From Candidatus Poribacteria bacterium (GTDB lineage: Bacteria; Poribacteria; WGA-4E; WGA-3G), in the NCBI GenBank assembly GCA_021295735.1, contig JAGWBU010000005.1:1-64000 (forward strand): a stretch of 64,000 nt of DNA, given 5' to 3'. Position 1 is the first letter of the stretch, and each line of letters starts with the position of its first letter. The notes beneath the pieces are model-generated. The model was given only the letters and a program-made list of their open reading frames with translations, was not told the DNA's origin and searched no databases. Position numbers and translations under genes: made by a program. Below are positions 1-64,000 of this stretch, in pieces.

Positions 1-107
1 TTAGGATAGGATACCCTATTTTTACTATAACCGCAACCTCTCTGGACATCAGTGTTTCTACAAAAACTTTACACACCCAACTTCTTGAATTGGTATAACT
101 GTTATAG

Positions 108-2078
108 TTAAAACAAAAACCGATACATCGGTGTATTCAACGTAATCCCGATAAGACTCCACACACCACCGACAATAAATTCTCCCAGAATCAAACCGAG
201 AAAAAACGGAATAAGTTTGCGATGCAAGTTCATCCCACCTTGCTTCAGAATAATCCACTTGATAACGGAACTGACGAAGATGGAAAACCAAAACACATTC
301 ATTGACCAACTGCTTGAAATAGCAAACCCCGCGGGATGAAAGGGCCACCAAAACAGACGTATCCGCATAATCATCAAGAACCCGGTAATCAGAAATCCGA
401 CACACATTGCGACAATAGCAGGCACGTCCGGCACTTTGGGTGAAGTGAGCCAACTCTGAAGCCTGTTAAACGGTCTGCCTGCAAACCAATCGCGTGCACC
501 TTCAATGTATGAAATATGATAAAATGCCCAAAATGATGCGAATGTTCCGATAACAATTGCTATACACATTGCAATGAGAAGTCTGCGATTGGAGATTTGA
601 GTGCGTTCAGCAAGTTTAAAGCCTTCAAGGATATGCGGCATTGGATGTCCACGATAGGCACGATTGAAAGAGAAGAGGTAGGCAAGCATCGTTAGGTTTC
701 GTGGTCCGAGCAGGCGCGTTCCGAAGATTCGAGGCATCATCTCATCCGGTCCGATGAAATGCAAATCGTGGACCGGTGAGCCAAGTTCGGCGCGCATACG
801 AGTCACAGCAGTGGAAATTGCGTAATAAATTCCGAAGAAAACTACAATCGCCCACACAGACATCCCAGCGGTATTACAAAAGATAGCGATAAACATCAGG
901 CTACCAATAAGGCAGATTATCATGCCGCGATAAGACATCGGTTCGTCAGAATCGTCGCCTCTGTGCTGCCTAAAGATTTTACGTACCACCTGTGCGAGGT
1001 GTTTTCGCGTAGCAATTACAGCAATAACGAATAAACCTATATACGCACCAAACGATTGCTCATCGGTAAACGGAAAGCTTGGCATACCTCTGATTCCCAA
1101 CGCATCTCCAAAAATCCGTTCCGCCTTCCAAAACAGATAAAAAAACCAACAAGAAAACGATAGATCCAGTGGGATAAAAAACGCCATCCCCACAGCAAAT
1201 GGAAATACAGCAACGGGAGTCCATCCGATCGCACTCCACGGTTTCTGTGTAAAAAATGGACGCATATCGTAGAGACGACCACCAAGGCTCGGCACAGTCG
1301 GAAAAAGATAGTGCAGCCCATTGAGAATATCAATGGCACCTGCAATTCCAAAGCCAAGCCACATCATCTTGTTTGTCAGCAGGTTCGTTTTGCCGACGTT
1401 TGTCAATTCAAGTGGTAGTTGAATAATCGGGTAACTCAGTTTTTCGTGTTCTGTCCACTGCTTGCGAACGAGGGTATTGATAAAAACCATTACGAACACG
1501 AGCGCGCATAAAAAACCACCCCAAGTTAGGGTGGTGGTGATCCATCCTTCTATAATTTCCCAGCGATATAAACTCGTTTCGCCTCGGTAATACTCCGTTA
1601 AAAATGTTTTATCTTTGACTGCTATCCAATCAGGGATATAGCGATGAAATAGATGCGTCCAATCGTTTTCAGGTGTAGCATACCAGAAAGCGTAGGGAAT
1701 CATCGGGATTAAGACGCGGAGAACATCGTGTCCTGCCAAGGAGGAAGCAATAGCGAGCATGACATAGATCGTCAACAATTCGCCTTGCTGGAACGCGATG
1801 CGGGGTAAAAACCGCATCAATGCCAAATTTGCACCTGTCATAACAAAGATACAGAAGATGACATTGAAATAGAGCGAAATCGTGGTCGGATACCCTTGTC
1901 CCGCTGAATCTAAAATCCAATAAACATTGGGTATAATGAGTCCGGTGCCGATTAAGATAGCACGCCATGTCGCACCGGAATGTTGCCGTCTCTGTGTTGT
2001 TAGTTCACGATGCGCCCTTTCTTGAACGTTCCCTGATTGCTGTGAAGTTGTAGGTCTCAAAATTGATTTGAATAACAA
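108..2078 (-). CDS. DUF6785/DUF6784-type polytopic membrane protein
   Basis: A 656-residue, strongly hydrophobic protein with roughly a dozen predicted membrane segments. The first ones lie near residues 40-60, 68-90 and 95-115, and further helices continue to the C-terminus. The arrangement, including the conserved TEHEKLSYPI-like stretch after the fourth or fifth helix, fits the DUF6785 family, which distantly resembles oligopeptide transporters; the substrate is unknown. The start used here is a TTG with no clear Shine-Dalgarno sequence, and no in-frame ATG exists before the first helices, so the N-terminus is uncertain. The gene stands alone, with about 65 bases separating it from the upstream methyltransferase on the same strand. 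Family assignment is from recalled motif resemblance; transport function is inference. Confidence 0.7.
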   Translation of the reverse strand: MLFKSILRPTTSQQSGNVQERAHRELTTQRRQHSGATWRAILIGTGLIIPNVYWILDSAGQGYPTTISLYFNVIFCIFVMTGANLALMRFLPRIAFQQGELLTIYVMLAIASSLAGHDVLRVLIPMIPYAFWYATPENDWTHLFHRYIPDWIAVKDKTFLTEYYRGETSLYRWEIIEGWITTTLTWGGFLCALVFVMVFINTLVRKQWTEHEKLSYPIIQLPLELTNVGKTNLLTNKMMWLGFGIAGAIDILNGLHYLFPTVPSLGGRLYDMRPFFTQKPWSAIGWTPVAVFPFAVGMAFFIPLDLSFSCWFFYLFWKAERIFGDALGIRGMPSFPFTDEQSFGAYIGLFVIAVIATRKHLAQVVRKIFRQHRGDDSDEPMSYRGMIICLIGSLMFIAIFCNTAGMSVWAIVVFFGIYYAISTAVTRMRAELGSPVHDLHFIGPDEMMPRIFGTRLLGPRNLTMLAYLFSFNRAYRGHPMPHILEGFKLAERTQISNRRLLIAMCIAIVIGTFASFWAFYHISYIEGARDWFAGRPFNRLQSWLTSPKVPDVPAIVAMCVGFLITGFLMIMRIRLFWWPFHPAGFAISSSWSMNVFWFSIFVSSVIKWIILKQGGMNLHRKLIPFFLGLILGEFIVGGVWSLIGITLNTPMYRFLF

Positions 2079-2143
2079 AGACTTGTAGTGGGTTGGGAAA
2101 ATATTATCTATAACTATGTTCTAAATCTTTATTACGTTCAAAA

Positions 2144-2722
2144 TTAGAGACCTGTTTCAAATATGAATAGGTAATTACACCCAAGCTCCCAACGTTCTTT
2201 TCTAATGAGTTTCCATCGGTTGAAAATATCTGGCAAGACTTCAGGGTTAAACCCGTGGTGTTCCTCAAGTGAAAGTCCCTTAATGATTCTGAAAAACTTC
2301 AAAACATCTAAAATCTTATCTACAAACGAGTGAGGCACGGTGATAATGACGCGTCCACCAGTTTTTAGGTAATGCCAGCAGGCATCTGCAACCTTAGAGA
2401 GTTCGTTTTCCGGAATATGTTCAACGACCGCGAGGAGGGTTATAACATCAAAACGTTCATCTGTATCAAAATTGTGTGGGAATGCACCAGGGTATAACGT
2501 GTAATTCTCAAAATGTATGTGGTTTGTGATAAGTGGGTCTATCCCGGTTCCTGCGCGTATATGTCCATTGAGAAAACGTAAAAACGATCCGTCTCCCGCC
2601 CCAACATCTAAGAGATATGCCCCTTTTGGAATGTGTTTTTTAGCTTTGGTAAACCGCAGGTATTCAAGGAGGCGATCCATCGGTTTTTTTGGGATCTGTG
2701 GAAGTTGTTGATTGTTTGTCAT
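2144..2722 (-). CDS. class I SAM-dependent methyltransferase
   Basis: A 192-residue single-domain methyltransferase. Motif I (DVGAGDG, residues 39-45) is the SAM-binding glycine loop, and VVEHIPENEL around residues 99-108 is the usual post-motif-II acidic/helix segment. It has no membrane anchor or signal peptide, so it should be cytoplasmic. Its ATG lies inside the preceding glycosyltransferase gene (59-base overlap). With the STT3-type gene further upstream, the three form one minus-strand transcription unit, so a glycan or lipid-linked sugar is a plausible substrate. Substrate is inferred from context only. No Shine-Dalgarno is visible before the ATG, and an internal Met15 is an alternative start, so translation may depend on coupling. 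Confidence 0.75.
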   Translation of the reverse strand: MTNNQQLPQIPKKPMDRLLEYLRFTKAKKHIPKGAYLLDVGAGDGSFLRFLNGHIRAGTGIDPLITNHIHFENYTLYPGAFPHNFDTDERFDVITLLAVVEHIPENELSKVADACWHYLKTGGRVIITVPHSFVDKILDVLKFFRIIKGLSLEEHHGFNPEVLPDIFNRWKLIRKERWELGCNYLFIFETGL

Positions 2723-3425
2723 GTTCTGTTTGGTTGGTGAGTTTATATTTTAGCATAAATCGAACATGTCGCCATGCGTCTCGGATTGCATTTAGTTTCG
2801 ACTCGCCGCCGCGTGGGTGGTAGGTGATAGGGATTTCAAGTATTTTCAAATTTTCTTGTACTGCTTTGATGACCATTTCGGATGCAAACTCCATGCCGGT
2901 TGTTTTTAAATCCATCTGTTTGTATGCCTCGGCAGTGAATGATCGCATCCCACAGTGTGAATCTGATATGTACGTGCCGAAAAGGATACGAAGCATTCCT
3001 GACAAGATCGGGTTCCCGATGTAACGTCTTGCCCACGGCATTGCACCTGGAAGGATTTTTCCTTTGAACCGATTGCCGATGACGAGGTCATATCTATTTT
3101 GGAGCGGTGTTATGAACCGCTCTAAATCCGTGAAATCGTAGGTATCATCAGAATCCCCCATAATAATGTATTGCCCTTGTGCTGCTGCAAGTCCCGCAAG
3201 GTAGGCAGCACCGTAACCGCGCGTCGGTTGATGCACTACGCTTGCACCAAGCCGTTCAGCGATTACAACAGAATCATCGGTTGAGCCATTATCCGCAATG
3301 ACGACTTCACCGCAAATACCAAGTTCTCTTAGAGTTTTTTGTGCTTTTTCAATGCAAATGTCGAGTGTTTCTTCTTCGTTGAGGCACGGCATTACAACTG
3401 ATACTTCAATATTTTCACTTTTCAT
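2664..3425 (-). CDS. GT2 family glycosyltransferase, DPM1-like
   Basis: A 253-residue GT-A fold glycosyltransferase. The N-terminus SVVMPCLNEEETL starts the nucleotide-sugar binding domain, DNGSTDDS lies near residues 45-52, and the metal-binding DSDD is at 91-94. These match dolichol/polyprenyl-phosphate mannose or glucose synthases, which load a sugar onto a lipid carrier. There is no C-terminal membrane helix, so it is a soluble or peripheral form. Its ATG overlaps the end of the oligosaccharyltransferase gene by 11 bases, implying translational coupling. A second DPM1-like enzyme lies at about 28.1-28.8 kb. The donor sugar cannot be told from sequence. Confidence 0.85.
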   Translation of the reverse strand: MKSENIEVSVVMPCLNEEETLDICIEKAQKTLRELGICGEVVIADNGSTDDSVVIAERLGASVVHQPTRGYGAAYLAGLAAAQGQYIIMGDSDDTYDFTDLERFITPLQNRYDLVIGNRFKGKILPGAMPWARRYIGNPILSGMLRILFGTYISDSHCGMRSFTAEAYKQMDLKTTGMEFASEMVIKAVQENLKILEIPITYHPRGGESKLNAIRDAWRHVRFMLKYKLTNQTEHDKQSTTSTDPKKTDGSPP

Positions 3426-5847
3426 CTATTTTCTCTGGTTGTGTTGCGAGGTATTTCTCATCCGCTTTGATGTCGGATGGATAGCGGATTTCCCATACTT
3501 TGATGGGGGCGGTATCATCTCCATTTGCCGGATAGATAGGGACGAAAATGTCTTGTAAATCGCCTTTGAAATAGAGGCGAACAGCGAAGCTCTGCCACCC
3601 GATGGTGGGAACATGAAGAGCTTTTTCAAGGATGTTTTCATCATTATAGTAAAGGATAACACTACCGTATGAGGTATCGTCGCTATGGGTTTTGGTGGCG
3701 ATGCGGTTTCTACCTTGGAAAGCAATATAAGGAAGCTGCGTTGTGTCCCCGTTTTTGAGGTGTGCTGTCAGGGAATTTGGCAGTAATGTTATATCAGGTA
3801 ACTCGGCGTACAGAAAAGGGACGTGTTTTATTCTTGAGAGGCGTCTTTCTTGTAGCAAAATTAGTTTTGTAACCTCAAACTGTCTATCGGCATTTTCGTT
3901 GCTGCCAATATAAGAATAACGCTTGGCTTTTGTGGTGAGTCCCCACTCTGTAAGCATAAGGTGTGTTGCACCGTGTGTTTTGAGAAAGGTTAGTGCTTCG
4001 CGTGCGGATTGGGCACAATAGACGTGACGATAATAGAGATGTATCCAATGCGGAATGAAAGTGTCTTGATCTGTAATGGTATTGACACCCCCAAGTACGT
4101 TGAGGCGGCTACCGTAGTTCCAATTGGCTGCGACAACGGTGTTCTCTGGGAGTGTCGTGTTTAGGAATTTGAGTGTCTTTGCTAAAGGGGTACGGTGTCC
4201 TACAACGGGTTTCCGCCATTTTGTGGCGGCAGCAGTGGCGCGGGTGGCATGTCCTCCGAAGGGACTCAAAAAAAGAACGGGGATAAGCACAACGGTTGCG
4301 AAAGCAGTGGGGGCCCATCGCCCCCACCGTGTCTGTGAGGATAGTTTTTGTATGACAGATGTCGGCAGTGTATAGAGGAGCCATGCGGTGCCGTAGGCGA
4401 GGGGGATACCAATAAAGAGATCGTAGCGTTTTCCACCGCGCGACAGGGCTACCCATAAGAGGAACCATGAAAGCATAGCGAGGAGCACCAATTCGTTTTT
4501 TGTATATTGTTTCCGGAGACACGTGATGGCAAGAGAGATCGCGGTGAGTCCGAATGAAATGAGAAAGAGTATGTCGCACACGTCCATGCCTGTCAACTCG
4601 CTGGTGGTTTCTTGAAAAGAGATTAGACTCGCCCATGACTGAACCTGTTCACCGAAGAAGGTTGTGCCTATCCATCTGCTAATGGGTTCCCGAAAAAAGG
4701 TTGTTGCGGTGAAAAGCGCGAGTGCAAGGGTTAGCGGGAGTCCGTTCCATTTATGTAGGGTTATTGCGGCGAGTATTATACCGAGGCTGCCTAACAGAAA
4801 GACAGCACCATATCTGCCTGTCCAAAAACCGAAGTGCGGATCGGCGAGTTCAGTCATGTCTTTCATGAGCGGACTTTCTTGAAACGCGAAGGCGGTTGTC
4901 TCAAAGGCATGGCTCTGGTAGAAGAGATAACCAACCCCTGCTGCGATGGCGAAGAGTGTTAGTCCCCATGCGATTTTCCTGGCATGTAGACGCAGCGGTA
5001 CATAGAACTGAAGTAGCATATACCTGGTGCCGCGCAGCGCAAGGATTACGAGCGGAGGAAATAACATGAGAGCGGCAACATGGGTGGAGAAACCGTATCC
5101 ACTGCGATAGGCGGGGCTAATCAGATAAAGCCCTGGCACAAACATGAGCACATAAAGGAGATGCTCTTTTAGGTGTTCTTCTGTATCTGTGGTGCAGAAT
5201 TTATAGAGTTCCACTACGTAAATGATGAGAACAAAAATTCCAAAAGCTTCCCAACTCAAACCTCCCAAGAAAACGGTAACACCACTCATAGCGGTTGCGA
5301 TGTATCTGCGTTTCCCTGGTTGCTGATGTTCTTTCCATAAGTAACTTGCAACAGATAGCACACCAAACATCCAACACCAGGCATCGCGATCTCCGAAACC
5401 CGCGGTGCTACGTTCTACACTGCCCGGTAGCGTTGCTAAGAGTAAAGCAACTATGGCAGCAAAAATAACACCGTTGGTGCGGACAAATAGAAGAAACAGC
5501 ACACCGAGCGCAAGGGTAAAACAGAGGGTCGGTAGGTACAACTGAATGTGATAGAGAGACAGCCACGGTACTGCTTTATGTATGTAGGCAATGGCATAAG
5601 CATAGAGGGAAAGCAGCTGCCCATTATCTCTCCCAACGGGCAGCCATCGATGCATATCGCGGGCAGGAAGGCGTCCGTGTTCGGAGATAATCCCTGCCTG
5701 CCAGTGGTAAAGATAAGCATCGTTTCCAGTGAATTGCAAGTTGGAGAGACGCCCTACGCCTTGAATACGTATACAGAATGTTATAATTAAGAGACAAAAC
5801 AGCAAGACACCTATTAAGATCTTACGATGATATAGAGATAATGGCAT
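3415..5847 (-). CDS. STT3/PglB/AglB-type oligosaccharyltransferase
   Basis: An 810-residue GT-C membrane enzyme, hydrophobic through about residue 540 with a soluble C-terminal domain. Numbering from the ATG at 5847, STT3 signatures are all present: a first-loop Asp in GNDAYLY (D43), the DxD-type motif GFGDRD (D153, D155), a TIxE/SVSE-like SFQE at 410-413, an SRGGKRYDLF segment, and WNYGSRL (576-579) at the start of the soluble domain, standing for WWDYG. Such enzymes move a lipid-linked oligosaccharide to Asn in N-x-S/T sequons outside the membrane. The upstream GTG at 5892 is less likely, because AGGAG sits seven bases before the ATG at 5847. It is coupled to the downstream glycosyltransferase and methyltransferase. 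Fold and motifs are seen; protein N-glycosylation is inferred. Confidence 0.8.
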   Translation of the reverse strand: MPLSLYHRKILIGVLLFCLLIITFCIRIQGVGRLSNLQFTGNDAYLYHWQAGIISEHGRLPARDMHRWLPVGRDNGQLLSLYAYAIAYIHKAVPWLSLYHIQLYLPTLCFTLALGVLFLLFVRTNGVIFAAIVALLLATLPGSVERSTAGFGDRDAWCWMFGVLSVASYLWKEHQQPGKRRYIATAMSGVTVFLGGLSWEAFGIFVLIIYVVELYKFCTTDTEEHLKEHLLYVLMFVPGLYLISPAYRSGYGFSTHVAALMLFPPLVILALRGTRYMLLQFYVPLRLHARKIAWGLTLFAIAAGVGYLFYQSHAFETTAFAFQESPLMKDMTELADPHFGFWTGRYGAVFLLGSLGIILAAITLHKWNGLPLTLALALFTATTFFREPISRWIGTTFFGEQVQSWASLISFQETTSELTGMDVCDILFLISFGLTAISLAITCLRKQYTKNELVLLAMLSWFLLWVALSRGGKRYDLFIGIPLAYGTAWLLYTLPTSVIQKLSSQTRWGRWAPTAFATVVLIPVLFLSPFGGHATRATAAATKWRKPVVGHRTPLAKTLKFLNTTLPENTVVAANWNYGSRLNVLGGVNTITDQDTFIPHWIHLYYRHVYCAQSAREALTFLKTHGATHLMLTEWGLTTKAKRYSYIGSNENADRQFEVTKLILLQERRLSRIKHVPFLYAELPDITLLPNSLTAHLKNGDTTQLPYIAFQGRNRIATKTHSDDTSYGSVILYYNDENILEKALHVPTIGWQSFAVRLYFKGDLQDIFVPIYPANGDDTAPIKVWEIRYPSDIKADEKYLATQPEKIDEK

Positions 5848-5938
5848 CCAAACTCCTACTGTGCCTATGCAGGTGTCATAATAACAACGCACTCATGGCA
5901 TACATCCTAATCCTGTGAGGATTTCGTTATTTCTTGAT

Positions 5939-6646
5939 TTAGTTAGATAGTTCTTCTGAGACCTGTTTTAATTCTTCTAAGGCCTGTTCTAATTCTTTCT
6001 TCTCCTTCGACGTTGTTGAAATAGATTTACGTATTTCATTAAGTTTCTCAGACGCCCTTTTTAACTTAGCAGCACTCTCTTTGGCAGATGCGGGTTCGTC
6101 TAACCCATACACCATTCTTTCAGCGGCCTTTCTCCGTTCTATTGTGGCTTGGAGTTCATTGAATGATTCGTCAGAGTATAGGGCGAGTATTTCAAGCGCA
6201 TCCATACGCTGCTGTTTTAGTTTTCTCTTTTTCTCATTTACCAAGCTGATAGCATCCATGTCTAAAGGACTTGCTTTCAAAAGAGGTCTTAGTTCGTCAT
6301 TTAAAGCAGGTAATGCTGATTGTGCCTCCTCGTACTGTTTTAAGGCTGCGGCTGCTTCGGGAGGTAGATTTTGTTCTATTATGTCACCGAATATTGTGCC
6401 AGCAGGCGAATTACTTGTATTATCCATTTCTTCGGGTGTGTTACTATTCTCAATACGTTGTGTCGTTATAATGGGTTCTACATCCGTTACATCTGTGTTA
6501 TCGTCTCCTTTTACATCTGTGACTTTATACACTTTTACCGGTTCCGCATTCATGATTTTGAGATAGTGATTTCGCCACAAGCCGATACCTGTGAGAAGCA
6601 CGGCAACGGGAATGAGAATAATAGCTACGCGAAATGTTCTTTTCAT
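5939..6646 (-). CDS. membrane-anchored coiled-coil protein, unknown function
   Basis: A 235-residue protein read from the ATG at 6646, chosen over the upstream alternative at 6694 because AAAGGAG lies just before it. Residues about 4-22 form one hydrophobic membrane segment after a short positive start (MKRTFR), so the bulk is outside. The middle is acidic and Thr/Asp-rich. From about residue 95 to the end it is dominated by charged heptad-like Lys/Glu/Leu sequence, predicted to be a long coiled coil. I do not recognise a family. It lies between another coiled-coil envelope protein upstream and the oligosaccharyltransferase gene downstream, 91 bases away, so it may be a structural or tethering envelope protein. 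Confidence 0.6.
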   Translation of the reverse strand: MKRTFRVAIILIPVAVLLTGIGLWRNHYLKIMNAEPVKVYKVTDVKGDDNTDVTDVEPIITTQRIENSNTPEEMDNTSNSPAGTIFGDIIEQNLPPEAAAALKQYEEAQSALPALNDELRPLLKASPLDMDAISLVNEKKRKLKQQRMDALEILALYSDESFNELQATIERRKAAERMVYGLDEPASAKESAAKLKRASEKLNEIRKSISTTSKEKKELEQALEELKQVSEELSN

Positions 6647-6667
6647 TTTTATGCTCCTTTTAGGTAG

Positions 6668-6711
6668 GTTTGAGATAATACGTTGTCTTGGCACAAAGTA
6701 TTATCTCAAAC
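6668..6711 (-). terminator. perfect 14-bp stem hairpin between two coiled-coil genes
   Basis: GTTTGAGATAATAC (6668-6681) and its exact reverse complement (6698-6711) flank a 16-base loop, whose ends can pair further. It lies 38 bases past the stop codon of the upstream coiled-coil gene and just before the ribosome-binding site of the next. No T-run follows on the minus strand, so it could be a terminator, an attenuator or an mRNA processing signal. Confidence 0.45.
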
Positions 6712-6748
6712 TCATGTTAGTTAATCACGTTATAAACAGGGAATGGGT

Positions 6749-7414
6749 TTAACCACAATCACCAGTGCCACAATCACCAGTGCCACAATCACCAGTGCCA
6801 CAATCACCAGTGCCACAATCACCAGTGCCGGAGCCACAATTCTCTAGACATTCTTGATAAGCCTCTGTGGCGTCTTCAAATGCCTGTAATAAGACCAATC
6901 GATCCTCGTGAGCCTCCTTTGCGGCTTCATCAGCTTCCTTTGAGGCTTCCACAGCTTCCTTTGAGGCTTCCACAGCTTCCTTAAAGGCTTCTTGAGCATC
7001 ATCAGCGGTTTTTTTAGCTCCCTCAGCGGCTTTCTTTGCTGCTTCGATGAGTTCCGCATCTGGAGGATCTTCCTCTAAAAGTTCTTGATATACCTGTCTT
7101 AGTCTTGTATACTCTGACCTAGCTATCAAAAGGGCTATCACAGCTTCCTTCACGGCGTCTCTTGCTTCCTTAACGGCTTCCACAGATTCCTTAAAGACTT
7201 CTAGAGCATCATCAGCATCATCAGCAGCTTCCTCCACGGCTTTCTTAGCTTTATTGTAGGCATCTAAAAGATCATCGCAACAAGCTAATGCGACGCTGGT
7301 AAATGTGAGAAGCATCATCGCGAATATCAACATAAGACAGATTGCACTACGCCAATTCGCGTTCAGTCTTAGAGTTTCAATAGCTTTCAATTTTGGAACG
7401 AATGTAGTCAACAT
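6749..7414 (-). CDS. secreted Ala/Glu/Lys coiled-coil protein with Cys-rich pentapeptide tail
   Basis: A 221-residue protein preceded by a strong AAGGAG site. A long positively charged start is followed by a hydrophobic stretch (about 24-43) ending ALACC, which reads as a signal peptide. Lipidation is possible but the lipobox is imperfect (Ala at -3). Residues about 47-190 are highly repetitive Ala/Glu/Lys/Asp helical sequence with units such as KEAVEAS and KEADEAA, predicted to form a long coiled coil. The tail is five perfect GTGDC repeats preceded by ENCGS, giving evenly spaced cysteines. No family is recognised. A rod-like surface or periplasmic protein cross-linked by disulfides is plausible inference. 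Confidence 0.6.
   Translation of the reverse strand: MLTTFVPKLKAIETLRLNANWRSAICLMLIFAMMLLTFTSVALACCDDLLDAYNKAKKAVEEAADDADDALEVFKESVEAVKEARDAVKEAVIALLIARSEYTRLRQVYQELLEEDPPDAELIEAAKKAAEGAKKTADDAQEAFKEAVEASKEAVEASKEADEAAKEAHEDRLVLLQAFEDATEAYQECLENCGSGTGDCGTGDCGTGDCGTGDCGTGDCG
6755..6829 (-). repeat. five tandem 15-bp repeats encoding GTGDC
   Basis: Five nearly identical in-frame 15-base units (plus-strand unit acaatcaccagtgcc) at the 3' end of the coiled-coil gene encode (GTGDC)5. Perfect direct repeats of a multiple of three suggest copy-number variation without frameshift. Confidence 0.9.
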
Positions 7415-7951
7415 AAAAATCTCCTTTTTTTAAAGATTGCTTTAGGAGCAAAAGTGTCTATTTTTTCCTATCGGAGTTTTTCGCAACCTATGGCAATCCT
7501 TTTATCTTATGTATATAACCTACATTCCGCAGTTCTTTTTTAGTATTTTGGCATTTATTAAAGGTCTATAAACCCTTGTAGATATTGGATGCTTCAATTT
7601 TTTATGATCTAATTGAATCCTGGAATTAATTCATATCAGGTCAAAAAATAGTGAAATTTGGGCATCAAAATTGCCATAAACCCTGTATTCATGCACTGTG
7701 GAATATAGGATATAAACTATAAGCGTGTTACAAAACAAATTTTAATACTTATTTCAGAAAGTCCTAACAAAGTAGAATTTTATAGAACAAATTAGATTAT
7801 ACACATATTCCCGGGTTTTGTCAAGTTTTTTGTTTTGAATTTTCTTGAGATTTTCTGTAAATCCTTGTATACTTTAAAACTAAAGGAAAGCCAAGCGTCC
7901 AAAATCGGAATTACATAATTGAATTTAGACATGTCTAAAAAGGATGAAAAA
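7415..7951. other. AT-rich divergent intergenic region, no gene seen
   Basis: About 540 AT-rich bases lie between the minus-strand coiled-coil gene and the plus-strand PhyH-like gene. I see no convincing ORF or RNA gene. It holds the AAGGAG site of the coiled-coil gene at the left end and a sigma-70-like promoter near the right end (listed separately). The minus-strand promoter was not identified. Confidence 0.5.
7845..7873 (+). promoter_or_regulatory. sigma-70-like promoter for the PhyH-like gene
   Basis: TTGAGA (7845-7850) and TATACT (7868-7873) are separated by exactly 17 bases. The predicted start site is about 70 bases upstream of the preferred ATG at 7952. Confidence 0.6.
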
Positions 7952-8788
7952 ATGGATACGATGAACGATTTGTCTGAGGCGGTAGTCCTTTCGTCTGAAC
8001 AAAAACAGTTTGTTGATAACAACGGATACCTCTTAATTAAAAACGCTTTACCATCAGATGTCGTGGCAGAAATTGACGCTGCTGTTGACGAAGTTTATGC
8101 CACGCAAGAGGAAGCAGGCAATCTGGAACAAGGCGGTAAACTGAATCTTCGTAATTGTCTTACGCATCATGAAGCGTTTCTCCAACTGCTTGACTGGGAC
8201 AATACTTTTCCCCTCGCTTGCGGTGTGTTGAATTGGAACATCCAGATGATTACGTCACACCTGATTGTTCTCCCTTCAAAAGAGGAACCTGCTGACGATG
8301 CCAAGACGAAGATTGGACTTCATCGTGATGGTGGAACGTCATATCGCGAGATGCAGGAACCGCATCCGCGTATCCTGCTCAAGATAGCGTACGCTATCAG
8401 TGACCAGTCTGACCCTGCCTCAGGTGCAACGGTGTTAGTACCAGGAAGTAACCGATTAACCGGTATGCCTGCCCGTGATCCTGAAACAGGTTGGGCACGT
8501 GGTGCGATTTCTATGAACGTCAATGCTGGTGATGCCTTCCTCTTTGAACAACGGACGTATCATGGCATCGGACACAATTGGTCAGGTTTGCCGCGTAAAA
8601 CGATCTTTATGGGATATGCCTATCGTTGGGTCAAACCGATGGACTATATACAGATGCCGGATAACTTGGTCGCCAAATGCACTCCGATTCAAAAGCAGCT
8701 CATCGGTGTTGTCAGTGACCCGTTGAGTTATTATATACCGCAAGATAAGGATGTTCCGTTAAAATCGGCACTGAATGGTGGCAGTTAA
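7952..8788 (+). CDS. phytanoyl-CoA dioxygenase (PhyH) family protein
   Basis: A 278-residue Fe(II)/2-oxoglutarate-dependent oxygenase of the PhyH type. The facial triad is visible: H124 and D126 in LHRDGG and distal H204 in RTYHGIGHN, with R215 a candidate 2-oxoglutarate ligand. The family hydroxylates small molecules; the substrate is unknown. The start is the ATG at 7952, placed seven bases after AAGGA; an in-frame TTG at 7919 and ATG at 7931 lack good ribosome sites. There is no signal peptide, so it is cytoplasmic. A second, longer family member lies at 60.6-61.8 kb. The gene has its own promoter and is convergent with the cytochrome gene. Confidence 0.85.
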   Translation: MDTMNDLSEAVVLSSEQKQFVDNNGYLLIKNALPSDVVAEIDAAVDEVYATQEEAGNLEQGGKLNLRNCLTHHEAFLQLLDWDNTFPLACGVLNWNIQMITSHLIVLPSKEEPADDAKTKIGLHRDGGTSYREMQEPHPRILLKIAYAISDQSDPASGATVLVPGSNRLTGMPARDPETGWARGAISMNVNAGDAFLFEQRTYHGIGHNWSGLPRKTIFMGYAYRWVKPMDYIQMPDNLVAKCTPIQKQLIGVVSDPLSYYIPQDKDVPLKSALNGGS

Positions 8789-8822
8789 AATTCTGTCTCT
8801 GCTAAATCATTAGTAGAAGCGT

Positions 8823-9755
8823 TTACTGATCTTTGGCAAAGGTTAATTGTGGTTTTAGAGAGAGGCTATGCTCTAATAAAGCGCGGGCATAAGGGATATT
8901 ATGTAACCCGTAGCCGCTGTCTCCTTTCACCATGTCATAGTTTAACTTTGCATCTTTATAGGCTTGCGAAGTGTTATCTGCTGCGTTGTCCAGCATCGTT
9001 TTGACTTCCTTCATTTTTGCCTCAATTTCAGCACGATACAGCGGTAGTTTTGTTGCCATATCATTGTCAACACTATCATGGCATCCCGCGCTGCCACAAG
9101 TTGAGAAGTCCGCCTTGAAGGTATGACCACCATGTTTTGCGACAGTTTCTTGGCCGTCTTTTTTCGGTTCATTTTTTGCCATGTGGCAGTGGACACAACG
9201 TTTTTTCATAGCACGTACGTGCGGTGATGGCATCCGTTTAACACCTGCACCTTCACGTCCTAAAAACATCTCTGCTTGCGATTGGTGTACAATACCAGCG
9301 CCAGCACATCCGCAGTCCATCTTGTGGCAACTGATACATAATTTATTTGCTGGTACTACCAATAAATGTTCTTCTTTACTGGCGTGAGAGTGGCAAGAAG
9401 AGCAAGCAACTGCGTTGACCGCTGTCTTTTCGTTATACGGGTGTCCGGGAATGCCTCGCTCGGCAAACAAGGTATACCCAGAGGAGTGACAACTCAGACA
9501 AGACGTTTTTACCTCATACGGTCCTTCAAGGAGATTGACAAGTGCATGTGAATGCCCCGCCTGCGTCCATTCTTTGTAAGCATCTTCATCTCCGTGACAT
9601 TTGTTGCAACCTTCAGCAAAAGGTGTTTTTATAGTCTCTGAAGTGCTTTCTTGCGTATTCGTAGTATCCGCTTGGATCGTAGCAATTTTGAAAACAACGA
9701 GTGATCCCATCAGTAGGGATAAAAATAAAAATAAAAATAAGAACGCTTGTTTCAT
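8823..9755 (-). CDS. periplasmic hexaheme cytochrome c
   Basis: A 310-residue protein with a hydrophobic N-terminal signal segment (residues 2-25). It has five CXXCH sites, at C50, C86, C118, C140 and C187, and one CX4CH site at C220-H226, so up to six covalent hemes. Extra His residues such as H68, H70 and H104 could be distal ligands. The layout recalls the cytochrome c554/doubled-CXXCH group of periplasmic electron carriers. About 80 C-terminal residues lack heme sites and are Ala/Lys/Leu-rich. No partner oxidoreductase or quinol dehydrogenase is next to it, so its electron donor and acceptor are unknown. Preceded by AAGGA eleven bases before the ATG. Confidence 0.85.
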   Translation of the reverse strand: MKQAFLFLFLFLSLLMGSLVVFKIATIQADTTNTQESTSETIKTPFAEGCNKCHGDEDAYKEWTQAGHSHALVNLLEGPYEVKTSCLSCHSSGYTLFAERGIPGHPYNEKTAVNAVACSSCHSHASKEEHLLVVPANKLCISCHKMDCGCAGAGIVHQSQAEMFLGREGAGVKRMPSPHVRAMKKRCVHCHMAKNEPKKDGQETVAKHGGHTFKADFSTCGSAGCHDSVDNDMATKLPLYRAEIEAKMKEVKTMLDNAADNTSQAYKDAKLNYDMVKGDSGYGLHNIPYARALLEHSLSLKPQLTFAKDQ

Positions 9756-9930
9756 AGGCTTTAATTATCCTTCAATATAATTTCCTAAAGACACTTACTT
9801 CCGTATTATATTCAGTTAGCATTTGAATCATACATTATCCATATAGAGTATGTCATTTTTCAAAATTTGTCAATGATAAATTTTTGGTAAATTTATCAAA
9901 GTATCTAACACATTTACATAGGAGGGATAT

Positions 9931-10590
9931 ATGTCCCAAATTGCTCTCTTTAATGGTAAGAACATGGACGGTTGGCACGCGAGAGGCGGTGCTTCGGAAC
10001 ACGCATGGTCTGCTATCGGTGATGTCGCGCTCAATCCAGATGATCATAAGTTGTTAGCAGCAACTGCTGGCGAAGGCATTTTTTACAACGGTCCTACAGG
10101 ACGAACAACAGATCTTTACACAGAATATGAACATGGTGATTGCGAACTGCACGTTGAATTTATGGTGCCTCAGGGATCAAATTCGGGTGTTTATGTGATG
10201 GGTAGGTATGAGATTCAGATATTAGATAGTTGGGGCGCAACGGAACTACACTATGGGACATGCGGCGGTGTGTATTGTCGCTGGATTGACAATAAACCTG
10301 TAGATGGCGTTCCACCACGTGTGAATGCGAGCAAACCGCCAGGGGAATGGCAAACGTACGACATCACCTTCCGCACCCCAAGGTATGATGCAAACAACAA
10401 TAAAACTGCTAATGCAACTTTCGTCAAAGTCGTGTGGAATGGACAAATAATTCACGAGAACGTTGAAGTGGCAGGGGTTACGCGCGGGGCAATGTTAGCA
10501 GATGAAGCGGTTACTGGTCCTTTATTGTTGCAAGGCGATCACGGTCCTGTCGCGTATCGCAACGTTGTTTTGACACCGATTGAGGGTTGA
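9931..10590 (+). CDS. DUF1080 (3-keto-disaccharide hydrolase-like) family protein
   Basis: A 219-residue beta-sandwich protein of the DUF1080 family, related to concanavalin-like/GH16 folds. Recognisable parts are the start LFNGKNMDGWHARGG, SNSGVYVMGRYEIQILDS around residues 84-101, GVYCRW and the closing GPVAYRNVVLTP. Members are linked to hydrolysis of 3-keto-glycosides, often alongside Gfo/Idh/MocA oxidoreductases, and one lies 0.5 kb downstream. No signal peptide is present, unlike many homologues, so this copy appears cytoplasmic. AGGAGGG precedes the ATG. It is convergent with the RNA methyltransferase gene, with only seven bases between stops. Confidence 0.85.
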   Translation: MSQIALFNGKNMDGWHARGGASEHAWSAIGDVALNPDDHKLLAATAGEGIFYNGPTGRTTDLYTEYEHGDCELHVEFMVPQGSNSGVYVMGRYEIQILDSWGATELHYGTCGGVYCRWIDNKPVDGVPPRVNASKPPGEWQTYDITFRTPRYDANNNKTANATFVKVVWNGQIIHENVEVAGVTRGAMLADEAVTGPLLLQGDHGPVAYRNVVLTPIEG

Positions 10591-10597
10591 TTTGTTT

Positions 10598-11107
10598 TCA
10601 TTTATGTAAAATATGGTACGTTGCTACAGCGAGTGCGACGTGTACATTCAACGATCCGACTTTTCCATACATCGGAAGGTAAATCGCCATATCACAAACC
10701 TCGAATGTGCGTCGTGAAATGCCACGGTATTCATTTCCGACAATTAAACACACTTTCTCAGGATATTCAACCGTATTATAAGGCACGGCATCCGATGCGA
10801 CCTCTAAGGCACACGCGAGATAGCCTTCTTCTTTATATTTTTCAACGGCATCGGCAGCATATTTTGTTGTGTTCCATGGAACGCGGCGATGTGTGCCGCG
10901 TCCGATACCCGCGATAGTTGGGTGCGGCGGATGTGCACTAATACCGGCTAACACAATCTCGCGAACGCCGCACGCATCGGCAATTCTGAAGGTTGCACCA
11001 ACGTTAACCGGGTCTTCAACATCTTGCAGAACAAAAACGAGTTCGGCAACTGGAGAACCTGACTGTTTTAAAAAGTGTTTAAGAGCTTTATTTCGTAACT
11101 GTTTCAT
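10598..11107 (-). CDS. TrmH/SpoU family RNA 2'-O-methyltransferase
   Basis: A 169-residue SPOUT methyltransferase domain. All three SpoU motifs are present: motif 1 (DPVNVGATFRIADACG, about residues 31-46), motif 2 (LIVGNEYRGIS, near 122-132) and motif 3 (IYLPMYGKVGSLNVHVALAV, near 141-160), which together make the SAM-binding trefoil knot. It methylates ribose 2'-OH in tRNA or rRNA; the exact site cannot be told. There is little N-terminal extension, so it is a minimal form. It is divergent from the oxidoreductase gene, with only 21 bases between start codons. Confidence 0.85.
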   Translation of the reverse strand: MKQLRNKALKHFLKQSGSPVAELVFVLQDVEDPVNVGATFRIADACGVREIVLAGISAHPPHPTIAGIGRGTHRRVPWNTTKYAADAVEKYKEEGYLACALEVASDAVPYNTVEYPEKVCLIVGNEYRGISRRTFEVCDMAIYLPMYGKVGSLNVHVALAVATYHILHK

Positions 11108-11128
11108 TTAGAAGGAATTATTAAAACT

Positions 11129-12187
11129 ATGGATAAATTTAAACTCGGCATTATTGGTGCCGGTGGTATCGTCTGCCGAATGCATCTACCTGATTTGACA
11201 AAAGGTAACGACTTTGAGGTCACTGTTATTGGGGGTAGACGCGAACACCGTCTTAAACATCAATGTAAAGAATTTGATATTCCACGTTGGACGCAGGATT
11301 ATGATGCCATTATTGCTGACGATACACTTGACGCTATCCTTGTCGGTACCCCGCATCCCTTACATGTTTCGTGGGGTGTTAAGGCATTGCAAGCGGGCAA
11401 GCATGTGCTGATGCAAAAACCGCTCTGCGGCGCTATGGACGAAGCAAACCAATTTGTTGATGCTGCTGAAGCGAGTGGTAAAACAGTTATGTGTCTCCCG
11501 CATTTCGGTGCTGGTATCTATAAAGTTCGCCAACTTATTGCTGAAAATGCCATTGGACGTGTATCAGGTGCAAGAATGCGCAGCAGTCATGGCGGCCCTG
11601 AGATTTACTATGCTGAAATTCGCGATATTTTCGGTGAATCTGGAGACGATCTGTGGTTTTTCGATGCGAAACAAGCAAGTGTCGGTGCACTTTTTGATAT
11701 GGGTGTTTATGCTGTCTCCGGACTTGTCGCGATGCTCGGAACGTTCAAACGCGTAACGGGCTTCGTTTCCACTTTTGACAAACCAACAGCGTTAGAAGAT
11801 GTTGCAACGCTTGTGCTTGAGATGCAATCGGGTGGTATTGTCACAGCAGAAACCAGTTGGTGCGATCCTGCGCGAACAGGTGAATCAAGTGTCCACGGCA
11901 CAGCAGGCAAATTCACAATGCCCGGTAAAGATGGTGCTGCACTAACGCAATGGACACCTACCTCTTATACCCGCGAACATGCTCCGGTTGATACCAAAGC
12001 GATTGACTGCGGCGACGTTGCACCAAGCGGGATGCATGCACATTTTGCCGAACATATCCGAGCAGGAACACAACCGCCTCTCTCTAACGTTTACACGGCG
12101 CGGCATGTCACTGAAATCCTGCTTGCTGGTCTCAAATCCTCTGAAACGGGTAAAGCAATCGAACTAACTTCAGCGGCAGACAAATAA
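11129..12187 (+). CDS. Gfo/Idh/MocA family NAD(P)-dependent oxidoreductase
   Basis: A 352-residue two-domain dehydrogenase. The N-terminal Rossmann fold starts KLGIIGAGGI (residues 5-14), the family's K-P signature appears as MQKPLCG near residues 94-100, and the C-terminal alpha/beta substrate domain follows. The family oxidises or reduces sugars, cyclitols and related compounds. AGAAGGAA precedes the ATG. The nearby DUF1080 gene suggests a 3-keto-sugar route, in which such a dehydrogenase would make the 3-keto intermediate; this is context inference. It is followed by a strong hairpin. Confidence 0.85.
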   Translation: MDKFKLGIIGAGGIVCRMHLPDLTKGNDFEVTVIGGRREHRLKHQCKEFDIPRWTQDYDAIIADDTLDAILVGTPHPLHVSWGVKALQAGKHVLMQKPLCGAMDEANQFVDAAEASGKTVMCLPHFGAGIYKVRQLIAENAIGRVSGARMRSSHGGPEIYYAEIRDIFGESGDDLWFFDAKQASVGALFDMGVYAVSGLVAMLGTFKRVTGFVSTFDKPTALEDVATLVLEMQSGGIVTAETSWCDPARTGESSVHGTAGKFTMPGKDGAALTQWTPTSYTREHAPVDTKAIDCGDVAPSGMHAHFAEHIRAGTQPPLSNVYTARHVTEILLAGLKSSETGKAIELTSAADK

Positions 12188-12201
12188 GTAAAAGACAAAA
12201 C

Positions 12202-12248
12202 AGACATCTCCATGTAGGTTTGCTTTCCGTGCCTACATAGAGATGTCT
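12202..12248. terminator. bidirectional hairpin terminator
   Basis: Arms 12202-12218 and 12232-12248 (AGACATCTC... and its complement) form a 17-bp stem with one mismatch and a 13-base loop. It lies between the convergent oxidoreductase and DUF5069-like genes; the minus-strand side is followed by a T-rich tract. Confidence 0.75.
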
Positions 12249-12278
12249 AAACATTTAGGCTCATGTAAAGAATGAGTG

Positions 12279-12785
12279 CTAATCAAAAGGTTTAACCCGC
12301 GTGGCCATTGCCTTCATTAAAAACAACCGCACACACAAACTTGCATGAAATTCGGACCAATCATCAAGGTTATTTAGATTAACCGCGTCTAAAATACTAC
12401 CATCGTCTTCGATTCCGCTTGCACCGAGAATGCCTTTACGGGTATCGTCATCATGATGGTACCCCTCAATTGCGGCGTTCAACTCAGCAACAGCGTTAGC
12501 ATCAAGACTACCGCCGCTCTGCTCCAAAACCCACGCTTCAAATTGCGGATAGGTGGGTGAATTGTCTCGGATATACGCCAGTGTAGCGTCTTTATCAAGT
12601 CCGAGCCCGTCTAACACCATCTGATCGTACCCCGCGCCACATGCGGGATAATCTTCATGGAGTACCCCTTTGGCATCCATCAACACCTTTGACCAAAATC
12701 GAGGGAGATGTAACACACCGAGGGGACCTGTGACCCCAGAACTAATTGTGGGGATCATTGTCGTTTTCTTTTTTCTTCCAAACAT
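12279..12785 (-). CDS. DUF5069-like small protein
   Basis: A 168-residue soluble protein with a GGAGG site seven bases before its ATG. The segment LGVLHLPRFWSKVLMDAKG, then GYDQMVLDGLGLD, and the later FEAWVLEQSGG resemble DUF5069, a short helical family of unknown function. The C-terminal part is helical with hydrophobic LCVRLFLMKAM. It has no catalytic motif, signal peptide or membrane segment that I can see. It is monocistronic, convergent with the oxidoreductase and divergent from the UPF0182 gene. Family call is moderate and no function is claimed. Confidence 0.55.
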   Translation of the reverse strand: MFGRKKKTTMIPTISSGVTGPLGVLHLPRFWSKVLMDAKGVLHEDYPACGAGYDQMVLDGLGLDKDATLAYIRDNSPTYPQFEAWVLEQSGGSLDANAVAELNAAIEGYHHDDDTRKGILGASGIEDDGSILDAVNLNNLDDWSEFHASLCVRLFLMKAMATRVKPFD

Positions 12786-12962
12786 AACAAGCCTCCTTGC
12801 TTATTATGGGTGAGTATAAGTCGTAATTTGCAAGTCCATCTTGCAACTATCACATTATAGCAAAAATGTAAAAAATGAAAAACAAAATTTTGAGAGGATT
12901 TGTTGTGTATCAAAAACGTATATTCAGATTAGGATTGACAATAGCGACTTATGTTGATTGCC

Positions 12963-12991
12963 TTGACATCGGTTAAAAATGATGGTATTCT
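12963..12991 (+). promoter_or_regulatory. sigma-70-like promoter for the UPF0182 gene
   Basis: TTGACA (12963-12968) and TATTCT (12986-12991) are spaced by 17 bases, in the 326-base gap between the DUF5069-like and UPF0182 genes. This predicts a 5' untranslated region of roughly 115 bases. Nothing else is evident in the gap. Confidence 0.7.
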
Positions 12992-13111
12992 ATATTAAAG
13001 CGTTTCACAGCATAGGAATGTGTCCAAACGGACTACGGCGTTGAGATAGATATGTTAACTTGCTTAACTGCTTGATGCTACTCCCTACGAAAACCAAAAG
13101 AGGTTTTTCTT

Positions 13112-16100
13112 ATGAGTCCTGATCTTGCAATTGCTTGGCTAATTTTCAATGTCATTCTTGTTACGATCACCCTTATATGGGGTATCTTCCGGTTTCGGCG
13201 AGGGATTTGGTATCGGAAACTTTCGTTGAAAATCCAGGCATATCTGCTTTGGGGGATAGGTGGTATTGCCTTGCTCAGTAGTATGTCTCCTATTGCTTAT
13301 CTCTATACAGAACACCTTTGGTCTTTTGAAGGAGTTGGTTATGCCGATGTCTTTTGGAAAATCATAAAAACTCGATGGGGTCTCTTCTTCGGATTTTTTT
13401 TCGCTGCGTTAGCGTTTATGAATTTGAACGCAGTAATAGCGAAACGGCTGTGTCCGGAACCGCGGGAGTTTTCTCGTTGGACCCACCAACGTACCGTCTC
13501 CTTCCATCGCACCTTCTTTGTCAGCACAATTCTCCTCGCAATACTCTTTGCTATACCAATGATGTCACTCCATAATGATTTCATACTCTATACAGGTCAA
13601 CCTACAGAAAAAAAAGTAATTATTGCCAATTCCGAAAATGCTGATGCTGAAATACCAGATACTGAAAAAACCGATACCGATATTAACCAGAATGCCATAC
13701 CAGAAACCCTCTTTTTTGGAAAAGATACTAATTTTTATCTTTTCTCTTTACCCATACATAAAGCGGTGAGTCTATGGGTATGGATTTTGCTATGGGTAAC
13801 TTGTGGCGTTGTTGGTTTACTCTACAATTTTTATTATCGTCGTGACGCGCGTTCTATGGGATTTGTTAAAAGAAATATCGTTTTCCACGGTTCTGTTTTG
13901 TGGCTTATGTTACTGGCAGCTGGTATTTGGCGAAGTTATGCGTATTTGTGGGGCAAGGTGTACACAGAATCTGCTACTCCTACGCTTAATAAATATCATG
14001 GGTTATTCTATATGGATATTCAGCTAGCGGGTTCAACACTAATTTATTGTGGTATTCTCCTCGCTATTGGAGTAGCAGTTATACTTAACCTCTTCTGGCG
14101 TAAACGGCTGCTATGGTATGCCGCAATCGTAGTATGGTGTGTGGGTTATATCTCACTTATACATGTTTACCCCCGCATATCACATTATGTGAATGTCCAA
14201 ACCGATGAACTACTTCCTGAACGAAGTTACTTAGACAAACACATCAAATCAACCCGAGTCGCTTTTGATTTAGATGCCATTCTTGAAACAAGATATACTG
14301 CAGGCGAAGCTAAAATTGAACTGGTCAATAAAGAGGAAAATAAGGAAATACTAGAAAATGTTCAACTCTGGGACCGACGAGTGCTCTATGATGTCCTACA
14401 AGCAGAACACAATGTAAAACACCATAATTATTATCCTTATACCGATATTGATAGATATCGCGTCAACGTACCTACCGAAACTTCTAAAGACAATGACAGT
14501 GACGAAACCATACCTACTCAACAATACCGACAGGTACTAATTGCTGCACGGGAAATAGAACCAGATCCCGATGTTCAAGGGCTTCGAGGAAATTGGCGGA
14601 GAAGGAAACTTATGTACACCCATGGATATGGAGTCTATACTGTTCCTGTCAATGCAGTTGACGAGAAAAATTCTCCCATTTTTTGGACTGAGGTTAAACT
14701 AAATTCGGAAAAATTAATAAATGAGACAGTTTCCGCTTATCCAGAATTAAAAGTAACCTATCCTCGAATCTACTATGGTGAAATGACGAACGATTATGCC
14801 ATCGTTAACACAACAGTAAGCGAATATGATTTTGAGACAGATATCTCTGAAGTGTTTCATGAGGAAGAAAAAGAAACTGAAAACGAAGCAGAGGCAGACA
14901 ATGGGTTTCACTATAAAGGAACTGGCGGTGTACAGTTAGGTGGGTGGTTGCGCCGCCTCTTGTTTTCAATTCGATTTCTTGATATTCAAATTCTTTATAA
15001 TAAGAACTCAGTTTTGTCACCAGAGAGTAGAATCATGTTTTGGCGAAAAATTGGAACACGCCGTAATCAAAAGATTGTATCTGACAGACTCTCACATATC
15101 GCGCCGTTTCTTGATTATGATCCAGATCCTTATATTGTAATCGTTGATGGACAACTCTGGTGGATCGTAGATTTTTATGTCACAAGTAAGTGGTACCCGA
15201 ATGCACAATTCTATAAAGACGATACAGCAGAGGTGCCTGATAGTTTCCAGGACGCGGAGCGCCGTTATAAGAAATTCAATTATATTCGGAATCCTGGGGT
15301 AGCAACAGTCAATGCCTATTCGGGTGAGGTTAATTTCTATGCCGTTAAAGGCAATGAAGCAATTATGAATGCTTACCAAAAAACTTTTCCTAATCTATTT
15401 AAAGGCATTGACGAAATGCCGCCAGGATTACGATCTCACTTGCGATTTCCAGACTATCTGACACGCATCCAAGCCAAAGTGTATAAGGACTATTACGTTA
15501 CAGGCGTGGATGATTTTTACGGAACAAGTAAACAGTTGAAGATTCCGAAAGAGGTATATGGAGAAGGGAAAAAGACAAAAGACGGCACAATACAATGGAT
15601 GGATGATCAAGAGATGATGCCGTATTATGCTATGATTAGATTGCCCGGGGAAGAACGTATGGAATTTGTTAATATGATTCCGTTTACACCACAGAGGAGG
15701 GAGTTTGATATGAAGGCGTGGTTAGTTGCCCGTTGTGATCTGCCTCATTACGGCGAACGTATTGTCTATACGCTTACCAATACCGCTGAAGTCAAAGGTC
15801 CAAAGCACGTAGAAAACCTTATTACAAGTAAACTCTCTGAGACATTCTTAAAATTGACAATTGGAAATGTCGTTATGCGTTCAAGTCTGCAATTTATTCC
15901 GCTTGATGAAGGTATTTTTCATGTTGAAGCGATCTACCAGAAGCCAGATACAGGGCAAGAAACTGAAAAAGAGGAAGATGAAGGAGCAAGACGACCTATG
16001 CTTGTAAATATTGCAGTCGCAGCAAATGGCAAACTTGGTCACGCTCCATTATTCTCTGAGGCTGTAAAACAAGCAGTTCAAGTAGGGCAGAAGATTGAAG

Positions 16101-16273
16101 AAGCAGACTCCAAAGAACCAGTAAATGGAGAAAAGGAACCTACCCTTTCAGAGCAGTTTGACGTACTCATGAAAGCCGTAGAAGAGTTCGGAAAGGCGCT
16201 CGCGGCTGCGGAAAATGGAAATGGACAAAAGCCTGTTGCAAAAGCAGCTAAAAAGAAAAATAATAACAAATAA
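13112..16273 (+). CDS. UPF0182 (COG1615) family large membrane protein
   Basis: A 1053-residue protein. The first about 350 residues hold roughly seven membrane helices, starting at residues 6-26, 43-63 and 88-108; the rest is a large, probably extracytoplasmic domain. Family hallmarks are YTEHLWSFEGVGYADVFW near 65-82, VYPRISHYVNV near 352, the ENVQLWDRR segment, RRKLMYTHGYGVYTVPVN near 498-515, PRIYYGEM and KGTGGVQLGGWLRRL. The function of UPF0182 is unknown. Its C-terminus is Lys/Asn-rich (KKKNNNK). A charged insert lies between helices near residues 172-205. The gene stands alone with its own promoter and a shared terminator. Confidence 0.85.
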   Translation: MSPDLAIAWLIFNVILVTITLIWGIFRFRRGIWYRKLSLKIQAYLLWGIGGIALLSSMSPIAYLYTEHLWSFEGVGYADVFWKIIKTRWGLFFGFFFAALAFMNLNAVIAKRLCPEPREFSRWTHQRTVSFHRTFFVSTILLAILFAIPMMSLHNDFILYTGQPTEKKVIIANSENADAEIPDTEKTDTDINQNAIPETLFFGKDTNFYLFSLPIHKAVSLWVWILLWVTCGVVGLLYNFYYRRDARSMGFVKRNIVFHGSVLWLMLLAAGIWRSYAYLWGKVYTESATPTLNKYHGLFYMDIQLAGSTLIYCGILLAIGVAVILNLFWRKRLLWYAAIVVWCVGYISLIHVYPRISHYVNVQTDELLPERSYLDKHIKSTRVAFDLDAILETRYTAGEAKIELVNKEENKEILENVQLWDRRVLYDVLQAEHNVKHHNYYPYTDIDRYRVNVPTETSKDNDSDETIPTQQYRQVLIAAREIEPDPDVQGLRGNWRRRKLMYTHGYGVYTVPVNAVDEKNSPIFWTEVKLNSEKLINETVSAYPELKVTYPRIYYGEMTNDYAIVNTTVSEYDFETDISEVFHEEEKETENEAEADNGFHYKGTGGVQLGGWLRRLLFSIRFLDIQILYNKNSVLSPESRIMFWRKIGTRRNQKIVSDRLSHIAPFLDYDPDPYIVIVDGQLWWIVDFYVTSKWYPNAQFYKDDTAEVPDSFQDAERRYKKFNYIRNPGVATVNAYSGEVNFYAVKGNEAIMNAYQKTFPNLFKGIDEMPPGLRSHLRFPDYLTRIQAKVYKDYYVTGVDDFYGTSKQLKIPKEVYGEGKKTKDGTIQWMDDQEMMPYYAMIRLPGEERMEFVNMIPFTPQRREFDMKAWLVARCDLPHYGERIVYTLTNTAEVKGPKHVENLITSKLSETFLKLTIGNVVMRSSLQFIPLDEGIFHVEAIYQKPDTGQETEKEEDEGARRPMLVNIAVAANGKLGHAPLFSEAVKQAVQVGQKIEEADSKEPVNGEKEPTLSEQFDVLMKAVEEFGKALAAAENGNGQKPVAKAAKKKNNNK

Positions 16274-16333
16274 AATGTGAGAGACATTATTCGGTTGAAT
16301 GGGTTCGCTAACCGAAAAACGCCTCTCACATTT
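16273..16333. terminator. bidirectional two-part hairpin terminator
   Basis: The outer arms AAATGTGAGAG (16273-16283) and its complement (16323-16333) enclose a second perfect stem TTCGGTT/AACCGAA (16290-16296, 16310-16316). It lies between convergent genes, and the minus-strand side runs into a T-rich tract. Confidence 0.75.
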
Positions 16334-16359
16334 CGTTGTAAAAATCTCACCCCGTGGAA

Positions 16360-18750
16360 TTATCGGGGCAAGAAGCGTTGTTTCCATTTCTGATTATCTA
16401 TCCACTTAACAGAAAAATGAAGTAGATTTTCCATCAATTTATTATTTATCTCCACATCCCTCTCTGTATCATTCTTTAAACTTGTGACAATATATAATCC
16501 TTTCTGAAACGGAAGTGTGAGCAGTGCTGAAGCATCCTGTTCAGTAGACTTCGCGAGTGAATTCCATTTACCGAGCGGATCTACCCACATATCGTCAAGC
16601 TTAACTAATGGGATCTCTTTGGTATCTGGTGTGGTGTTAAGCGTATTTGGGGTATGGAAGATACGGCTTCTTCTACCTTGAGCGGTTGGCAAAAGTTCAT
16701 CTGTTTCATCATATTCTACACCTGTCAGTGGTTCTGGAATCCATCCTGTCCCGCGCCTCTGTCTGGAGTTTGTCTTAACGTCTTGTCCCGAAACAATCAC
16801 AACCCCACCTTGGCTAACGAAATTTTTGATTCGGTGTTCAGCATCAATATTAAGGCGGTAACCTGCCTTGTAAATTTCGCCAGCACCAATCCATAGTATG
16901 TCCATTTTTGCGAGCCGGTCGTTCCGTATGTTATTAACAGATTCATACAGCATATGATGTTCCAAAACATATTCAAAACGTTCAAGGATAGGGAATTCTT
17001 CATGAGTGACGTTGCCTGTGAGTGCCATCACCTTAAGTGGTAGACGCAATCCATTATTTGAAGGTAACAACTTCATCAATGGAACTCGTAACTGTCTTTT
17101 GACGAGTTTAGGATACGCTAATTGAGAAAATGTCTCTTGCTGTAGTTTGTTTTCCCTTAACTGTTCAACGAGTGCGTTTTGTGTAACAAGGCGGTTCGCG
17201 AAATACGGAATCAACTTCCGATGAGCAGGTACGCTATGGCGTAGAGTGTTATCAAAATGTGTATAAGCACTTTCAACCTCCCAGCGTCGGCTATAACTTG
17301 AATCAATTGATTTTAGGTCAATCCGTTCTTCATTGACGTTGGTAACATACCCATGAACGAGGTTCATACCGTGAATTGGTTTTCCTTCTGCATCCTGAAT
17401 GGCAATTTCTTCAGATTCACTCCGGTCAAGAATAGCATCTGTCAACGCAGATATGCTGAATAACTCCTCTTGATGCTTTTCAGCACTTTCGGTAATGGTA
17501 CAGACGGCACGAGGAAAAATGACGTCGGCATCTCGAAAAGAGCGAAATTCAAGTTTTATTTGCTTAAAGTTCCTTGGTGTGCGCGCTTCAAGTGTTCTAA
17601 CACGTTCAAACGGACCAACATTATGTTGTGCTACCGGGTTGATGCGAATCCTCCTAACGCTGAGTCCTTCAACATGCCACTTAAACTCAAGGTTCCTCTC
17701 CCATGTGGGTGATCCGTCATGCAATGTAATCTTACCGACTTGGATAATATAAGGCGTATTGTTTTCAAAGACAATAAAGTATTTTCCTTCTTTTTCTATC
17801 ATGCGACACCTGAGTCCTCGGTCATCGCGTCGGTTGAAATTATCTATATTATGTTCATATTTGTGTTCGATACTCCATTGATCTCTGAAACCTTTATTAT
17901 CCTTATGTTTCACATTCATGAAGGCCATGTGCTTTCCGTTATAATCTTTAAAAAGTGCCATATATTCTCCGTCTACATGCTGCACATCCTTCACCCTAAT
18001 TTTGACACGTGTACCTACGAGGCGTTCAATAATTCTTTCATAACTTTCCTCTTTCAAAAATTCATTTGATTGTTTATTGAATTCATCCAATTGATTTATT
18101 GATGCGGCTTCCCCTCCAAATTCTTTAGCTGCGGCATTCATCCGATCCAACTGTGCCTGTAATGGACTTGCCGCTTGTTTAATTCCACCCCATACCATGC
18201 TGATAGCATTTTTCGCCGCTGCATTGAGTTCAATGAACATATTTCTAATTTTTCGCACCATTCGATGGGATAACGGTGGATGAATCAGACGTTCCATTTC
18301 CCATGTCCGTTCCCGTTTTTCTCGATCGTTCATCGCATCTAAGTAGCGGATATAAGCGCCAATTCTTTCATCCAATTCATTCTGCCGAAAAATATAACTC
18401 GGTGCTTGCCCGCGTTGCCTGGATTCTTCGGAGACAATTTCTGCGCCTCTGGAATCCAAGCGCATAGTGCCTTGGTAGCGGTGTCCGTCCTTCATATGAA
18501 ATATTACATACTTGTTCAGAAGCGTTTTCTGGAGTCTGTCTTTTTTAAACAAACTTATTATATAGAGGACACCTTGAAAAATAAACATTGAAACGGCAGC
18601 AATAATTGGCCATTTTACTTTGTCCCAAATACTCCGCACACCATCTTGTAAATCGTCACCGGTATTTTCTTCCTGGGCCATCGCGGTATAAGATACAAAG
18701 ACCATTCCTATAATGAGAATCAGCAATACGACTTGTCTTTTCTTTAACAT
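16360..18750 (-). CDS. large membrane-anchored protein with C-terminal GATase-like domain, unknown function
   Basis: A 796-residue protein read from the ATG at 18750. An upstream in-frame ATG at 18786 would run into the preceding gene and lacks a ribosome site. It starts with a signal-like hydrophobic segment ending TAMAQEE, then a second membrane helix near residues 45-65. A small beta-rich segment (FHMKDGHRYQGTMRLD) and a long helical and mixed middle follow. Near the C-terminus, DILWIGAGEIYKAG followed by IKNFVSQGGVVIVSGQD resembles the ThuA/DUF4159-type glutamine-amidotransferase-like fold without an obvious catalytic Cys. I do not recognise the whole protein. It is the last gene of a three-gene unit, 16 bases after the isomerase gene. 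Confidence 0.55.
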   Translation of the reverse strand: MLKKRQVVLLILIIGMVFVSYTAMAQEENTGDDLQDGVRSIWDKVKWPIIAAVSMFIFQGVLYIISLFKKDRLQKTLLNKYVIFHMKDGHRYQGTMRLDSRGAEIVSEESRQRGQAPSYIFRQNELDERIGAYIRYLDAMNDREKRERTWEMERLIHPPLSHRMVRKIRNMFIELNAAAKNAISMVWGGIKQAASPLQAQLDRMNAAAKEFGGEAASINQLDEFNKQSNEFLKEESYERIIERLVGTRVKIRVKDVQHVDGEYMALFKDYNGKHMAFMNVKHKDNKGFRDQWSIEHKYEHNIDNFNRRDDRGLRCRMIEKEGKYFIVFENNTPYIIQVGKITLHDGSPTWERNLEFKWHVEGLSVRRIRINPVAQHNVGPFERVRTLEARTPRNFKQIKLEFRSFRDADVIFPRAVCTITESAEKHQEELFSISALTDAILDRSESEEIAIQDAEGKPIHGMNLVHGYVTNVNEERIDLKSIDSSYSRRWEVESAYTHFDNTLRHSVPAHRKLIPYFANRLVTQNALVEQLRENKLQQETFSQLAYPKLVKRQLRVPLMKLLPSNNGLRLPLKVMALTGNVTHEEFPILERFEYVLEHHMLYESVNNIRNDRLAKMDILWIGAGEIYKAGYRLNIDAEHRIKNFVSQGGVVIVSGQDVKTNSRQRRGTGWIPEPLTGVEYDETDELLPTAQGRRSRIFHTPNTLNTTPDTKEIPLVKLDDMWVDPLGKWNSLAKSTEQDASALLTLPFQKGLYIVTSLKNDTERDVEINNKLMENLLHFSVKWIDNQKWKQRFLPR

Positions 18751-18766
18751 GATACAAATCCCCCGA

Positions 18767-19627
18767 TTAATAAATATTAACCTCATTTTCAGCTGCTATT
18801 TTGCGTACATTTGTGTTCGCAAGCGGAATTTTCTCTAAAGGTAGATGTTCTATCAATCCGTAGCCATCCGGATGGAGCGTTTCAAATCGCTTTAATGCTA
18901 CTCCGATCTCTAATTCGCCCTCACCAGGCACCTCTTCATTGAGATGTAGGACTAATCCATTCTGAACACGGATATCTTTGATGTGTGCCATTGGCGCAAT
19001 TGGTCCCATGACATCGAAAATATGGTTGAGCCTCGCTTCACTTTCATAAACCTGGCGAAGAGATTGGAAATGGTTAACAAAATCCATGACAATACGGAGG
19101 CGGTCGGAACCGACGCGCTCAACAACCTCTCTGCATGTTTCAGGTGAATCCATAATAGAAATAGCGTGTGTTTCCATAACAAGTGTCAACGCTTCACTTT
19201 CAGCATTCTCCGCTATAGGTTTTAACGTCTCGATTAACCGCTCCATTGCTTCAGACAGATGGTTATCTCGATGGGATGTCCACGCACCATCAGGATTTAG
19301 GCTGCCTGGTCGGAATAGGTAAAAAAACGCGCCAAGTTCTCGTGCCACTGACATTCCACAATTCACCGCTTCAACCGCTGCTTCGCGTACTGAGGAACGC
19401 GGATCAAACAGGCACTCCTCATAAGTGATACCAAATTGTACCAAATCAAGCTGTGCTTTTTCAAGGAGAAAACGACATCGTGTGCACTCTTCTGGAGAAA
19501 CAAGTGAAATATTTGAACTTGCGAAATGGTAACTTACACCAGTAAACTGCAATTTCTGGATCGCTTCTATCTCTTCTTGGTTGAGCGTTCGGAAATCGCT
19601 GCACATGCCAACAACACCAAGTCTCAT
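18767..19627 (-). CDS. sugar phosphate isomerase/epimerase-like TIM barrel
   Basis: A 286-residue AP-endonuclease-2-type TIM barrel. Family features are the start MRLGVVGMCSDF, the metal-site VMETHAISIMDSPETC segment (Glu-x-His, near residues 157-172), VMDFVNHFQSL near 187-197, and HIKDIR near 228-233. These residues usually bind a divalent metal for keto-sugar isomerisation. It starts at an ATGA overlap with the stop of the cyclase gene, so the two are translationally coupled. Substrate unknown. Pairing with a signalling ATPase is unusual for this enzyme family. A second family member lies at 59.8-60.6 kb. Confidence 0.8.
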   Translation of the reverse strand: MRLGVVGMCSDFRTLNQEEIEAIQKLQFTGVSYHFASSNISLVSPEECTRCRFLLEKAQLDLVQFGITYEECLFDPRSSVREAAVEAVNCGMSVARELGAFFYLFRPGSLNPDGAWTSHRDNHLSEAMERLIETLKPIAENAESEALTLVMETHAISIMDSPETCREVVERVGSDRLRIVMDFVNHFQSLRQVYESEARLNHIFDVMGPIAPMAHIKDIRVQNGLVLHLNEEVPGEGELEIGVALKRFETLHPDGYGLIEHLPLEKIPLANTNVRKIAAENEVNIY

Positions 19628-22600
19628 AACGTTTCATCTCCACTTAATATTTTCAATAGTTCCCGCGCTTCTGCTAAATCAGCAGTTTCAAATCCTTCTG
19701 TGAACCACCTATGAATCGGTTTAAGCAGTGCGTAGGCATCATCATGTCGATTCTGATGTATCATGAGTTTGCTTAAACTGACAGCAGTTCTGAGTTCCCA
19801 CGATTTCGCTTCTTGATGCCTCGCAATAGTCAACGCTTTTTCAAAACATGTCTCTGCCTCACGTTGATGTGTCAAAGAACATTCGTTTTGCTCGTCTGCT
19901 TGACAAGTTAACAGGGAATCTCTACCCGATTGTAGCAAAAGTTCTCCTTTGAGTCGATAGAGTTCTGCTTCATTGGTGCGTTCACCACTTTCCGCGACGG
20001 CTTCAAGTGCTTTTTCAATTGCCTGAATCCCTTCTTGAAACTTTCCTGCCTGACCACAAGCCTGTGCTAATATCCCTAAGTAAACAGGCCGTAGGACACG
20101 AGATCGATTGGCTTCCCAATCGGCAATTCCTTCTCGAATCAAAGCTATTCCTTCTTTGTGTGTATTACCAGCGTCCTGTTGAAGTGCCCAACCTTTCATT
20201 ATTCTACCCGTTGGTTCCCACACGGAAAAACCGTGCTCTCGGCAAATAACGAGTAGTTCTGTAGCATACGTGTTGACCTTCTCTACATCGCGGCGTTGTT
20301 GGTATAACAGTGCTCCAAAATGTAGGGAAACCACTTGACTAAACGGATGTGGTCGTTCCTCACCCATCTGCTGTGCTGCCTGTAGCTGCGTTAAGGCTTG
20401 TTCGGGGTATCCTAAACACCACACTAACGGAGCGGAGTAAGAACGCAGGGTCATCCCTGGATCAGCAAGATAATGAAAAAACGCATGTACTGGGTGTTGA
20501 TGTGGGTCATAACGTTCGATTCCTGCTTCAACGTGAGCGTGTGCCATTCTTAACTCGCCGAGGTAGTAAAGCGTTGCACCTAATGCCCGATGTGCTTCTA
20601 CTTCCAATACTGTGCTTGCTTGTTGTTGCGCCATCACAAGACACTGTTCTCCGAGTTCTCGTGCTGTTTGTAACTTTGCCCGTACCAAATAGGAGAGCCA
20701 TAGTCCAAATAGAATCGGGAATCGGAGTGGCATGCGCTCATTATTCGGCATAGTTTCCAACAGTGCTTTTGCACGTGTATATGTTTTCTCTACCTCAAGT
20801 GCCGCATAACCCATTGTTGCAATAAGTGCGGGGCCCAAAGTTGTTTGAATTACCAATTCGCGTGCTGAGCGTGCAGGGGTTTCTGGCAATGTGTCTAATA
20901 GAGTCAATCCTTGCGTCAAATGACGAACGCCCTCAACATTTGCGGATCGTTCTACCGCACGTTGTCCTGCTTGTTGCCAAAATTCAATAGCCCGCTCAGG
21001 AAGTTCACCCTCCGTGTAGTGGTATGCAACTAACTCCGGTTGAGCCCGCACAACATCCCCAAATGCTTGCCGTAACACATTGGCAATCCGTCGGTGATAC
21101 GCGTGTCGGGTGCTTTTAAGCAGTGTTTGATACGCTGTCTCCCGAATCAACGGATGCTTGAAAGTATAAATTTGTTTATTCTCATGGGTTTGTCGACACC
21201 TTAAGATCTCTGCTTCAACAAGCTGCTGTAATTCTTTTTTAACCCATGTGAGATCATTCTGCTGTTCTGGAAACGGAGGGAGTGCAGCAAACAGATCATG
21301 ATGTGCAAGAAACTCACCCTCTTCAGGTTCTTCAACAATACTCGCTACGACCTTATATAGCAGTTCTGCTGTCCATTCTCTACCCAGTGTTGCGCCAAGC
21401 TGAACGAGTTCTTTTCTCGAACCGAGTCTGTCGAGTCTTGCAGTCAACGACGCTTGTAGTGTTGCTGGTATTTCTGTTGAAACATCAATGTTTTGCAGGT
21501 CGGCTTCAAGTGCCATGCGTGTTAATTCTTCTACAAACAACGGTACGCCTTCTGTTTTCGCTGCAATTTGTTTTGACACATCCGTAGGTATTGCCCGATC
21601 GCCTGCCACTTCTGCAATCATTTGTGAAACCTGCCTACGGTTCAAACGTTTGAGCGATATTTCGGTTCCCCATTCTAATTCAGCAAGTGTCTTAAGTTTT
21701 ACTCTCCCTTCTGCTTGTGTGCTATCCTGATGAACCCCCATCTCGGCACGCGATGTCAAAATTGCGAGGATCGGTGCGGTTTCAATCCGCGAGATTAACA
21801 GATGCAGCAACTCCAAAGTAGATGGATCAGCCCAATGTAGGTCTTCTGCGATCAGTAAAAGTGGCTTTCGTGCAGCAGTTTTCAGGAAAATCTGGACAAG
21901 TGCTTGTAAAGTGCGTCTGCGACGTTGCTCTGGTTTTAAATCCAAAGTTCGGTAGTCCGCATCTATCTCTAAGAGTTCTGCCAACAGAGGGAGCAGATTT
22001 TGTGAAAGTTCGTGGGTATTTAAAAACTGATCCAGTTTTTGCAGCTGCGTACTTCCGGTGTCCATTTCACCGAACCGTAAGAGTTGTTGTCGCAAAAGCG
22101 ATAGAATTGGGTGAAGTGGACTATTTTGTGAATCCGGTGAACCGCGGCATTCTAATATTTGTGTATCAGTTTCTGTCACCTGATCGGCGATAACAGCAAC
22201 AATGCGTGATTTGCCGATGCCTGCTTCGCCTTCAATTAGGACGACCTGTCCTGACGATGCTGCAGCGAGTTTCCATCGTGCTTTTAGGGTTGCTACCTGT
22301 CGCGTTCGTCCAATTAAAGGCGTCACATTGCTTTGTAGTGGAAGTTTTGCTTGTTCGCGTCTGAAATCTGGGAGTGCACTATCCGGATGTTCACCGAGTA
22401 TCTGATAAATCGGAACAGGTTGCGAAATTCCTTTCAGTGCTAATGTGCCCAAGTCTTGATATGTAAAAAGTCCTTCAATCAATCTGAGCGTAGTCTCACC
22501 AACCACGATACCGTTTGGTGGCGCAACTTGCTGCATGCGAGCGGCTATATTCGGCGTTTTTCCGACAATATCTATCGCATCGCCATGATAATGTTCTAAA

Positions 22601-23118
22601 GAAAATATACGCTCGCTTGACTTACTGATGGGCATCCCTACTTCCCATACGACTACCAAACCGGTATCTATACTTAGGCGCACCTGTATCTGAATACCAA
22701 ATATCTCTGTCAAGCGAAAATTTAGACTATCTAATCCAGCAACAATCTTCAATCCTGCTTGTACAGCGCGACGCGTTGCGTCTTCATGTGCAATCGGGTA
22801 CCCGAAGTATACTAAGATACCATCGCCAAAATAACGCGCGATATGTCCATCATATTCTAAAACGACCTCTGCGACAGATTCACGATATGAGTCCAATACT
22901 TGTCGTAAATCCTCTGGATCCAACTGTTCTGTCAATGCAGTAGAATCTATAACATCGCAGAACAAAACTGTCAGTTGTCGTCTTTCTGCCTTGCTGATAG
23001 GGGTTGCACTGATTGGTATGTCTGTGTCACCAAGTTCGCGACCACAGTCACCACAAAAATTGACTGCTGGGTTCATAAAACCACAGCCAGTGCAACGTTT
23101 TTGCGTTAGGCTTTTCAT
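19624..23118 (-). CDS. class III nucleotide cyclase/AAA-ATPase/TPR regulator with zinc ribbon
   Basis: A 1164-residue multidomain protein. Residues 9-25 form a zinc ribbon (C9, C12, C22, C25). A class III adenylate/guanylate cyclase domain spans about 45-240: metal-binding D55 (LFCDVIDST) and D99 (YFGDGI) are kept, as is the NxxxR pair N190/R194. A STAND-type ATPase follows, with Walker A GEAGIGKS (297-304) and Walker B LLLIAEDLHWAD (about 420-431). The rest, about 700-1164, is TPR-like helical repeats. Such proteins couple ATP hydrolysis and protein binding to cyclase output. It is the first gene of an operon with the isomerase. No membrane segment, so it is cytoplasmic. The ligand is unknown. 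Confidence 0.85.
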   Translation of the reverse strand: MKSLTQKRCTGCGFMNPAVNFCGDCGRELGDTDIPISATPISKAERRQLTVLFCDVIDSTALTEQLDPEDLRQVLDSYRESVAEVVLEYDGHIARYFGDGILVYFGYPIAHEDATRRAVQAGLKIVAGLDSLNFRLTEIFGIQIQVRLSIDTGLVVVWEVGMPISKSSERIFSLEHYHGDAIDIVGKTPNIAARMQQVAPPNGIVVGETTLRLIEGLFTYQDLGTLALKGISQPVPIYQILGEHPDSALPDFRREQAKLPLQSNVTPLIGRTRQVATLKARWKLAAASSGQVVLIEGEAGIGKSRIVAVIADQVTETDTQILECRGSPDSQNSPLHPILSLLRQQLLRFGEMDTGSTQLQKLDQFLNTHELSQNLLPLLAELLEIDADYRTLDLKPEQRRRRTLQALVQIFLKTAARKPLLLIAEDLHWADPSTLELLHLLISRIETAPILAILTSRAEMGVHQDSTQAEGRVKLKTLAELEWGTEISLKRLNRRQVSQMIAEVAGDRAIPTDVSKQIAAKTEGVPLFVEELTRMALEADLQNIDVSTEIPATLQASLTARLDRLGSRKELVQLGATLGREWTAELLYKVVASIVEEPEEGEFLAHHDLFAALPPFPEQQNDLTWVKKELQQLVEAEILRCRQTHENKQIYTFKHPLIRETAYQTLLKSTRHAYHRRIANVLRQAFGDVVRAQPELVAYHYTEGELPERAIEFWQQAGQRAVERSANVEGVRHLTQGLTLLDTLPETPARSARELVIQTTLGPALIATMGYAALEVEKTYTRAKALLETMPNNERMPLRFPILFGLWLSYLVRAKLQTARELGEQCLVMAQQQASTVLEVEAHRALGATLYYLGELRMAHAHVEAGIERYDPHQHPVHAFFHYLADPGMTLRSYSAPLVWCLGYPEQALTQLQAAQQMGEERPHPFSQVVSLHFGALLYQQRRDVEKVNTYATELLVICREHGFSVWEPTGRIMKGWALQQDAGNTHKEGIALIREGIADWEANRSRVLRPVYLGILAQACGQAGKFQEGIQAIEKALEAVAESGERTNEAELYRLKGELLLQSGRDSLLTCQADEQNECSLTHQREAETCFEKALTIARHQEAKSWELRTAVSLSKLMIHQNRHDDAYALLKPIHRWFTEGFETADLAEARELLKILSGDETL

Positions 23119-23182
23119 AATTAATATTTTGTATTTCTATAATACGGACTCCGCAGCGAACGAGAAACCAACTTTAGCATTC

Positions 23183-23219
23183 AGTTGTTGGGTTTCGCTG
23201 CGCTCTACCCAACCTACAG
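23183..23219. repeat. REP-like palindrome
   Basis: GTTGGGT (23186-23192) pairs with ACCCAAC (23206-23212) around a 13-base loop, and the right arm is followed by CTACAGG. Palindromes of this GTTGGGT...ACCCAACCTACA type are a common dispersed bacterial motif. It lies in the 177-base gap upstream of the cyclase gene. Confidence 0.6.
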
Positions 23220-23295
23220 GTTATTATGATCAATAGTCAATTAGGTATGGTAAAAATAGACTGTAGTGCTTGCCAAAATACCTATAAAGTAACGC

Positions 23296-24009
23296 CTAAA
23301 ATTCACTCCGGAATTGTTGCAGATATTCCCCGAGTACCTCATCACTCGGTTCGCGTTTGTATGCTTCCCGCAAATAATTGAGAGCCTTATCTCTAATACC
23401 TATTTTCATGTAGAACGCACCGATATTACGATAGGGTGCAGCATAAGTAGATTTCAATTCTATAGACTTACGAAACATCCAACGCGCCTGTAGCAGATGA
23501 TCTTTTGTAGACCCAATAAGGATATTGAGTGTAGTCTGTGAGTTTCCATGGTAAGGAAAGACAGCAGCACCCTTTAACTTTGCCTTTTCTTCTACTGCTT
23601 TTGCTATTTCAGTCGAACTCGTTTCAAAAACAATATATCCAGACTCTGTTATTTGTATTGCACGGTCAAACTCTGCAAGCGCGCCTTCAACCGATTTGTC
23701 CATAATCTGCCATGAGGGCCATTTCGGTCCCGCATATTTCAATCCAAGATCGTAATGAGTAGAACCGAGGTCGTTATATATTTCAGCGTTTTCAGGGCGT
23801 AACTCTAATGCCTGTTCATAAAGTTCTATAGCTTGATTGAAATTTTGTGCGTTGTAAGCGTTCTCAGCATCAATCCGAACTGTTTGAAACTCTTCACTTT
23901 CCTCGTTAGACTCTTGAATGGATTGTGTGTTCCTACCCAAAAAATATATAGTAAGAATCAACACAACAGACAAACAGACAATAATGAGTGTGGGTAGCTG
24001 CAATTTCAT
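23296..24009 (-). CDS. membrane-anchored TPR protein
   Basis: A 237-residue protein with one N-terminal membrane helix (about residues 5-24), then two or more tetratricopeptide repeats: one around AYNAQNFNQAIELYEQALEL (near 50-70, continuing through NAEIYNDLG) and one near the C-terminus (GAFYMKIGIRDKALNYLREA). The middle segment is less regular. TPRs mediate protein binding, so this is likely a periplasm-facing scaffold. GGAG precedes the ATG. It is the last gene of the seven-gene minus-strand run that begins with the transglutaminase fusion, 109 bases after the HtrA gene, and could have its own transcript. Confidence 0.75.
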   Translation of the reverse strand: MKLQLPTLIIVCLSVVLILTIYFLGRNTQSIQESNEESEEFQTVRIDAENAYNAQNFNQAIELYEQALELRPENAEIYNDLGSTHYDLGLKYAGPKWPSWQIMDKSVEGALAEFDRAIQITESGYIVFETSSTEIAKAVEEKAKLKGAAVFPYHGNSQTTLNILIGSTKDHLLQARWMFRKSIELKSTYAAPYRNIGAFYMKIGIRDKALNYLREAYKREPSDEVLGEYLQQFRSEF

Positions 24010-24118
24010 TTTCGTTCTCCATTGTCGTAGTTTAATGTAATTAATATCTTATTTTGTCTTTATTATTTTTACTTAACAGCAAACTCACTGTGTTCGCTTT
24101 CTATCACCCTTAAAACAC

Positions 24119-25624
24119 CTATCTCCAACGATTGTTCCTATGAAAAGTGATAGGGATAGACTTCTGTTCGCCATTTCTCTCGAAGTAGACTTGAATTCTA
24201 CTTGGTGCATGAATCCGTTCATCAACAATTTTAAAAATTTCAAGAGTATGAATTTCAATATCGTTTATTTGGTAGATAACATCCCCTTTCTTAAGAACCT
24301 CTGCTAATCCACTTCCTTTTTCAATGTGTGAAATGAGGACACCACGGCGTTTATATTTTTTTGCCCTCTTCTTATCGGGCTGCGTGAGTGTGAGTCCCCA
24401 TCTTTGTGGTGCATATTCCCATTCCAGTGTCTTTAATTTCAAGTTCGTCTCCCTTTTTTTACCACGACGGATAAATTCACACTTTATGTTTTGGTTTAGC
24501 GGCAGTAAGCGTACAACCGCCTTAAAATCGGTTTCATCCTTAGTCTGATGCCCTGAGATGGACCGGATAATATCACCTCGTTTAATACCGGCAGCAGCAA
24601 TAGGACTCTGTTTTTCCAGTTCCGATACTAAAACGCCACGCGAAAAAACGGATTTTTGTGAAGCTTCCTTCCCCAAAAGTTTTTCAGCCATTTCTTCTGT
24701 TACAGATTGTATCTCCACACCAAGATAAGGAGGGACAATACATCCGTGTTCTGTAATTTTCTCAATTACCTTTCTCGCTTTATTTGCAGGAATAGCAAAT
24801 CCAACCCCTTGCGAACCACCGCTTGTTGAACGGATGACGGTGTTTATACCGATAAGTTCACCGTGTACATTTACCAAAGCACCACCACTATTTCCTGGGT
24901 TAACAGAGGCATCTGTTTGTATTAGTGTTTCATAAAAACGATTGTCTAGCGCCAGAGAACGTTGTGTAGCACTGACAATTCCAATTGTTACTGTTGGTTG
25001 AGCGTTGCCAAATGATAACCCAAAGGGATTTCCGATTGCGAGCGCCCATTCTCCAATGAGTAAATTATCGGAGTCACCCCATTTAATTTGGGGTAAATCT
25101 TCTTTAGTATCCACTTTCAAAAGCGCGAGGTCCGAGAGAAAATCGTAACCGAGTACATGCGCATCAAATTCTCGTCCGTCAGGGATGGCAACTCTGATCT
25201 TTTCTGCTTTTTTAATAACGTGATGATTCGTAAGGATATAACCATCTTCACTGATAATTACACCTGAACCGACTTCACGTAGGGAACGTTTGCGAATAGG
25301 TGGAACTTCTCCCCAAAATTCTCTCAAAAACCACTCATCAAGGGATGTTAGCTGCGTAACACTCTGTATAGCGCTGATATTCACGACTGCGGGACTTGCG
25401 CGTTCGACTGCTGTTACGATTGCTGTCCGTCTCGATTGCGTAACGGCACGTTGTAGGTCTTGCTCAGCGTGTACACTTGCTTGAAGCAAAAAACTGAACA
25501 GTGAAGGGACTAACACTAAAAGCAGAATTGCAATCCGTGGACGCTTACAAAACACAAAGAAATCTTTTAGTAAAATCCCTATATTATATGACAGAGATCT
25601 GTTTTGGATTTTGCTTGCCTTCAT
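24119..25624 (-). CDS. HtrA/DegP-type serine protease with two PDZ domains
   Basis: A 501-residue protease with an N-terminal membrane/signal segment (about 30-48). The trypsin-like domain carries H135 (TNHHV), D165 (SDLALLK) and S246 (GNSGG), all in their standard motifs. Two PDZ-like domains follow, about 290-385 (IRSISG) and 395-490 (VIYQINDIEI). Members degrade or refold damaged periplasmic proteins. The first PDZ has the usual GIKRGDII-type groove. It lies 27 bases after the M28 peptidase gene, in a unit that also holds MoxR and a transglutaminase, which suggests an envelope proteostasis role. Confidence 0.9.
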   Translation of the reverse strand: MKASKIQNRSLSYNIGILLKDFFVFCKRPRIAILLLVLVPSLFSFLLQASVHAEQDLQRAVTQSRRTAIVTAVERASPAVVNISAIQSVTQLTSLDEWFLREFWGEVPPIRKRSLREVGSGVIISEDGYILTNHHVIKKAEKIRVAIPDGREFDAHVLGYDFLSDLALLKVDTKEDLPQIKWGDSDNLLIGEWALAIGNPFGLSFGNAQPTVTIGIVSATQRSLALDNRFYETLIQTDASVNPGNSGGALVNVHGELIGINTVIRSTSGGSQGVGFAIPANKARKVIEKITEHGCIVPPYLGVEIQSVTEEMAEKLLGKEASQKSVFSRGVLVSELEKQSPIAAAGIKRGDIIRSISGHQTKDETDFKAVVRLLPLNQNIKCEFIRRGKKRETNLKLKTLEWEYAPQRWGLTLTQPDKKRAKKYKRRGVLISHIEKGSGLAEVLKKGDVIYQINDIEIHTLEIFKIVDERIHAPSRIQVYFERNGEQKSIPITFHRNNRWR

Positions 25625-25651
25625 TCGTTATACCACAGAAACCTATTCAAT

Positions 25652-27028
25652 CTATGCTTTCAATTTCAGAGAGATGCGGTACCCTTCTAATCCTGGGTCT
25701 GTATCAACAATTTTCTGCACATCCTCGTTAGAACGGCGTTTTGCGGGAAATTTTTCTACGTTTGCGCATCGGAGCGCTACCCTTGCACCGACTGAGCTTG
25801 CACGTCGAAGGTTTTCCAACTCCACCTTTTCCAATGTGTCATAAGCAGTATGTCCAAAACCGCGTCCAGATGGAACAGAAGTAGGGTCGCCCATGTGACA
25901 TGATGGCACCCCCTCAAGAAAAAACGGAAAATGGTCGGAGTAGGAATGCACCTTCTGTCCTACAGGCATATCTGCATGCATCTGTTGCTGTGCTGTTTGA
26001 AAGAACGGTACCAACGTATCCCATTGATGCAAAACAATCCCTTTTCGACTTGTGCCGCCGGCTGCGTCCATATTCAACATGAACCGAATGTTATCTAACT
26101 GGTTTGCATGTACTTCAACATAGCGAAATGCGCCGGTAAGCCCAATTTCCTCCGTTCCGAAAGCGATAAATCGGATGGTACGTTTTAGCATATCCGATGT
26201 GTAGGTTGCTAACACACGCGCCGCTTCTATAACGGAAACCATACCTGAGGCGGGGTCATGCGCACCTTGCGAAATGTCGTGTCCATCGTAATGGCATCCC
26301 AGAACAATCATCTCTTCAGGAATTTCTTTCCCAGGTAAGTCAGCGACTACGTTCCATGAGGTGCGAGGCTCGTTAATGTCTGTCGTTTGCAGACGCATTG
26401 TCACCTTTCCATAACGATCAATACATCGTGTCAGAAAATCGCCATCTTCCTTACAAACAGAGATACCAGGAATAGGTGCGGGTCTGTTATTTTGAAGGCT
26501 ACCGGTTTCTGGTCCAACGCCAGGGTGTTCACTCACAAAAATGAAAGCACTTGCCCCACCGAGAAATGCACGTTCATACTTTTCTTTCCGATGTACCCAC
26601 CTACCAAGGTCTCTCGGTGATGAACTTTTCGCCATCACGAGTTTACCACGGGCTGTTTCACCAAGTCCACTGTATTCAGGAGGACTTCCATGTCCGACAG
26701 AAACGAGTTCACCTGTAATATCACCCGCCGGACAGTAAGGTAGCGAAATGCAGTGCAAAGTCCGTTCAATAGGTTCTGTGATTGTGAGCGTAGCTGCACC
26801 GCGTGTCCAACCTGCGTAGGGATATTCCTCCAATCTAACGTTTGTGAGACCGTAGCGAGTAAATGTTTCAGAGATAAAAGTAGCAGCCTTGTATTCTTCG
26901 GGGGTTCCTGCAAAGCGGGATCCGAAGTCATCACATAAAACCGTCAAATTCTCCATAGCCTCGCGGCTTGTATAAATGTCACCGACCATCTGCTGGTCAA
27001 TGTTTAGGTAAGGATTTTTGTTTTTCAT
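25652..27028 (-). CDS. M28 family metallopeptidase
   Basis: A 458-residue zinc aminopeptidase-like protein read from the ATG at 27028, because GGAG stands just before it; the upstream TTG at 27037 lacks one. Zinc ligands of the M28 family are visible: H246 (GCHYDGHD), D258 (GAHDPASG), E293/E294 (FGTEE), D321 (LNMDAAGG) and H393 (GHTAYDT). A PA-like insert separates the N-terminal segment from the catalytic core at about residues 105-210. There is no signal peptide, so it may be cytoplasmic or exported by another route. Family members release N-terminal residues or act as carboxypeptidases; the substrate is not predictable. Confidence 0.85.
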   Translation of the reverse strand: MKNKNPYLNIDQQMVGDIYTSREAMENLTVLCDDFGSRFAGTPEEYKAATFISETFTRYGLTNVRLEEYPYAGWTRGAATLTITEPIERTLHCISLPYCPAGDITGELVSVGHGSPPEYSGLGETARGKLVMAKSSSPRDLGRWVHRKEKYERAFLGGASAFIFVSEHPGVGPETGSLQNNRPAPIPGISVCKEDGDFLTRCIDRYGKVTMRLQTTDINEPRTSWNVVADLPGKEIPEEMIVLGCHYDGHDISQGAHDPASGMVSVIEAARVLATYTSDMLKRTIRFIAFGTEEIGLTGAFRYVEVHANQLDNIRFMLNMDAAGGTSRKGIVLHQWDTLVPFFQTAQQQMHADMPVGQKVHSYSDHFPFFLEGVPSCHMGDPTSVPSGRGFGHTAYDTLEKVELENLRRASSVGARVALRCANVEKFPAKRRSNEDVQKIVDTDPGLEGYRISLKLKA

Positions 27029-27079
27029 ATTCTCCAAATAAGCAGTTTCTATTGTTGTGTAAGTAACGTGAACAAAGTT

Positions 27080-28051
27080 TTACACCGAAGGTCCAGCAGA
27101 GCGGGGTTCAGTTCTGGCATCTTCCTGAAAATTAATAAGCTTTTCTAAATCAATATCATCATCGGAAGCAGTGACAAGCACTTCGGGTGGCGATAATGTT
27201 TTCATCCGCGCAACTGCAATTTTCTTTAGCTGCCACGGATTCAAAATCTGAATCTGTCCGCGCCGTGTATCAATGACATTATGTTGTTTAAACGTTTTTA
27301 ATAATGTCTCAGTTGTTTCCGTTGAACTGCCAATTAGTCTTGAGATACGCCTAATTGGTAGACGAGGCACGAACACAACACCGTTTCTATCTGGGGTCAA
27401 AGCAAGATTCTGTAATAGCAGTGCAAGACAAGAAGATGCGCTTCGGAACATAATATTTCTGAATGCATTGGCACGTTTACAATCTGGAGCAGCGGATGTT
27501 TTCAATATGCTGCGTGAATTAAGTTGTTCCTCTTGTTTCTTATTCCTATTATATCTCAAAAATGGATTAGTGGATGCTCCAAACACATTAGAGAAACCTA
27601 GCTGCCTCCTACGAGGTAGTGGTAGTGCTAAATGCGGTTTCCGTTTAAGAAAAAACGAAAAATCACGAATTGTCGCTGTGCCGAGCCAAACTTCAGTCAG
27701 AGTTTCCGCGAAGGTCGTTCGATTTTCATTCAAAACCCCTTCATCTGAGATTACTCCAAATATCTCGCCCGGTTCCAGCACATCTTTTGTTTCTGGGTCT
27801 TGCTTTTCATTGGAGTCTGAATTCTTAGAACGCTTTTCAACTTTCTCAGAATCAGCATCTGATAGATTTTCGGAAATTTTAACGCGCCCTTCTTTAATTA
27901 GATAAACACCTTCTTCGCGAATTCGCTCCTCGTGTTTTAGGTTTTTGAATGTGACTATCTGTGCTAACACGCGGGCATCTTCTTCGGAGAGGTCTCGGAA
28001 AACATGTATCTGTTTGACGTACCAGAAATGTTCTGTAACAAGATTTTTCAT
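27080..28051 (-). CDS. Crp/Fnr-like transcriptional regulator with interrupted cNMP domain
   Basis: A 323-residue protein. The N-terminal cNMP-binding-like fold starts VFRDLSEEDARVLAQI and continues YLIKEGRVKI, but is interrupted near residues 63-88 by a Lys/Glu/Asp/Ser-rich insert before LEPGEIFGVI. The classical RXSA-type phosphate-binding cassette is not recognisable. The C-terminal winged helix (RISRLIGSSTETTETLLKTF, then a GQIQIL wing) resembles Crp-family DNA-binding domains. It sits 37 bases after the glycosyltransferase gene in the seven-gene run and could control it. The ligand may not be a cyclic nucleotide. Confidence 0.65.
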   Translation of the reverse strand: MKNLVTEHFWYVKQIHVFRDLSEEDARVLAQIVTFKNLKHEERIREEGVYLIKEGRVKISENLSDADSEKVEKRSKNSDSNEKQDPETKDVLEPGEIFGVISDEGVLNENRTTFAETLTEVWLGTATIRDFSFFLKRKPHLALPLPRRRQLGFSNVFGASTNPFLRYNRNKKQEEQLNSRSILKTSAAPDCKRANAFRNIMFRSASSCLALLLQNLALTPDRNGVVFVPRLPIRRISRLIGSSTETTETLLKTFKQHNVIDTRRGQIQILNPWQLKKIAVARMKTLSPPEVLVTASDDDIDLEKLINFQEDARTEPRSAGPSV

Positions 28052-28088
28052 GCTTTACCTACAACAGAACGCCCGCCCTCGGAAGAAA

Positions 28089-28763
28089 TCAACGTAGAAT
28101 TGTATACCGAAAGAGTGTTGTCAGTATCTTGGCACCAGCTCGGATACTTCCGATGAAGGTACCACTAATTTTTGATGTGCCGATACGTTTACGATAACTG
28201 ACTGGCACCTCACGGACATTCATCCCCATTTTGGCTGCTTTGAGTTGCATCTCTATTGTCCATCCGAAGTTTTTATCCTGCATGCCTAATGCCTGGAGTT
28301 GTTCGTAACGGATAGCACGAAAGGGTCCTAAATCGGTATACTGGACGCCGAAAAAGATTCGCATTAAAAAGGTTGCAAGTTTGTTCCCGAATTGTGCCTG
28401 CGGTAGCAACGCGCCCTTTTCACTTGGCACACGTGTGCCGACAACAAACTCCGCGAGCCCCTCTTGGATCGGTTGCACAAGCGATGGCATCTCCGTTGGA
28501 TCATCGCTATAATCACCATCTAAAAAAACTATGATGTCCGCTACTTGAACAGCAGCGATTCCTGCAAGACATGCACTACCATAGCCTCTTCGCGGCTCAG
28601 TCACGACTTTTGCACCGTGTTGACGCGCTATTTCTACTGTCCGGTCGGTGCATCCATTGTCTACAACGATTATTTCTTGAACTAACGATTTTGGAATATC
28701 GTTGATGACATTTGCAATCGCGCCTTCTTCATTTAAAACAGGAATGATGACCGAAACTTTCAA
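28089..28763 (-). CDS. GT2 family glycosyltransferase, DPM1-like
   Basis: A soluble glycosyltransferase of about 224 residues. SVIIPVLNEEGAI opens the GT-A domain, DNGCTDRT follows, and the catalytic metal motif is DGDYSDD. C-terminal PVSYRKRIGTSKISGT is typical of polyprenyl-phosphate hexose synthases. There is no ATG: TTG at 28763 is preferred because GGAG lies nine bases before it; TTG at 28778 is the alternative. It lies between the MoxR and Crp-like genes with gaps of about 40 bases. It is a paralogue of the enzyme at 2.7-3.4 kb. Confidence 0.8.
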   Translation of the reverse strand: MKVSVIIPVLNEEGAIANVINDIPKSLVQEIIVVDNGCTDRTVEIARQHGAKVVTEPRRGYGSACLAGIAAVQVADIIVFLDGDYSDDPTEMPSLVQPIQEGLAEFVVGTRVPSEKGALLPQAQFGNKLATFLMRIFFGVQYTDLGPFRAIRYEQLQALGMQDKNFGWTIEMQLKAAKMGMNVREVPVSYRKRIGTSKISGTFIGSIRAGAKILTTLFRYTILR

Positions 28764-28821
28764 GATTTTGCGCTCCAAAGATGGGAACGGAGATAATTTA
28801 AGGGGTCCTTAGCGCAGAGAA

Positions 28822-29829
28822 TTACATTTTGGCAGCAGGTTCTTGTACTGTTTCAAGGAGGCGTTCAATAACTATATCGGTATCAACCCCTTCAGCCTCA
28901 GCATGAAAGTTTGTCAGCACGCGATGTCGTAGCACTGCCGGCGCTACTGCTTTAACATCTTCACACGAAGCGTTGTAACGTCCTCTGAGAATAGCTCTGG
29001 CTTTCGCACCTAATATCAGATACTGACCTGCACGCGGACCTGCCCCCCATCGCACCCACTGTTGAATAAAGTCAGGTGCATCCTTTTCTTTAGGACGGGT
29101 TGCCCGAGCCAGTTTTACGGCGTATTGTACAACGTTATCTGCTGCAGGCACTCTGCGAACGATTTGGTGCAACGCAACAATGGCTTCACCTGAAAGTGCT
29201 GTATCTAATTCTGGTTCTTCGGCGCCTGTTGTCGCAGAAATGATATTAACTTCCTCTTCCTCTGCTGGATAGTCTATAACGATTTTGAACATGAACCTGT
29301 CAAGCTGTGCTTCTGGCAACGGGTATGTGCCTTCCTGCTCAATTGGATTCTGTGTAGCAAGCACAAAGAAGGGTTCAGTCAATTCGTATTCGTTACCACC
29401 AGCAGTAACATGGTATTCCTGCATTGCTTCCAGAAGCGCAGCTTGTGTCTTCGGCGGCGTTCGGTTAATCTCATCGGCAAGAAGGATATTCGCGAAGATA
29501 GGCCCTTGAATGAACCGAATCGTCCTATGTCCTGTAGTGCGATCCTCCTCAAGCACATCGGTACCGATAATATCAGCGGGCATCAAATCAGGTGTGAACT
29601 GAATTCGTTTAAATTTGAGATTGAGGATCTCAGCGAGTGTTTTGATCATCAACGTTTTCGCTAATCCCGGCACACCTTCGACAAGGCAATGCCCACCGGC
29701 AAAGAGTGCCATCAACATCTGATTGATCACTTCCTCCTGGCCGATAATAACTTTTTTCAACTGCTCCACAATTGATTCTTGGCTTTTCATTAACTCTTCA
29801 ATAGCTTGGACTTCTTCAGTTGCTGGCAT
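28822..29829 (-). CDS. MoxR family AAA+ ATPase
   Basis: A 335-residue AAA+ ATPase. Walker A is GVPGLAKT (52-59) and Walker B LLADE (116-120). [17 protein letters not shown] and the sensor-1 segment [22 protein letters not shown] are textbook MoxR. MoxR proteins act as chaperones that mature or insert metal cofactors or remodel envelope complexes, usually with VWA/DUF58 and transglutaminase partners. Here a DUF3857/transglutaminase protein is encoded 77 bases upstream, but no DUF58 or VWA gene is seen. AAGGAG precedes the ATG. Confidence 0.9.
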
Positions 29830-29906
29830 CTACTCACTCCTTATATGGATGATAAAGTTGGAAAATATAATATCAACGCCTTCTATTATGGAAAGTGCGC
29901 TGCCTT

Positions 29907-32831
29907 CTACGGTTTTTGAGTTAAGATAAATCGTTTTGTGCTTTGGCTTGAAGCAATTCTAATAACATTCGTGAGATTAGAGATTTTGGTGGCTTCCACC
30001 TTTGGCGCGTGGAAACGAATTCTCTGTCTCATCTCTGCTTTCTGTCCAGATTTTGTATAATCCAAGTGGATTTCAGCGACATCTGTTTGGAGTTTTTGTG
30101 GCTCCGGTATCATCTCTATGACAAATGGTGCCTCCGCATCAACAGTGATTTGGTCTTCAAAAGTAAGTGCCTTCCCAAGAACAGCCGGATGGTCGCGTTC
30201 CTCGTCTCTTAACAATTCGGCATACGGATGTTCAGCAACAGGCAGTTCCAAAATGAATTGGTCGCCCATTTTGTATAGGTATTCCTTACATGACCACGTT
30301 AGGTTAATTTTTAATTCAGGTCCCAGTTGTTTTGTTTCCGAAATTTCAAAATGTTCCACTTTGGCACGTTCGTCCAATTCTAAAGTACTACGAAGAAATC
30401 GGATTCGTTCTTCACGATGGTCAACACCTAAAAGCCTCGCTCGCAATCTTGCGTTGAAATCTCCAGAAACCCGCAGTTCCTGCGTAACCTCTACACTCAA
30501 ATCCTTTTTGACTTTGACATGAATTGCAGTCCGCCTCACATTTGAATCTGCTGGGAGCGCAGGACTCTTTTGAAAAGCATAAAGGAGGCTTTTCACTTTT
30601 TCTCCGTCAAGTTTTTCCTGATCCTGGATAGATGTGTCTGCGGCATCTACACTAATTCCGTCCTTTGTTGGTGCATCGGTATTAATAATCAGGGTCCATC
30701 GATTTTGGTCACTGGCAGGAAAATCGCCAAAAGCACATGTTTGGGCGGTCGGGTCAAGCCATATTAAATCGTTATCTTTCCCGCCATCTACTGCAAGAAT
30801 CATGTGATTAAAATATGCAAGCGATGGAACTTCTGGGACAATTTCACTCGCCTTGCCAGCGGAGATAAGAACCGGGTAAGAATCAATTCCAGCGACACGC
30901 AGCATCGTTGAAAGTAGCGTTGATTTGCCTTTACAATCTCCCCATTCACCCTCTAATACTTTGGCGGCAGGATACGGTTTGATACCCCATATCCCACGCT
31001 CATCTCCCGCGTACTTGATGGTTGTCGCAACAAATTCATAGAGCCTCTTGATTTTTTCCTGACGTGACAATGCCCCGGTGAGTATCTCTTTCGTTTTTTC
31101 CTCAATTTCCTTCGTAATTCTATCCTGTTCACGAATTAATGTCGCGTACCACGTGATCAATTTATCCCATGAATCAATTGAGGAGAGGCTAATGTTATAA
31201 GCAAAATCCGAAACAGCAGGCATCAAAGGTTCGCGACGTAAGGCTGGCACATCTTTCGTTTCAAATGTATAGGTGCGACTATAGTTGTTTTCAGTGACAG
31301 TTGGCTCGATTGAAGGCCCATCTACTTGGTAAAATAGCGGTTTTTTCTTCGGAATATGTGTCGTAAGACGGTAATATTGGACAGGCACATCAACCTGAAA
31401 ATAGACTTGCCGCCAAAATTCGCCCTTCATGGCACTTCGCGGGTTTCTGGTAGAATAGGCGTAGTCAATGATACAACCGTCGGATATCTTCGGTAATTCA
31501 AAATACATCAAACGGGTATTAACGTTCAGTCCTGCTTCAGCAGCAGCAGCTGGTGTAATCCCGCGAACGATTTTACGTTCCTCCAATTCCCCTTGAGTAC
31601 CATCAGGTTTAAGTGTTCGCGCATGATGGATAGTAACATCATCCGCATCCTGTGTATAAGGAATCCGAATTTCACCGAAATGATACCCATCTTCATTGAA
31701 TATTTTGACGACTCGTCGTGTAGAATAAACACGCCTGCCATCCTCATCAATGTCATGTACTTCTGCTTCCCACAGCACAACAGCACTGTCCTCAAGGTTT
31801 CCTGGTTCGGCAAGAGCGTTTTCAATGCTCTTTTGTATAGCTTGTTCGTCTGCCTCGCTAATAAAATTATACGGCAGTGACGATTTCCCTTTCATTTCTA
31901 CCTGTTCTTTTTCCTCTTCCTCTGGAGGGTCCTCGCCATGGACATGACCATTGTCCTGTGTATGCGGAGCCAGTGATTCGTCTTGTTCTTCTTGCGGGTT
32001 TTCTACAGCACTTTGCTCTTTTGGCGGTAGAGGTGTGCGCCGTGTTCCTAAAAATGTCTTATCAGTGAGTGTTCCTTCACCATTTGCTTCTAAATCCTTA
32101 CGCGAGGCACGACCATCACCGTTATCATCAAGATGAGGATGTTCTGCTTGCATTGCGCCATCTTGTGCATACCATTCGTCAACGCGAGTTTGCATCCAGA
32201 GAAATGCCTCTAAAAGTGATATTGCTCCATCGTCGTTTGTATCTGCAGATGATTCAGAGAAGGCATCAACAAAGATATCACCGAAACCAGCTTGAGAGGC
32301 ATAACCTTCACGTGAAGAACTTGATGTAATAATTATGCGTCCTGATTTGCTGATTTTTTGGACTATCCCTGCACTATATGGAAACCCAAAGACGAGTAGC
32401 TGCTGTTCAGCGCGAATGCTGTTGATACTGTCAGTATATTCTTGTTGGCTGATATCGCGTCCTGGTAAATTAAATTTTATACCGGATGGGCTGCGCGTTG
32501 CGTGTCCAATCATGAAGAGGATAAACCTGTCTGATGGTTGAACCTTTTCAGCAAGCTGGGCAAATGCCTCTAAAACCGGTTCTCGCTTTACCTCACCCGT
32601 GACGAGACCCGGGAGCGTGCCTTCATCCTCAAAAAGGAAGGTAATCTGCTCTGGGGCAAATCCGTATTCTTGTGTAAGCAACTGGTGGAATCGTGAAGTC
32701 GCACTCCAAAATTGGTCATAGTAGGATTTCTCACCGCCAACGCCACCGAGAATTAGAACATAATCTGTTGCAAAAACTGTTGTGGAAACCGATAGAAAAA
32801 CAGCAAGGATTGCTATGATAATTCGACGCAT
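29907..32831 (-). CDS. pseudo-caspase/EF-hand/DUF3857/transglutaminase fusion protein
   Basis: A 974-residue exported protein with a signal peptide (about 1-21). Residues about 22-190 look like a caspase/legumain-type fold: DYVLILGG, then the His site IGHATRS (H110), then LLVFGFPYSAG, which stands where caspases have DSCxSG, so the catalytic Cys appears replaced (P151). Two EF-hand-like loops follow, DTNDDGAISLLE (197-208) and DDNGDGRASRKD (235-246), then an acidic linker. DUF3857 spans about 350-560. A transglutaminase domain keeps C633, H676 and D693 (GDCKGKS, FNHM, LDPT). It is the first gene of the seven-gene run, so the linked ATPase MoxR is a likely partner. Pseudo-caspase assignment is by motif alignment only. 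Confidence 0.7.
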   Translation of the reverse strand: MRRIIIAILAVFLSVSTTVFATDYVLILGGVGGEKSYYDQFWSATSRFHQLLTQEYGFAPEQITFLFEDEGTLPGLVTGEVKREPVLEAFAQLAEKVQPSDRFILFMIGHATRSPSGIKFNLPGRDISQQEYTDSINSIRAEQQLLVFGFPYSAGIVQKISKSGRIIITSSSSREGYASQAGFGDIFVDAFSESSADTNDDGAISLLEAFLWMQTRVDEWYAQDGAMQAEHPHLDDNGDGRASRKDLEANGEGTLTDKTFLGTRRTPLPPKEQSAVENPQEEQDESLAPHTQDNGHVHGEDPPEEEEKEQVEMKGKSSLPYNFISEADEQAIQKSIENALAEPGNLEDSAVVLWEAEVHDIDEDGRRVYSTRRVVKIFNEDGYHFGEIRIPYTQDADDVTIHHARTLKPDGTQGELEERKIVRGITPAAAAEAGLNVNTRLMYFELPKISDGCIIDYAYSTRNPRSAMKGEFWRQVYFQVDVPVQYYRLTTHIPKKKPLFYQVDGPSIEPTVTENNYSRTYTFETKDVPALRREPLMPAVSDFAYNISLSSIDSWDKLITWYATLIREQDRITKEIEEKTKEILTGALSRQEKIKRLYEFVATTIKYAGDERGIWGIKPYPAAKVLEGEWGDCKGKSTLLSTMLRVAGIDSYPVLISAGKASEIVPEVPSLAYFNHMILAVDGGKDNDLIWLDPTAQTCAFGDFPASDQNRWTLIINTDAPTKDGISVDAADTSIQDQEKLDGEKVKSLLYAFQKSPALPADSNVRRTAIHVKVKKDLSVEVTQELRVSGDFNARLRARLLGVDHREERIRFLRSTLELDERAKVEHFEISETKQLGPELKINLTWSCKEYLYKMGDQFILELPVAEHPYAELLRDEERDHPAVLGKALTFEDQITVDAEAPFVIEMIPEPQKLQTDVAEIHLDYTKSGQKAEMRQRIRFHAPKVEATKISNLTNVIRIASSQSTKRFILTQKP

Positions 32832-32894
32832 TTTTTATTTCTCCGTTTTAGCATAGTGTGTATTGGTAAAAATATAATTCTACATTATTGACAA

Positions 32895-32923
32895 CGCGCT
32901 TACAAAGCACGCTTATCAGTGAA
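32895..32923. repeat. dispersed CGCGCTTACAAAG-type repeat, copy 1
   Basis: A GC-rich motif beginning CGCGCTTACAAAG and ending GCTTATCAGT. It occurs inverted with only three differences over 28 bases at 58526-58553 and in a related form at 37191-37217. All three lie in short intergenic gaps. Confidence 0.55.
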
Positions 32924-32940
32924 ATGAAGTTAATTTGCAA

Positions 32941-33408
32941 TTACAAATTGAAATCGCCGCTTGCGCCACCGGTTTTCTTGACTAACCTTATTTCTGATAT
33001 ACACATTTCTCGGTCAACGGCTTTACACATATCGTAAACGGTCAAACCAGCAACGGATACGGCAGTGAGTGCTTCCATCTCCACACCTGTTCGTCCGACG
33101 GTTTGCACCTCTGCTTCAATCGCTATCTTGTCTTCAACAATCACTACATCCACACGAATAGAGGTAAGATTAAGAGGATGACACAACGGAATGAGTTCAC
33201 TCGTCCGTTTTGCTGCCATATAACCTGCGAGTCGGGCGACTTCCAAAACATTACCCTTCTTCATCTGCTGTTCAGAGATGCGGTGGAGCGTTTCAGGTTG
33301 AGCCGTCACATGTCCTTTGGCAATAGCGATGCGCAACGTTTCCGGTTTCTCCCCAACATCAACCATCCGAGTATTGCCTTTTTCATCAAAGTGTGTTAGT
33401 TTGTTCAT
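32941..33408 (-). CDS. moaC: cyclic pyranopterin monophosphate synthase MoaC
   Basis: A 155-residue protein with the MoaC signature set: [17 protein letters not shown] start, [16 protein letters not shown] (64-79, H77), GVEMEAL (108-114), DMCKA (126-130) and KTGGASG (145-151). It makes cPMP, the first stable intermediate of molybdenum cofactor. The usual KxGGKSG has Ala instead of the second Lys, a change worth checking. No other Moco genes are in the window. It lies 21 bases after the FGGY kinase gene on the same strand. Weak ribosome site. Confidence 0.92.
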
Positions 33409-33429
33409 CGTTCAACTTACTGTTTGCTA

Positions 33430-35085
33430 CTATAACGGGTTCTCTATAATTTCTTTCATTTCCATCATAATTTCTTCATAGGTCTGGCGGAATCGTTGGA
33501 GATAATTCCCGTTTCCGTGATACGCTTCAACATCACTCGGATTGGGTTGAATAAGTTCACCGCGTTTTAGGACAGCAGCACTAAATGCCTCCACATCAAA
33601 CGGTTCATCTATATGATCACAATGTGCTTTCACACCTGCTACAGCAGCACCGAGCGCAGCACCTCCTTTTTGGACGGGGACGACAGGTCTGTTCCAAATT
33701 CCTGCGACGCGCCGCATAATTTGCGGACTCCCAGTCGCGCCTCCTGTAACATATAAAGGGTCTTGTGATGGTTTTGTAAAAACCTTGGAATAAACATAAA
33801 CAGCTGCAAGGCTTGTCTCAATTATACCCGTATAATCCTTCGCTAAATTTGGAGTTTCCGATTCTGCTAAGCGTACAAAGTCAAAGGCATCAGAAACAGG
33901 AAAAGATTCCGTTTTTGGTTGCCAAAATGTCATGAACTGTCCGGGTGAAACGTTTCGCAAAGCTGCTTCCGCCGGTTCATATTCCTCTTTTGCAAGTCCA
34001 TAGTGATTTCTAACAGCATCCCACACCATAGCACCATTGGTGCGGCACCCGAACATAAACGGACGACCAATGCCGTCATACATAGCGTTTGCAAAACCTT
34101 CTGGGTCAAGTGTGTCTCCATCTGTTGAGACCATATTGACAAAACTTGTGCCGAGACTGAGGAGATCTCCTGCAACAGGAACCTTCGCCTGCGGATTGTC
34201 CCCTGACCCTGCTATGATTGAACACGTTTCAGAAAATCCATACCTTTCCACAAAATACGTCGCGATATTCCCTACAACAGAATCTGGCGGGGCAAGTTCT
34301 GGCAATTTACTCAGTAATTCTTCTGGACCACCGGGTAAGCCTTGTGCCGTTGCTGCTATCAGCTCGTTATCCCACATCTTGTTCCGGTAATTCATAAGCG
34401 ACATGCCACATCCGTTACCAATATCAATCGGCACTAATGGATTTGCCGACAGCACTGCGGGGATAAAACTGCTAATGAGTTGGATTTTTTCTGTCGTCGC
34501 GTAGGCGCGTGATGATTGTTCTGCCACACGGCGGAGCACGGCACCCGTGAACCGAAGCGGTGCATCTGAGCCAGAACGTTCAATCATCTCTGTTTTCCCA
34601 CCAACGGCTTCTCGCACATGATTTGTCTGCACAACTGTATTGGCAGTCATCCAAATTGGTGCAGTGGAATACGAGAAGACACCTGCTAAAAGCGTGTTTA
34701 AATCTAATCTACTACTTTCTGTCCTTTGTAGATTGGAGAATATAATCGCAGCGTTTCGGTTCAGATAAACATGCCCGTGCTGTTGTCCCGATGTGTTGAT
34801 AGCAACGATATTCTCTAATGCAACACCTGCCTCGCACATGTCAGCGAACATTGCATTGAGTGACGCAAGGAACATCAACGGTGGTTGTTCTGCTTCACCT
34901 TCAGACTTCGGTGGTAAGATATAGTCCTCTCCGATACCGAAGCAGTTGGTACGTTTATCAGCGCGATAGTCAATTGCGTGTTCAAAATACTTCTCTGCTG
35001 TGTCTATATCAATAACGATTGCCGATAAACTCTGTGTGCTTGAGTCTAAGCCGAGTGCGAGACGTTGATTTTTATGTTTAGTCAC
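33430..35085 (-). CDS. FGGY family carbohydrate kinase (xylulokinase-like)
   Basis: A 551-residue sugar kinase of the actin/hexokinase fold. GLDSSTQSL (12-20) is the first phosphate loop; SLGTSFVNMVS and VTGGATGSP are the second phosphate and adenosine loops; the C-terminal GGAALGAAVAGV closes the site. These fit FGGY kinases close to xylulokinase; the exact sugar is uncertain. The start is a GTG with AGAGGAAA eight bases ahead. It may be co-transcribed with moaC, although the functions are unrelated. No transporter or isomerase for its sugar lies next to it. Confidence 0.8.
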   Translation of the reverse strand: MTKHKNQRLALGLDSSTQSLSAIVIDIDTAEKYFEHAIDYRADKRTNCFGIGEDYILPPKSEGEAEQPPLMFLASLNAMFADMCEAGVALENIVAINTSGQQHGHVYLNRNAAIIFSNLQRTESSRLDLNTLLAGVFSYSTAPIWMTANTVVQTNHVREAVGGKTEMIERSGSDAPLRFTGAVLRRVAEQSSRAYATTEKIQLISSFIPAVLSANPLVPIDIGNGCGMSLMNYRNKMWDNELIAATAQGLPGGPEELLSKLPELAPPDSVVGNIATYFVERYGFSETCSIIAGSGDNPQAKVPVAGDLLSLGTSFVNMVSTDGDTLDPEGFANAMYDGIGRPFMFGCRTNGAMVWDAVRNHYGLAKEEYEPAEAALRNVSPGQFMTFWQPKTESFPVSDAFDFVRLAESETPNLAKDYTGIIETSLAAVYVYSKVFTKPSQDPLYVTGGATGSPQIMRRVAGIWNRPVVPVQKGGAALGAAVAGVKAHCDHIDEPFDVEAFSAAVLKRGELIQPNPSDVEAYHGNGNYLQRFRQTYEEIMMEMKEIIENPL

Positions 35086-35168
35086 TGAAACAATTTCCTC
35101 TCAATTCTGGTTGATATGGATATCTGCAGTCTATGTCAACTATCCAGTTCAATCGTCTCCGTAACCTA

Positions 35169-36116
35169 TTACTCGCTGCCGTTGTTCATGCCCAAAATGT
35201 GAGTGAACGCCTCAAAGTTCTCTGCGCGTAAAGCTTCGTTATGCAACTCTTGAAGTCGTTCAAGATCCTTGATGTTTTCCAATTCGGGTCTAAGCACTTG
35301 AACGTCGCGCCCAGCAAACCGAAACTCAAGCACCGCAAAGAGATCTCTAATAGTACTTTGTCGTGCCCCTCGTTGATAATACTCTTCTCCCGCCGTTTCT
35401 ACGAGATGTTGATATACTGAAGATTCTTGCACGATTCCCTCCTTTATAAAATCTGCAATTGCTTGATGCGGGTGAATTAAACCACTCATCACCCACTGTG
35501 ATACGAGAAGATTACTCCGAATATCTGTGGGCAACGAGAGTGTCTTTGTCCTTTCGTTACATTGAATTGCCCATTGGAGCCGTTCCATGCCAACCGGTGG
35601 CTGCATCAGCGGCGCGAACGGCATAAGCCCAGCATTTTGTTCATCAAAAACAGATTGCCCATCAAGTTGAATGAGACGAATCACTTTGTACTCAACAATG
35701 AACCGGTAATTAGGCACGTCTTGCCTGTAACCACCTGGATCATTCTGCCCGGCATTGGAGCGGAGATAAATTACGTGAGAAAAGATAGGCAAGCCGTATC
35801 TTTCATAACATCTACCGAGATAACCTACGTTGCGGCGCGCCATTTCAAGATCGGTGCTGTCGCCAACTTGAAACTCAATATGCACCAAGACCAATTCATC
35901 ACCCAGTAGCACCTTTATAAGATTATCTGTCCGGCGAACTTCTACTGTCGTCAATTCACCTTCAACAAATTCTATAAACTCAAAATCGGATCGTTCCAAG
36001 ACGGTCTGCAGGATGTCTTTAGGGAATTTCTGTAAAGTATCTTTAGTTACAATATCATATCTACCGTGCGGCAGTGATGCAAAGTCTGAATCAGGCTGCT
36101 CTCTTACGTAGATCAT
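35169..36116 (-). CDS. Rpn-like PD-(D/E)XK nuclease family protein
   Basis: A 315-residue protein from the ATG at 36116; a TTG at 36152 is an alternative start. It begins YDIVTKDTLQKFPKDIL, then RRTDNLIKVLLGDELVLVHIEFQVG (about residues 63-87), where the Asp and the IEFQ hydrophobic-Glu-x-Gln stretch are the catalytic pair of the Rpn/DUF4351-type PD-(D/E)XK fold. ARRNVGYLGRCYERY and the C-terminal FADFIKEG-like helices fit the same group. Members are recombination-promoting or transposase-like nucleases, typically in mobile or multi-copy families. Nearby genes give no further clue. Confidence 0.55.
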   Translation of the reverse strand: MIYVREQPDSDFASLPHGRYDIVTKDTLQKFPKDILQTVLERSDFEFIEFVEGELTTVEVRRTDNLIKVLLGDELVLVHIEFQVGDSTDLEMARRNVGYLGRCYERYGLPIFSHVIYLRSNAGQNDPGGYRQDVPNYRFIVEYKVIRLIQLDGQSVFDEQNAGLMPFAPLMQPPVGMERLQWAIQCNERTKTLSLPTDIRSNLLVSQWVMSGLIHPHQAIADFIKEGIVQESSVYQHLVETAGEEYYQRGARQSTIRDLFAVLEFRFAGRDVQVLRPELENIKDLERLQELHNEALRAENFEAFTHILGMNNGSE

Positions 36117-36182
36117 ATCAATATTGTACTCTATTCTGCCGTTGAATATCAACCTTCTTTACAGTGCACCTATTCTGAAGAA

Positions 36183-37145
36183 TCAATTCCCTGGATAGGC
36201 ACGGTTTTCCAATTCAGCGATGAATTTTTCTGAGGCGATAGCTGCCGCTGCACCTGCCCCTGCAGCGGTAATTGCTTGACGGAATACGTGGTCATGCACA
36301 TCACCCGCGGCAAAAACGCCATCTATGTTAGTGCGCTGCATCTCGTCCACAACGATATACCCCTGCTCGTCCATATTTATGACATCTGTGAACAGTTCTG
36401 TGTTCGGGATATGACCTATAAAGATAAACACACCGTCAATCGGGAAAAGTTCAGTCTCATTCGTTTTGACGTTTTTGAGTTTGGCACCCGTTACTTTTTC
36501 GTCATCTCCGCAAATTTCTTCAACAATAGTATCCCAAATAAACTTGATTTTATCATTTTTGAATGCGCGTTCCTGCATAATTTGGCTTGCACGGAGTTGG
36601 TCTCGGCGATGGACAATATAGACCTCAGAGGCATATTTCGTTAAGAAGATGCCTTCTTCCAATGCTGCGTCCCCGCCACCAACCACAATGAGTCGCTGGT
36701 CTTGGAAGAAAAATCCGTCACACGTCGCACAGTATGAAACACCGCGTCCTCCATATCCCTCTTCGCCAGGAATGTCCAGTGTGCGTGGTGAAGCACCAGT
36801 GCAGATAATTACAGATTTAGCGTGGTATTCTTTTCCATAAGTATTGACGACAAATGGATGTTGCGCGAAATCAACCGCTGTTACTGTATCAAATTTAACC
36901 TCAGTGCCAAACCGCTCTGCTTGTTCCTGCATGCCTTGAATGAAGACTGATGCCTCGTTGCCGAAAAATCCGGGGTAGTTCTCAAGGTCAAGTGTTAACG
37001 AAAGTTGCCCGCCAAGTGCATCACCCGTGATTAGAACCGGTTCCAGCATCGCACGGGATGTGTAGACACCTGCGGCAAAACCAGCAGTCCCACCGCCAAT
37101 TATTACGATATTTCTATTTTCAATGTTGTTTGTATTTGTATTCAT
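36183..37145 (-). CDS. trxB: thioredoxin reductase
   Basis: A 320-residue FAD/NADPH flavoprotein. FAD loop GGGTAG (17-22), active-site disulfide CATC (139-142), NADPH loop GGGDAA (156-161) with HRRDQLRA (179-186), and the C-terminal AAGDVHD are all present. It keeps cytoplasmic thioredoxin reduced. Length is normal for low-molecular-weight TrxB. No trx gene lies beside it. It is separated by about 30 bases from the Rpn-like gene downstream and by 101 from the methyltransferase gene upstream. Confidence 0.95.
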   Translation of the reverse strand: MNTNTNNIENRNIVIIGGGTAGFAAGVYTSRAMLEPVLITGDALGGQLSLTLDLENYPGFFGNEASVFIQGMQEQAERFGTEVKFDTVTAVDFAQHPFVVNTYGKEYHAKSVIICTGASPRTLDIPGEEGYGGRGVSYCATCDGFFFQDQRLIVVGGGDAALEEGIFLTKYASEVYIVHRRDQLRASQIMQERAFKNDKIKFIWDTIVEEICGDDEKVTGAKLKNVKTNETELFPIDGVFIFIGHIPNTELFTDVINMDEQGYIVVDEMQRTNIDGVFAAGDVHDHVFRQAITAAGAGAAAAIASEKFIAELENRAYPGN

Positions 37146-37190
37146 TGTATATTCAATTGCTTAAGATTAGGTATCTCAGAGTTGGACAGA

Positions 37191-37217
37191 CGCGCTTTGC
37201 AAACGCGCCGATCAAGG
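37191..37217. repeat. dispersed CGCGCTT-type repeat, copy 2 (related form)
   Basis: A motif beginning CGCGCTTTGCAAACGCGC in the gap upstream of trxB. It shares the CGCGCTT start and GATCA-type end with copies at 32895 and 58526 but differs inside. Confidence 0.45.
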
Positions 37218-37246
37218 TGTATTGTTAATTGTAAAATCTATTATAA

Positions 37247-38080
37247 TTATTCTGCGAATGGTGTTACGGTTAATCTCGGAATTCCATCAATAATCGGATA
37301 AGATTGCTTGCAAAATTTACAGTAGAGATTTTGTTCTCCCGATGTAATCTCACCTTTACACTGTGGACAGGCAAGGATTTCTTTTAGTGTTTTCGTTTGG
37401 CGGTTTCTACTTTTTGCTAAAGATGATTTTACACGAGATACAATGCTCCGCGGGACAGCACTTTTAAGCATCAGCCAAAAATCTTTGTCAGTTTGCTTTG
37501 AAAACGTAGATGTCAGAAGTTTTTCAACAGCCTGTGGAGATTGTAAATCCAACGGCGATTCTTGTTGATCCAATATCTCGTAATCAATCTTACCTTCCCA
37601 TTCATACTGAACAAGAAAGAGGTTATGATGCGTAATATGAAACTTCCTCCAGTACTTATCTTTTGCAGCCAACGTGTGAAAAAGCTGACCAAATTCGGCT
37701 CGCTTATCGTTTTTTTGTAAAACCAAACGACCATCAATCAGGTTTACGACCCAGTTATGATAATGCCATCCGTATATCCGTTCTCCAATCTCAGAAGGTG
37801 TTTCAATATAACCGCGAGGCGCTACACGTATCAACTCGGAAATGAGTAAATCTGGATCCTCAACATGTTCCAAAACATGTGCACAGATAATGTAGTCAAA
37901 CGTCTTGTCTGCAAAAGGGAGAAACTGCCCGTCTGCTTCCACCATCGGCCGGTCCGCGACAACCGTCCCGCCGCGTTGTTCGTCATCATCTATGAATTTA
38001 TCGCATAAAACATCTGATCGTGTTTTGGGGTTGTGTCCACTTCCGATCTCTAAAACAAAATCGTCTGCACGAATGTTCAT
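37247..38080 (-). CDS. SAM methyltransferase with C-terminal Trm112-like zinc domain
   Basis: A 277-residue protein. The N-terminal class I methyltransferase has motif I LEIGSGHNP (near 10-18) and CAHVLEHVEDP (near 66-76). The C-terminus, about 232-277, begins ILACPQCKGEI and contains CKFC, four Cys matching Trm112/UPF0434-like zinc domains that usually activate methyltransferases in trans. Here both parts are in one chain. Substrate unknown. It overlaps the upstream methyltransferase gene by an ATGA, so the two are coupled and may act on the same lipid or sugar. Confidence 0.75.
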   Translation of the reverse strand: MNIRADDFVLEIGSGHNPKTRSDVLCDKFIDDDEQRGGTVVADRPMVEADGQFLPFADKTFDYIICAHVLEHVEDPDLLISELIRVAPRGYIETPSEIGERIYGWHYHNWVVNLIDGRLVLQKNDKRAEFGQLFHTLAAKDKYWRKFHITHHNLFLVQYEWEGKIDYEILDQQESPLDLQSPQAVEKLLTSTFSKQTDKDFWLMLKSAVPRSIVSRVKSSLAKSRNRQTKTLKEILACPQCKGEITSGEQNLYCKFCKQSYPIIDGIPRLTVTPFAE

Positions 38081-38907
38081 TTTTGGACAACCATAGTGAT
38101 ATAGGGACTGATATATGGAAACATATTTGCAATAAATTTCCCTTTTATGCCAAAGCCAACGGCTTTTTTGACGATACTGAACCCGTTCAGTTTGAAAAAT
38201 TGTGCAAGATCAATCGGGTTCGCGTAATACGCGCTGTCGGCATCACCGCCGATAGCATCTGCTTGCAAATCTGGGTCACGATAAATAAAGTGCGGTGTTT
38301 TTGTCACAAAACGCTTTTTTATGTAAAGTCCGCAGTTCCGCTTAAACTGTTGCAATGCTTGCCGTTTTGTTTCTCCCCAAACAGGCCTGCCGGGTTTACC
38401 ACACACCAGATTGATCCAATCAAGAAAAGGTGTTAAGGGCGAACATAAGTTTGGTCCGGAAAGGACAATCTTGCCGCCTTTGCGGACAACCCGTCCCATC
38501 TCCTTCAATGCTGTCTCCACATCAGGTAGATGTTCTATTAACTCGTTTGAACAGATAACATCAAAAGACTCATTATCAAACGGTAGTTCCAAAACGTCAC
38601 ACACCTGATAGCGTAGTTTCGGGTTTTCCCAGTTCCGCGCTTCCTCAAGAAACAGCGGTGAAATGTCTGTTCCAACGACATCATAGTCTGCCTGATTGAG
38701 CAGCCGAGCGGAAATACCGTTCCCACAACCGAGATCCAAAATATTAGAACCCGACGGTGCATAACGGGTGACCAATTCTACATAATGTCGGAGGTAGACT
38801 TCATCATGTGCAGCTAAGAGGTCTTTATAGGTTTCCGACGTTTCGTAGAACTCACGCATTCGCTGACGGAGTTGCAATGGTGTTTCAGGTATAGGCGTTT
38901 CCATCAT
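38077..38907 (-). CDS. class I SAM-dependent methyltransferase
   Basis: A 276-residue enzyme. Motif I is NILDLGCGNG (55-64), followed by GTDISP and the UbiE-like SNELIEHLPD segment, then KGGKIVLSGPN. The C-terminal about 100 residues contain a hydrophobic helix near 230-250 that may contact membrane. It starts with two consecutive ATG codons. It is the first gene of a coupled pair with the Trm112-fused methyltransferase. Function is unknown; UbiE-like modification of a quinone or lipid is one possibility. Confidence 0.75.
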   Translation of the reverse strand: MMETPIPETPLQLRQRMREFYETSETYKDLLAAHDEVYLRHYVELVTRYAPSGSNILDLGCGNGISARLLNQADYDVVGTDISPLFLEEARNWENPKLRYQVCDVLELPFDNESFDVICSNELIEHLPDVETALKEMGRVVRKGGKIVLSGPNLCSPLTPFLDWINLVCGKPGRPVWGETKRQALQQFKRNCGLYIKKRFVTKTPHFIYRDPDLQADAIGGDADSAYYANPIDLAQFFKLNGFSIVKKAVGFGIKGKFIANMFPYISPYITMVVQK

Positions 38908-38961
38908 ATTAAGAGATACTATATACGTTTATTTGCAGTCCAGTAAAAAATAATTGGATTG

Positions 38962-39375
38962 TCAGAGTTCGTCTATAATCCATTCCCCATCGTGTTCTGG
39001 ATTATAGATTAACCCTTTTTTGATGTCAACACAAAGATCAAGCAGTTCCAAAACTACGTGTCCCACAAGAACCGGCAAATCTGATGGTAGTTCCGTTACA
39101 TCAAGCGTTCCTTCTCGCTCCAGGACCGTAAATCGAACTTCCGAATAAATAGTCCGGTTTACGATGCCGTTTGTGGTTCTTACCGGGGTACTGCTAACGG
39201 GTGTCAAGCCGAGTTGTTCAATGACCGGCTTCGGTAATGCCAACCGAGTTGCCCCTGTATCAACAACTGCATCTTCAATAGTCACTTGTCTAACCTCTTC
39301 AGGTTTGATGTAGCCAGCTTCCGCAAGAAACTGATCTGTACGATTCGCAAGTGTTATTTGGGTTGTATGTTTCAT
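38962..39375 (-). CDS. retropepsin-like (clan AA) aspartic protease-like protein
   Basis: A 137-residue single-lobe protein. VVDTGATRLALPK (37-49) is the catalytic DTGA loop of clan AA, followed by a beta-rich body and the LVGHVVLELLDLCVD segment typical of the C-terminal hydrophobic-hydrophobic-Gly pattern. A single lobe implies a homodimer, as in retropepsins. AAGGA precedes the ATG. No signal peptide. Such small bacterial proteins are common but little studied; substrates unknown. Confidence 0.75.
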   Translation of the reverse strand: MKHTTQITLANRTDQFLAEAGYIKPEEVRQVTIEDAVVDTGATRLALPKPVIEQLGLTPVSSTPVRTTNGIVNRTIYSEVRFTVLEREGTLDVTELPSDLPVLVGHVVLELLDLCVDIKKGLIYNPEHDGEWIIDEL

Positions 39376-39477
39376 GATGTTGTTCCTTCTGATCGGAATG
39401 AGGAATCTTTGTTACTGCAAAGGACACCAAGCGTTTCTAAACCTTATCTGTCCGTAGGACGATGTCGCTTACACATA

Positions 39478-39879
39478 CTATGAGCGGAGTGTATTCCACG
39501 GCGCTTCATCAAAAACATCAATGAGTTGGTATCCTTCTTCCCCTTTGCTTGGACTCAACGTAACAAACAACTTCGCAGGCTGATTTGAGACATTAAAAGA
39601 TGCGTGAACAATATCCGCTGCAATGAACACAGAATCACCAGCATTTAGCGTTTGCTTCTTATCTTCAAGCCATTGCTCTACGCTACCTTCTATAACGTAG
39701 ATAACCTCTTCCTGGTCGGGATGTTTATGAAAATCATGTCCGTATCCAGGTGAGAGGCTAACTTCCATTGCAACAATATCTTTTGCGCCTGTTGTTGCTG
39801 GGCGGCTAAGCCACCCGATTGTTCCCCAATCTAAATTATCTCTTTCAACTTCTTGAGACGCTATAAATTTTCCGTTCAC
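39478..39879 (-). CDS. cupin domain protein
   Basis: A 133-residue single cupin barrel. Motif 1 contains HDFHKHPDQEEVIYVIEG, with H51, H53 and E57 or E58, and motif 2 ends with H92 (DIVHASFN), the usual metal ligands. It probably binds a small molecule or metal. The start is a GTG with AAGGAG twelve bases upstream. No partner gene is evident, and the family is functionally very diverse. Confidence 0.8.
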   Translation of the reverse strand: MNGKFIASQEVERDNLDWGTIGWLSRPATTGAKDIVAMEVSLSPGYGHDFHKHPDQEEVIYVIEGSVEQWLEDKKQTLNAGDSVFIAADIVHASFNVSNQPAKLFVTLSPSKGEEGYQLIDVFDEAPWNTLRS

Positions 39880-39950
39880 GTTATATATATTCTCCTTTAT
39901 TTACTAAGAGAGTCGTCTTTCAATCTCAATTCTTGTTTCTTTTCAGAGGA

Positions 39951-40277
39951 TGTAGGTGAGCGTGTTTAACTCACCATAGGCGTCAATTTAAGACAACATC
40001 TATGTTTTTATGAACCTTTCTCAATACACATTATGATTGAGATTGTCCTACATTTAGCCCCAGCGGGGCGATATGTTTATAGCAACCGGTATTGACACTT
40101 CTCGAGCTCCGTAGGAGCGACATATAAGTTATACACATACCGCCTCTACGAGGCTCAAGAACACAGGACAACGCCTTTTCTATAAATATACCGCCTCTAC
40201 GAGGCTATAACAAACGTTAAAAACGGATTCAATACCTTAAATTGACAGTTATGGTGAGCGCATTAAGCTCACCTACA
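39951..40277. repeat. MITE-like inverted-repeat element containing four small hairpins
   Basis: A 42-bp inverted repeat bounds this gap: left 39951-39992 and right 40236-40277, identical except for an 8-base loop and 3 other bases (31 of 42). Each arm is itself a hairpin (GTAGGTGAG...CTCACC). Inside are four 5-3-5 palindromes: GCCCC-AGC-GGGGC (40057), GCTCC-GTA-GGAGC (40106) and GCCTC-TAC-GAGGC twice (40142, 40193; the latter two in an 18-base direct repeat). No ORF. This accounts for most of the 428-base gap between the cupin and LamG genes. Confidence 0.65.
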
Positions 40278-40307
40278 AGAAATACTTGAATAATGACTGT
40301 CAATCCT

Positions 40308-41081
40308 TTATTTATGGGATTTTATGGTCCCCCACGTTGTAGTTAATTTTGCACGTGGATCAACAGCAGTACTCGATTGATATCCGGATTCCATCTCAGC
40401 GATAACTTCTTCTTCACTGAGAGCGCGATTCCAGATACGAACCTCGTCAATCAGACCGAGAAACCTTCGATTGGCACCTTCCGCTGTTGTTCCGACATAA
40501 ACAACTGACGTATCAGCAGCGCCAGGCAGAGCATTTTTATCACCAAATTCACCGACCATTTCGCCGTTTAGCCAATAACGGTGTGTGCCATCATCTACCT
40601 GCCCAACAACATGCTGCCACTCATTGAGTGCAATCTTTCCTTCGCAAACGCTTCCGCTATTGCCAGCACTCAAATGTAAGCATTCACTCGGTGATTCTGT
40701 GTAGAAACTGTAAGAACGCGGACTATTACCCTTTGAAAGGATACCTTGCCAACGCTGTTCATTCGGTCCCATGTGTCTTTCTGCATTAATCCATGCCATT
40801 ACGGTTACACTCGTTTCAACGGTAAGAATCGGGTCGTGTGGTACTTCAATCCAATCACTTGTGCCATTAAATTTAAGCGCCTTTCCGAACTTACCATCTA
40901 CCAATTGAGGGGCACCCGTTATAGAACCATTATTAGCATATTTTGAATGGTCAATTGTCATGTCCCCATCAAGCTCATCAAAAGAGAAATAGAGGATAAG
41001 TGAATCATCTGATTCATCTGCGGCGTTAGCGTAAAATGCAACAAACACGGTAAGAATTAATACAACAAAGAAACTTCTCAT
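40308..41081 (-). CDS. secreted LamG/concanavalin-type protein, paralogue 1
   Basis: A 257-residue protein with a signal peptide (residues 1-20, ending ANA). One LamG/laminin-G-like beta-sandwich follows: SLILYFSFDELDGDMTIDHSK, KFGKALKFNGTSDWIEVP, WHHxxx-type EWQHVVGQVDDGTHRYWLNG, and the closing GLIDEVRIWNRALSEEEV. LamG domains bind sugars or proteins at the cell surface. GGAGG precedes the ATG. It is the third of three tandem paralogues and has the most diverged sequence. All end with the same (K)LTTTWGTIK-like tail. Confidence 0.8.
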   Translation of the reverse strand: MRSFFVVLILTVFVAFYANAADESDDSLILYFSFDELDGDMTIDHSKYANNGSITGAPQLVDGKFGKALKFNGTSDWIEVPHDPILTVETSVTVMAWINAERHMGPNEQRWQGILSKGNSPRSYSFYTESPSECLHLSAGNSGSVCEGKIALNEWQHVVGQVDDGTHRYWLNGEMVGEFGDKNALPGAADTSVVYVGTTAEGANRRFLGLIDEVRIWNRALSEEEVIAEMESGYQSSTAVDPRAKLTTTWGTIKSHK

Positions 41082-41175
41082 TAATTATTTTCCTCCAAAT
41101 TTTACTTCGGAAATCCCGAAGTCATATCATTAAGATTACAGTGACAGGAACAAACCGTATCACTATTAATTGAAT

Positions 41176-41952
41176 TTATCGTTTTTGAGTTTTAATAGTT
41201 CCCCACGTCGTTGTCAATTTTTGACGTGGATCAACAGGAAAAAGCTCAAAATGTCCTTTCTCCATCTGTTCAATAACTTCTTCTTCTGTAAGCGCACGGT
41301 TCCAGATGCGGACCTCGTCAATCAGACCGAGGAGCTCGCGATTTCCTTCATGTGTTCTCCCGATAAGGACATTTGCGGTATCAGCTTTGCCGGGAGGCTT
41401 CGGTTTTCCTCCGTATTCACCAACGTTTTTGCCGTTAATCCAATACCGGTGTGTTCCATTATCCGACTGCGCAACAACATGCTGCCACTCATTTAACGCG
41501 ACTTTCCCTTCTTGACAAACGCTTCCGCCACCGTTAACACTGAGGTGCATACATTCACTCGGGGATTCAGTATAGAAACTATAAGAACGAGGGGCATTGC
41601 CCTTTGCAACAATTCCTTGCCAACGTTGGGCATTAGGTCCCATATGTCTCTCAGTATTAATCCAAGCCATAACGGTAAAATCCTCATCAACGGTGAGAAT
41701 ATCATCATGTGGCACAACAACCCAGTCACTTGAACCGTTCAGTTCGAGCGCTTTACCGAATTTACCCTCAACATGTTTTGGATTACCCATCATTTCACCA
41801 TGGTTTTCATACTTTGAATGGTCAATTGTGTTTTTCCCATCAATTGTATCAAAAGACATGTAAAGGATAAGCGATTCCTCTGGTTCATTCAGCGCGTGGG
41901 CAAAAGAAGCCACAAACGCTATAAGTGTTAACATTACAAATAGAGTTTTCAT
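41176..41952 (-). CDS. secreted LamG/concanavalin-type protein, paralogue 2
   Basis: A 258-residue protein with a signal peptide (1-20) and one LamG domain. The start SLILYMSFDTIDGKNTIDHSKYEN and the end GLIDEVRIWNRALTEEEV frame the sandwich, and EWQHVVAQSDNGTHRYWING is its central strand pair. AAGGAGG lies right before the ATG. It is closely similar to paralogue 3 and shares the LTTTWGTIK tail. A role in binding polysaccharide or other surface material is inferred. Confidence 0.8.
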   Translation of the reverse strand: MKTLFVMLTLIAFVASFAHALNEPEESLILYMSFDTIDGKNTIDHSKYENHGEMMGNPKHVEGKFGKALELNGSSDWVVVPHDDILTVDEDFTVMAWINTERHMGPNAQRWQGIVAKGNAPRSYSFYTESPSECMHLSVNGGGSVCQEGKVALNEWQHVVAQSDNGTHRYWINGKNVGEYGGKPKPPGKADTANVLIGRTHEGNRELLGLIDEVRIWNRALTEEEVIEQMEKGHFELFPVDPRQKLTTTWGTIKTQKR

Positions 41953-42049
41953 TTTTCCTCCTTATTTATATAAATTAGAGAGTCTCCGCAAGTCTTTCTT
42001 GGATATACAGCAGAAACCCTTCGCGGACGAATCAAAATGACCGTCCATT

Positions 42050-42841
42050 TTATCGCTGTTGTGCCTTCAAATTACCCCAAATGGTAGCTAATTTTAGTTT
42101 CGGGTCAACAGCGAAAATCTCAAAATGCCCTTTTTCCATCTGTTTATTAATCTCTTCTTCAGAAAGGGCACGGTTCCAGATACGAACTTCGTCAATCATA
42201 CCGAGGAAATATCTAATATTTCCTCCTCCCGCAGTTCCGATAACAACAGGTGATATATCTTCTAAACCGGGAGGGTTCGGTTTGTTTACGATTTCTCCAA
42301 CTTTCTGACCATTAATCCAATAACGGTGGGTTCCATCATTCACTTGCGCCACAACATGTTGCCATTCGTTTAACTTGACTTCACCCTTGCAAACACTACC
42401 ACCACCTTGTGGTGGGCCTACACTGAAGTGCAAACATTTACTATTTTTCTCAGTCCAGAGACTATAGGAACGTGGGTTGTTCCCTTTTGCCAAGATACCT
42501 TGCCATTGCGCCTCATCAGGTCCTGTATGTCTCTCAGTATGAATCCAAGCCATGACCGTGACATCCTGATCCACGGTAAGCGATTCATGGTGTGGAATTT
42601 CAACAAATTCGGATACTCCGTTAAATTTAAGAGCTTTTCCGAATTTGCCCGCAACATGTTTAGGATTACCCATCATTTCGCCATGGTTTTCATACTTTGA
42701 ATGGTCAATTGTGCTTTTACCATCAATCGTATCAAAAGACATGTAAAGGATGAGCGAATCCTCCGGTTCATTTGCTGCATGTGCGAAAGATACTACAAAT
42801 ACTATAGAGATGAGTATTACAAATAAAGGTTTTATTTTCAT
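42050..42841 (-). CDS. secreted LamG/concanavalin-type protein, paralogue 3
   Basis: A 263-residue protein with signal peptide (1-22) and one LamG domain, most like paralogue 2: shared SLILYMSFDTIDGKSTIDHSKY, HVAGKFGKALKFNGVSEF and MIDEVRIWNRALSEEEI. It is the first of the tandem trio, 28 bases downstream of the FG-GAP/UnbV gene, which ties the trio to that operon. Weak ribosome site. The repeated family suggests expansion for ligand variety. Confidence 0.8.
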   Translation of the reverse strand: MKIKPLFVILISIVFVVSFAHAANEPEDSLILYMSFDTIDGKSTIDHSKYENHGEMMGNPKHVAGKFGKALKFNGVSEFVEIPHHESLTVDQDVTVMAWIHTERHTGPDEAQWQGILAKGNNPRSYSLWTEKNSKCLHFSVGPPQGGGSVCKGEVKLNEWQHVVAQVNDGTHRYWINGQKVGEIVNKPNPPGLEDISPVVIGTAGGGNIRYFLGMIDEVRIWNRALSEEEINKQMEKGHFEIFAVDPKLKLATIWGNLKAQQR

Positions 42842-42869
42842 GAATAACAGTGCCTATAGAAAATTAAAA

Positions 42870-44567
42870 TCAGTCAACGATTGGAACGATTTTTTCTCCT
42901 TCAACAACTAAATATCTCTGGTTAACAGAAAGAAGTGTGCCTTTGTCAATTTGACCAGTAGGCCATTGCACCTCAAGCGTATCAATCTGTTCCGCTTTTC
43001 CAACGCCAAAATGCACACGCAGATCGTGGAAAGAAAGATAACTCCCACCGCTCTGCACCTCGCGATACTGAACGTGTGTTCCGGTTATTACCTTTATTTT
43101 TGCGCCAATCCCAGAACGGTTACTTTTCTGCCCGACAACCTGAATTTGTATCCAATTGTTCCTATTGCCAATCGCATTTTGAAGTAAGTCTGGACGTTGA
43201 TTGCAGTTGGTAACAAGAATATCAAGGTCACCATCATTGTCGTAATCGCCAATAGCGGCACCACGACTGACCTTTTTCAAGGCTAAACCATCTGTCTGTG
43301 GCATGACATTGGCGAACGTACCATCACCCAAATTCCTAAACAACAAATTCCTTTGTGGATAGGTCACGTGCTTTTCAAGCACAGAGATGTTATCCATCAA
43401 GTGCCCATTCGCTACAAATATGTCTTGGTACCCGTCGTTATCATAATCAAAAAACTTTATACCCCATCCAAGGTAACCGTGTGTTACTTCGGCTATTCCT
43501 GACGCGATAGTACTATCAATAAAAAAATTGCTATCGTGGTTATGATAAAGGGTATTTGTCTCTGTCTGATAGTTGCTGACAGTCAGGTCAGGTTTTCCAT
43601 CGTTATCATAGTCACCGAAATCGGTTCCCATTCCAGCTTCTTCTTTACCCATATCATTGTAGCAAACGCCAGAAATTAATGCAAGTTCTAAAAAATGTCC
43701 TTTTCCATCGTTTTGAAATAAAAAGTTTGGGTCTTGATCGTTCGCCACATATAAGTCAGCGTCTCCGTCACCGTCGTAATCACCGAATGCCACACCTAAT
43801 CCGTGCTGAGGAATCAGGTCAGAGGGGCGATATGCGGTAGAAACATCAGTAAAAGTGCCATCGCCACTGTTTTTGTAAAAAGTATCGTGAACTGCAGGAT
43901 AGGCATGAGGGCCACAATAAACATGGACACCACGTTCCTTACACTGTTTATCATCCTTCGGATTATATGCGGCGTAGTTCGCTACATAAAGGTCTAAGTA
44001 TCCGTCATTATCAAAATCGGCAAAAGCACTACTCGTTCCCCAGTTTAGGTTACCAACCTGAGCTTGTTTTGTAACGTCTGTAAATGTTCCATCACCGTTA
44101 TTTTGATAAAGTTGATCTTTGCCAAAGTTGGTAACGTAAAGATCAAGGTCCCCATCATTATCATAGTCACCAACGGTAGCACCTGTACCGTAAGCCCTAC
44201 TGCCCACACCTGCTTTTTTTGTAACGTCTGTAAATGTTCCATCACCGTTGTTGCGGTAGAGTTTGTTATGTGGTGCTTTACCTTGTGTATTCTCTGTTTG
44301 AATCGCACCGTTGACGAGATAGATGTCAAGGTCCCCATCACCATCATAATCAAAAAAACCGCCGCCGGAACCGAGAAATTCATTGAAAAGCCTTTTACCG
44401 CTTCTACCATCGGTATGCTCAAACGTGATGCCCGCAAACTCGGTAACGTCAACAAAAATAGATTCTGCTGAAGCGGGTACGCAGTATTGAGAACATACGA
44501 GATTCGTGATGAGTGCTGATACGAATAGGAGATAGAAATACGGAGTGCGAAAATAGTTAATCTTTAA
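42870..44567 (-). CDS. FG-GAP/VCBS repeat protein with ASPIC/UnbV C-terminus (CRTAC1-like)
   Basis: A 565-residue exported protein read from the ATG at 44567; the ORF extends upstream to 44654 but would overlap the preceding gene. Signal region to about residue 30, then seven FG-GAP calcium-binding repeats of the type DYDNDGDLDLYV/DYDGDGDLDIYL, forming a beta-propeller. The C-terminus (about 460-560) is an ASPIC/UnbV domain, ending VQWPTGQIDKGTLLSVNQRY. These proteins are surface or secreted adhesion-type proteins, often paired with TPR genes in Planctomycetes-like genomes. The TPR gene is 29 bases upstream and the LamG trio downstream. Confidence 0.85.
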   Translation of the reverse strand, partial: LKINYFRTPYFYLLFVSALITNLVCSQYCVPASAESIFVDVTEFAGITFEHTDGRSGKRLFNEFLGSGGGFFDYDGDGDLDIYLVNGAIQTENTQGKAPHNKLYRNNGDGTFTDVTKKAGVGSRAYGTGATVGDYDNDGDLDLYVTNFGKDQLYQNNGDGTFTDVTKQAQVGNLNWGTSSAFADFDNDGYLDLYVANYAAYNPKDDKQCKERGVHVYCGPHAYPAVHDTFYKNSGDGTFTDVSTAYRPSDLIPQHGLGVAFGDYDGDGDADLYVANDQDPNFLFQNDGKGHFLELALISGVCYNDMGKEEAGMGTDFGDYDNDGKPDLTVSNYQTETNTLYHNHDSNFFIDSTIASGIAEVTHGYLGWGIKFFDYDNDGYQDIFVANGHLMDNISVLEKHVTYPQRNLLFRNLGDGTFANVMPQTDGLALKKVSRGAAIGDYDNDGDLDILVTNCNQRPDLLQNAIGNRNNWIQIQVVGQKSNRSGIGAKIKVITGTHVQYREVQSGGSYLSFHDLRVHFGVGKAEQIDTLEVQWPTGQIDKGTLLSVNQRYLVVEGEKIVPIVD

Positions 44568-44596
44568 CATAAAAATAACTGATAACTTATAGAAAT

Positions 44597-45859
44597 TTAC
44601 CGCTTCGTTTGTCCCTCCTTTTTCAGACGTTCTAATTTGTTCAATGCCGACCAAGCGTCCTTATCATCAGGTTCAATTTGTGTAATGTGTTGGTAAATGT
44701 TAATTGCTTTTTCGATGTGTCCTTGTTGTATATAAACCTCAGCCAATCCGTGATATGCCAGCGTAAGTTTCGGCATTTTTTCTATAGCCTTTTGTAGATG
44801 TGCTTCTGCCTTGCCAAATGCTTTTTGGACAGTATAAAGCCATCCCAATCGAACATGTGCTTCAACAGCATTAGGATTCAATTCAAGTACCTTATGGAAA
44901 AGCGGTATCGCTCGCTGTGACATGTTAAGATTCATATACAACCGTCCCAACTTGTCATATCCTGCTATAAATTCTGGATTCAACCGAATTAGTGCTTGGT
45001 AAGTAGCGACTGCTGCTGATATATGCTTGTGCGCGACATGAATTTCCGCTAATTTCAGTCGAAGTGCCGCGTTTGATGGGTCTTCTGCCAAAGTGCCTTC
45101 AATTGCATAAGTCTTGTCGTAGTAGGTTTTCATCTGCTGGAAGAGTTTTAGTTGTTCCGCTGCTGATTCCATATCGCCAACGAGTCGGTAGGCCTTAGCA
45201 AGGTTATAGTAGGCGCTCTGAACATAAGGCTTCTTCTGAATTGCTATCTTATAGTGTTTTACCGCTTCCTGCGGTTTGTGCTGCATAAGAGCAATCAAAC
45301 CGAGCCATTCATAGACTTCAGCAAAATCAGGTTTAAGTTCGAGTGTCCGCTTAAAGGCTGTCAGTGCCTTGTCAAATTTCGCTTGATGTGTGTAGATATA
45401 ACCGAGTCGGTAATACATATCTGCATCTGTAGGACATCTTTGAACTGCTTCCATTGCTTGCTGCTCAGCAATATCTAATTTACTCTGTTTGCAGTATATT
45501 TCCGAGAGCGCAAGATGGGTAACCCCGTATACCCGATCATTTATAGGTATATTTTGCGAGTCAGCAATTATAATAATCTGGTCGAACGTCTTTATTGCTA
45601 ATTCCAACTCATCTTGTAACTTATAGACATTCGCCAATTGAAAAAGCGCACTTATTTCTGTCGGATTTCGTGATAAGATTGAATTGAAGGCATCAACTGC
45701 CTGTGGGTAGAGTCGGAGTTTGACGTATTCCACACCTTGTTGCATTTCCGATACTGATGTTTCAGTTTTACTAACAGACGGAATGAGCAACAAAACAGTA
45801 GTGAGGATTAAAACTCCGTAGGCAAACATGGAATTTCGTTGTTTATAAACTGCTTCCAT
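44597..45859 (-). CDS. TPR repeat protein
   Basis: A 420-residue protein from the ATG at 45859, chosen since GAGAG precedes it and the longer ORF to 45958 overlaps the CMD gene. An N-terminal membrane helix (about residues 11-28, FAYGVLILTTVLLLIPS) is followed by about ten tetratricopeptide repeats, for example AVDAFNSILSRNPTEISALFQLANVY and AEHLQKAIEKMPKLTLAYHGLAEVY. It is probably a periplasm-facing scaffold for the exported neighbours. Confidence 0.8.
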   Translation of the reverse strand: MEAVYKQRNSMFAYGVLILTTVLLLIPSVSKTETSVSEMQQGVEYVKLRLYPQAVDAFNSILSRNPTEISALFQLANVYKLQDELELAIKTFDQIIIIADSQNIPINDRVYGVTHLALSEIYCKQSKLDIAEQQAMEAVQRCPTDADMYYRLGYIYTHQAKFDKALTAFKRTLELKPDFAEVYEWLGLIALMQHKPQEAVKHYKIAIQKKPYVQSAYYNLAKAYRLVGDMESAAEQLKLFQQMKTYYDKTYAIEGTLAEDPSNAALRLKLAEIHVAHKHISAAVATYQALIRLNPEFIAGYDKLGRLYMNLNMSQRAIPLFHKVLELNPNAVEAHVRLGWLYTVQKAFGKAEAHLQKAIEKMPKLTLAYHGLAEVYIQQGHIEKAINIYQHITQIEPDDKDAWSALNKLERLKKEGQTKR

Positions 45860-45869
45860 GCTAATACTC

Positions 45870-46199
45870 TCAATCTGATTGTGTCTGTTTATCCAAGACA
45901 TCTTGAATCCAAGATAAGGCTGCCATACTTGAGGACCAACCGATAGAAGTGACCGCAAGTAGCGCTACCTGTTGGATCTCCTCCCGTGTGATGCCTTCGC
46001 GGAGTGCGCGGCGCGTATGCGAATGTACTGCACCTTCAGACTTCGCACCGATAGCCAACGCAAGCTTAACAAGCCGGACGGTTTTAGGTTCAATCGGTCC
46101 GGCGGTGCCGCACGTTTCACCTAATGCCTGATACGCTTTCCAAACTTCAGGGTACTCATCTATGACGCCCTGCAAAAAGTCAGGTAATTTATCTTTCAT
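45870..46199 (-). CDS. carboxymuconolactone decarboxylase (CMD)/AhpD-like protein
   Basis: A 109-residue helical protein. ALAIGAKSEGAVHSHTRRALREGITREEIQQVAL is the CMD core helix pair, with the catalytic-site H of HSHTRRAL. The CxxC of peroxidase-type AhpD members is absent, so it is closer to decarboxylase-like forms. It lies between tatA and the TPR gene, with 10 to 14 bases between genes. Substrate unknown. Confidence 0.8.
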   Translation of the reverse strand: MKDKLPDFLQGVIDEYPEVWKAYQALGETCGTAGPIEPKTVRLVKLALAIGAKSEGAVHSHTRRALREGITREEIQQVALLAVTSIGWSSSMAALSWIQDVLDKQTQSD

Positions 46200-46213
46200 T
46201 GTTGGTAAAAAAT

Positions 46214-46414
46214 TTAGCTAACTTCTTCTTTCTGTGGTGTTTCTTTTTCCTGTTGTGCAGTCGTTTCGGTTTCATCCACCTGATCTTCTTTGAGTCCAGC
46301 CTTAAAATTTGTAACACTTTTACCAAGTCCGCGTGCTAATTCGGGGATACGCTTGCCACCGAATAAAAGTAAAGCAACTAAGACTATAGCTATTATCTCC
46401 CAATGACCAAACAT
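46214..46414 (-). CDS. tatA: Tat translocase subunit TatA
   Basis: A 66-residue protein read from the ATG at 46414, because GGAGG sits five bases before it; the TTG at 46426 lies inside that site. A short membrane helix (about 4-18) is followed by FGGKRIPELARGLGKSVTNFKAGL, the hinge and amphipathic helix of TatA/E, and an acidic Glu/Thr tail. TatA oligomers form the pore for folded-protein export. tatB and tatC are not in the window. A 7-bp inverted repeat (46440-46446/46456-46462) in its leader may be regulatory. Confidence 0.9.
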   Translation of the reverse strand: MFGHWEIIAIVLVALLLFGGKRIPELARGLGKSVTNFKAGLKEDQVDETETTAQQEKETPQKEEVS

Positions 46415-46547
46415 ATGTGCCTCCAAGTTTTAATGTTATTTGTGCACTGAAAGGATGCACAATTATGTTGTAGAATATATTACCACATTAAAAAAATAAT
46501 TTCACCTAAATTTTACATTGAGCCATTTAAAAAACTTAACAATAACG

Positions 46548-47044
46548 TCAATACCTTCGCCAAAAAAAGTTCGCGGACCTACTCAATGTGGTTTGCATAC
46601 GCAACACACATCTGAAGACGAAACAGCAATCGCACATCTTATTATTCAGTTCTGACTTGACATTAGACGCTGATAAAATGATAGATTATTACGCACTCCG
46701 TTTCCAACTTGAGTTCAACTTTCGTGATGCGAAACAGTATTGCGGATTAGAAGATTTTATGAATGTCAACAAAACACCTGTCAACACTGCAGCAAACTTA
46801 TCCATTTTTATGGTGAATGTAAGTTCGAAACTTGCAGCACCATTGCGTTGCGAACACGCTGAGTTTAGTGTTTAGACCTAAAGGCACGATACCGAGGATT
46901 GAAATATTACAGGAAACATTAAAAATACTTCCGCAAAACCTGAACCGATTGTTATTCAGCAAATCTCTAAAAAGATAACTTCTATCGGTGCTATTCATCA
47001 CACATAACCTGAACTAAACCCTGGATAATTGGCGAAGGTATTGA
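46548..47044 (+). mobile_element. decayed IS remnant with 16-bp perfect terminal inverted repeats
   Basis: TCAATACCTTCGCCAA (46548-46563) and its exact complement (47029-47044) bound a 497-base segment that contains a frameshifted transposase fragment. The right end abuts the stop codon of the Asp-box propeller gene. The size is far below a full IS, so most of the 5' transposase region is gone. It occupies the gap between tatA and the sigma-propeller array. Confidence 0.7.
46588..46978 (+). pseudogene. IS4-like DDE transposase C-terminal fragment, frameshifted
   Basis: The first frame reads MIDYYALRFQLEFNFRDAKQYCGLEDFMNV, the YxxRxxIExxFRDxKQ-type block with the catalytic Glu of DDE transposases. 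The reading continues after frame changes as LDLKARYRGLKYYRKH and then ETLKILPQNLNRLLFSK in two other frames, ending near 46978. At least two frameshifts and missing N-terminal catalytic regions show it is non-functional. Confidence 0.7.
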
Positions 47045-49411
47045 TTATTTTTCAAGATTAAAATGAAGCATACCGTTGTCTTCTGTGCCTACGTATAACG
47101 TGTCTCCATCAACAGCAAGAGACGTTACGCTATCAGGAATTTCTGAAACAACCTGTTCCCAAGTGCCGCTTTCCAAGCGATAGATACCTGTGTCTTTGGT
47201 AACACCATAAAGCGTATTTTCATCAACAGCCAAGTGTTCCATGATGAGATTTGTCCCCTCAGCATCAGTGACGGTACGCCAATGCCTTCCATCATCTGAT
47301 GTAAGAATACCTGCGTCCGTTGCTACATATACAGTAGAACCCGCAAATACGATCTCTTTGAAAGTTTTAAATGGAAACGGCAGCGCTGGCGTAAGATCAA
47401 TCCAATTAGTTCCCCGATCAAACGATACGACGAGGTGTCCATCTCGTTTTCCGACGTAGACGGTGTCCCCTGAAACAGCAAGTTTGAGCTCTCTTTCTAT
47501 CATTTTCCAAGACAACCAAACAGTTTCTTCCTGTCCGGTGTCATACCATTCAGTATCACCCGGTTCCCATCGGAAGAGCTTAAAGTTGTATTCGAAATAA
47601 AACGTATTGCCACTGACTGCAAACGGACCTCTTAACCCAAATCGGTAAAGATGGTCTTGGTATAATCGGCGAAAGTTTTCGGCTATATAACTCATTTGAT
47701 CCAACTGTTTAAAGAACTGGTTTGCACCCACAGAACTTTCTTGCAACTGTTCAAAGTAGGACTTATCTGATCCTTTAGCAGGTCCTCGATGCAGCAGGTT
47801 GGATAGTGACGATGAGCTAAAGACTGGCATGCCTTTAATCGGTACTAACGTATTGCGATCCTCAGAAATCCGATACAGACTCATGAGAGCCCAGCTGGTA
47901 GGTCCTCGACCTTTTGCATATAGCACACCATCAGACTCTGCTATCCGAGTAAAGGCAGGTATATGTTCTTGAATTTGTATTTCTGGATTCACCACACGCC
48001 AAGATTTTCCCTTATCACTGGATTTAAACACCCATTTATCTTCCATCATACCTCCGGAGAACATCGCATAGAGGTAGCCAGATGTGTTTTGTTCTTTACT
48101 TGTCTTGACACAAATTAGGTCGATAATTTTTTCTGTCATCTCTGGATTAAATCTTGTCCACGATATACCTCCATCAATTGATCGATAAATTCCAGAATGC
48201 CCTTGTAAATAAAATGTATTTTCATTTAACGCTACTGCATTGTGAACACTATAAGACATCAGTGAAATATTGGTGGTTTTTTCAAGCGTCCATGTGTTGC
48301 CGTTGTCAATTGAGCGAACCACCGCAGCACCCCGCCACCCTATTATTAATAACGTGTTGTTCATTGCGGCCAGCGTTGCCTGAGGTTCATCTTCAAACGG
48401 TTCAGCTCCCATGATAAGCGAGGCATTTTTCGGTGTTATATCTGTCCACGACTGTCCTTTATTGGTTGATCGAAAAAGCCCCCAGGTCCGTTCCTGCGGT
48501 CCAACATTTTGCCAATCCCATGCTGTCAGGGCATATAGATAATTTTCAGTTCCTGCAAGCGAAACAATTGTTTTAACTTGAGGAATCGGAACAGGGATCG
48601 GAAATTGCATACGTTGCCAACTATCACCGTCAAGGTAATATAGGCCTGTGTTTGTTGCAGCAAATAGCGTGTTTTGAATTACCTCCAATGTGTTCACTTC
48701 CCCTATCAATAATCCCTCGTCAAGAACAGACCACGTCTTTCCAGTGTCCTTAGAGACGAAAATTTGATTTTCAAAGGCAAGGTAAAACCTATCATCCATC
48801 ACCTCAAATCCAACGACCCATCCGTCTGGACATTTACCGACTGAAGACAATGTTTTACCACCATCCCTTGAACCATATAGTTCATTGGGGTTGTGCCGAC
48901 CATCATGAGTGACAACAATATAGAGTATATCGTTTGACTTCGCCATAGAAACTATATCAGACGGAATATCTGTTTGTAGTAAAGAAACAATATCACATAC
49001 GGGTTGCCATTCAGTTCTATCAACTGGTAGTCTATATAGTATTGAATTGCTCCTACCTCCACTGTTAAAAACATATATTTCACCCTCTTGTGTTGAGAAT
49101 AGGGTCATTAAATATCCTGAGCCTACTGGTCCGTTTTCCTGAATCCACTGCTGTTTAGGTGCAACTATGTCTTCTCCTTCTGTCTGCGCTGCAGCCAGTA
49201 ATACCTCATCCGGTTTCTCTCCGCGGTTATTGCTTTTACCAAGTACATTTGAACTCCCAAGCTCACGCCGAACATCTGGCTTCGTGTCAACATTTAACAC
49301 AACATGGGTATCAACGAGTTCAACGGTTGTTTCAGCTTGTGCATCTAAACTATAAGGTTTCTGAAAAAGCGCTAAGTATCGACTACCTATACCAAGCATC
49401 AACACAATCAA
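47045..49411 (-). CDS. Asp-box (BNR/sortilin-like) beta-propeller protein, split partner of ECF sigma factor 1
   Basis: A 788-residue protein that overlaps the stop of sigma factor gene 1 by TTGA. It starts TTG (ATG at 49399 is an alternative) with a short hydrophobic run (IVLMLGIG), then the same linker (SLDAQAETTVELVDT, LGSSN...RGEKPDEVL) that follows the sigma domain in the fused paralogue at 53.6-56.8 kb. After that, about eight Asp-box motifs such as SKDTGKTW, SIDGGISW, SSDKGKSW and TSDDGRHW make one or two propellers of the VPS10/sialidase type. It is presumably the sensor half of a sigma-sensor pair. The open frame over 788 codons argues against simple decay. Confidence 0.75.
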   Translation of the reverse strand: MIVLMLGIGSRYLALFQKPYSLDAQAETTVELVDTHVVLNVDTKPDVRRELGSSNVLGKSNNRGEKPDEVLLAAAQTEGEDIVAPKQQWIQENGPVGSGYLMTLFSTQEGEIYVFNSGGRSNSILYRLPVDRTEWQPVCDIVSLLQTDIPSDIVSMAKSNDILYIVVTHDGRHNPNELYGSRDGGKTLSSVGKCPDGWVVGFEVMDDRFYLAFENQIFVSKDTGKTWSVLDEGLLIGEVNTLEVIQNTLFAATNTGLYYLDGDSWQRMQFPIPVPIPQVKTIVSLAGTENYLYALTAWDWQNVGPQERTWGLFRSTNKGQSWTDITPKNASLIMGAEPFEDEPQATLAAMNNTLLIIGWRGAAVVRSIDNGNTWTLEKTTNISLMSYSVHNAVALNENTFYLQGHSGIYRSIDGGISWTRFNPEMTEKIIDLICVKTSKEQNTSGYLYAMFSGGMMEDKWVFKSSDKGKSWRVVNPEIQIQEHIPAFTRIAESDGVLYAKGRGPTSWALMSLYRISEDRNTLVPIKGMPVFSSSSLSNLLHRGPAKGSDKSYFEQLQESSVGANQFFKQLDQMSYIAENFRRLYQDHLYRFGLRGPFAVSGNTFYFEYNFKLFRWEPGDTEWYDTGQEETVWLSWKMIERELKLAVSGDTVYVGKRDGHLVVSFDRGTNWIDLTPALPFPFKTFKEIVFAGSTVYVATDAGILTSDDGRHWRTVTDAEGTNLIMEHLAVDENTLYGVTKDTGIYRLESGTWEQVVSEIPDSVTSLAVDGDTLYVGTEDNGMLHFNLEK

Positions 49412-50067
49412 AATAGCACTTGAAGAGGCGCAGCGGGTTTAAGACGATTGATTTCTTGCATGATGTTATCGGTTAAGTTAGGTGAAATTTGAAAATGGTC
49501 GAGAGCTTCTCTAATCATTGTTTCCTCCTTTTGTAAACGTTGCTGTGCGCGGCGAAGACGACTTCTAATCGTATTTGCTGATATACCTAAAAATGCACCA
49601 ATTTCTGAACTGGACATCTCACTGAAATAATGTAATGTGATAATCGTGCGTTCACTTTCTGGTAATTTTGCAAGCAACTTCTTAACGACATCGCGTTGTG
49701 TTTCTGCGGTGATCCGCGAATTTTCATTAACAACATATTGTGAATATGTTTCTTTTTCAATCTGCGCGCTGCTTGTTTCTTCCAAAGGCTTTGTCAATAT
49801 ACGCTTTTTACGTTGCCATGCAAGACAGCGTCGTGATGCAATCACATATAACCAACTGGCGAAACGTTGCGGTCTCTTGAGTGTGCTTAAGTTCTGATAC
49901 GCTTTCAGAAAGGTATCCTGTGTAATCTCTTCAGCGATGTGGAAATCCCCAATTTTTCGCCAAGCCAGCGCGTGGACAGACTTTTGATATTTTTCCACAA
50001 GTTCGGTGAAAGCGGTATCATCACCATCAAGAATACGATGAATGAGTTGAACATCATCGTTTTTCAT
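49408..50067 (-). CDS. ECF-type RNA polymerase sigma factor, array copy 1
   Basis: A 219-residue sigma-70-family factor. Region 2 runs about 20-85 (HALAWRKIGDFHIAEEITQD, promoter melting) and region 4 about 135-182 (SEIGAFLGISANTIRSRLRRA, -35 recognition). After region 4, FQISPNLTDNIMQEINRLKPAAP is the conserved lead-in to the membrane anchor of the fused paralogue, but here the frame shifts and stops at LQVLF. GGAGG is eight bases before the ATG, and a shared promoter-like element lies 23 bases further. It is probably cytoplasmic and free. Confidence 0.85.
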   Translation of the reverse strand: MKNDDVQLIHRILDGDDTAFTELVEKYQKSVHALAWRKIGDFHIAEEITQDTFLKAYQNLSTLKRPQRFASWLYVIASRRCLAWQRKKRILTKPLEETSSAQIEKETYSQYVVNENSRITAETQRDVVKKLLAKLPESERTIITLHYFSEMSSSEIGAFLGISANTIRSRLRRAQQRLQKEETMIREALDHFQISPNLTDNIMQEINRLKPAAPLQVLF

Positions 50068-50090
50068 GTATCACCTCCGATCGTCCTATA

Positions 50091-50125
50091 GTGACGCGAC
50101 TAAAAGGTAAAACTGGTGCATAATT
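50091..50125 (-). promoter_or_regulatory. shared ECF-type promoter element, copy 1
   Basis: Minus-strand ATTATGCACC...GTTTT followed by CGCGTCAC, with 18 bases between TGCACC and CGTC. The same element stands before all three sigma genes (53318, 56880) at 23-51 bases from the start, so it is a candidate autoregulated promoter (-35 TGCAMC, -10 CGTC). Confidence 0.6.
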
Positions 50126-50229
50126 CTGCATGTTTATAAATTGGATGGTTGGAAACAGTGAAATACTATTCTACCAAATCAGGAGGGTTTGTCAAGGTGG
50201 GAAAGTATGTCGAATGAAGGGAAATGGAA
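50118..50229. repeat. 112-bp conserved upstream direct repeat, copy A
   Basis: Starts GCATAATTCTGCATG, ends AAGGGAAATGGAA; it matches copy B (53345-53460) at every base apart from a 4-base indel. It occupies most of the 294-base gap between sigma copy 1 and the WD40 gene, which holds no ORF. Confidence 0.85.
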
Positions 50230-50361
50230 GCAATAATTGATTGACAGTTTTCGCTATTTATGATCGCGAGGATTGCCATCAGTTGTAAACACTTTCAAAA
50301 CATCTTAAGAATAACAAACACGCGATCAGAAAAGAGAAATATTACAGGGATCGTAGTTTCC

Positions 50362-52602
50362 TTAATCGGAGATGCTCCATAAGAATATGGCACCATCAAC
50401 GCTACCACTGGCAAGCATTTTGCCATCTGGCGAAAAAGATAAGGCGTTTATCCGATCAACATGTCCTTTGAAAGTTGTTAATTCGTTCCCAGTAGAAAGG
50501 TCCCGCAATCGAATTGTCCCGTCCCGGTTACCACATGCAAGAATATTGCTATCAGTGGAAAATGCCAAAACGTTCACGGAATCGTTTTTTGCTTTAAGAG
50601 ATTTCAGTTGTCTGCCGGTACCAACATCCCACAATTGAATATTAACAGGATCGCTGCTCGCAAGAATTTTACCATCCTCAGAAAATGCTAAGGAATTGGT
50701 TTTTCTTGAGGGGATACTTAACATCTGTGTCCCAGTACTTGTATCCCACAACCGAATTGTTCCGTCGTCACTTCCGCTTGCAATCATTTTTCCATTAGGG
50801 GTGAATGCCAATACGTTAATTTTTTTTGTATGTCCCTTGAGAGTGGCATGAGACTTCTTATAGGGAACAGCCCATAAGTGGACAGTAAATCGGTTGTCCT
50901 CAGTTGCCCATTGTGAATTTTGATCAATCAGAAGCAGGTGACCATTTTTATTTATAACAGTCGCAAGCATGTGACCATTTTTAGAAAAAACAGTTGGACC
51001 ATACATTCCAATAGAACTGAATGAACTAAATTTCTGCCCTGGAAGTTCTGGTACATCTCCTTTGTGAGATTCAACTGGCACTTCAGATAGTTTGTTCCCT
51101 GTGAGTGTTTCCCACACATTCAATCTGCCGCGTACACTTTCGATGACAGAATCAATCCCTCCTTTTATCTCAAGCGTGAAACCACTTACACCAGTCAATG
51201 TTCTGCCATTTGGTGATAAGACCATGGTAGTGAAACCAGTATCAATGTCTATACGGTCAGAAAGTTCTGTAAAGTTGAACGTATCCCATAACCTTATTGT
51301 TTTGCCCTGTCCGCTTGCCAAGATTCTACTATCTGATGAAAACGCTAACGTTGTAGACCCATGCGTATGCTTTGTTCGAAAAGAAGACAATTCTTCACCG
51401 GTGTTAACATCCCATACTTGGATTTCACCGTTCCGGTTCGCCCTCGCAACCGTCTTAGAATCGGGTGAAAATGCCAACTGACCAAATTTAGAGTCTAACT
51501 TTGTTTTCGAAAGAGTGGTACGAAGTGTTTTAGTCGCAACATCCCATAACTCAATTTTTCGAGACCTCGTCTTCGCCGACACCGTCGAACAAGCCAAGGT
51601 TTTCCCATCTTTAGAGAAATTCAGGATATGCCTATTATAAATATCCAGATCTTTAGTTAACGTTTTTATCAATTTTCCGGTGGTTACATCCCATAAACGG
51701 GGTGGAACATTATCATAATCAGCGGAAACAAGAAGAGTACCATCTGGTGAAAATATCAACTTTGAAATACGTTCTTTGTGGCCTTGAAGTGTTTTCAGAT
51801 GTCGTCCGGTTATAGCATCATCCAACCGAATTTTACCATCTATTTCCCCGACCGCAAAAATACCTTTGTTGCCAACGTTGTTAAGGTATAAGTCTGTGGC
51901 TGCAACTTCATGCCCCCTAATGCGTCTCGGTATTCCTCTTAATCCACGTGGGGGTGCAGGACGGAAATCCTTTTTTACGCCAGTAGTAATATCCCATAAG
52001 TGAACTGAACCGTCGTAATAGTCACAGCGAAGGGTTTTGCCATCGTCAATAATTCTTAGTGCTTTTATCAACCCATCCTCTATTATTTTAAAAGTCTTTA
52101 AAAGTTTTCCGGTTGCTGTATTCCACAGTAAGATTTTACTATTCAATCCAGTTGCCAACGTTCTACCATCTGGAGAGAATACCACTTTCCCTGTACGTGA
52201 TGTATGGTCAGTAAGCAGGGCAAGTTCAGCACCCGTGCGAACATCATAGATCCAAACACCAGTAGCACTACCTACTGCAATTTGAGTTCCGTCTGGTGAA
52301 AAGCTTATGCCATCTATGCGTCCTTTGTTGAGACGCGCTGTCGCCCTTTCCGGTAAATTCCACCGAGTATAGTCCCCTTCATCACCTAAAACCTGATTCG
52401 CTTTCTCTCCATCACCATTATTTCTACCATCCGTATCGGAACGTTCCCCCAGTTGATTTCGGACATCCGGTTTTGCCTCAGGATTCTGAACGACAAGTGC
52501 GTCAAGGAGTTCGATTGTTCTTTCAGCTTGTGCATCCAAACTATAAGGTTTCTGAAAAAGCGCTAAGTATCGACTACCTATACCAAGCATCAACACAATC
52601 AA
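50362..52602 (-). CDS. WD40 double-propeller protein, split partner of ECF sigma factor 2
   Basis: A 746-residue protein that overlaps sigma gene 2 by TTGA. A truncated hydrophobic start (IVLMLGIG) and the common linker (QAERTIELLDALVV, GDEGDYTRWNLPERA) precede about fourteen WD40-like units, each with FSPDG/FSKDG or close variants and a LWD-type strand end, enough for two seven-bladed propellers. The N-terminal region is nearly identical at DNA level to the Asp-box paralogue (89 of 90 bases at 49336-49425 and 52527-52616), showing recent exchange. Ligand unknown; propellers usually bind proteins or polymers. Confidence 0.8.
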   Translation of the reverse strand: MIVLMLGIGSRYLALFQKPYSLDAQAERTIELLDALVVQNPEAKPDVRNQLGERSDTDGRNNGDGEKANQVLGDEGDYTRWNLPERATARLNKGRIDGISFSPDGTQIAVGSATGVWIYDVRTGAELALLTDHTSRTGKVVFSPDGRTLATGLNSKILLWNTATGKLLKTFKIIEDGLIKALRIIDDGKTLRCDYYDGSVHLWDITTGVKKDFRPAPPRGLRGIPRRIRGHEVAATDLYLNNVGNKGIFAVGEIDGKIRLDDAITGRHLKTLQGHKERISKLIFSPDGTLLVSADYDNVPPRLWDVTTGKLIKTLTKDLDIYNRHILNFSKDGKTLACSTVSAKTRSRKIELWDVATKTLRTTLSKTKLDSKFGQLAFSPDSKTVARANRNGEIQVWDVNTGEELSSFRTKHTHGSTTLAFSSDSRILASGQGKTIRLWDTFNFTELSDRIDIDTGFTTMVLSPNGRTLTGVSGFTLEIKGGIDSVIESVRGRLNVWETLTGNKLSEVPVESHKGDVPELPGQKFSSFSSIGMYGPTVFSKNGHMLATVINKNGHLLLIDQNSQWATEDNRFTVHLWAVPYKKSHATLKGHTKKINVLAFTPNGKMIASGSDDGTIRLWDTSTGTQMLSIPSRKTNSLAFSEDGKILASSDPVNIQLWDVGTGRQLKSLKAKNDSVNVLAFSTDSNILACGNRDGTIRLRDLSTGNELTTFKGHVDRINALSFSPDGKMLASGSVDGAIFLWSISD

Positions 52603-53270
52603 AATAGCACTTGAAGTTTACTTGCAGAAGGCGCAGCGGGTTTAAGTCGTGCGACTTCTCGCATAATGTTATCGGTTAGGTTGGGTGAAATTTGAAAATG
52701 GTCGAGTGCTTCTCTAATCATTATTTCCTCCTTTTGTAAACGGTGCCGCGCCCGTTGTAATCGGCTCTTAATTGTTCCTGCAGAAACCCCTAAGAACTTG
52801 CTAATTTCTTCGACTGTCATTTCACCGAGGTAGTGGAGCGTCATTACCGTGCGTTCGCTCTCCTTTAACTTCGCGAGCAGTTGTTTGACTACATCGCGTT
52901 GTGCTTCAACAGCGGTTTGAGCACGTTGTTCTACGACATGTCGGGAATAAGCATCTTTTTGTCCCATGGTTGTCTCTGCGTCCTCCAACGGTTGTGTTCG
53001 TATCCGTTTTTTGCGGAGCCAAGCGTAGCATCGGCGCGTCGCAATAACATAGAGCCACCCAGAAAACTGGTTTGGATCTTTTAGACTTCCCAATTTCTGA
53101 TATGCTCGCAAAAAGGCGTCCTGTGTAATCTCTTCAGCGATGTGGAAATCCCCAATTTTTCGCCAAGCCAGCGCGTGAACTGGCTTTTGGTATTTTTTCA
53201 CAAGTTCAGCGAAAGCGGACTCATCGCCAGCAAGAACCTGTTGGATTAGTTCAACATCGTCGTTTTTCAT
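52599..53270 (-). CDS. ECF-type RNA polymerase sigma factor, array copy 2
   Basis: A 223-residue sigma factor. Region 2 has HALAWRKIGDFHIAEEITQDAF, region 4 has VEEISKFLGVSAGTIKSRLQRA. The chain ends LKPAAPSASKLQVLF. In the fused paralogue the same site continues into the membrane helix, and here 25 bases are missing, which shifts frame. GGAGG precedes the ATG and the shared promoter element is 48 bases upstream. Like copy 1 it lacks an anchor and should be soluble. Confidence 0.85.
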   Translation of the reverse strand: MKNDDVELIQQVLAGDESAFAELVKKYQKPVHALAWRKIGDFHIAEEITQDAFLRAYQKLGSLKDPNQFSGWLYVIATRRCYAWLRKKRIRTQPLEDAETTMGQKDAYSRHVVEQRAQTAVEAQRDVVKQLLAKLKESERTVMTLHYLGEMTVEEISKFLGVSAGTIKSRLQRARHRLQKEEIMIREALDHFQISPNLTDNIMREVARLKPAAPSASKLQVLF

Positions 53271-53317
53271 CAGGTGCCTCCAGAAAAGATAGGTTCAACT
53301 TTTCATATTGAAACCTT

Positions 53318-53352
53318 GTGACGCGACTTAGGAGGAAAACGGTTGCATAATT
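53318..53352 (-). promoter_or_regulatory. shared ECF-type promoter element, copy 2
   Basis: Minus-strand ATTATGCAACCGTTTT followed, after a total of 18 bases from TGCAAC, by CGTCAC. Same arrangement as at 50091 and 56880. Confidence 0.6.
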
Positions 53353-53460
53353 CTGCATGTTTATAAATTGGATGGTTGGAAACAGTGAAATACTATTCTA
53401 CCAAATCAGGAGGGTTTGTCAACCGTGGTGGGAAAGTATGTCGAATGAAGGGAAATGGAA
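53345..53460. repeat. 116-bp conserved upstream direct repeat, copy B
   Basis: Matches copy A at 50118-50229 at every base except four extra (CCGT) near its middle. It lies upstream of sigma copy 2, in the 288-base gap before the fused gene; no ORF. Confidence 0.85.
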
Positions 53461-53461
53461 A

Positions 53462-53517
53462 GGTAATTCCGTGAACCTTGATTTTCGAATCAAGGTTATG
53501 AGACGTAAGGAATTACC
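53462..53517. terminator. strong nested hairpin with TTCG loop
   Basis: Inner AACCTTGATT-TTCG-AATCAAGGTT is a perfect 10-bp stem with a stabilising TTCG loop, and GGTAATTCC/GGAATTACC (53462-53470/53509-53517) form an outer stem. It lies 41 bases past the stop of the fused sigma-WD40 gene and likely ends its transcript. Confidence 0.65.
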
Positions 53518-53558
53518 CGATTGAAATCGCAATAGGTTTGCAAGACAGCTGCTTTCAC

Positions 53559-56500
53559 CTATTTAGATGGCACATTCCAAAGAAGGACGGTGCCATCAAG
53601 GCTGCTTGTGCTCGCAAGTAATTTCCTATCTTTGGAAAACACTAAGGCACTGATATTACCTTTATGTCCTTCATAAGAAGTAAGATGTGCACCAGTGGTA
53701 GACTCCCATAAGTGAATTTTACCCCCTATATCTCCACTCGCGAGAAGTATACCATCTGACGAAAATGCCAATTTGCAGATTGCAAATTTATGTGGTGCTT
53801 TGAAAGTTCTAACACGTTTTTTGGCAGCAACGTCCCACAATTGGATCTCTCTATCTCTAATTCCAATTGCCAAGTTTTTCCCATTGTGATCAAACGTCAT
53901 AGAATAAATACCGTGCCTTTCCAACGTCAACGTCCGATTTTTCAGGACCCCTAACACTTTTTTTATCAAATTTTCGGTTGTATTGAGCGTGGCAATTCGT
54001 TTGTCGGCGTGCGTGTCCCACAAGAACACTTTACCTGATCGATTATCGGTTGCGAGCATACTTCCATCATGGGTTAGTGCCATAGCTCCCTTAGCCGATT
54101 GATACGCCTTTTCTGTGAGACTGCATAAATGTTCGCGGCTGGTAACATTCCACAACTCAATCTTATTGTTATTATTGTTATTCTCATTTTTAGTAGCCAA
54201 TGTTCTGAAATTTGGAGAATATACATATATTGGGAATGTATGTGTTGTTCCATCGTCCCAAGAAACTGCGAGTCCCTGAGCGCGAGCCAAGTTCATAGGA
54301 ACAGTGTTAGCACTAATCCTGGTTCCAGTAGTGACATCCCACTGAACAGTGGAAGTGAGTCCTACAGCATTTAAGATATTATTATCGCTGGCAAAGGTTA
54401 AACCGTCAATGTTGTTTTTTCCCGTACTAATTGCGGTCAGTTTGTCGCCGCTGTCTGTATCCCAGAGTTGGATATTACCATCACTTCCGCTTGCTAACGT
54501 TTTGCCATCATGAGTAAACGCCAACGTCGTGATCTCCTTTGCATAGTCTTTAGCAAGGGTCCGCGGTTGTGTATCCTTTTTTATTTCCCACACATCTACT
54601 GTACCAATTTGATTCTCGGTAACAAGAATTTTCCCATCTTGAGAAAACAGGTGGTTTTTAGGCAAAACTACAAACAGATCTTCATCCAAAGTAAGAGAGG
54701 CAATTTCACTTTGGGTGACAATATCCCATATCTTATAACTTGCCCTTTCTATAATATTCCCGTTTCTATCATAGCTGCCGCCTTTTCTTATATTAAGGGT
54801 TTTGCCATCATCTGAAAACTTTACGTCCGATGTAGATTGAAACTCAGCAATTTGTCGTTTATTAACAATATCCCATACCGCGCAGCTTCCCCTTGTGAAA
54901 GTATTCCGTGATATAAGTGCAAGGGTTTTGCTATCACCTGAAAACCTTACGTCTACATATTCAGGGAGTGCTGCCAGTTGTTCGCCGGTATCAACATTCC
55001 AAATTTCAATAGGACCTGCAAAGCGTGCCCATCCATTAGGACCTGCAAAACGTGTCCATCCATCTGGTATTGGAATCCGATAATGACTCTTACTCACAAG
55101 CATTTTGCCATCCGGTGAAAATTTCAGTTCGTTCACCCGTTTCACAGGTTGTTTATCCAACGGTAAAGGTGAGTATTCTTGCAAATTGTATTGTATAGGA
55201 AAAAGTGTGCCATCCTCGCTATAGTTCGTGAGAAATGGCTTTTTGCCATCTTTCTCTTCTGGATCCGGCGGTATTCTGGCATCCTTGATGAACGCTGCGT
55301 CATTTGTACGAGCTACAAGCGTTTGTATTTCTTGACTGGTCCCTCCATCTTGTATGCTACGTCCATCTTGCATGCTAATTGTGCCATCCTCGTTTCCAAT
55401 AGCATATTTGACTACGCCAGTGGGGTCAACAAAGACATCTAACGCACGCGTCCAAGGGATGCCTTTGATTTTAATTCTTTTTAAAGCTCCGGGATGGAAA
55501 GTTTTTAAATGTTCTCCGGTCGCGATGTTCCAGAACCAGACCGTACTATTCTTATTCACACCAGTAAGTGTTTTTCCATCGGCTAAGAATTTCAAAGCGG
55601 AAAGTGAATCGCCAAGACTATTGAATTTCAAAAGCAGCTTTCCACTCTCAACATCCCAACTCCGAATTATGTTGTCACCTCCAACACTGACAAGTTTTTT
55701 GCCATCCGGCGAGAACGTGACAAGTCCTATTAAATCTGTATCTCTTGTAAGTAAGGAAGTTTCGGCACCTAAGCCAATATCATAAAGCCATACGCCGGTA
55801 GAGCTTACAATAGCCAGACGGGTACCATCAGGGGACAGCTGCATATCGGTTATAGTCCCTTTTCCAAGTCTCTGTTTTGCACCTTTAGGTAAATTCCACC
55901 GAGTATAGTCCCCTTCATCACCTAAAACCTGATTCGCTTTCTCTCCATCACCATTATTTTTACCCTCCGTATCGGAACGTTCCCCCAGTTGATTTCGCAC
56001 ATCCTGTCTTGCATCAGCACTCTGTACAACAGGCGCGTCAATAAGTTCAACTGCCATCTCAGACTGTGCATCTAAACTATAAGGTCGTTGGAAACGCGCT
56101 AAGTCCTGACTGCTTATGCCAAGCATTAGCACAATCAAAACTGTACTTGCAGCGCCTATCACCCATGGCACCAAAGGTTTACTTGCAGAAGGCGCAGCGG
56201 GTTTAAGACGATTGATTTCTTGCATGATGTTATCGGTTAGGTTAGGTGAAATTTGAAAGTTACTAATTGCTTCTCGGATCATCGGTTCCTCCTTTTTCAA
56301 GCGGTTCCGTGCACGGCGAAGTCGGCTTTTAATCGTGTTTGCGGATACACCTAAAAATTCGCTCATCTGTTCACACGTCATCTCACCGAAATAGTGAAGT
56401 GTGATGACGGTGCGATCACTCTCCTTCAACGTCTCAAGTAATTTTTTGACGACTTCCTGCTGTGCCTTGTCGGTAGTTTTTGCTTGTTCCTCTGCAACAT

Positions 56501-56828
56501 GTTGTGAGTAAGCATCTTTGCTTGTCACAGGTGTATCTATATTTTCCAATGTTTGGTGCCACAGACGCTTTTTTCGAAACCATGCGAGGCATCGGCGCGT
56601 CGCAATAACATAGAGCCACCCAGCAAACCGTTGCGGTTCTTTGAGGGTGTGAAGTCTTTGGTATGCTTTGAGGAAAGTATCCTGCGTAATATCTTCAGCG
56701 GTGTGAAAATCGCCTATCTTCCGCCAAGCGAGCGCGTGAACCTGCTTTCGATATTTTTTCACTAATTCAGAGAAGGCGTTATTATCGCCTGCAAGCGTAC
56801 GTTGAATTAGTTCAGCGTCGTTTTTCAT
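53559..56828 (-). CDS. ECF sigma factor fused through a membrane helix to WD40 propellers
   Basis: A 1089-residue single chain. Sigma region 2 spans about 18-90 and region 4 about 135-182 (CEQMSEFLGVSANTIKSRLRRA). A single membrane helix at about 219-238 (VPWVIGAASTVLIVLMLG) follows, then the linker (SLDAQSEMAVELIDA, GDEGDYTRWNLPKGA), then about 14-15 WD40-like units from residue 310 to the end, for example LSPDGTRLAIV and FSSDGILLASGD. Topology predicts the sigma part inside and the propellers outside, so release by proteolysis is a natural model. It carries a poly-Asn stretch (NNNNNN) in one blade loop. GGAGG precedes the ATG, and the shared promoter element is 52 bases upstream. Confidence 0.85.
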   Translation of the reverse strand: MKNDAELIQRTLAGDNNAFSELVKKYRKQVHALAWRKIGDFHTAEDITQDTFLKAYQRLHTLKEPQRFAGWLYVIATRRCLAWFRKKRLWHQTLENIDTPVTSKDAYSQHVAEEQAKTTDKAQQEVVKKLLETLKESDRTVITLHYFGEMTCEQMSEFLGVSANTIKSRLRRARNRLKKEEPMIREAISNFQISPNLTDNIMQEINRLKPAAPSASKPLVPWVIGAASTVLIVLMLGISSQDLARFQRPYSLDAQSEMAVELIDAPVVQSADARQDVRNQLGERSDTEGKNNGDGEKANQVLGDEGDYTRWNLPKGAKQRLGKGTITDMQLSPDGTRLAIVSSTGVWLYDIGLGAETSLLTRDTDLIGLVTFSPDGKKLVSVGGDNIIRSWDVESGKLLLKFNSLGDSLSALKFLADGKTLTGVNKNSTVWFWNIATGEHLKTFHPGALKRIKIKGIPWTRALDVFVDPTGVVKYAIGNEDGTISMQDGRSIQDGGTSQEIQTLVARTNDAAFIKDARIPPDPEEKDGKKPFLTNYSEDGTLFPIQYNLQEYSPLPLDKQPVKRVNELKFSPDGKMLVSKSHYRIPIPDGWTRFAGPNGWARFAGPIEIWNVDTGEQLAALPEYVDVRFSGDSKTLALISRNTFTRGSCAVWDIVNKRQIAEFQSTSDVKFSDDGKTLNIRKGGSYDRNGNIIERASYKIWDIVTQSEIASLTLDEDLFVVLPKNHLFSQDGKILVTENQIGTVDVWEIKKDTQPRTLAKDYAKEITTLAFTHDGKTLASGSDGNIQLWDTDSGDKLTAISTGKNNIDGLTFASDNNILNAVGLTSTVQWDVTTGTRISANTVPMNLARAQGLAVSWDDGTTHTFPIYVYSPNFRTLATKNENNNNNNKIELWNVTSREHLCSLTEKAYQSAKGAMALTHDGSMLATDNRSGKVFLWDTHADKRIATLNTTENLIKKVLGVLKNRTLTLERHGIYSMTFDHNGKNLAIGIRDREIQLWDVAAKKRVRTFKAPHKFAICKLAFSSDGILLASGDIGGKIHLWESTTGAHLTSYEGHKGNISALVFSKDRKLLASTSSLDGTVLLWNVPSK

Positions 56829-56879
56829 CGGTGGTTACCTCCGCAAAAAAATAATCCCAATAGTTCATTTCAACACATA

Positions 56880-56913
56880 GTGACGCGTGAGACGACAAAA
56901 CGGGTGCATAATT
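56880..56913 (-). promoter_or_regulatory. shared ECF-type promoter element, copy 3
   Basis: Minus-strand ATTATGCACCCGTTTT followed, 17 bases after TGCACC, by CGTCAC. Corresponds to copies 1 and 2. Confidence 0.6.
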
Positions 56914-56971
56914 TTACAAAAAAAATCAATTTTGAGACGGAAAATTTTAATTGACATCAAACGAAGCATTC

Positions 56972-57000
56972 TTGACAAAACATCGGAACATGTATAGAAT
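56972..57000 (+). promoter_or_regulatory. sigma-70-like promoter for the GH32 gene
   Basis: TTGACA (56972-56977) and TAGAAT (56995-57000) with 17 bases between. It lies about 94 bases before the ATG, in a divergent gap with the sigma-WD40 gene. Confidence 0.65.
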
Positions 57001-57093
57001 CTCCATTAAAGCAATGGGTATAGAGATTGAACATAAATTATCACGTTGTATGTGTCCACGAAGCACACTACATATAAAAGAAAGGAACAGACA

Positions 57094-58440
57094 ATGATTC
57101 AAACTGCTTACAAGGAGACGTATCGTCCGCAATTCCACTTCACACCGAAAACTAACTGGACCAACGACCCAAACGGATTGATTTATTATAAGGGAGAGTA
57201 TCATCTATTCTTTCAACACAACCCATTTGGTATCAATTGGGGCAACATGACGTGGGGACATGCAGTTAGCCCTGACCTTGTTCACTGGAAACAACTACCG
57301 CACGCTATCCATCCCGATGAACTCGGCACAATTTTCTCCGGTTCTGGCGTTGTAGACTGGAACAATACTGGTGGATTCCAAACAGGCGACGAGGCAGTGC
57401 TGGTTGTTTTTTATACGTCTGCTGGTAGCCATGCCCCAGAGAAAGTGCCGTTTACGCAGAGCATCGCCTATAGCAACGACCGTGGACGGAGTTGGACAAA
57501 ATATGAAGGCAATCCTGTCATTGAGCATATTGTCGCAAGTAACCGAGACCCGAAGGTAATCTGGCACGAACCGACACAAAAATGGGTGATGACACTTTTT
57601 CTTGACGGAAATGATTTTGCCTTTTTTGGTTCTACGAACCTAAAGGAGTGGGAACGACTCTCTGATATAAAGATACCAGATGGAGAATGTCCAGATATCT
57701 TTGAACTTCCTGTTGATGGCGACCCCGAAAATACCAAATGGGTTTTCTGGGGTGCCGGTGGAAAATATTATGTCGGTGATTTCGACGGCACAACCTTCAC
57801 GCCAGATGGTGAATCACAACGGGCAGACTTCGGCGCAAACTTTTACGCCGCACAAACTTGGAGTGACATTCCGGATTCCGATGGTCGCCGCATCCAAATC
57901 GCTTGGATGAATGGCAGTAATCCTCCTGAGATGCCCTTTAATCAGCAGATGAGTTTTCCATGTGTGTTGACACTTCGGACGACATCAGAAGGTATCCGTA
58001 TGTCCCGCGAACCAGTGGCAGAGATCGAAAATATACATGACTGGACGCATGCTTGGAGCAACGTAACGCTTAAACCCGAAGAAAATCTACTTGCGGGGTT
58101 AACAGGTGAACTGTTTGACATCCGCGCAGAGATAGAACTCAACGATGCGTCGGCTGTAGGATTCAATATTCGCGGTCAAGATGTGCGATACGATGTCGCT
58201 GAAAAGCAGTTGACGTTCCTTGAAAGGAGCGGTCCTCTTGCGCCACAAGATGGTAAAATCCAATTACAGATTTTAGTAGATCGCATCTCTATTGAAGCAT
58301 TTGGCAATGCAGGTGCGCTCTCAATGACCTCCTATTTCCTCCCCGACCTTGATAATGCAGACATCGGGATTTATGCGGAAGGTGGTTCAGCTACACTTGT
58401 ATCGTTAAAAGTCCATGAACTAAAATCTTCGTGGATATAG
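57094..58440 (+). CDS. glycoside hydrolase family 32 (beta-fructosidase)
   Basis: A 448-residue enzyme read from the ATG at 57094, with AAAGGAAC upstream; the ORF opens at 57046. The five-bladed GH32 propeller has WTNDPNG (22-28, nucleophile D25), RDP (151-153, transition-state Asp) and EC (198-199, acid/base Glu). FSGSGV and FFQHNPFG are also conserved. A C-terminal beta-sandwich ends the chain. It cleaves fructosyl bonds in sucrose, levan or inulin-like substrates. No signal peptide, so the substrate is probably cytoplasmic; no sucrose transporter or fructokinase lies alongside. Confidence 0.92.
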   Translation: MIQTAYKETYRPQFHFTPKTNWTNDPNGLIYYKGEYHLFFQHNPFGINWGNMTWGHAVSPDLVHWKQLPHAIHPDELGTIFSGSGVVDWNNTGGFQTGDEAVLVVFYTSAGSHAPEKVPFTQSIAYSNDRGRSWTKYEGNPVIEHIVASNRDPKVIWHEPTQKWVMTLFLDGNDFAFFGSTNLKEWERLSDIKIPDGECPDIFELPVDGDPENTKWVFWGAGGKYYVGDFDGTTFTPDGESQRADFGANFYAAQTWSDIPDSDGRRIQIAWMNGSNPPEMPFNQQMSFPCVLTLRTTSEGIRMSREPVAEIENIHDWTHAWSNVTLKPEENLLAGLTGELFDIRAEIELNDASAVGFNIRGQDVRYDVAEKQLTFLERSGPLAPQDGKIQLQILVDRISIEAFGNAGALSMTSYFLPDLDNADIGIYAEGGSATLVSLKVHELKSSWI

Positions 58441-58484
58441 TTGCAGTAAAATCTAAAACTCCCAGACATTTTTTGGGTTTATGG

Positions 58485-58521
58485 CGTTTGTAGTCGCGCA
58501 ATTTATTGCGCCTCTTACATT
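58485..58521. repeat. dispersed GCGCAAT palindrome repeat, copy 1
   Basis: A 37-base unit with the perfect palindrome GCGCAAT-TT-ATTGCGC at 58496-58511. It matches 61876-61912 at 34 of 37 bases, and a broken copy lies at 63581-63635. Confidence 0.75.
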
Positions 58522-58525
58522 TGCT

Positions 58526-58553
58526 TTACTGATAAGCGATCTTTGTAAGCGCG
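58526..58553. repeat. dispersed CGCGCTTACAAAG-type repeat, copy 3 (inverted)
   Basis: The reverse complement of 58526-58553 matches 32895-32922 at 25 of 28 bases. It abuts the stop codon of yjbQ. Confidence 0.6.
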
Positions 58554-58964
58554 CTATGAATAAAGCGTCGCCGTTAGGTTGCGTCTCCCACCCTGATTGC
58601 GGAATTCGCACAGATAAATGCCCTGCCATACACCTAAATTTAGGTTATGGTCAGTAATCGGAATGGATACAGCAAACCCAACAAGCGACGCTTTGATATG
58701 TGCAGGCATATCGTCATCGCCTTCGATTGTGTGTTTGTAGAAAGGTTCGCGTTCCTTTACGAGGCGATCGAAACTATTGGCAAAATCTTCACGCACCGTA
58801 GGATCATCATTTTCATTGATGGTTAATCCTGCGGAAGTGTGCTTAATAAAAAGATGGAGAATCCCCACTTTCGGCAACTCGCCAAGCGATTTCATAATTT
58901 TATCTGTGATAAGGTGAAAACCACGCGAGTATTCAGGTAAGGTTATCTCAATTTGCTGGATCAT
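58554..58964 (-). CDS. yjbQ: YjbQ/UPF0047 (secondary thiamine-phosphate synthase-type) protein
   Basis: A 136-residue protein of the UPF0047 fold. FIKHTSAGLTINENDDPTV (about 49-67), then HTIEGDDDMPAHIKASLVG and LGVWQGIYLCEFR near the end, are the defining motifs with conserved His and Asp. E. coli YjbQ has secondary thiamine-phosphate synthase activity; the physiological role remains uncertain. Monocistronic. Length matches the family. Confidence 0.9.
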   Translation of the reverse strand: MIQQIEITLPEYSRGFHLITDKIMKSLGELPKVGILHLFIKHTSAGLTINENDDPTVREDFANSFDRLVKEREPFYKHTIEGDDDMPAHIKASLVGFAVSIPITDHNLNLGVWQGIYLCEFRNQGGRRNLTATLYS

Positions 58965-59088
58965 TTTATGTGTTACTACTGGTCGATAGAATCAATTTGT
59001 GATTCCGACTTCTTCTCCTATTTGTAAAGTTCCTGTTATGATACCACAATCCTTTGATTTTTCAAGGAAATTTGGTGAGATGAATTTC

Positions 59089-59117
59089 TTGACAATTGCA
59101 TTGTTACAGGATATAAT
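59089..59117 (+). promoter_or_regulatory. perfect-consensus sigma-70-like promoter for the toxin-antitoxin pair
   Basis: TTGACA (59089-59094), 17 bases, TATAAT (59112-59117), about 38 bases before the ATG at 59155. Confidence 0.85.
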
Positions 59118-59154
59118 GGTTTATCTTTAATCGTGTTTAACAAAGGAGATGGGC

Positions 59155-59466
59155 ATGGAAAAAGTTGATGCAGCCAAAATACAGAAACAGGGTGTTGAAG
59201 AGACCTATACCTTCCACATTCAAAAAAATGGTGAAGGATGGGTTGGGTGGATACAAGAACTTCCAGAGATAATTGCCGAAAAAGGAACAAGAGAAGAATT
59301 ACTAAAAACATTAGCAATTGAGTTTGGAAAAGTCTTAAAAATGTATGAGACCCAAGCAGAAACGTGGGACAAGCAATTTGAAAACGACGTAAAGGCTGGA
59401 AAACTTGACCGCTTCGCGGAGGAAGCACTTGCTGATTTCCAGGCGGGCAAATGCGAAGAAATATAA
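59155..59466 (+). CDS. HicB-like antitoxin
   Basis: A 103-residue small acidic protein from the ATG at 59155, six bases after AAAGGAG; the ATG at 59149 sits inside that site. YTFHIQKNGEGWVGWIQELPEI followed by a TREELLKTLAIEFGKVL helix is the partial RNase H-like HicB layout, with a longer C-terminal helical tail (about 60-103). It overlaps the toxin ORF by 16 bases, the usual antitoxin-toxin order. A HicB-like antitoxin with a RelE-fold partner instead of HicA is unusual. Confidence 0.65.
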   Translation: MEKVDAAKIQKQGVEETYTFHIQKNGEGWVGWIQELPEIIAEKGTREELLKTLAIEFGKVLKMYETQAETWDKQFENDVKAGKLDRFAEEALADFQAGKCEEI

Positions 59467-59719
59467 AACATGTAAAAATTCCGCGTTTTCGGAAACATTA
59501 CCAAGACCTTCCGCGTTATGTTCAGCAACTTGCAGATAAGAGTTTTGAACTATTAAAGCAAAATCCAAGACATCCATCTCTGGGTTTTAAGAAGGTTAAC
59601 ACGTACTGGTCAGTGAGAGTAGGAATTAACTATCGAACGCTCGCTTTTGAAAAGAAGGGACTTTCTTCTGGTTTCGGATAGGAAGGCACGACGAATATAT
59701 GCGGTTAATATCATCATAG
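59451..59719 (+). pseudogene. RelE/ParE-type toxin gene broken by a one-base frameshift
   Basis: The open part (76 codons to 59681) reads RKHYQDLPRYVQQLADKSFELLKQNPRHPSL and VRVGINYRTLAF, the RelE/ParE superfamily fold. At a GGG run (59657-59659) the frame diverges. Adding one base restores TFFWFRIGRHDEYMRLISS, the expected FWIGxHDEYDRL-type ending, to a stop at 59719. So the toxin is either inactivated or contains a sequencing error. The antitoxin frame is intact. Confidence 0.7.
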
Positions 59720-59765
59720 TTGGGAATTGGTACGGTTCTTTGGCTAACTCAAAATAAGGAACTTT

Positions 59766-60560
59766 ATGGATATTATTTGTGCCTCTATCTGCTACCGAGG
59801 TTATGCTGAAGATGAGGTGGCAGCAACTTTGGAATACGCACCGAAAATCGGCTACCGCGCTATGGAGATTCACGGACCGCTTATATGGAGCGTTGATGCT
59901 GTCCACGCTTTTGACGTAAAAGGCATGAAAAGAGATATTGAAAAGTCAGGCATGAAGTGTGTTGGACTCTATCCTCCCGGTTGGGGTGGAAACGGCAATG
60001 CCGATGTCCACGCGCGGGCAGAGGCAATAGCGAAATGTGTGGACATTGCCGAACAACTCAATGCAACACATCTAACAACCAGCGGCGCACAACGTAGAAC
60101 TGAATCTGGCGCATTAGACAGAGTTATTGCTTGTGCGCGCGAGGTGTTGGCGAGAATCCCCGCAGAAAGCAAAATCAAATTGACACTTGAACCACACCAC
60201 GGGAATGTCCTTGAACAACCGGAAGATTTCCAAAAAGTGTTAGATGCTATTCCTGATGAACGGGTAGGAATCTGTATTGATACGGGACACTTCCATACAT
60301 CCGGAGTCAACACGTTTGCTGCTATTCGTCAGTTTGGTTCGCGTATCTATGCGGTGCATCTCAAAGACCACATCGGTGCTGTATCTGTCGGCATTGGGCG
60401 TGGTGAACTCAACCTACAGCAGATTATCATGACACTCCAAGAAGCAGGTTACCAAGGAAACCTAACATTAGAACTTGAGGTTGAAGACCCAGAAAACCTA
60501 CCGCGCTATACTGAAGAGGCATATTTCTATCTCAGTGGAATGTTAGGTTTGCGACTGTAG
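59766..60560 (+). CDS. sugar phosphate isomerase/epimerase-like TIM barrel
   Basis: A 264-residue AP-endonuclease-2-type barrel. Metal-site segments are LTLEPHHGNVLEQPEDF (Glu-Pro-His-His), GICIDTGHFHTSGV and YAVHLKDHIG, matching the family. Functions range from xylose isomerase-like to inositol pathway enzymes; the substrate is not predictable. AAGGA precedes the ATG. It is convergent with the PhyH-like gene, 17 bases between stops. Confidence 0.8.
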   Translation: MDIICASICYRGYAEDEVAATLEYAPKIGYRAMEIHGPLIWSVDAVHAFDVKGMKRDIEKSGMKCVGLYPPGWGGNGNADVHARAEAIAKCVDIAEQLNATHLTTSGAQRRTESGALDRVIACAREVLARIPAESKIKLTLEPHHGNVLEQPEDFQKVLDAIPDERVGICIDTGHFHTSGVNTFAAIRQFGSRIYAVHLKDHIGAVSVGIGRGELNLQQIIMTLQEAGYQGNLTLELEVEDPENLPRYTEEAYFYLSGMLGLRL

Positions 60561-60577
60561 CAAAGCAGGAGTAACTT

Positions 60578-61801
60578 TTACTCTTGCCAGCTCGCAATAA
60601 AATCTGCAACGCCGAAATTCGAGGGCATCTCATTAAAATAGTACCGCATCGGTCCCGATTGAAAACCCGGCAAAAAATGTTCTTCGTCCGTTTTAAGGAG
60701 TGCGTCCAGCGGTTTGAAACGTTTCCACAGAACAACCGCCTCTTCCGGTGTGAAACGTTCTTCAGCAAAAGGCGGTCCCCAATTTAGCGTGATGGAATGA
60801 AATCCTTTTCCACGGTTGCGGAGGTCTTCAGGAATATCTTCAAGTTCACACCCGTGTGCCAGCGCAACAAAACAGGCAGCTTTACATAAAAAGACTGTAG
60901 ATAGCAAATTTCCTTTCTCACCTCTATCCGGATGTAACTTTTCAAGTGCTGTGTGATAGGCAGTAGCATCTTTTTTAATAACAGCGCGCAGTGCCTTTTC
61001 AGTCCACATTTGCATCTGCTGACTGCGCTTTTCCCACCGATCAAACATCTCCTGCACCTGTGGTGATAAATACTTCATGTAATCAAGGGTCGGGTAGTGT
61101 GTGAAGTTTGAGAACCCACCATGTATCGTGCGACGCATCTTCTGGCTGTAGTTACTCCCCCAGTGTAAGATTGGCAAAATATAGGCTACACCGTCACCTG
61201 CATTAAGATGTGTTTGCACTCCATTGCGCAAAGGCACTCGTGGATCCGCTAACAATTGTTGGTTTTCCTCATCTGTGTTCACTCGCAAGTGGCTACCCGG
61301 TATAACCCATAACACACTATCGTCGTAAAGCGAAAGATTCCACTGCACGTAGCGTGGACCCGTTTCCAGAATGTCATCAAGATAGCCTTGTAGCGGTGCT
61401 GTATCAATCGGGTGATGGTCGCGGTGCCAAGCAGCAGCTCCCCGATCATTTACAGGATTACACATCAGCATCATTTCAGTAACACCAGCGTCATTCACAT
61501 TAAGCAGTTTGCTACTGACGTCTTGCATGTTTTCGTGTGCCCAAATTTCGATTGTACTTGCTGTTTTTTCGTCTACAAGTCCAGCAAGCGGTTCACGTCC
61601 GAGATTTAAACGTGGTTGTGCCGAAGTTTCCCACACACCTCCGGGTGGATCGTTTGGCTGCCGTTCTTTCGTCCAGATGTCGCGCTGTCGTGAAACCATC
61701 AACTCGTAACTTTCCCGAAGCGCATCCAGTTCGTTAGGAGGAATCACCTCTCGGAGAACGAGATACCCCTCTTCCATGAATTGGGTTCGATTTACCTTCA
61801 T
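60578..61801 (-). CDS. phytanoyl-CoA dioxygenase (PhyH) family protein
   Basis: A 407-residue Fe(II)/2-oxoglutarate oxygenase from the ATG at 61801, with GGAG eight bases ahead; the TTG at 61813 is inferior. The facial triad is H126 and D128 (AWHRDHHP) and H213 (LHWGSNYS), followed by R223/R224. It is about 130 residues longer than the first family member in this window, with extra helices at the C-terminus. Substrate unknown. Confidence 0.85.
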   Translation of the reverse strand: MKVNRTQFMEEGYLVLREVIPPNELDALRESYELMVSRQRDIWTKERQPNDPPGGVWETSAQPRLNLGREPLAGLVDEKTASTIEIWAHENMQDVSSKLLNVNDAGVTEMMLMCNPVNDRGAAAWHRDHHPIDTAPLQGYLDDILETGPRYVQWNLSLYDDSVLWVIPGSHLRVNTDEENQQLLADPRVPLRNGVQTHLNAGDGVAYILPILHWGSNYSQKMRRTIHGGFSNFTHYPTLDYMKYLSPQVQEMFDRWEKRSQQMQMWTEKALRAVIKKDATAYHTALEKLHPDRGEKGNLLSTVFLCKAACFVALAHGCELEDIPEDLRNRGKGFHSITLNWGPPFAEERFTPEEAVVLWKRFKPLDALLKTDEEHFLPGFQSGPMRYYFNEMPSNFGVADFIASWQE

Positions 61802-61834
61802 GATTTTCTCCAATGTGCGTCTAAACGGAGCATT

Positions 61835-61949
61835 ATACCATTTCTATAAAATAACATACCCTTTAAGAAATAGACCGTTCGTAGTCGCGCAATTCATTGC
61901 GCCTCTTATATTCTAATTCAAAAGGGAAATTCATTTATAGAATTGGTAT
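61835..61949. repeat. 115-bp MITE-like element around GCGCAAT palindrome copy 2
   Basis: ATACCATTTCTATAAA (61835-61850) and the complement of 61934-61949 match at 15 of 16 bases. Inside is the 37-base GCGCAAT repeat (61876-61912). It fills most of the gap between the PhyH-like and SDR genes. Confidence 0.6.
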
Positions 61950-61976
61950 TAGCAAAGCCGTTTTAGTTGCTAAACG

Positions 61977-62708
61977 TTAGCCACGCCCAATATAGAGTTG
62001 TCCTACGGGTAGAACTGTCGCCTCTAACATATTGATATTAGGTGGCAGTGTTGCCATGAGGACAGCAGCTTTAGCAAGCTCGTCAACCTCCATCATCGGC
62101 TCAGACGGAGGGAATGGGTGGTTCTGAATCCGTTCAACATAAGTGTTGCCGGGTTGCAAGCAGCTCGCCGTAATACCGTGCGGTCTACCTTCCAATGCTA
62201 TTACCTGTGTCAATCCCCATATCCCGAATTTGCTTGCACTGTAAGGTGCGCTGCGGGGACGGACACGATGTGCAGAAATGCTACCAACGTTGATAATACG
62301 TCCGCCTTCACCTTGTGCCTTCATAATTCGCATCGCTTCACGCGAACAGAGAAACGGTGCACGGAGATTCACACCTATCACCTTATCCCATGCTTCCGTT
62401 GAAAGTTCGTCTATCGGACCACCATCAAATGCACCAGCATTGTTAACAAGGATGTCTAAACGTTCATATTCAGTCATCGCTTTTTCAAAGAGTGCCTTAA
62501 TTTGTTCCTCATCGGTGACATCAGTAGGAACGGCGAGGACTTTAGCTCCCTTTTCGCGTAATTCATTGGCTGTTTGCGTAAGTAGTTCTTCATCCCTTGC
62601 AGCGATAGTCAGACTCGCCCCTTCCGAAGCAAATCCCTTCGCGATTCCTTTCCCAATTCCTCTGTTGCCACCAGTTACAATTGCAACTTTTCCATCTAAT
62701 TGTCCCAT
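61977..62708 (-). CDS. short-chain dehydrogenase/reductase (SDR)
   Basis: A 243-residue classical SDR: cofactor loop TGGNRGIG (12-19), NNAG, the Ser of INVGSISAH, and YSASKFG with catalytic Tyr and Lys. Arg after the first strand suggests NADP(H) may be favoured, but this is weak. Substrate unknown. Its ATG overlaps the stop codon of the TIGR04282 gene (TAATG), so the two are translationally coupled, and GGAG lies eight bases ahead. Confidence 0.88.
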   Translation of the reverse strand: MGQLDGKVAIVTGGNRGIGKGIAKGFASEGASLTIAARDEELLTQTANELREKGAKVLAVPTDVTDEEQIKALFEKAMTEYERLDILVNNAGAFDGGPIDELSTEAWDKVIGVNLRAPFLCSREAMRIMKAQGEGGRIINVGSISAHRVRPRSAPYSASKFGIWGLTQVIALEGRPHGITASCLQPGNTYVERIQNHPFPPSEPMMEVDELAKAAVLMATLPPNINMLEATVLPVGQLYIGRG

Positions 62709-63418
62709 TACAGATTCTCCTTTAACAATTCTAACAACAAACTTTCTGTTCTAATTGCTTGCACCTTATTTCCTGCAAGTCGCATTGCAGAGAGATGTGC
62801 ATGTAAAAATGCTAAATCTTCAGGCGTATCTACGTCATACCAAGGCGGTAGTAGTTTGAGTGTAGCTTTTATGGTATCAATACGTTCTATTGTCTGTTGA
62901 AAAACATGTGTAGTGCTCCATGCAATTTCCTCAAAAATAAACGGAACCGTTCTTGCAAGACATCTCGCGGAAAAACCGATAAGGTAATAACCACCATCCA
63001 CACTTGGACCGACGACAATATCGCGCGAGTCGAGACCTGCAACCGCTTCAAGAATATATGAAAGTGGCAGTGTTGGACTGTCGGAACCAACGATTAAAAT
63101 CTTTTCATATCCGTTTTCGGATGCCCATAACGTTCCTGAAGTGAGACGTGTTCCGAGGTCTGTGCCTGTTTGCGGAATGTAGATAACATCCTCTCCAATT
63201 AAGGCTTGTAAATCGCTTTGACTTCCAGGGGGTGTATACGCTACCACCAAATCTACGTTTGAGAGTTCCGCAAGTGTCTCACACCAATCCATGAGAAAAG
63301 CACGATATAACGATGCCGCTTGTTCGGAAGATATTTTTGGAAGCAGTCGAGTTTTGACCTGATTCGGGATCGGATTTTTAGCGAAAACAATCAGACATGT
63401 ACTCACTTCAGTATTCAC
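62708..63418 (-). CDS. TIGR04282 family glycosyltransferase (DUF2064)
   Basis: A 236-residue GT-A-like protein. IVFAKNPIPNQVKTRLLPKIS near residues 10-30, VGSDSPTLPLSYI, and VGPSVDGGYYLIGFS are the defining stretches of TIGR04282, a group linked to arsenosugar or related biosynthesis alongside a SAM enzyme. The partner genes usually found nearby are not in the window. The start is a GTG with a weak site. It is the upstream partner of the SDR. Confidence 0.85.
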   Translation of the reverse strand: MNTEVSTCLIVFAKNPIPNQVKTRLLPKISSEQAASLYRAFLMDWCETLAELSNVDLVVAYTPPGSQSDLQALIGEDVIYIPQTGTDLGTRLTSGTLWASENGYEKILIVGSDSPTLPLSYILEAVAGLDSRDIVVGPSVDGGYYLIGFSARCLARTVPFIFEEIAWSTTHVFQQTIERIDTIKATLKLLPPWYDVDTPEDLAFLHAHLSAMRLAGNKVQAIRTESLLLELLKENL

Positions 63419-64000
63419 CTGCTATATCTCTTATTTCAATAAACTTGAATAGCATTCACTCATCTCAAATTTATCAGATACCAGTTAAAACGTCAACATA
63501 GAAATGATATGGCAGAGGCATTCAATTTTCGCGAAGCACTCTTGTCCGAGGGCTTTGTCCGTTCGATTTAACAACAAAAGCGTTTATAGTCACGCAATTT
63601 ATTGCTAAATGCGTGTATGGCATTCGTCGCCTCTTTTAACCTTTGGCAACGCTATTTTTTACTTTTGGATTAGAAAACGCTACAATTGAATGCCTCTGAT
63701 CCACTGCAATCAATCATTGACTTAAAACCTATTTTTTGATAAAATAACCTAAGTTGCCACCTATGTAGCACAATCTTCATACAGTTTGCGCTACGAAATT
63801 TCGAAAAAAATGAACTATTTTGTATTATAGCGGATTCTACAATTAACTGGACATCTGAGCTGTCCGAGGGAACTCCGATTCCCGACTATTAGTGGTTTCG
63901 TGAACTTATTTACATAATTTACTATAAAAACGGTGTTGACATGTCTAAAATCTTGTAAGTAGCAACTTAGATTATGGTATAACAAGTCTAAATCCCGAAG
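63419..64000. other. AT-rich terminal intergenic region with repeats, no gene seen
   Basis: About 580 bases to the window edge without a supportable ORF. It contains the inverted-repeat element at 63513-63698. The rest is AT-rich with no recognised RNA or gene; a gene may start beyond the edge. Confidence 0.6.
63513..63698. repeat. 186-bp element with 15-bp inverted ends and an interrupted GCGCAAT repeat
   Basis: CAGAGGCATTCAATT (63513-63527) and its exact complement (63684-63698) bound the segment. Within it, 63581-63605 match the GCGCAAT repeat, then about 22 foreign bases intervene before CGCCTCTT continues. Confidence 0.55.

Follow-up and report, generated by a model that had tools for sequence, protein, structure and literature searches.

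A predicted exported pseudo-caspase/legumain domain fused to a DUF3857-transglutaminase half in Poribacteria

The gene analysed here lies in a stretch of 64,000 nucleotides of contig JAGWBU010000005.1 from a Candidatus Poribacteria bacterium (assembly GCA_021295735.1; hereafter the window) and encodes a protein in which a caspase/legumain-like domain carries proline in place of the catalytic cysteine and is joined to a transglutaminase (TG)-fold half with a complete catalytic triad. Among the related genomes, the full architecture is a largely single-copy orthologue across the Poribacteria order, which, taken together with the invariant GH, S153, QxEHP and TG triad, rules out a chance pattern. 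Strong selection on the dead part and its frequent MoxR neighbour suggest that its role is probably one of binding or control.

The open reading frame is present in the window DNA as a preliminary description had given it (29907-32831, minus strand, ATG start, 974 aa), and the residue numbers reported there proved correct throughout (G109-H110, P151 within F150-P-Y-S-A154, loops at 197-208 and 235-246, C633, H676 and D693). The features of the gene and of its neighbour are as follows.

29907-32831, minus strand: whole gene, in the order signal peptide, pseudo-C13/C14 domain, linker, DUF3857, transglutaminase fold, C-terminal domain
32769-32831, minus strand: putative Sec-type signal peptide, residues 1-21 (MRRIIIAILAVFLSVSTTVFA), read directly from the sequence
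32058-32768, minus strand: predicted clan-CD (legumain/caspase-like) pseudo-peptidase domain with calcium-type loops, residues 22-258 (AlphaFold2, Foldseek, profile against PDB)
32502-32504, minus strand: His110 of the G-H motif, equivalent of the catalytic His, aligned to the GH of metacaspases
32373-32384, minus strand: F150-P151-Y152-S153, with Pro in the catalytic Cys column according to alignments to intact relatives
32208-32243, minus strand: EF-hand-type 12-residue loop 1, residues 197-208 (DTNDDGAISLLE), from the loop pattern
32136-32150, minus strand: QAEHP, residues 228-232, from the alignment of 57 rows
32094-32129, minus strand: second DxNxDG loop (loop 2), residues 235-246 (DDNGDGRASRKD), from the same alignment
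31797-32057, minus strand: acidic/His-rich low-complexity linker, residues 259-345, the fastest-changing part of the protein
31242-31742, minus strand: DUF3857, residues 364-530 (Pfam E 4.3e-31; fold of 3kd4)
30747-31094, minus strand: transglutaminase-fold domain, residues 580-695 (Pfam E 1.5e-7)
30933-30935, 30804-30806 and 30753-30755, minus strand: codons of the TG triad Cys633, His676 and Asp693
29910-30671, minus strand: beta-rich C-terminal domain, residues 721-974, also matched in 3kd4
28822-29829, minus strand: MoxR AAA+ ATPase gene, 77 bp downstream of the fusion gene (Pfam AAA_3 E 1.6e-63)

By its predicted signal peptide, the protein is exported from the Poribacteria cell, and sequence comparison located an A-x-A-type site at the end of the hydrophobic stretch in orthologues as well (e.g. 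TTFA/ADY). Conservation was read from an alignment of 57 rows, comprising the window protein and 56 orthologues.

A predicted clan-CD fold and its nucleophile position

With the single sequence, Pfam returned nothing above cut-off in residues 1-360; the best member was C13 at an E-value of 0.0012, C14 (p20) was not listed for the window sequence, and searches of PDB and NCBIfam were uninformative. A nine-sequence profile run against PDB sequences matched metacaspase-4 (E 2e-5), the GH motifs of both falling on each other, and hhalign against the intact Poribacteria caspase L082 gave an E-value of 3.7e-9. An AlphaFold2 model of residues 21-258, built from 39 sequences, reached a pLDDT of 82.3 and a pTM of 0.85, and Foldseek ranked human legumain (4n6o) first in the PDB for this predicted domain (E 3.1e-8, TMq 0.68), with yeast metacaspase Yca1 at E 1.9e-7. 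The caspase/legumain-type fold suggested in the preliminary description is borne out by the PDB profile, hhalign and the predicted structure, and the check by structure prediction and Foldseek proposed there places the predicted fold in clan CD and not apart from the caspases. Pseudo-caspase is an apt name, with the modelled fold lying slightly nearer to legumain (C13) than to caspases (C14). The protein also has the make-up of a pseudo-orthocaspase, in that one dyad residue of its p20-like domain is replaced and p10 is missing, the remaining chain being DUF3857-TG.

The loss of the nucleophile is documented by alignments to intact relatives. In hhalign, G-F-P-Y-S-A falls without gaps on D-A-C-H-S-G of L082 (LDACHSGG), and HMM alignments place the Cys of EACRSG (L090), of EACYSG (L089) and of SACYSGG in an annotated C13 peptidase on the Pro151 column, again gap-free. 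In the AlphaFold2 model, Pro151 lies after strand 123-129 and before helix 133-140, the place of the clan-CD nucleophile, and H110 comes after strand 82-88 (domain numbering, to which 20 is to be added). Given these alignments and the positions of Pro and His in the predicted model, the claim that Cys was replaced by Pro while the His was kept is right, and the 57 rows agree with it: the nucleophile column holds Pro in 51 rows, Gln in six and Cys in none, and G109-H110 is invariant (57/57), so that the catalytic His after strand 3 is in place and the catalytic Cys after strand 4 of an active clan-CD peptidase is absent. The residues S153, Q228, E230, H231 and P232 are likewise invariant (57/57 each). 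A catalytic Cys at a shifted position is rejected, since residues 21-258 of the window protein are free of Cys and the few Cys of the orthologue domains in the 57 rows are scattered, away from the nucleophile column and not conserved.

The domain could still be an enzyme if His110 worked with another nucleophile, for example Ser153, and both residues are not only invariant in the order but also present in a relative from Gemmatirosa (see below). However, the nucleophile column is occupied by Pro, Gln or Ser, and S153 corresponds to the Ser of the C-x-S-G motif, which intact relatives possess besides their Cys; its conservation is thus inherited and structural, and we consider residual catalysis by this domain very unlikely.

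For residues 21-196, dN/dS was 0.00-0.12 in seven of eight pairs, with most values at 0.03-0.12, and 0.38 in the remaining one, a pair with low dS. These values resemble those of the TG domain and lie below the linker (up to 0.43) in most pairs, which shows that the dead domain is maintained by selection. A decaying remnant without a role would account for the loss of the catalytic Cys, but is rejected by the low, TG-like dN/dS; the QxEHP motif is moreover invariant and family-specific, and the pseudo-domain retains 39-93% identity across the order (75-93% at the closest loci), making decay the least probable of the readings weighed here. A tree of the pseudo-domain, which bears on whether the Cys was lost once, was not resolved at its base and gave no placement to the Gemmatirosa and C13 rows. 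A second Poribacteria family of about 541-556 aa (L080 1094-2716, G000:C128; L084, L087, L098) has a caspase-like domain devoid of GH and the Cys motif, with IVDGYANE at the nucleophile site.

Calcium-type loops and the transglutaminase half

Two EF-hand loops had been described as following the caspase part. Both loops exist, but loop 1 is located inside the predicted fold, between its last two helices. Loop 1 fits the EF-type 12-residue pattern in 53 of the 57 rows. In loop 2, DxNxDG is kept in most rows, the acid at position 12 occurs in fewer than half, and the loop is complete under the strict pattern in only 19/57. The Pfam EF-hand match stayed below cut-off (EF-hand_5, 14.6 bits vs 25.9), and paired helix-loop-helix EF-hands were not found in the AlphaFold2 model, which has one exiting helix and no complete second hand. 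It is likely that the protein binds calcium.

It had further been proposed that the dead protease is calcium-gated, i.e. that a change in the pseudo-caspase domain, caused by Ca2+ at the two loops, switches the TG half on or off. The canonical loop 1, the widespread DxNxDG of loop 2 and the presence of both loops in Gemmatirosa are compatible with such a switch. However, equivalents of loop 1 occur in the catalytically intact Poribacteria caspases L081, L082 (ADANMDGFVTVTEA), L085 and L094 (ADANGDGIITFTEV), which have no TG domain. Loop 1 is therefore characteristic of this branch of the fold rather than an addition made to serve the TG half. Since loop 2 is in addition mostly without the position-12 acid, and the remote orthologues L150, L151 and L153 lack both loops while otherwise keeping the fusion, calcium gating is unsupported. 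A marine periplasmic or extracellular protein would presumably also meet near-constant millimolar calcium. We consider the switch unlikely, and a structural role of calcium more likely than gating.

Both domains of the C-terminal half exceeded their Pfam cut-offs, as expected from the preliminary description: DUF3857 (PF12969) scored 108.7 bits vs 24.6, and Transglut_core scored 32.1 bits vs 23 over residues 580-651 (E 1.5e-7). The Cys633-His676-Asp693 triad, which assigns the protein to the transglutaminase-like superfamily and had been called complete, is invariant in all 57 rows. A model of residues 345-974 (pLDDT 79) matched 3kd4 over nearly its full length (E 1.7e-33, TMt 0.80), and the sequence profile did so at E 2.3e-5. 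The TG-fold half may be a peptidase or, equally possible, an acyl transferase, a choice that the sequence cannot decide. In the open-licence literature searched, with subscription papers outside its scope, no function of DUF3857-transglutaminase proteins was reported; none of its papers names both DUF3857 and transglutaminase, and a single one mentions DUF3857. Almost all of the related genomes searched contain a DUF3857-TG paralogue; one of these paralogues (G000:C224, L048) has the same DUF3857-TG half with an N-terminal TPR-like region in place of the pseudo-caspase domain.

Gene neighbourhood and a relative outside the phylum

The fusion gene and MoxR make up a two-gene unit in families f1 and f3. 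In f1, the gene order MoaC, fusion gene, MoxR and glycosyltransferase is kept, with a gap of 77 bp to MoxR. In the f3 genomes L151 and L153, MoxR follows 9-10 bp after the fusion gene and the flanking genes differ from those of f1. In f4 and f8, and in the f3 genus g9, MoxR does not adjoin the fusion gene, so the pairing is not universal. Where they are neighbours, the fusion gene and MoxR are probably co-transcribed. Given that the MoxR family is cytosolic and the fusion protein has a signal peptide, contact between the two would be indirect or run via membrane partners; none were found beside the fusion gene. There was also no vWA gene among the scanned neighbours, and the locus accordingly does not have the composition of a MoxR-vWA ternary conflict system. 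A role in anti-phage defence was rejected, as the fusion had no PADLOC match and MoxR just a weak DolB match, and a viral or mobile origin was rejected because no relative turned up in two scans of viral contigs. Elsewhere on the contig, a DUF4159 gene (G000:C192:74285-74914) lies past the window, about 42 kb away and not in the run of the fusion gene. Within the window, positions 35169-36152 hold a 327-aa ORF with no Pfam match that is variably present between the TrxR and FGGY genes in relatives, and which we take to be possibly a PD-(D/E)XK transposase-like (Rpn-type) gene.

A tblastn search of plasmids returned one relative outside the phylum, in Gemmatirosa kalamazoonensis (Gemmatimonadota; E 7e-13), which keeps GH, the S153 equivalent, Q-x-E-H and both loops and has Ser in the nucleophile column. 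It stands in a gene run of vWA-type, pseudo-C13, TPR-like, DUF4159 and MoxR genes, the TPR-like call being read from the sequence with no Pfam match. The pseudo-C13 gene (L158 about 17880, NZ_CP007129.1) shows an apparent frame change near residue 60, which may be a sequencing error or a real frameshift.

Many Poribacteria genomes come from sponge symbionts, and an exported protein with a legumain-like fold could conceivably be a secreted decoy against the caspases or legumain of the sponge host. This is highly improbable in our view: orthologues occur in remote Poribacteria lineages, the domain has its relative in Gemmatirosa kalamazoonensis, for which no sponge host is known, and the domain is joined to an enzyme half and encoded beside a MoxR ATPase gene. 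The occurrence of the domain near MoxR in two phyla, along with published MoxR-DUF58-transglutaminase operons (PMC8430577), rather indicates an envelope MoxR system. With one outside locus behind it, this indication is a lead and not proof.

Proposed role and comparison with known systems

We propose that the protein is an exported pseudo-C13/C14 binding module on a TG-fold enzyme that works with MoxR in an envelope system, a reading to which we assign a roughly even chance of being correct. The N-terminal domain lacks the Cys nucleophile but retains its fold, its His and a pocket region in which GH, S153 and QxEHP are conserved; it would bind a peptide or protein and serve in sensing or targeting, and calcium at one or two loops would stabilise it. 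Through the flexible linker, it would be tethered to the DUF3857-TG half with its complete triad, which would perform the chemistry, as peptidase or by acyl transfer, on a putative envelope substrate. The dead domain would steer the attached enzyme, and the pair may work with the neighbouring MoxR in an envelope assembly or stress system, on the pattern of other MoxR-transglutaminase operons. Control of the TG half by the dead domain is plausible, in view of the single chain, the conservation and the low dN/dS. More tentatively, and with rather less confidence than in the Poribacteria case, we suggest that, in two or more phyla, an exported pseudo-legumain family acts as the ligand sensor of envelope MoxR systems, being fused in Poribacteria to the TG enzyme that it controls. 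The signature proposed for such a family is GH...[P/Q/S]-x-S...Q-x-E-H-x-x-[LI]-D-D-x-G-D-G.

Little is understood of bacterial pseudo-proteases, and the pseudo-orthocaspases published so far mostly differ in type and lineage from the one described here. A dead state held across an order, an intact enzyme on the same chain and frequent pairing with MoxR offer a testable case of control by a dead peptidase, and possibly a clue to what DUF3857-transglutaminase proteins do. For the pseudo-domain, the H/P dyad or the fusion, no description was found in the open-licence literature searched.

With legumain and the C13 family of clan CD, the domain shares the fold, the His after strand 3 and the nucleophile position after strand 4, but it has Pro or Gln for Cys, no propeptide, calcium-type loops, the DUF3857-TG fusion and a Pfam C13 match below cut-off. 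The structure 3kd4 (BDI_1141, Parabacteroides), the only solved DUF3857-transglutaminase structure matched, corresponds to the whole C-terminal half, with DUF3857, the TG fold and the C-terminal domain. In contrast to the Poribacteria protein with its intact triad, it comprises 505 residues, has no caspase-like domain and aligns a Pro with the catalytic Cys of the TG triad. The solved member is thus degenerate and may itself be a pseudo-enzyme.

In the MoxR-DUF58-transglutaminase operons, e.g. the bifidobacterial PFNA cluster (PMC8430577), a MoxR gene also lies near a transglutaminase-fold gene, whereas no DUF58 or vWA gene adjoins the Poribacteria pair, whose TG is part of a soluble exported fusion and not a membrane protein. 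MoxR-vWA ternary conflict systems use inactive caspase effectors and, rarely, TG-like peptidases (PMC7159879); an inactive caspase domain is linked with MoxR in both cases, but the Poribacteria fusion is predicted to be exported, has no adjoining vWA partner and gave no PADLOC match. According to Klemencic et al. 2019 (PMC6426788), 8.6% of bacterial caspase homologues are pseudo-orthocaspases; Alphaproteobacteria and Cyanobacteria account for 90% of these, and Y/S is the commonest substitution. Neither Poribacteria nor transglutaminase is mentioned in that paper. Like the domain described here, pseudo-orthocaspases have a caspase fold without the His-Cys dyad that is retained in lineages (PMC6426788), but the Poribacteria domain keeps the His and loses the Cys alone (H/P or H/Q). 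Pseudo-orthocaspases (PMC6426788) and inactive caspases in MoxR-vWA systems (PMC7159879) are known kinds, and against the open-licence literature searched the H/P dyad and the fusion to a transglutaminase appear to be new.
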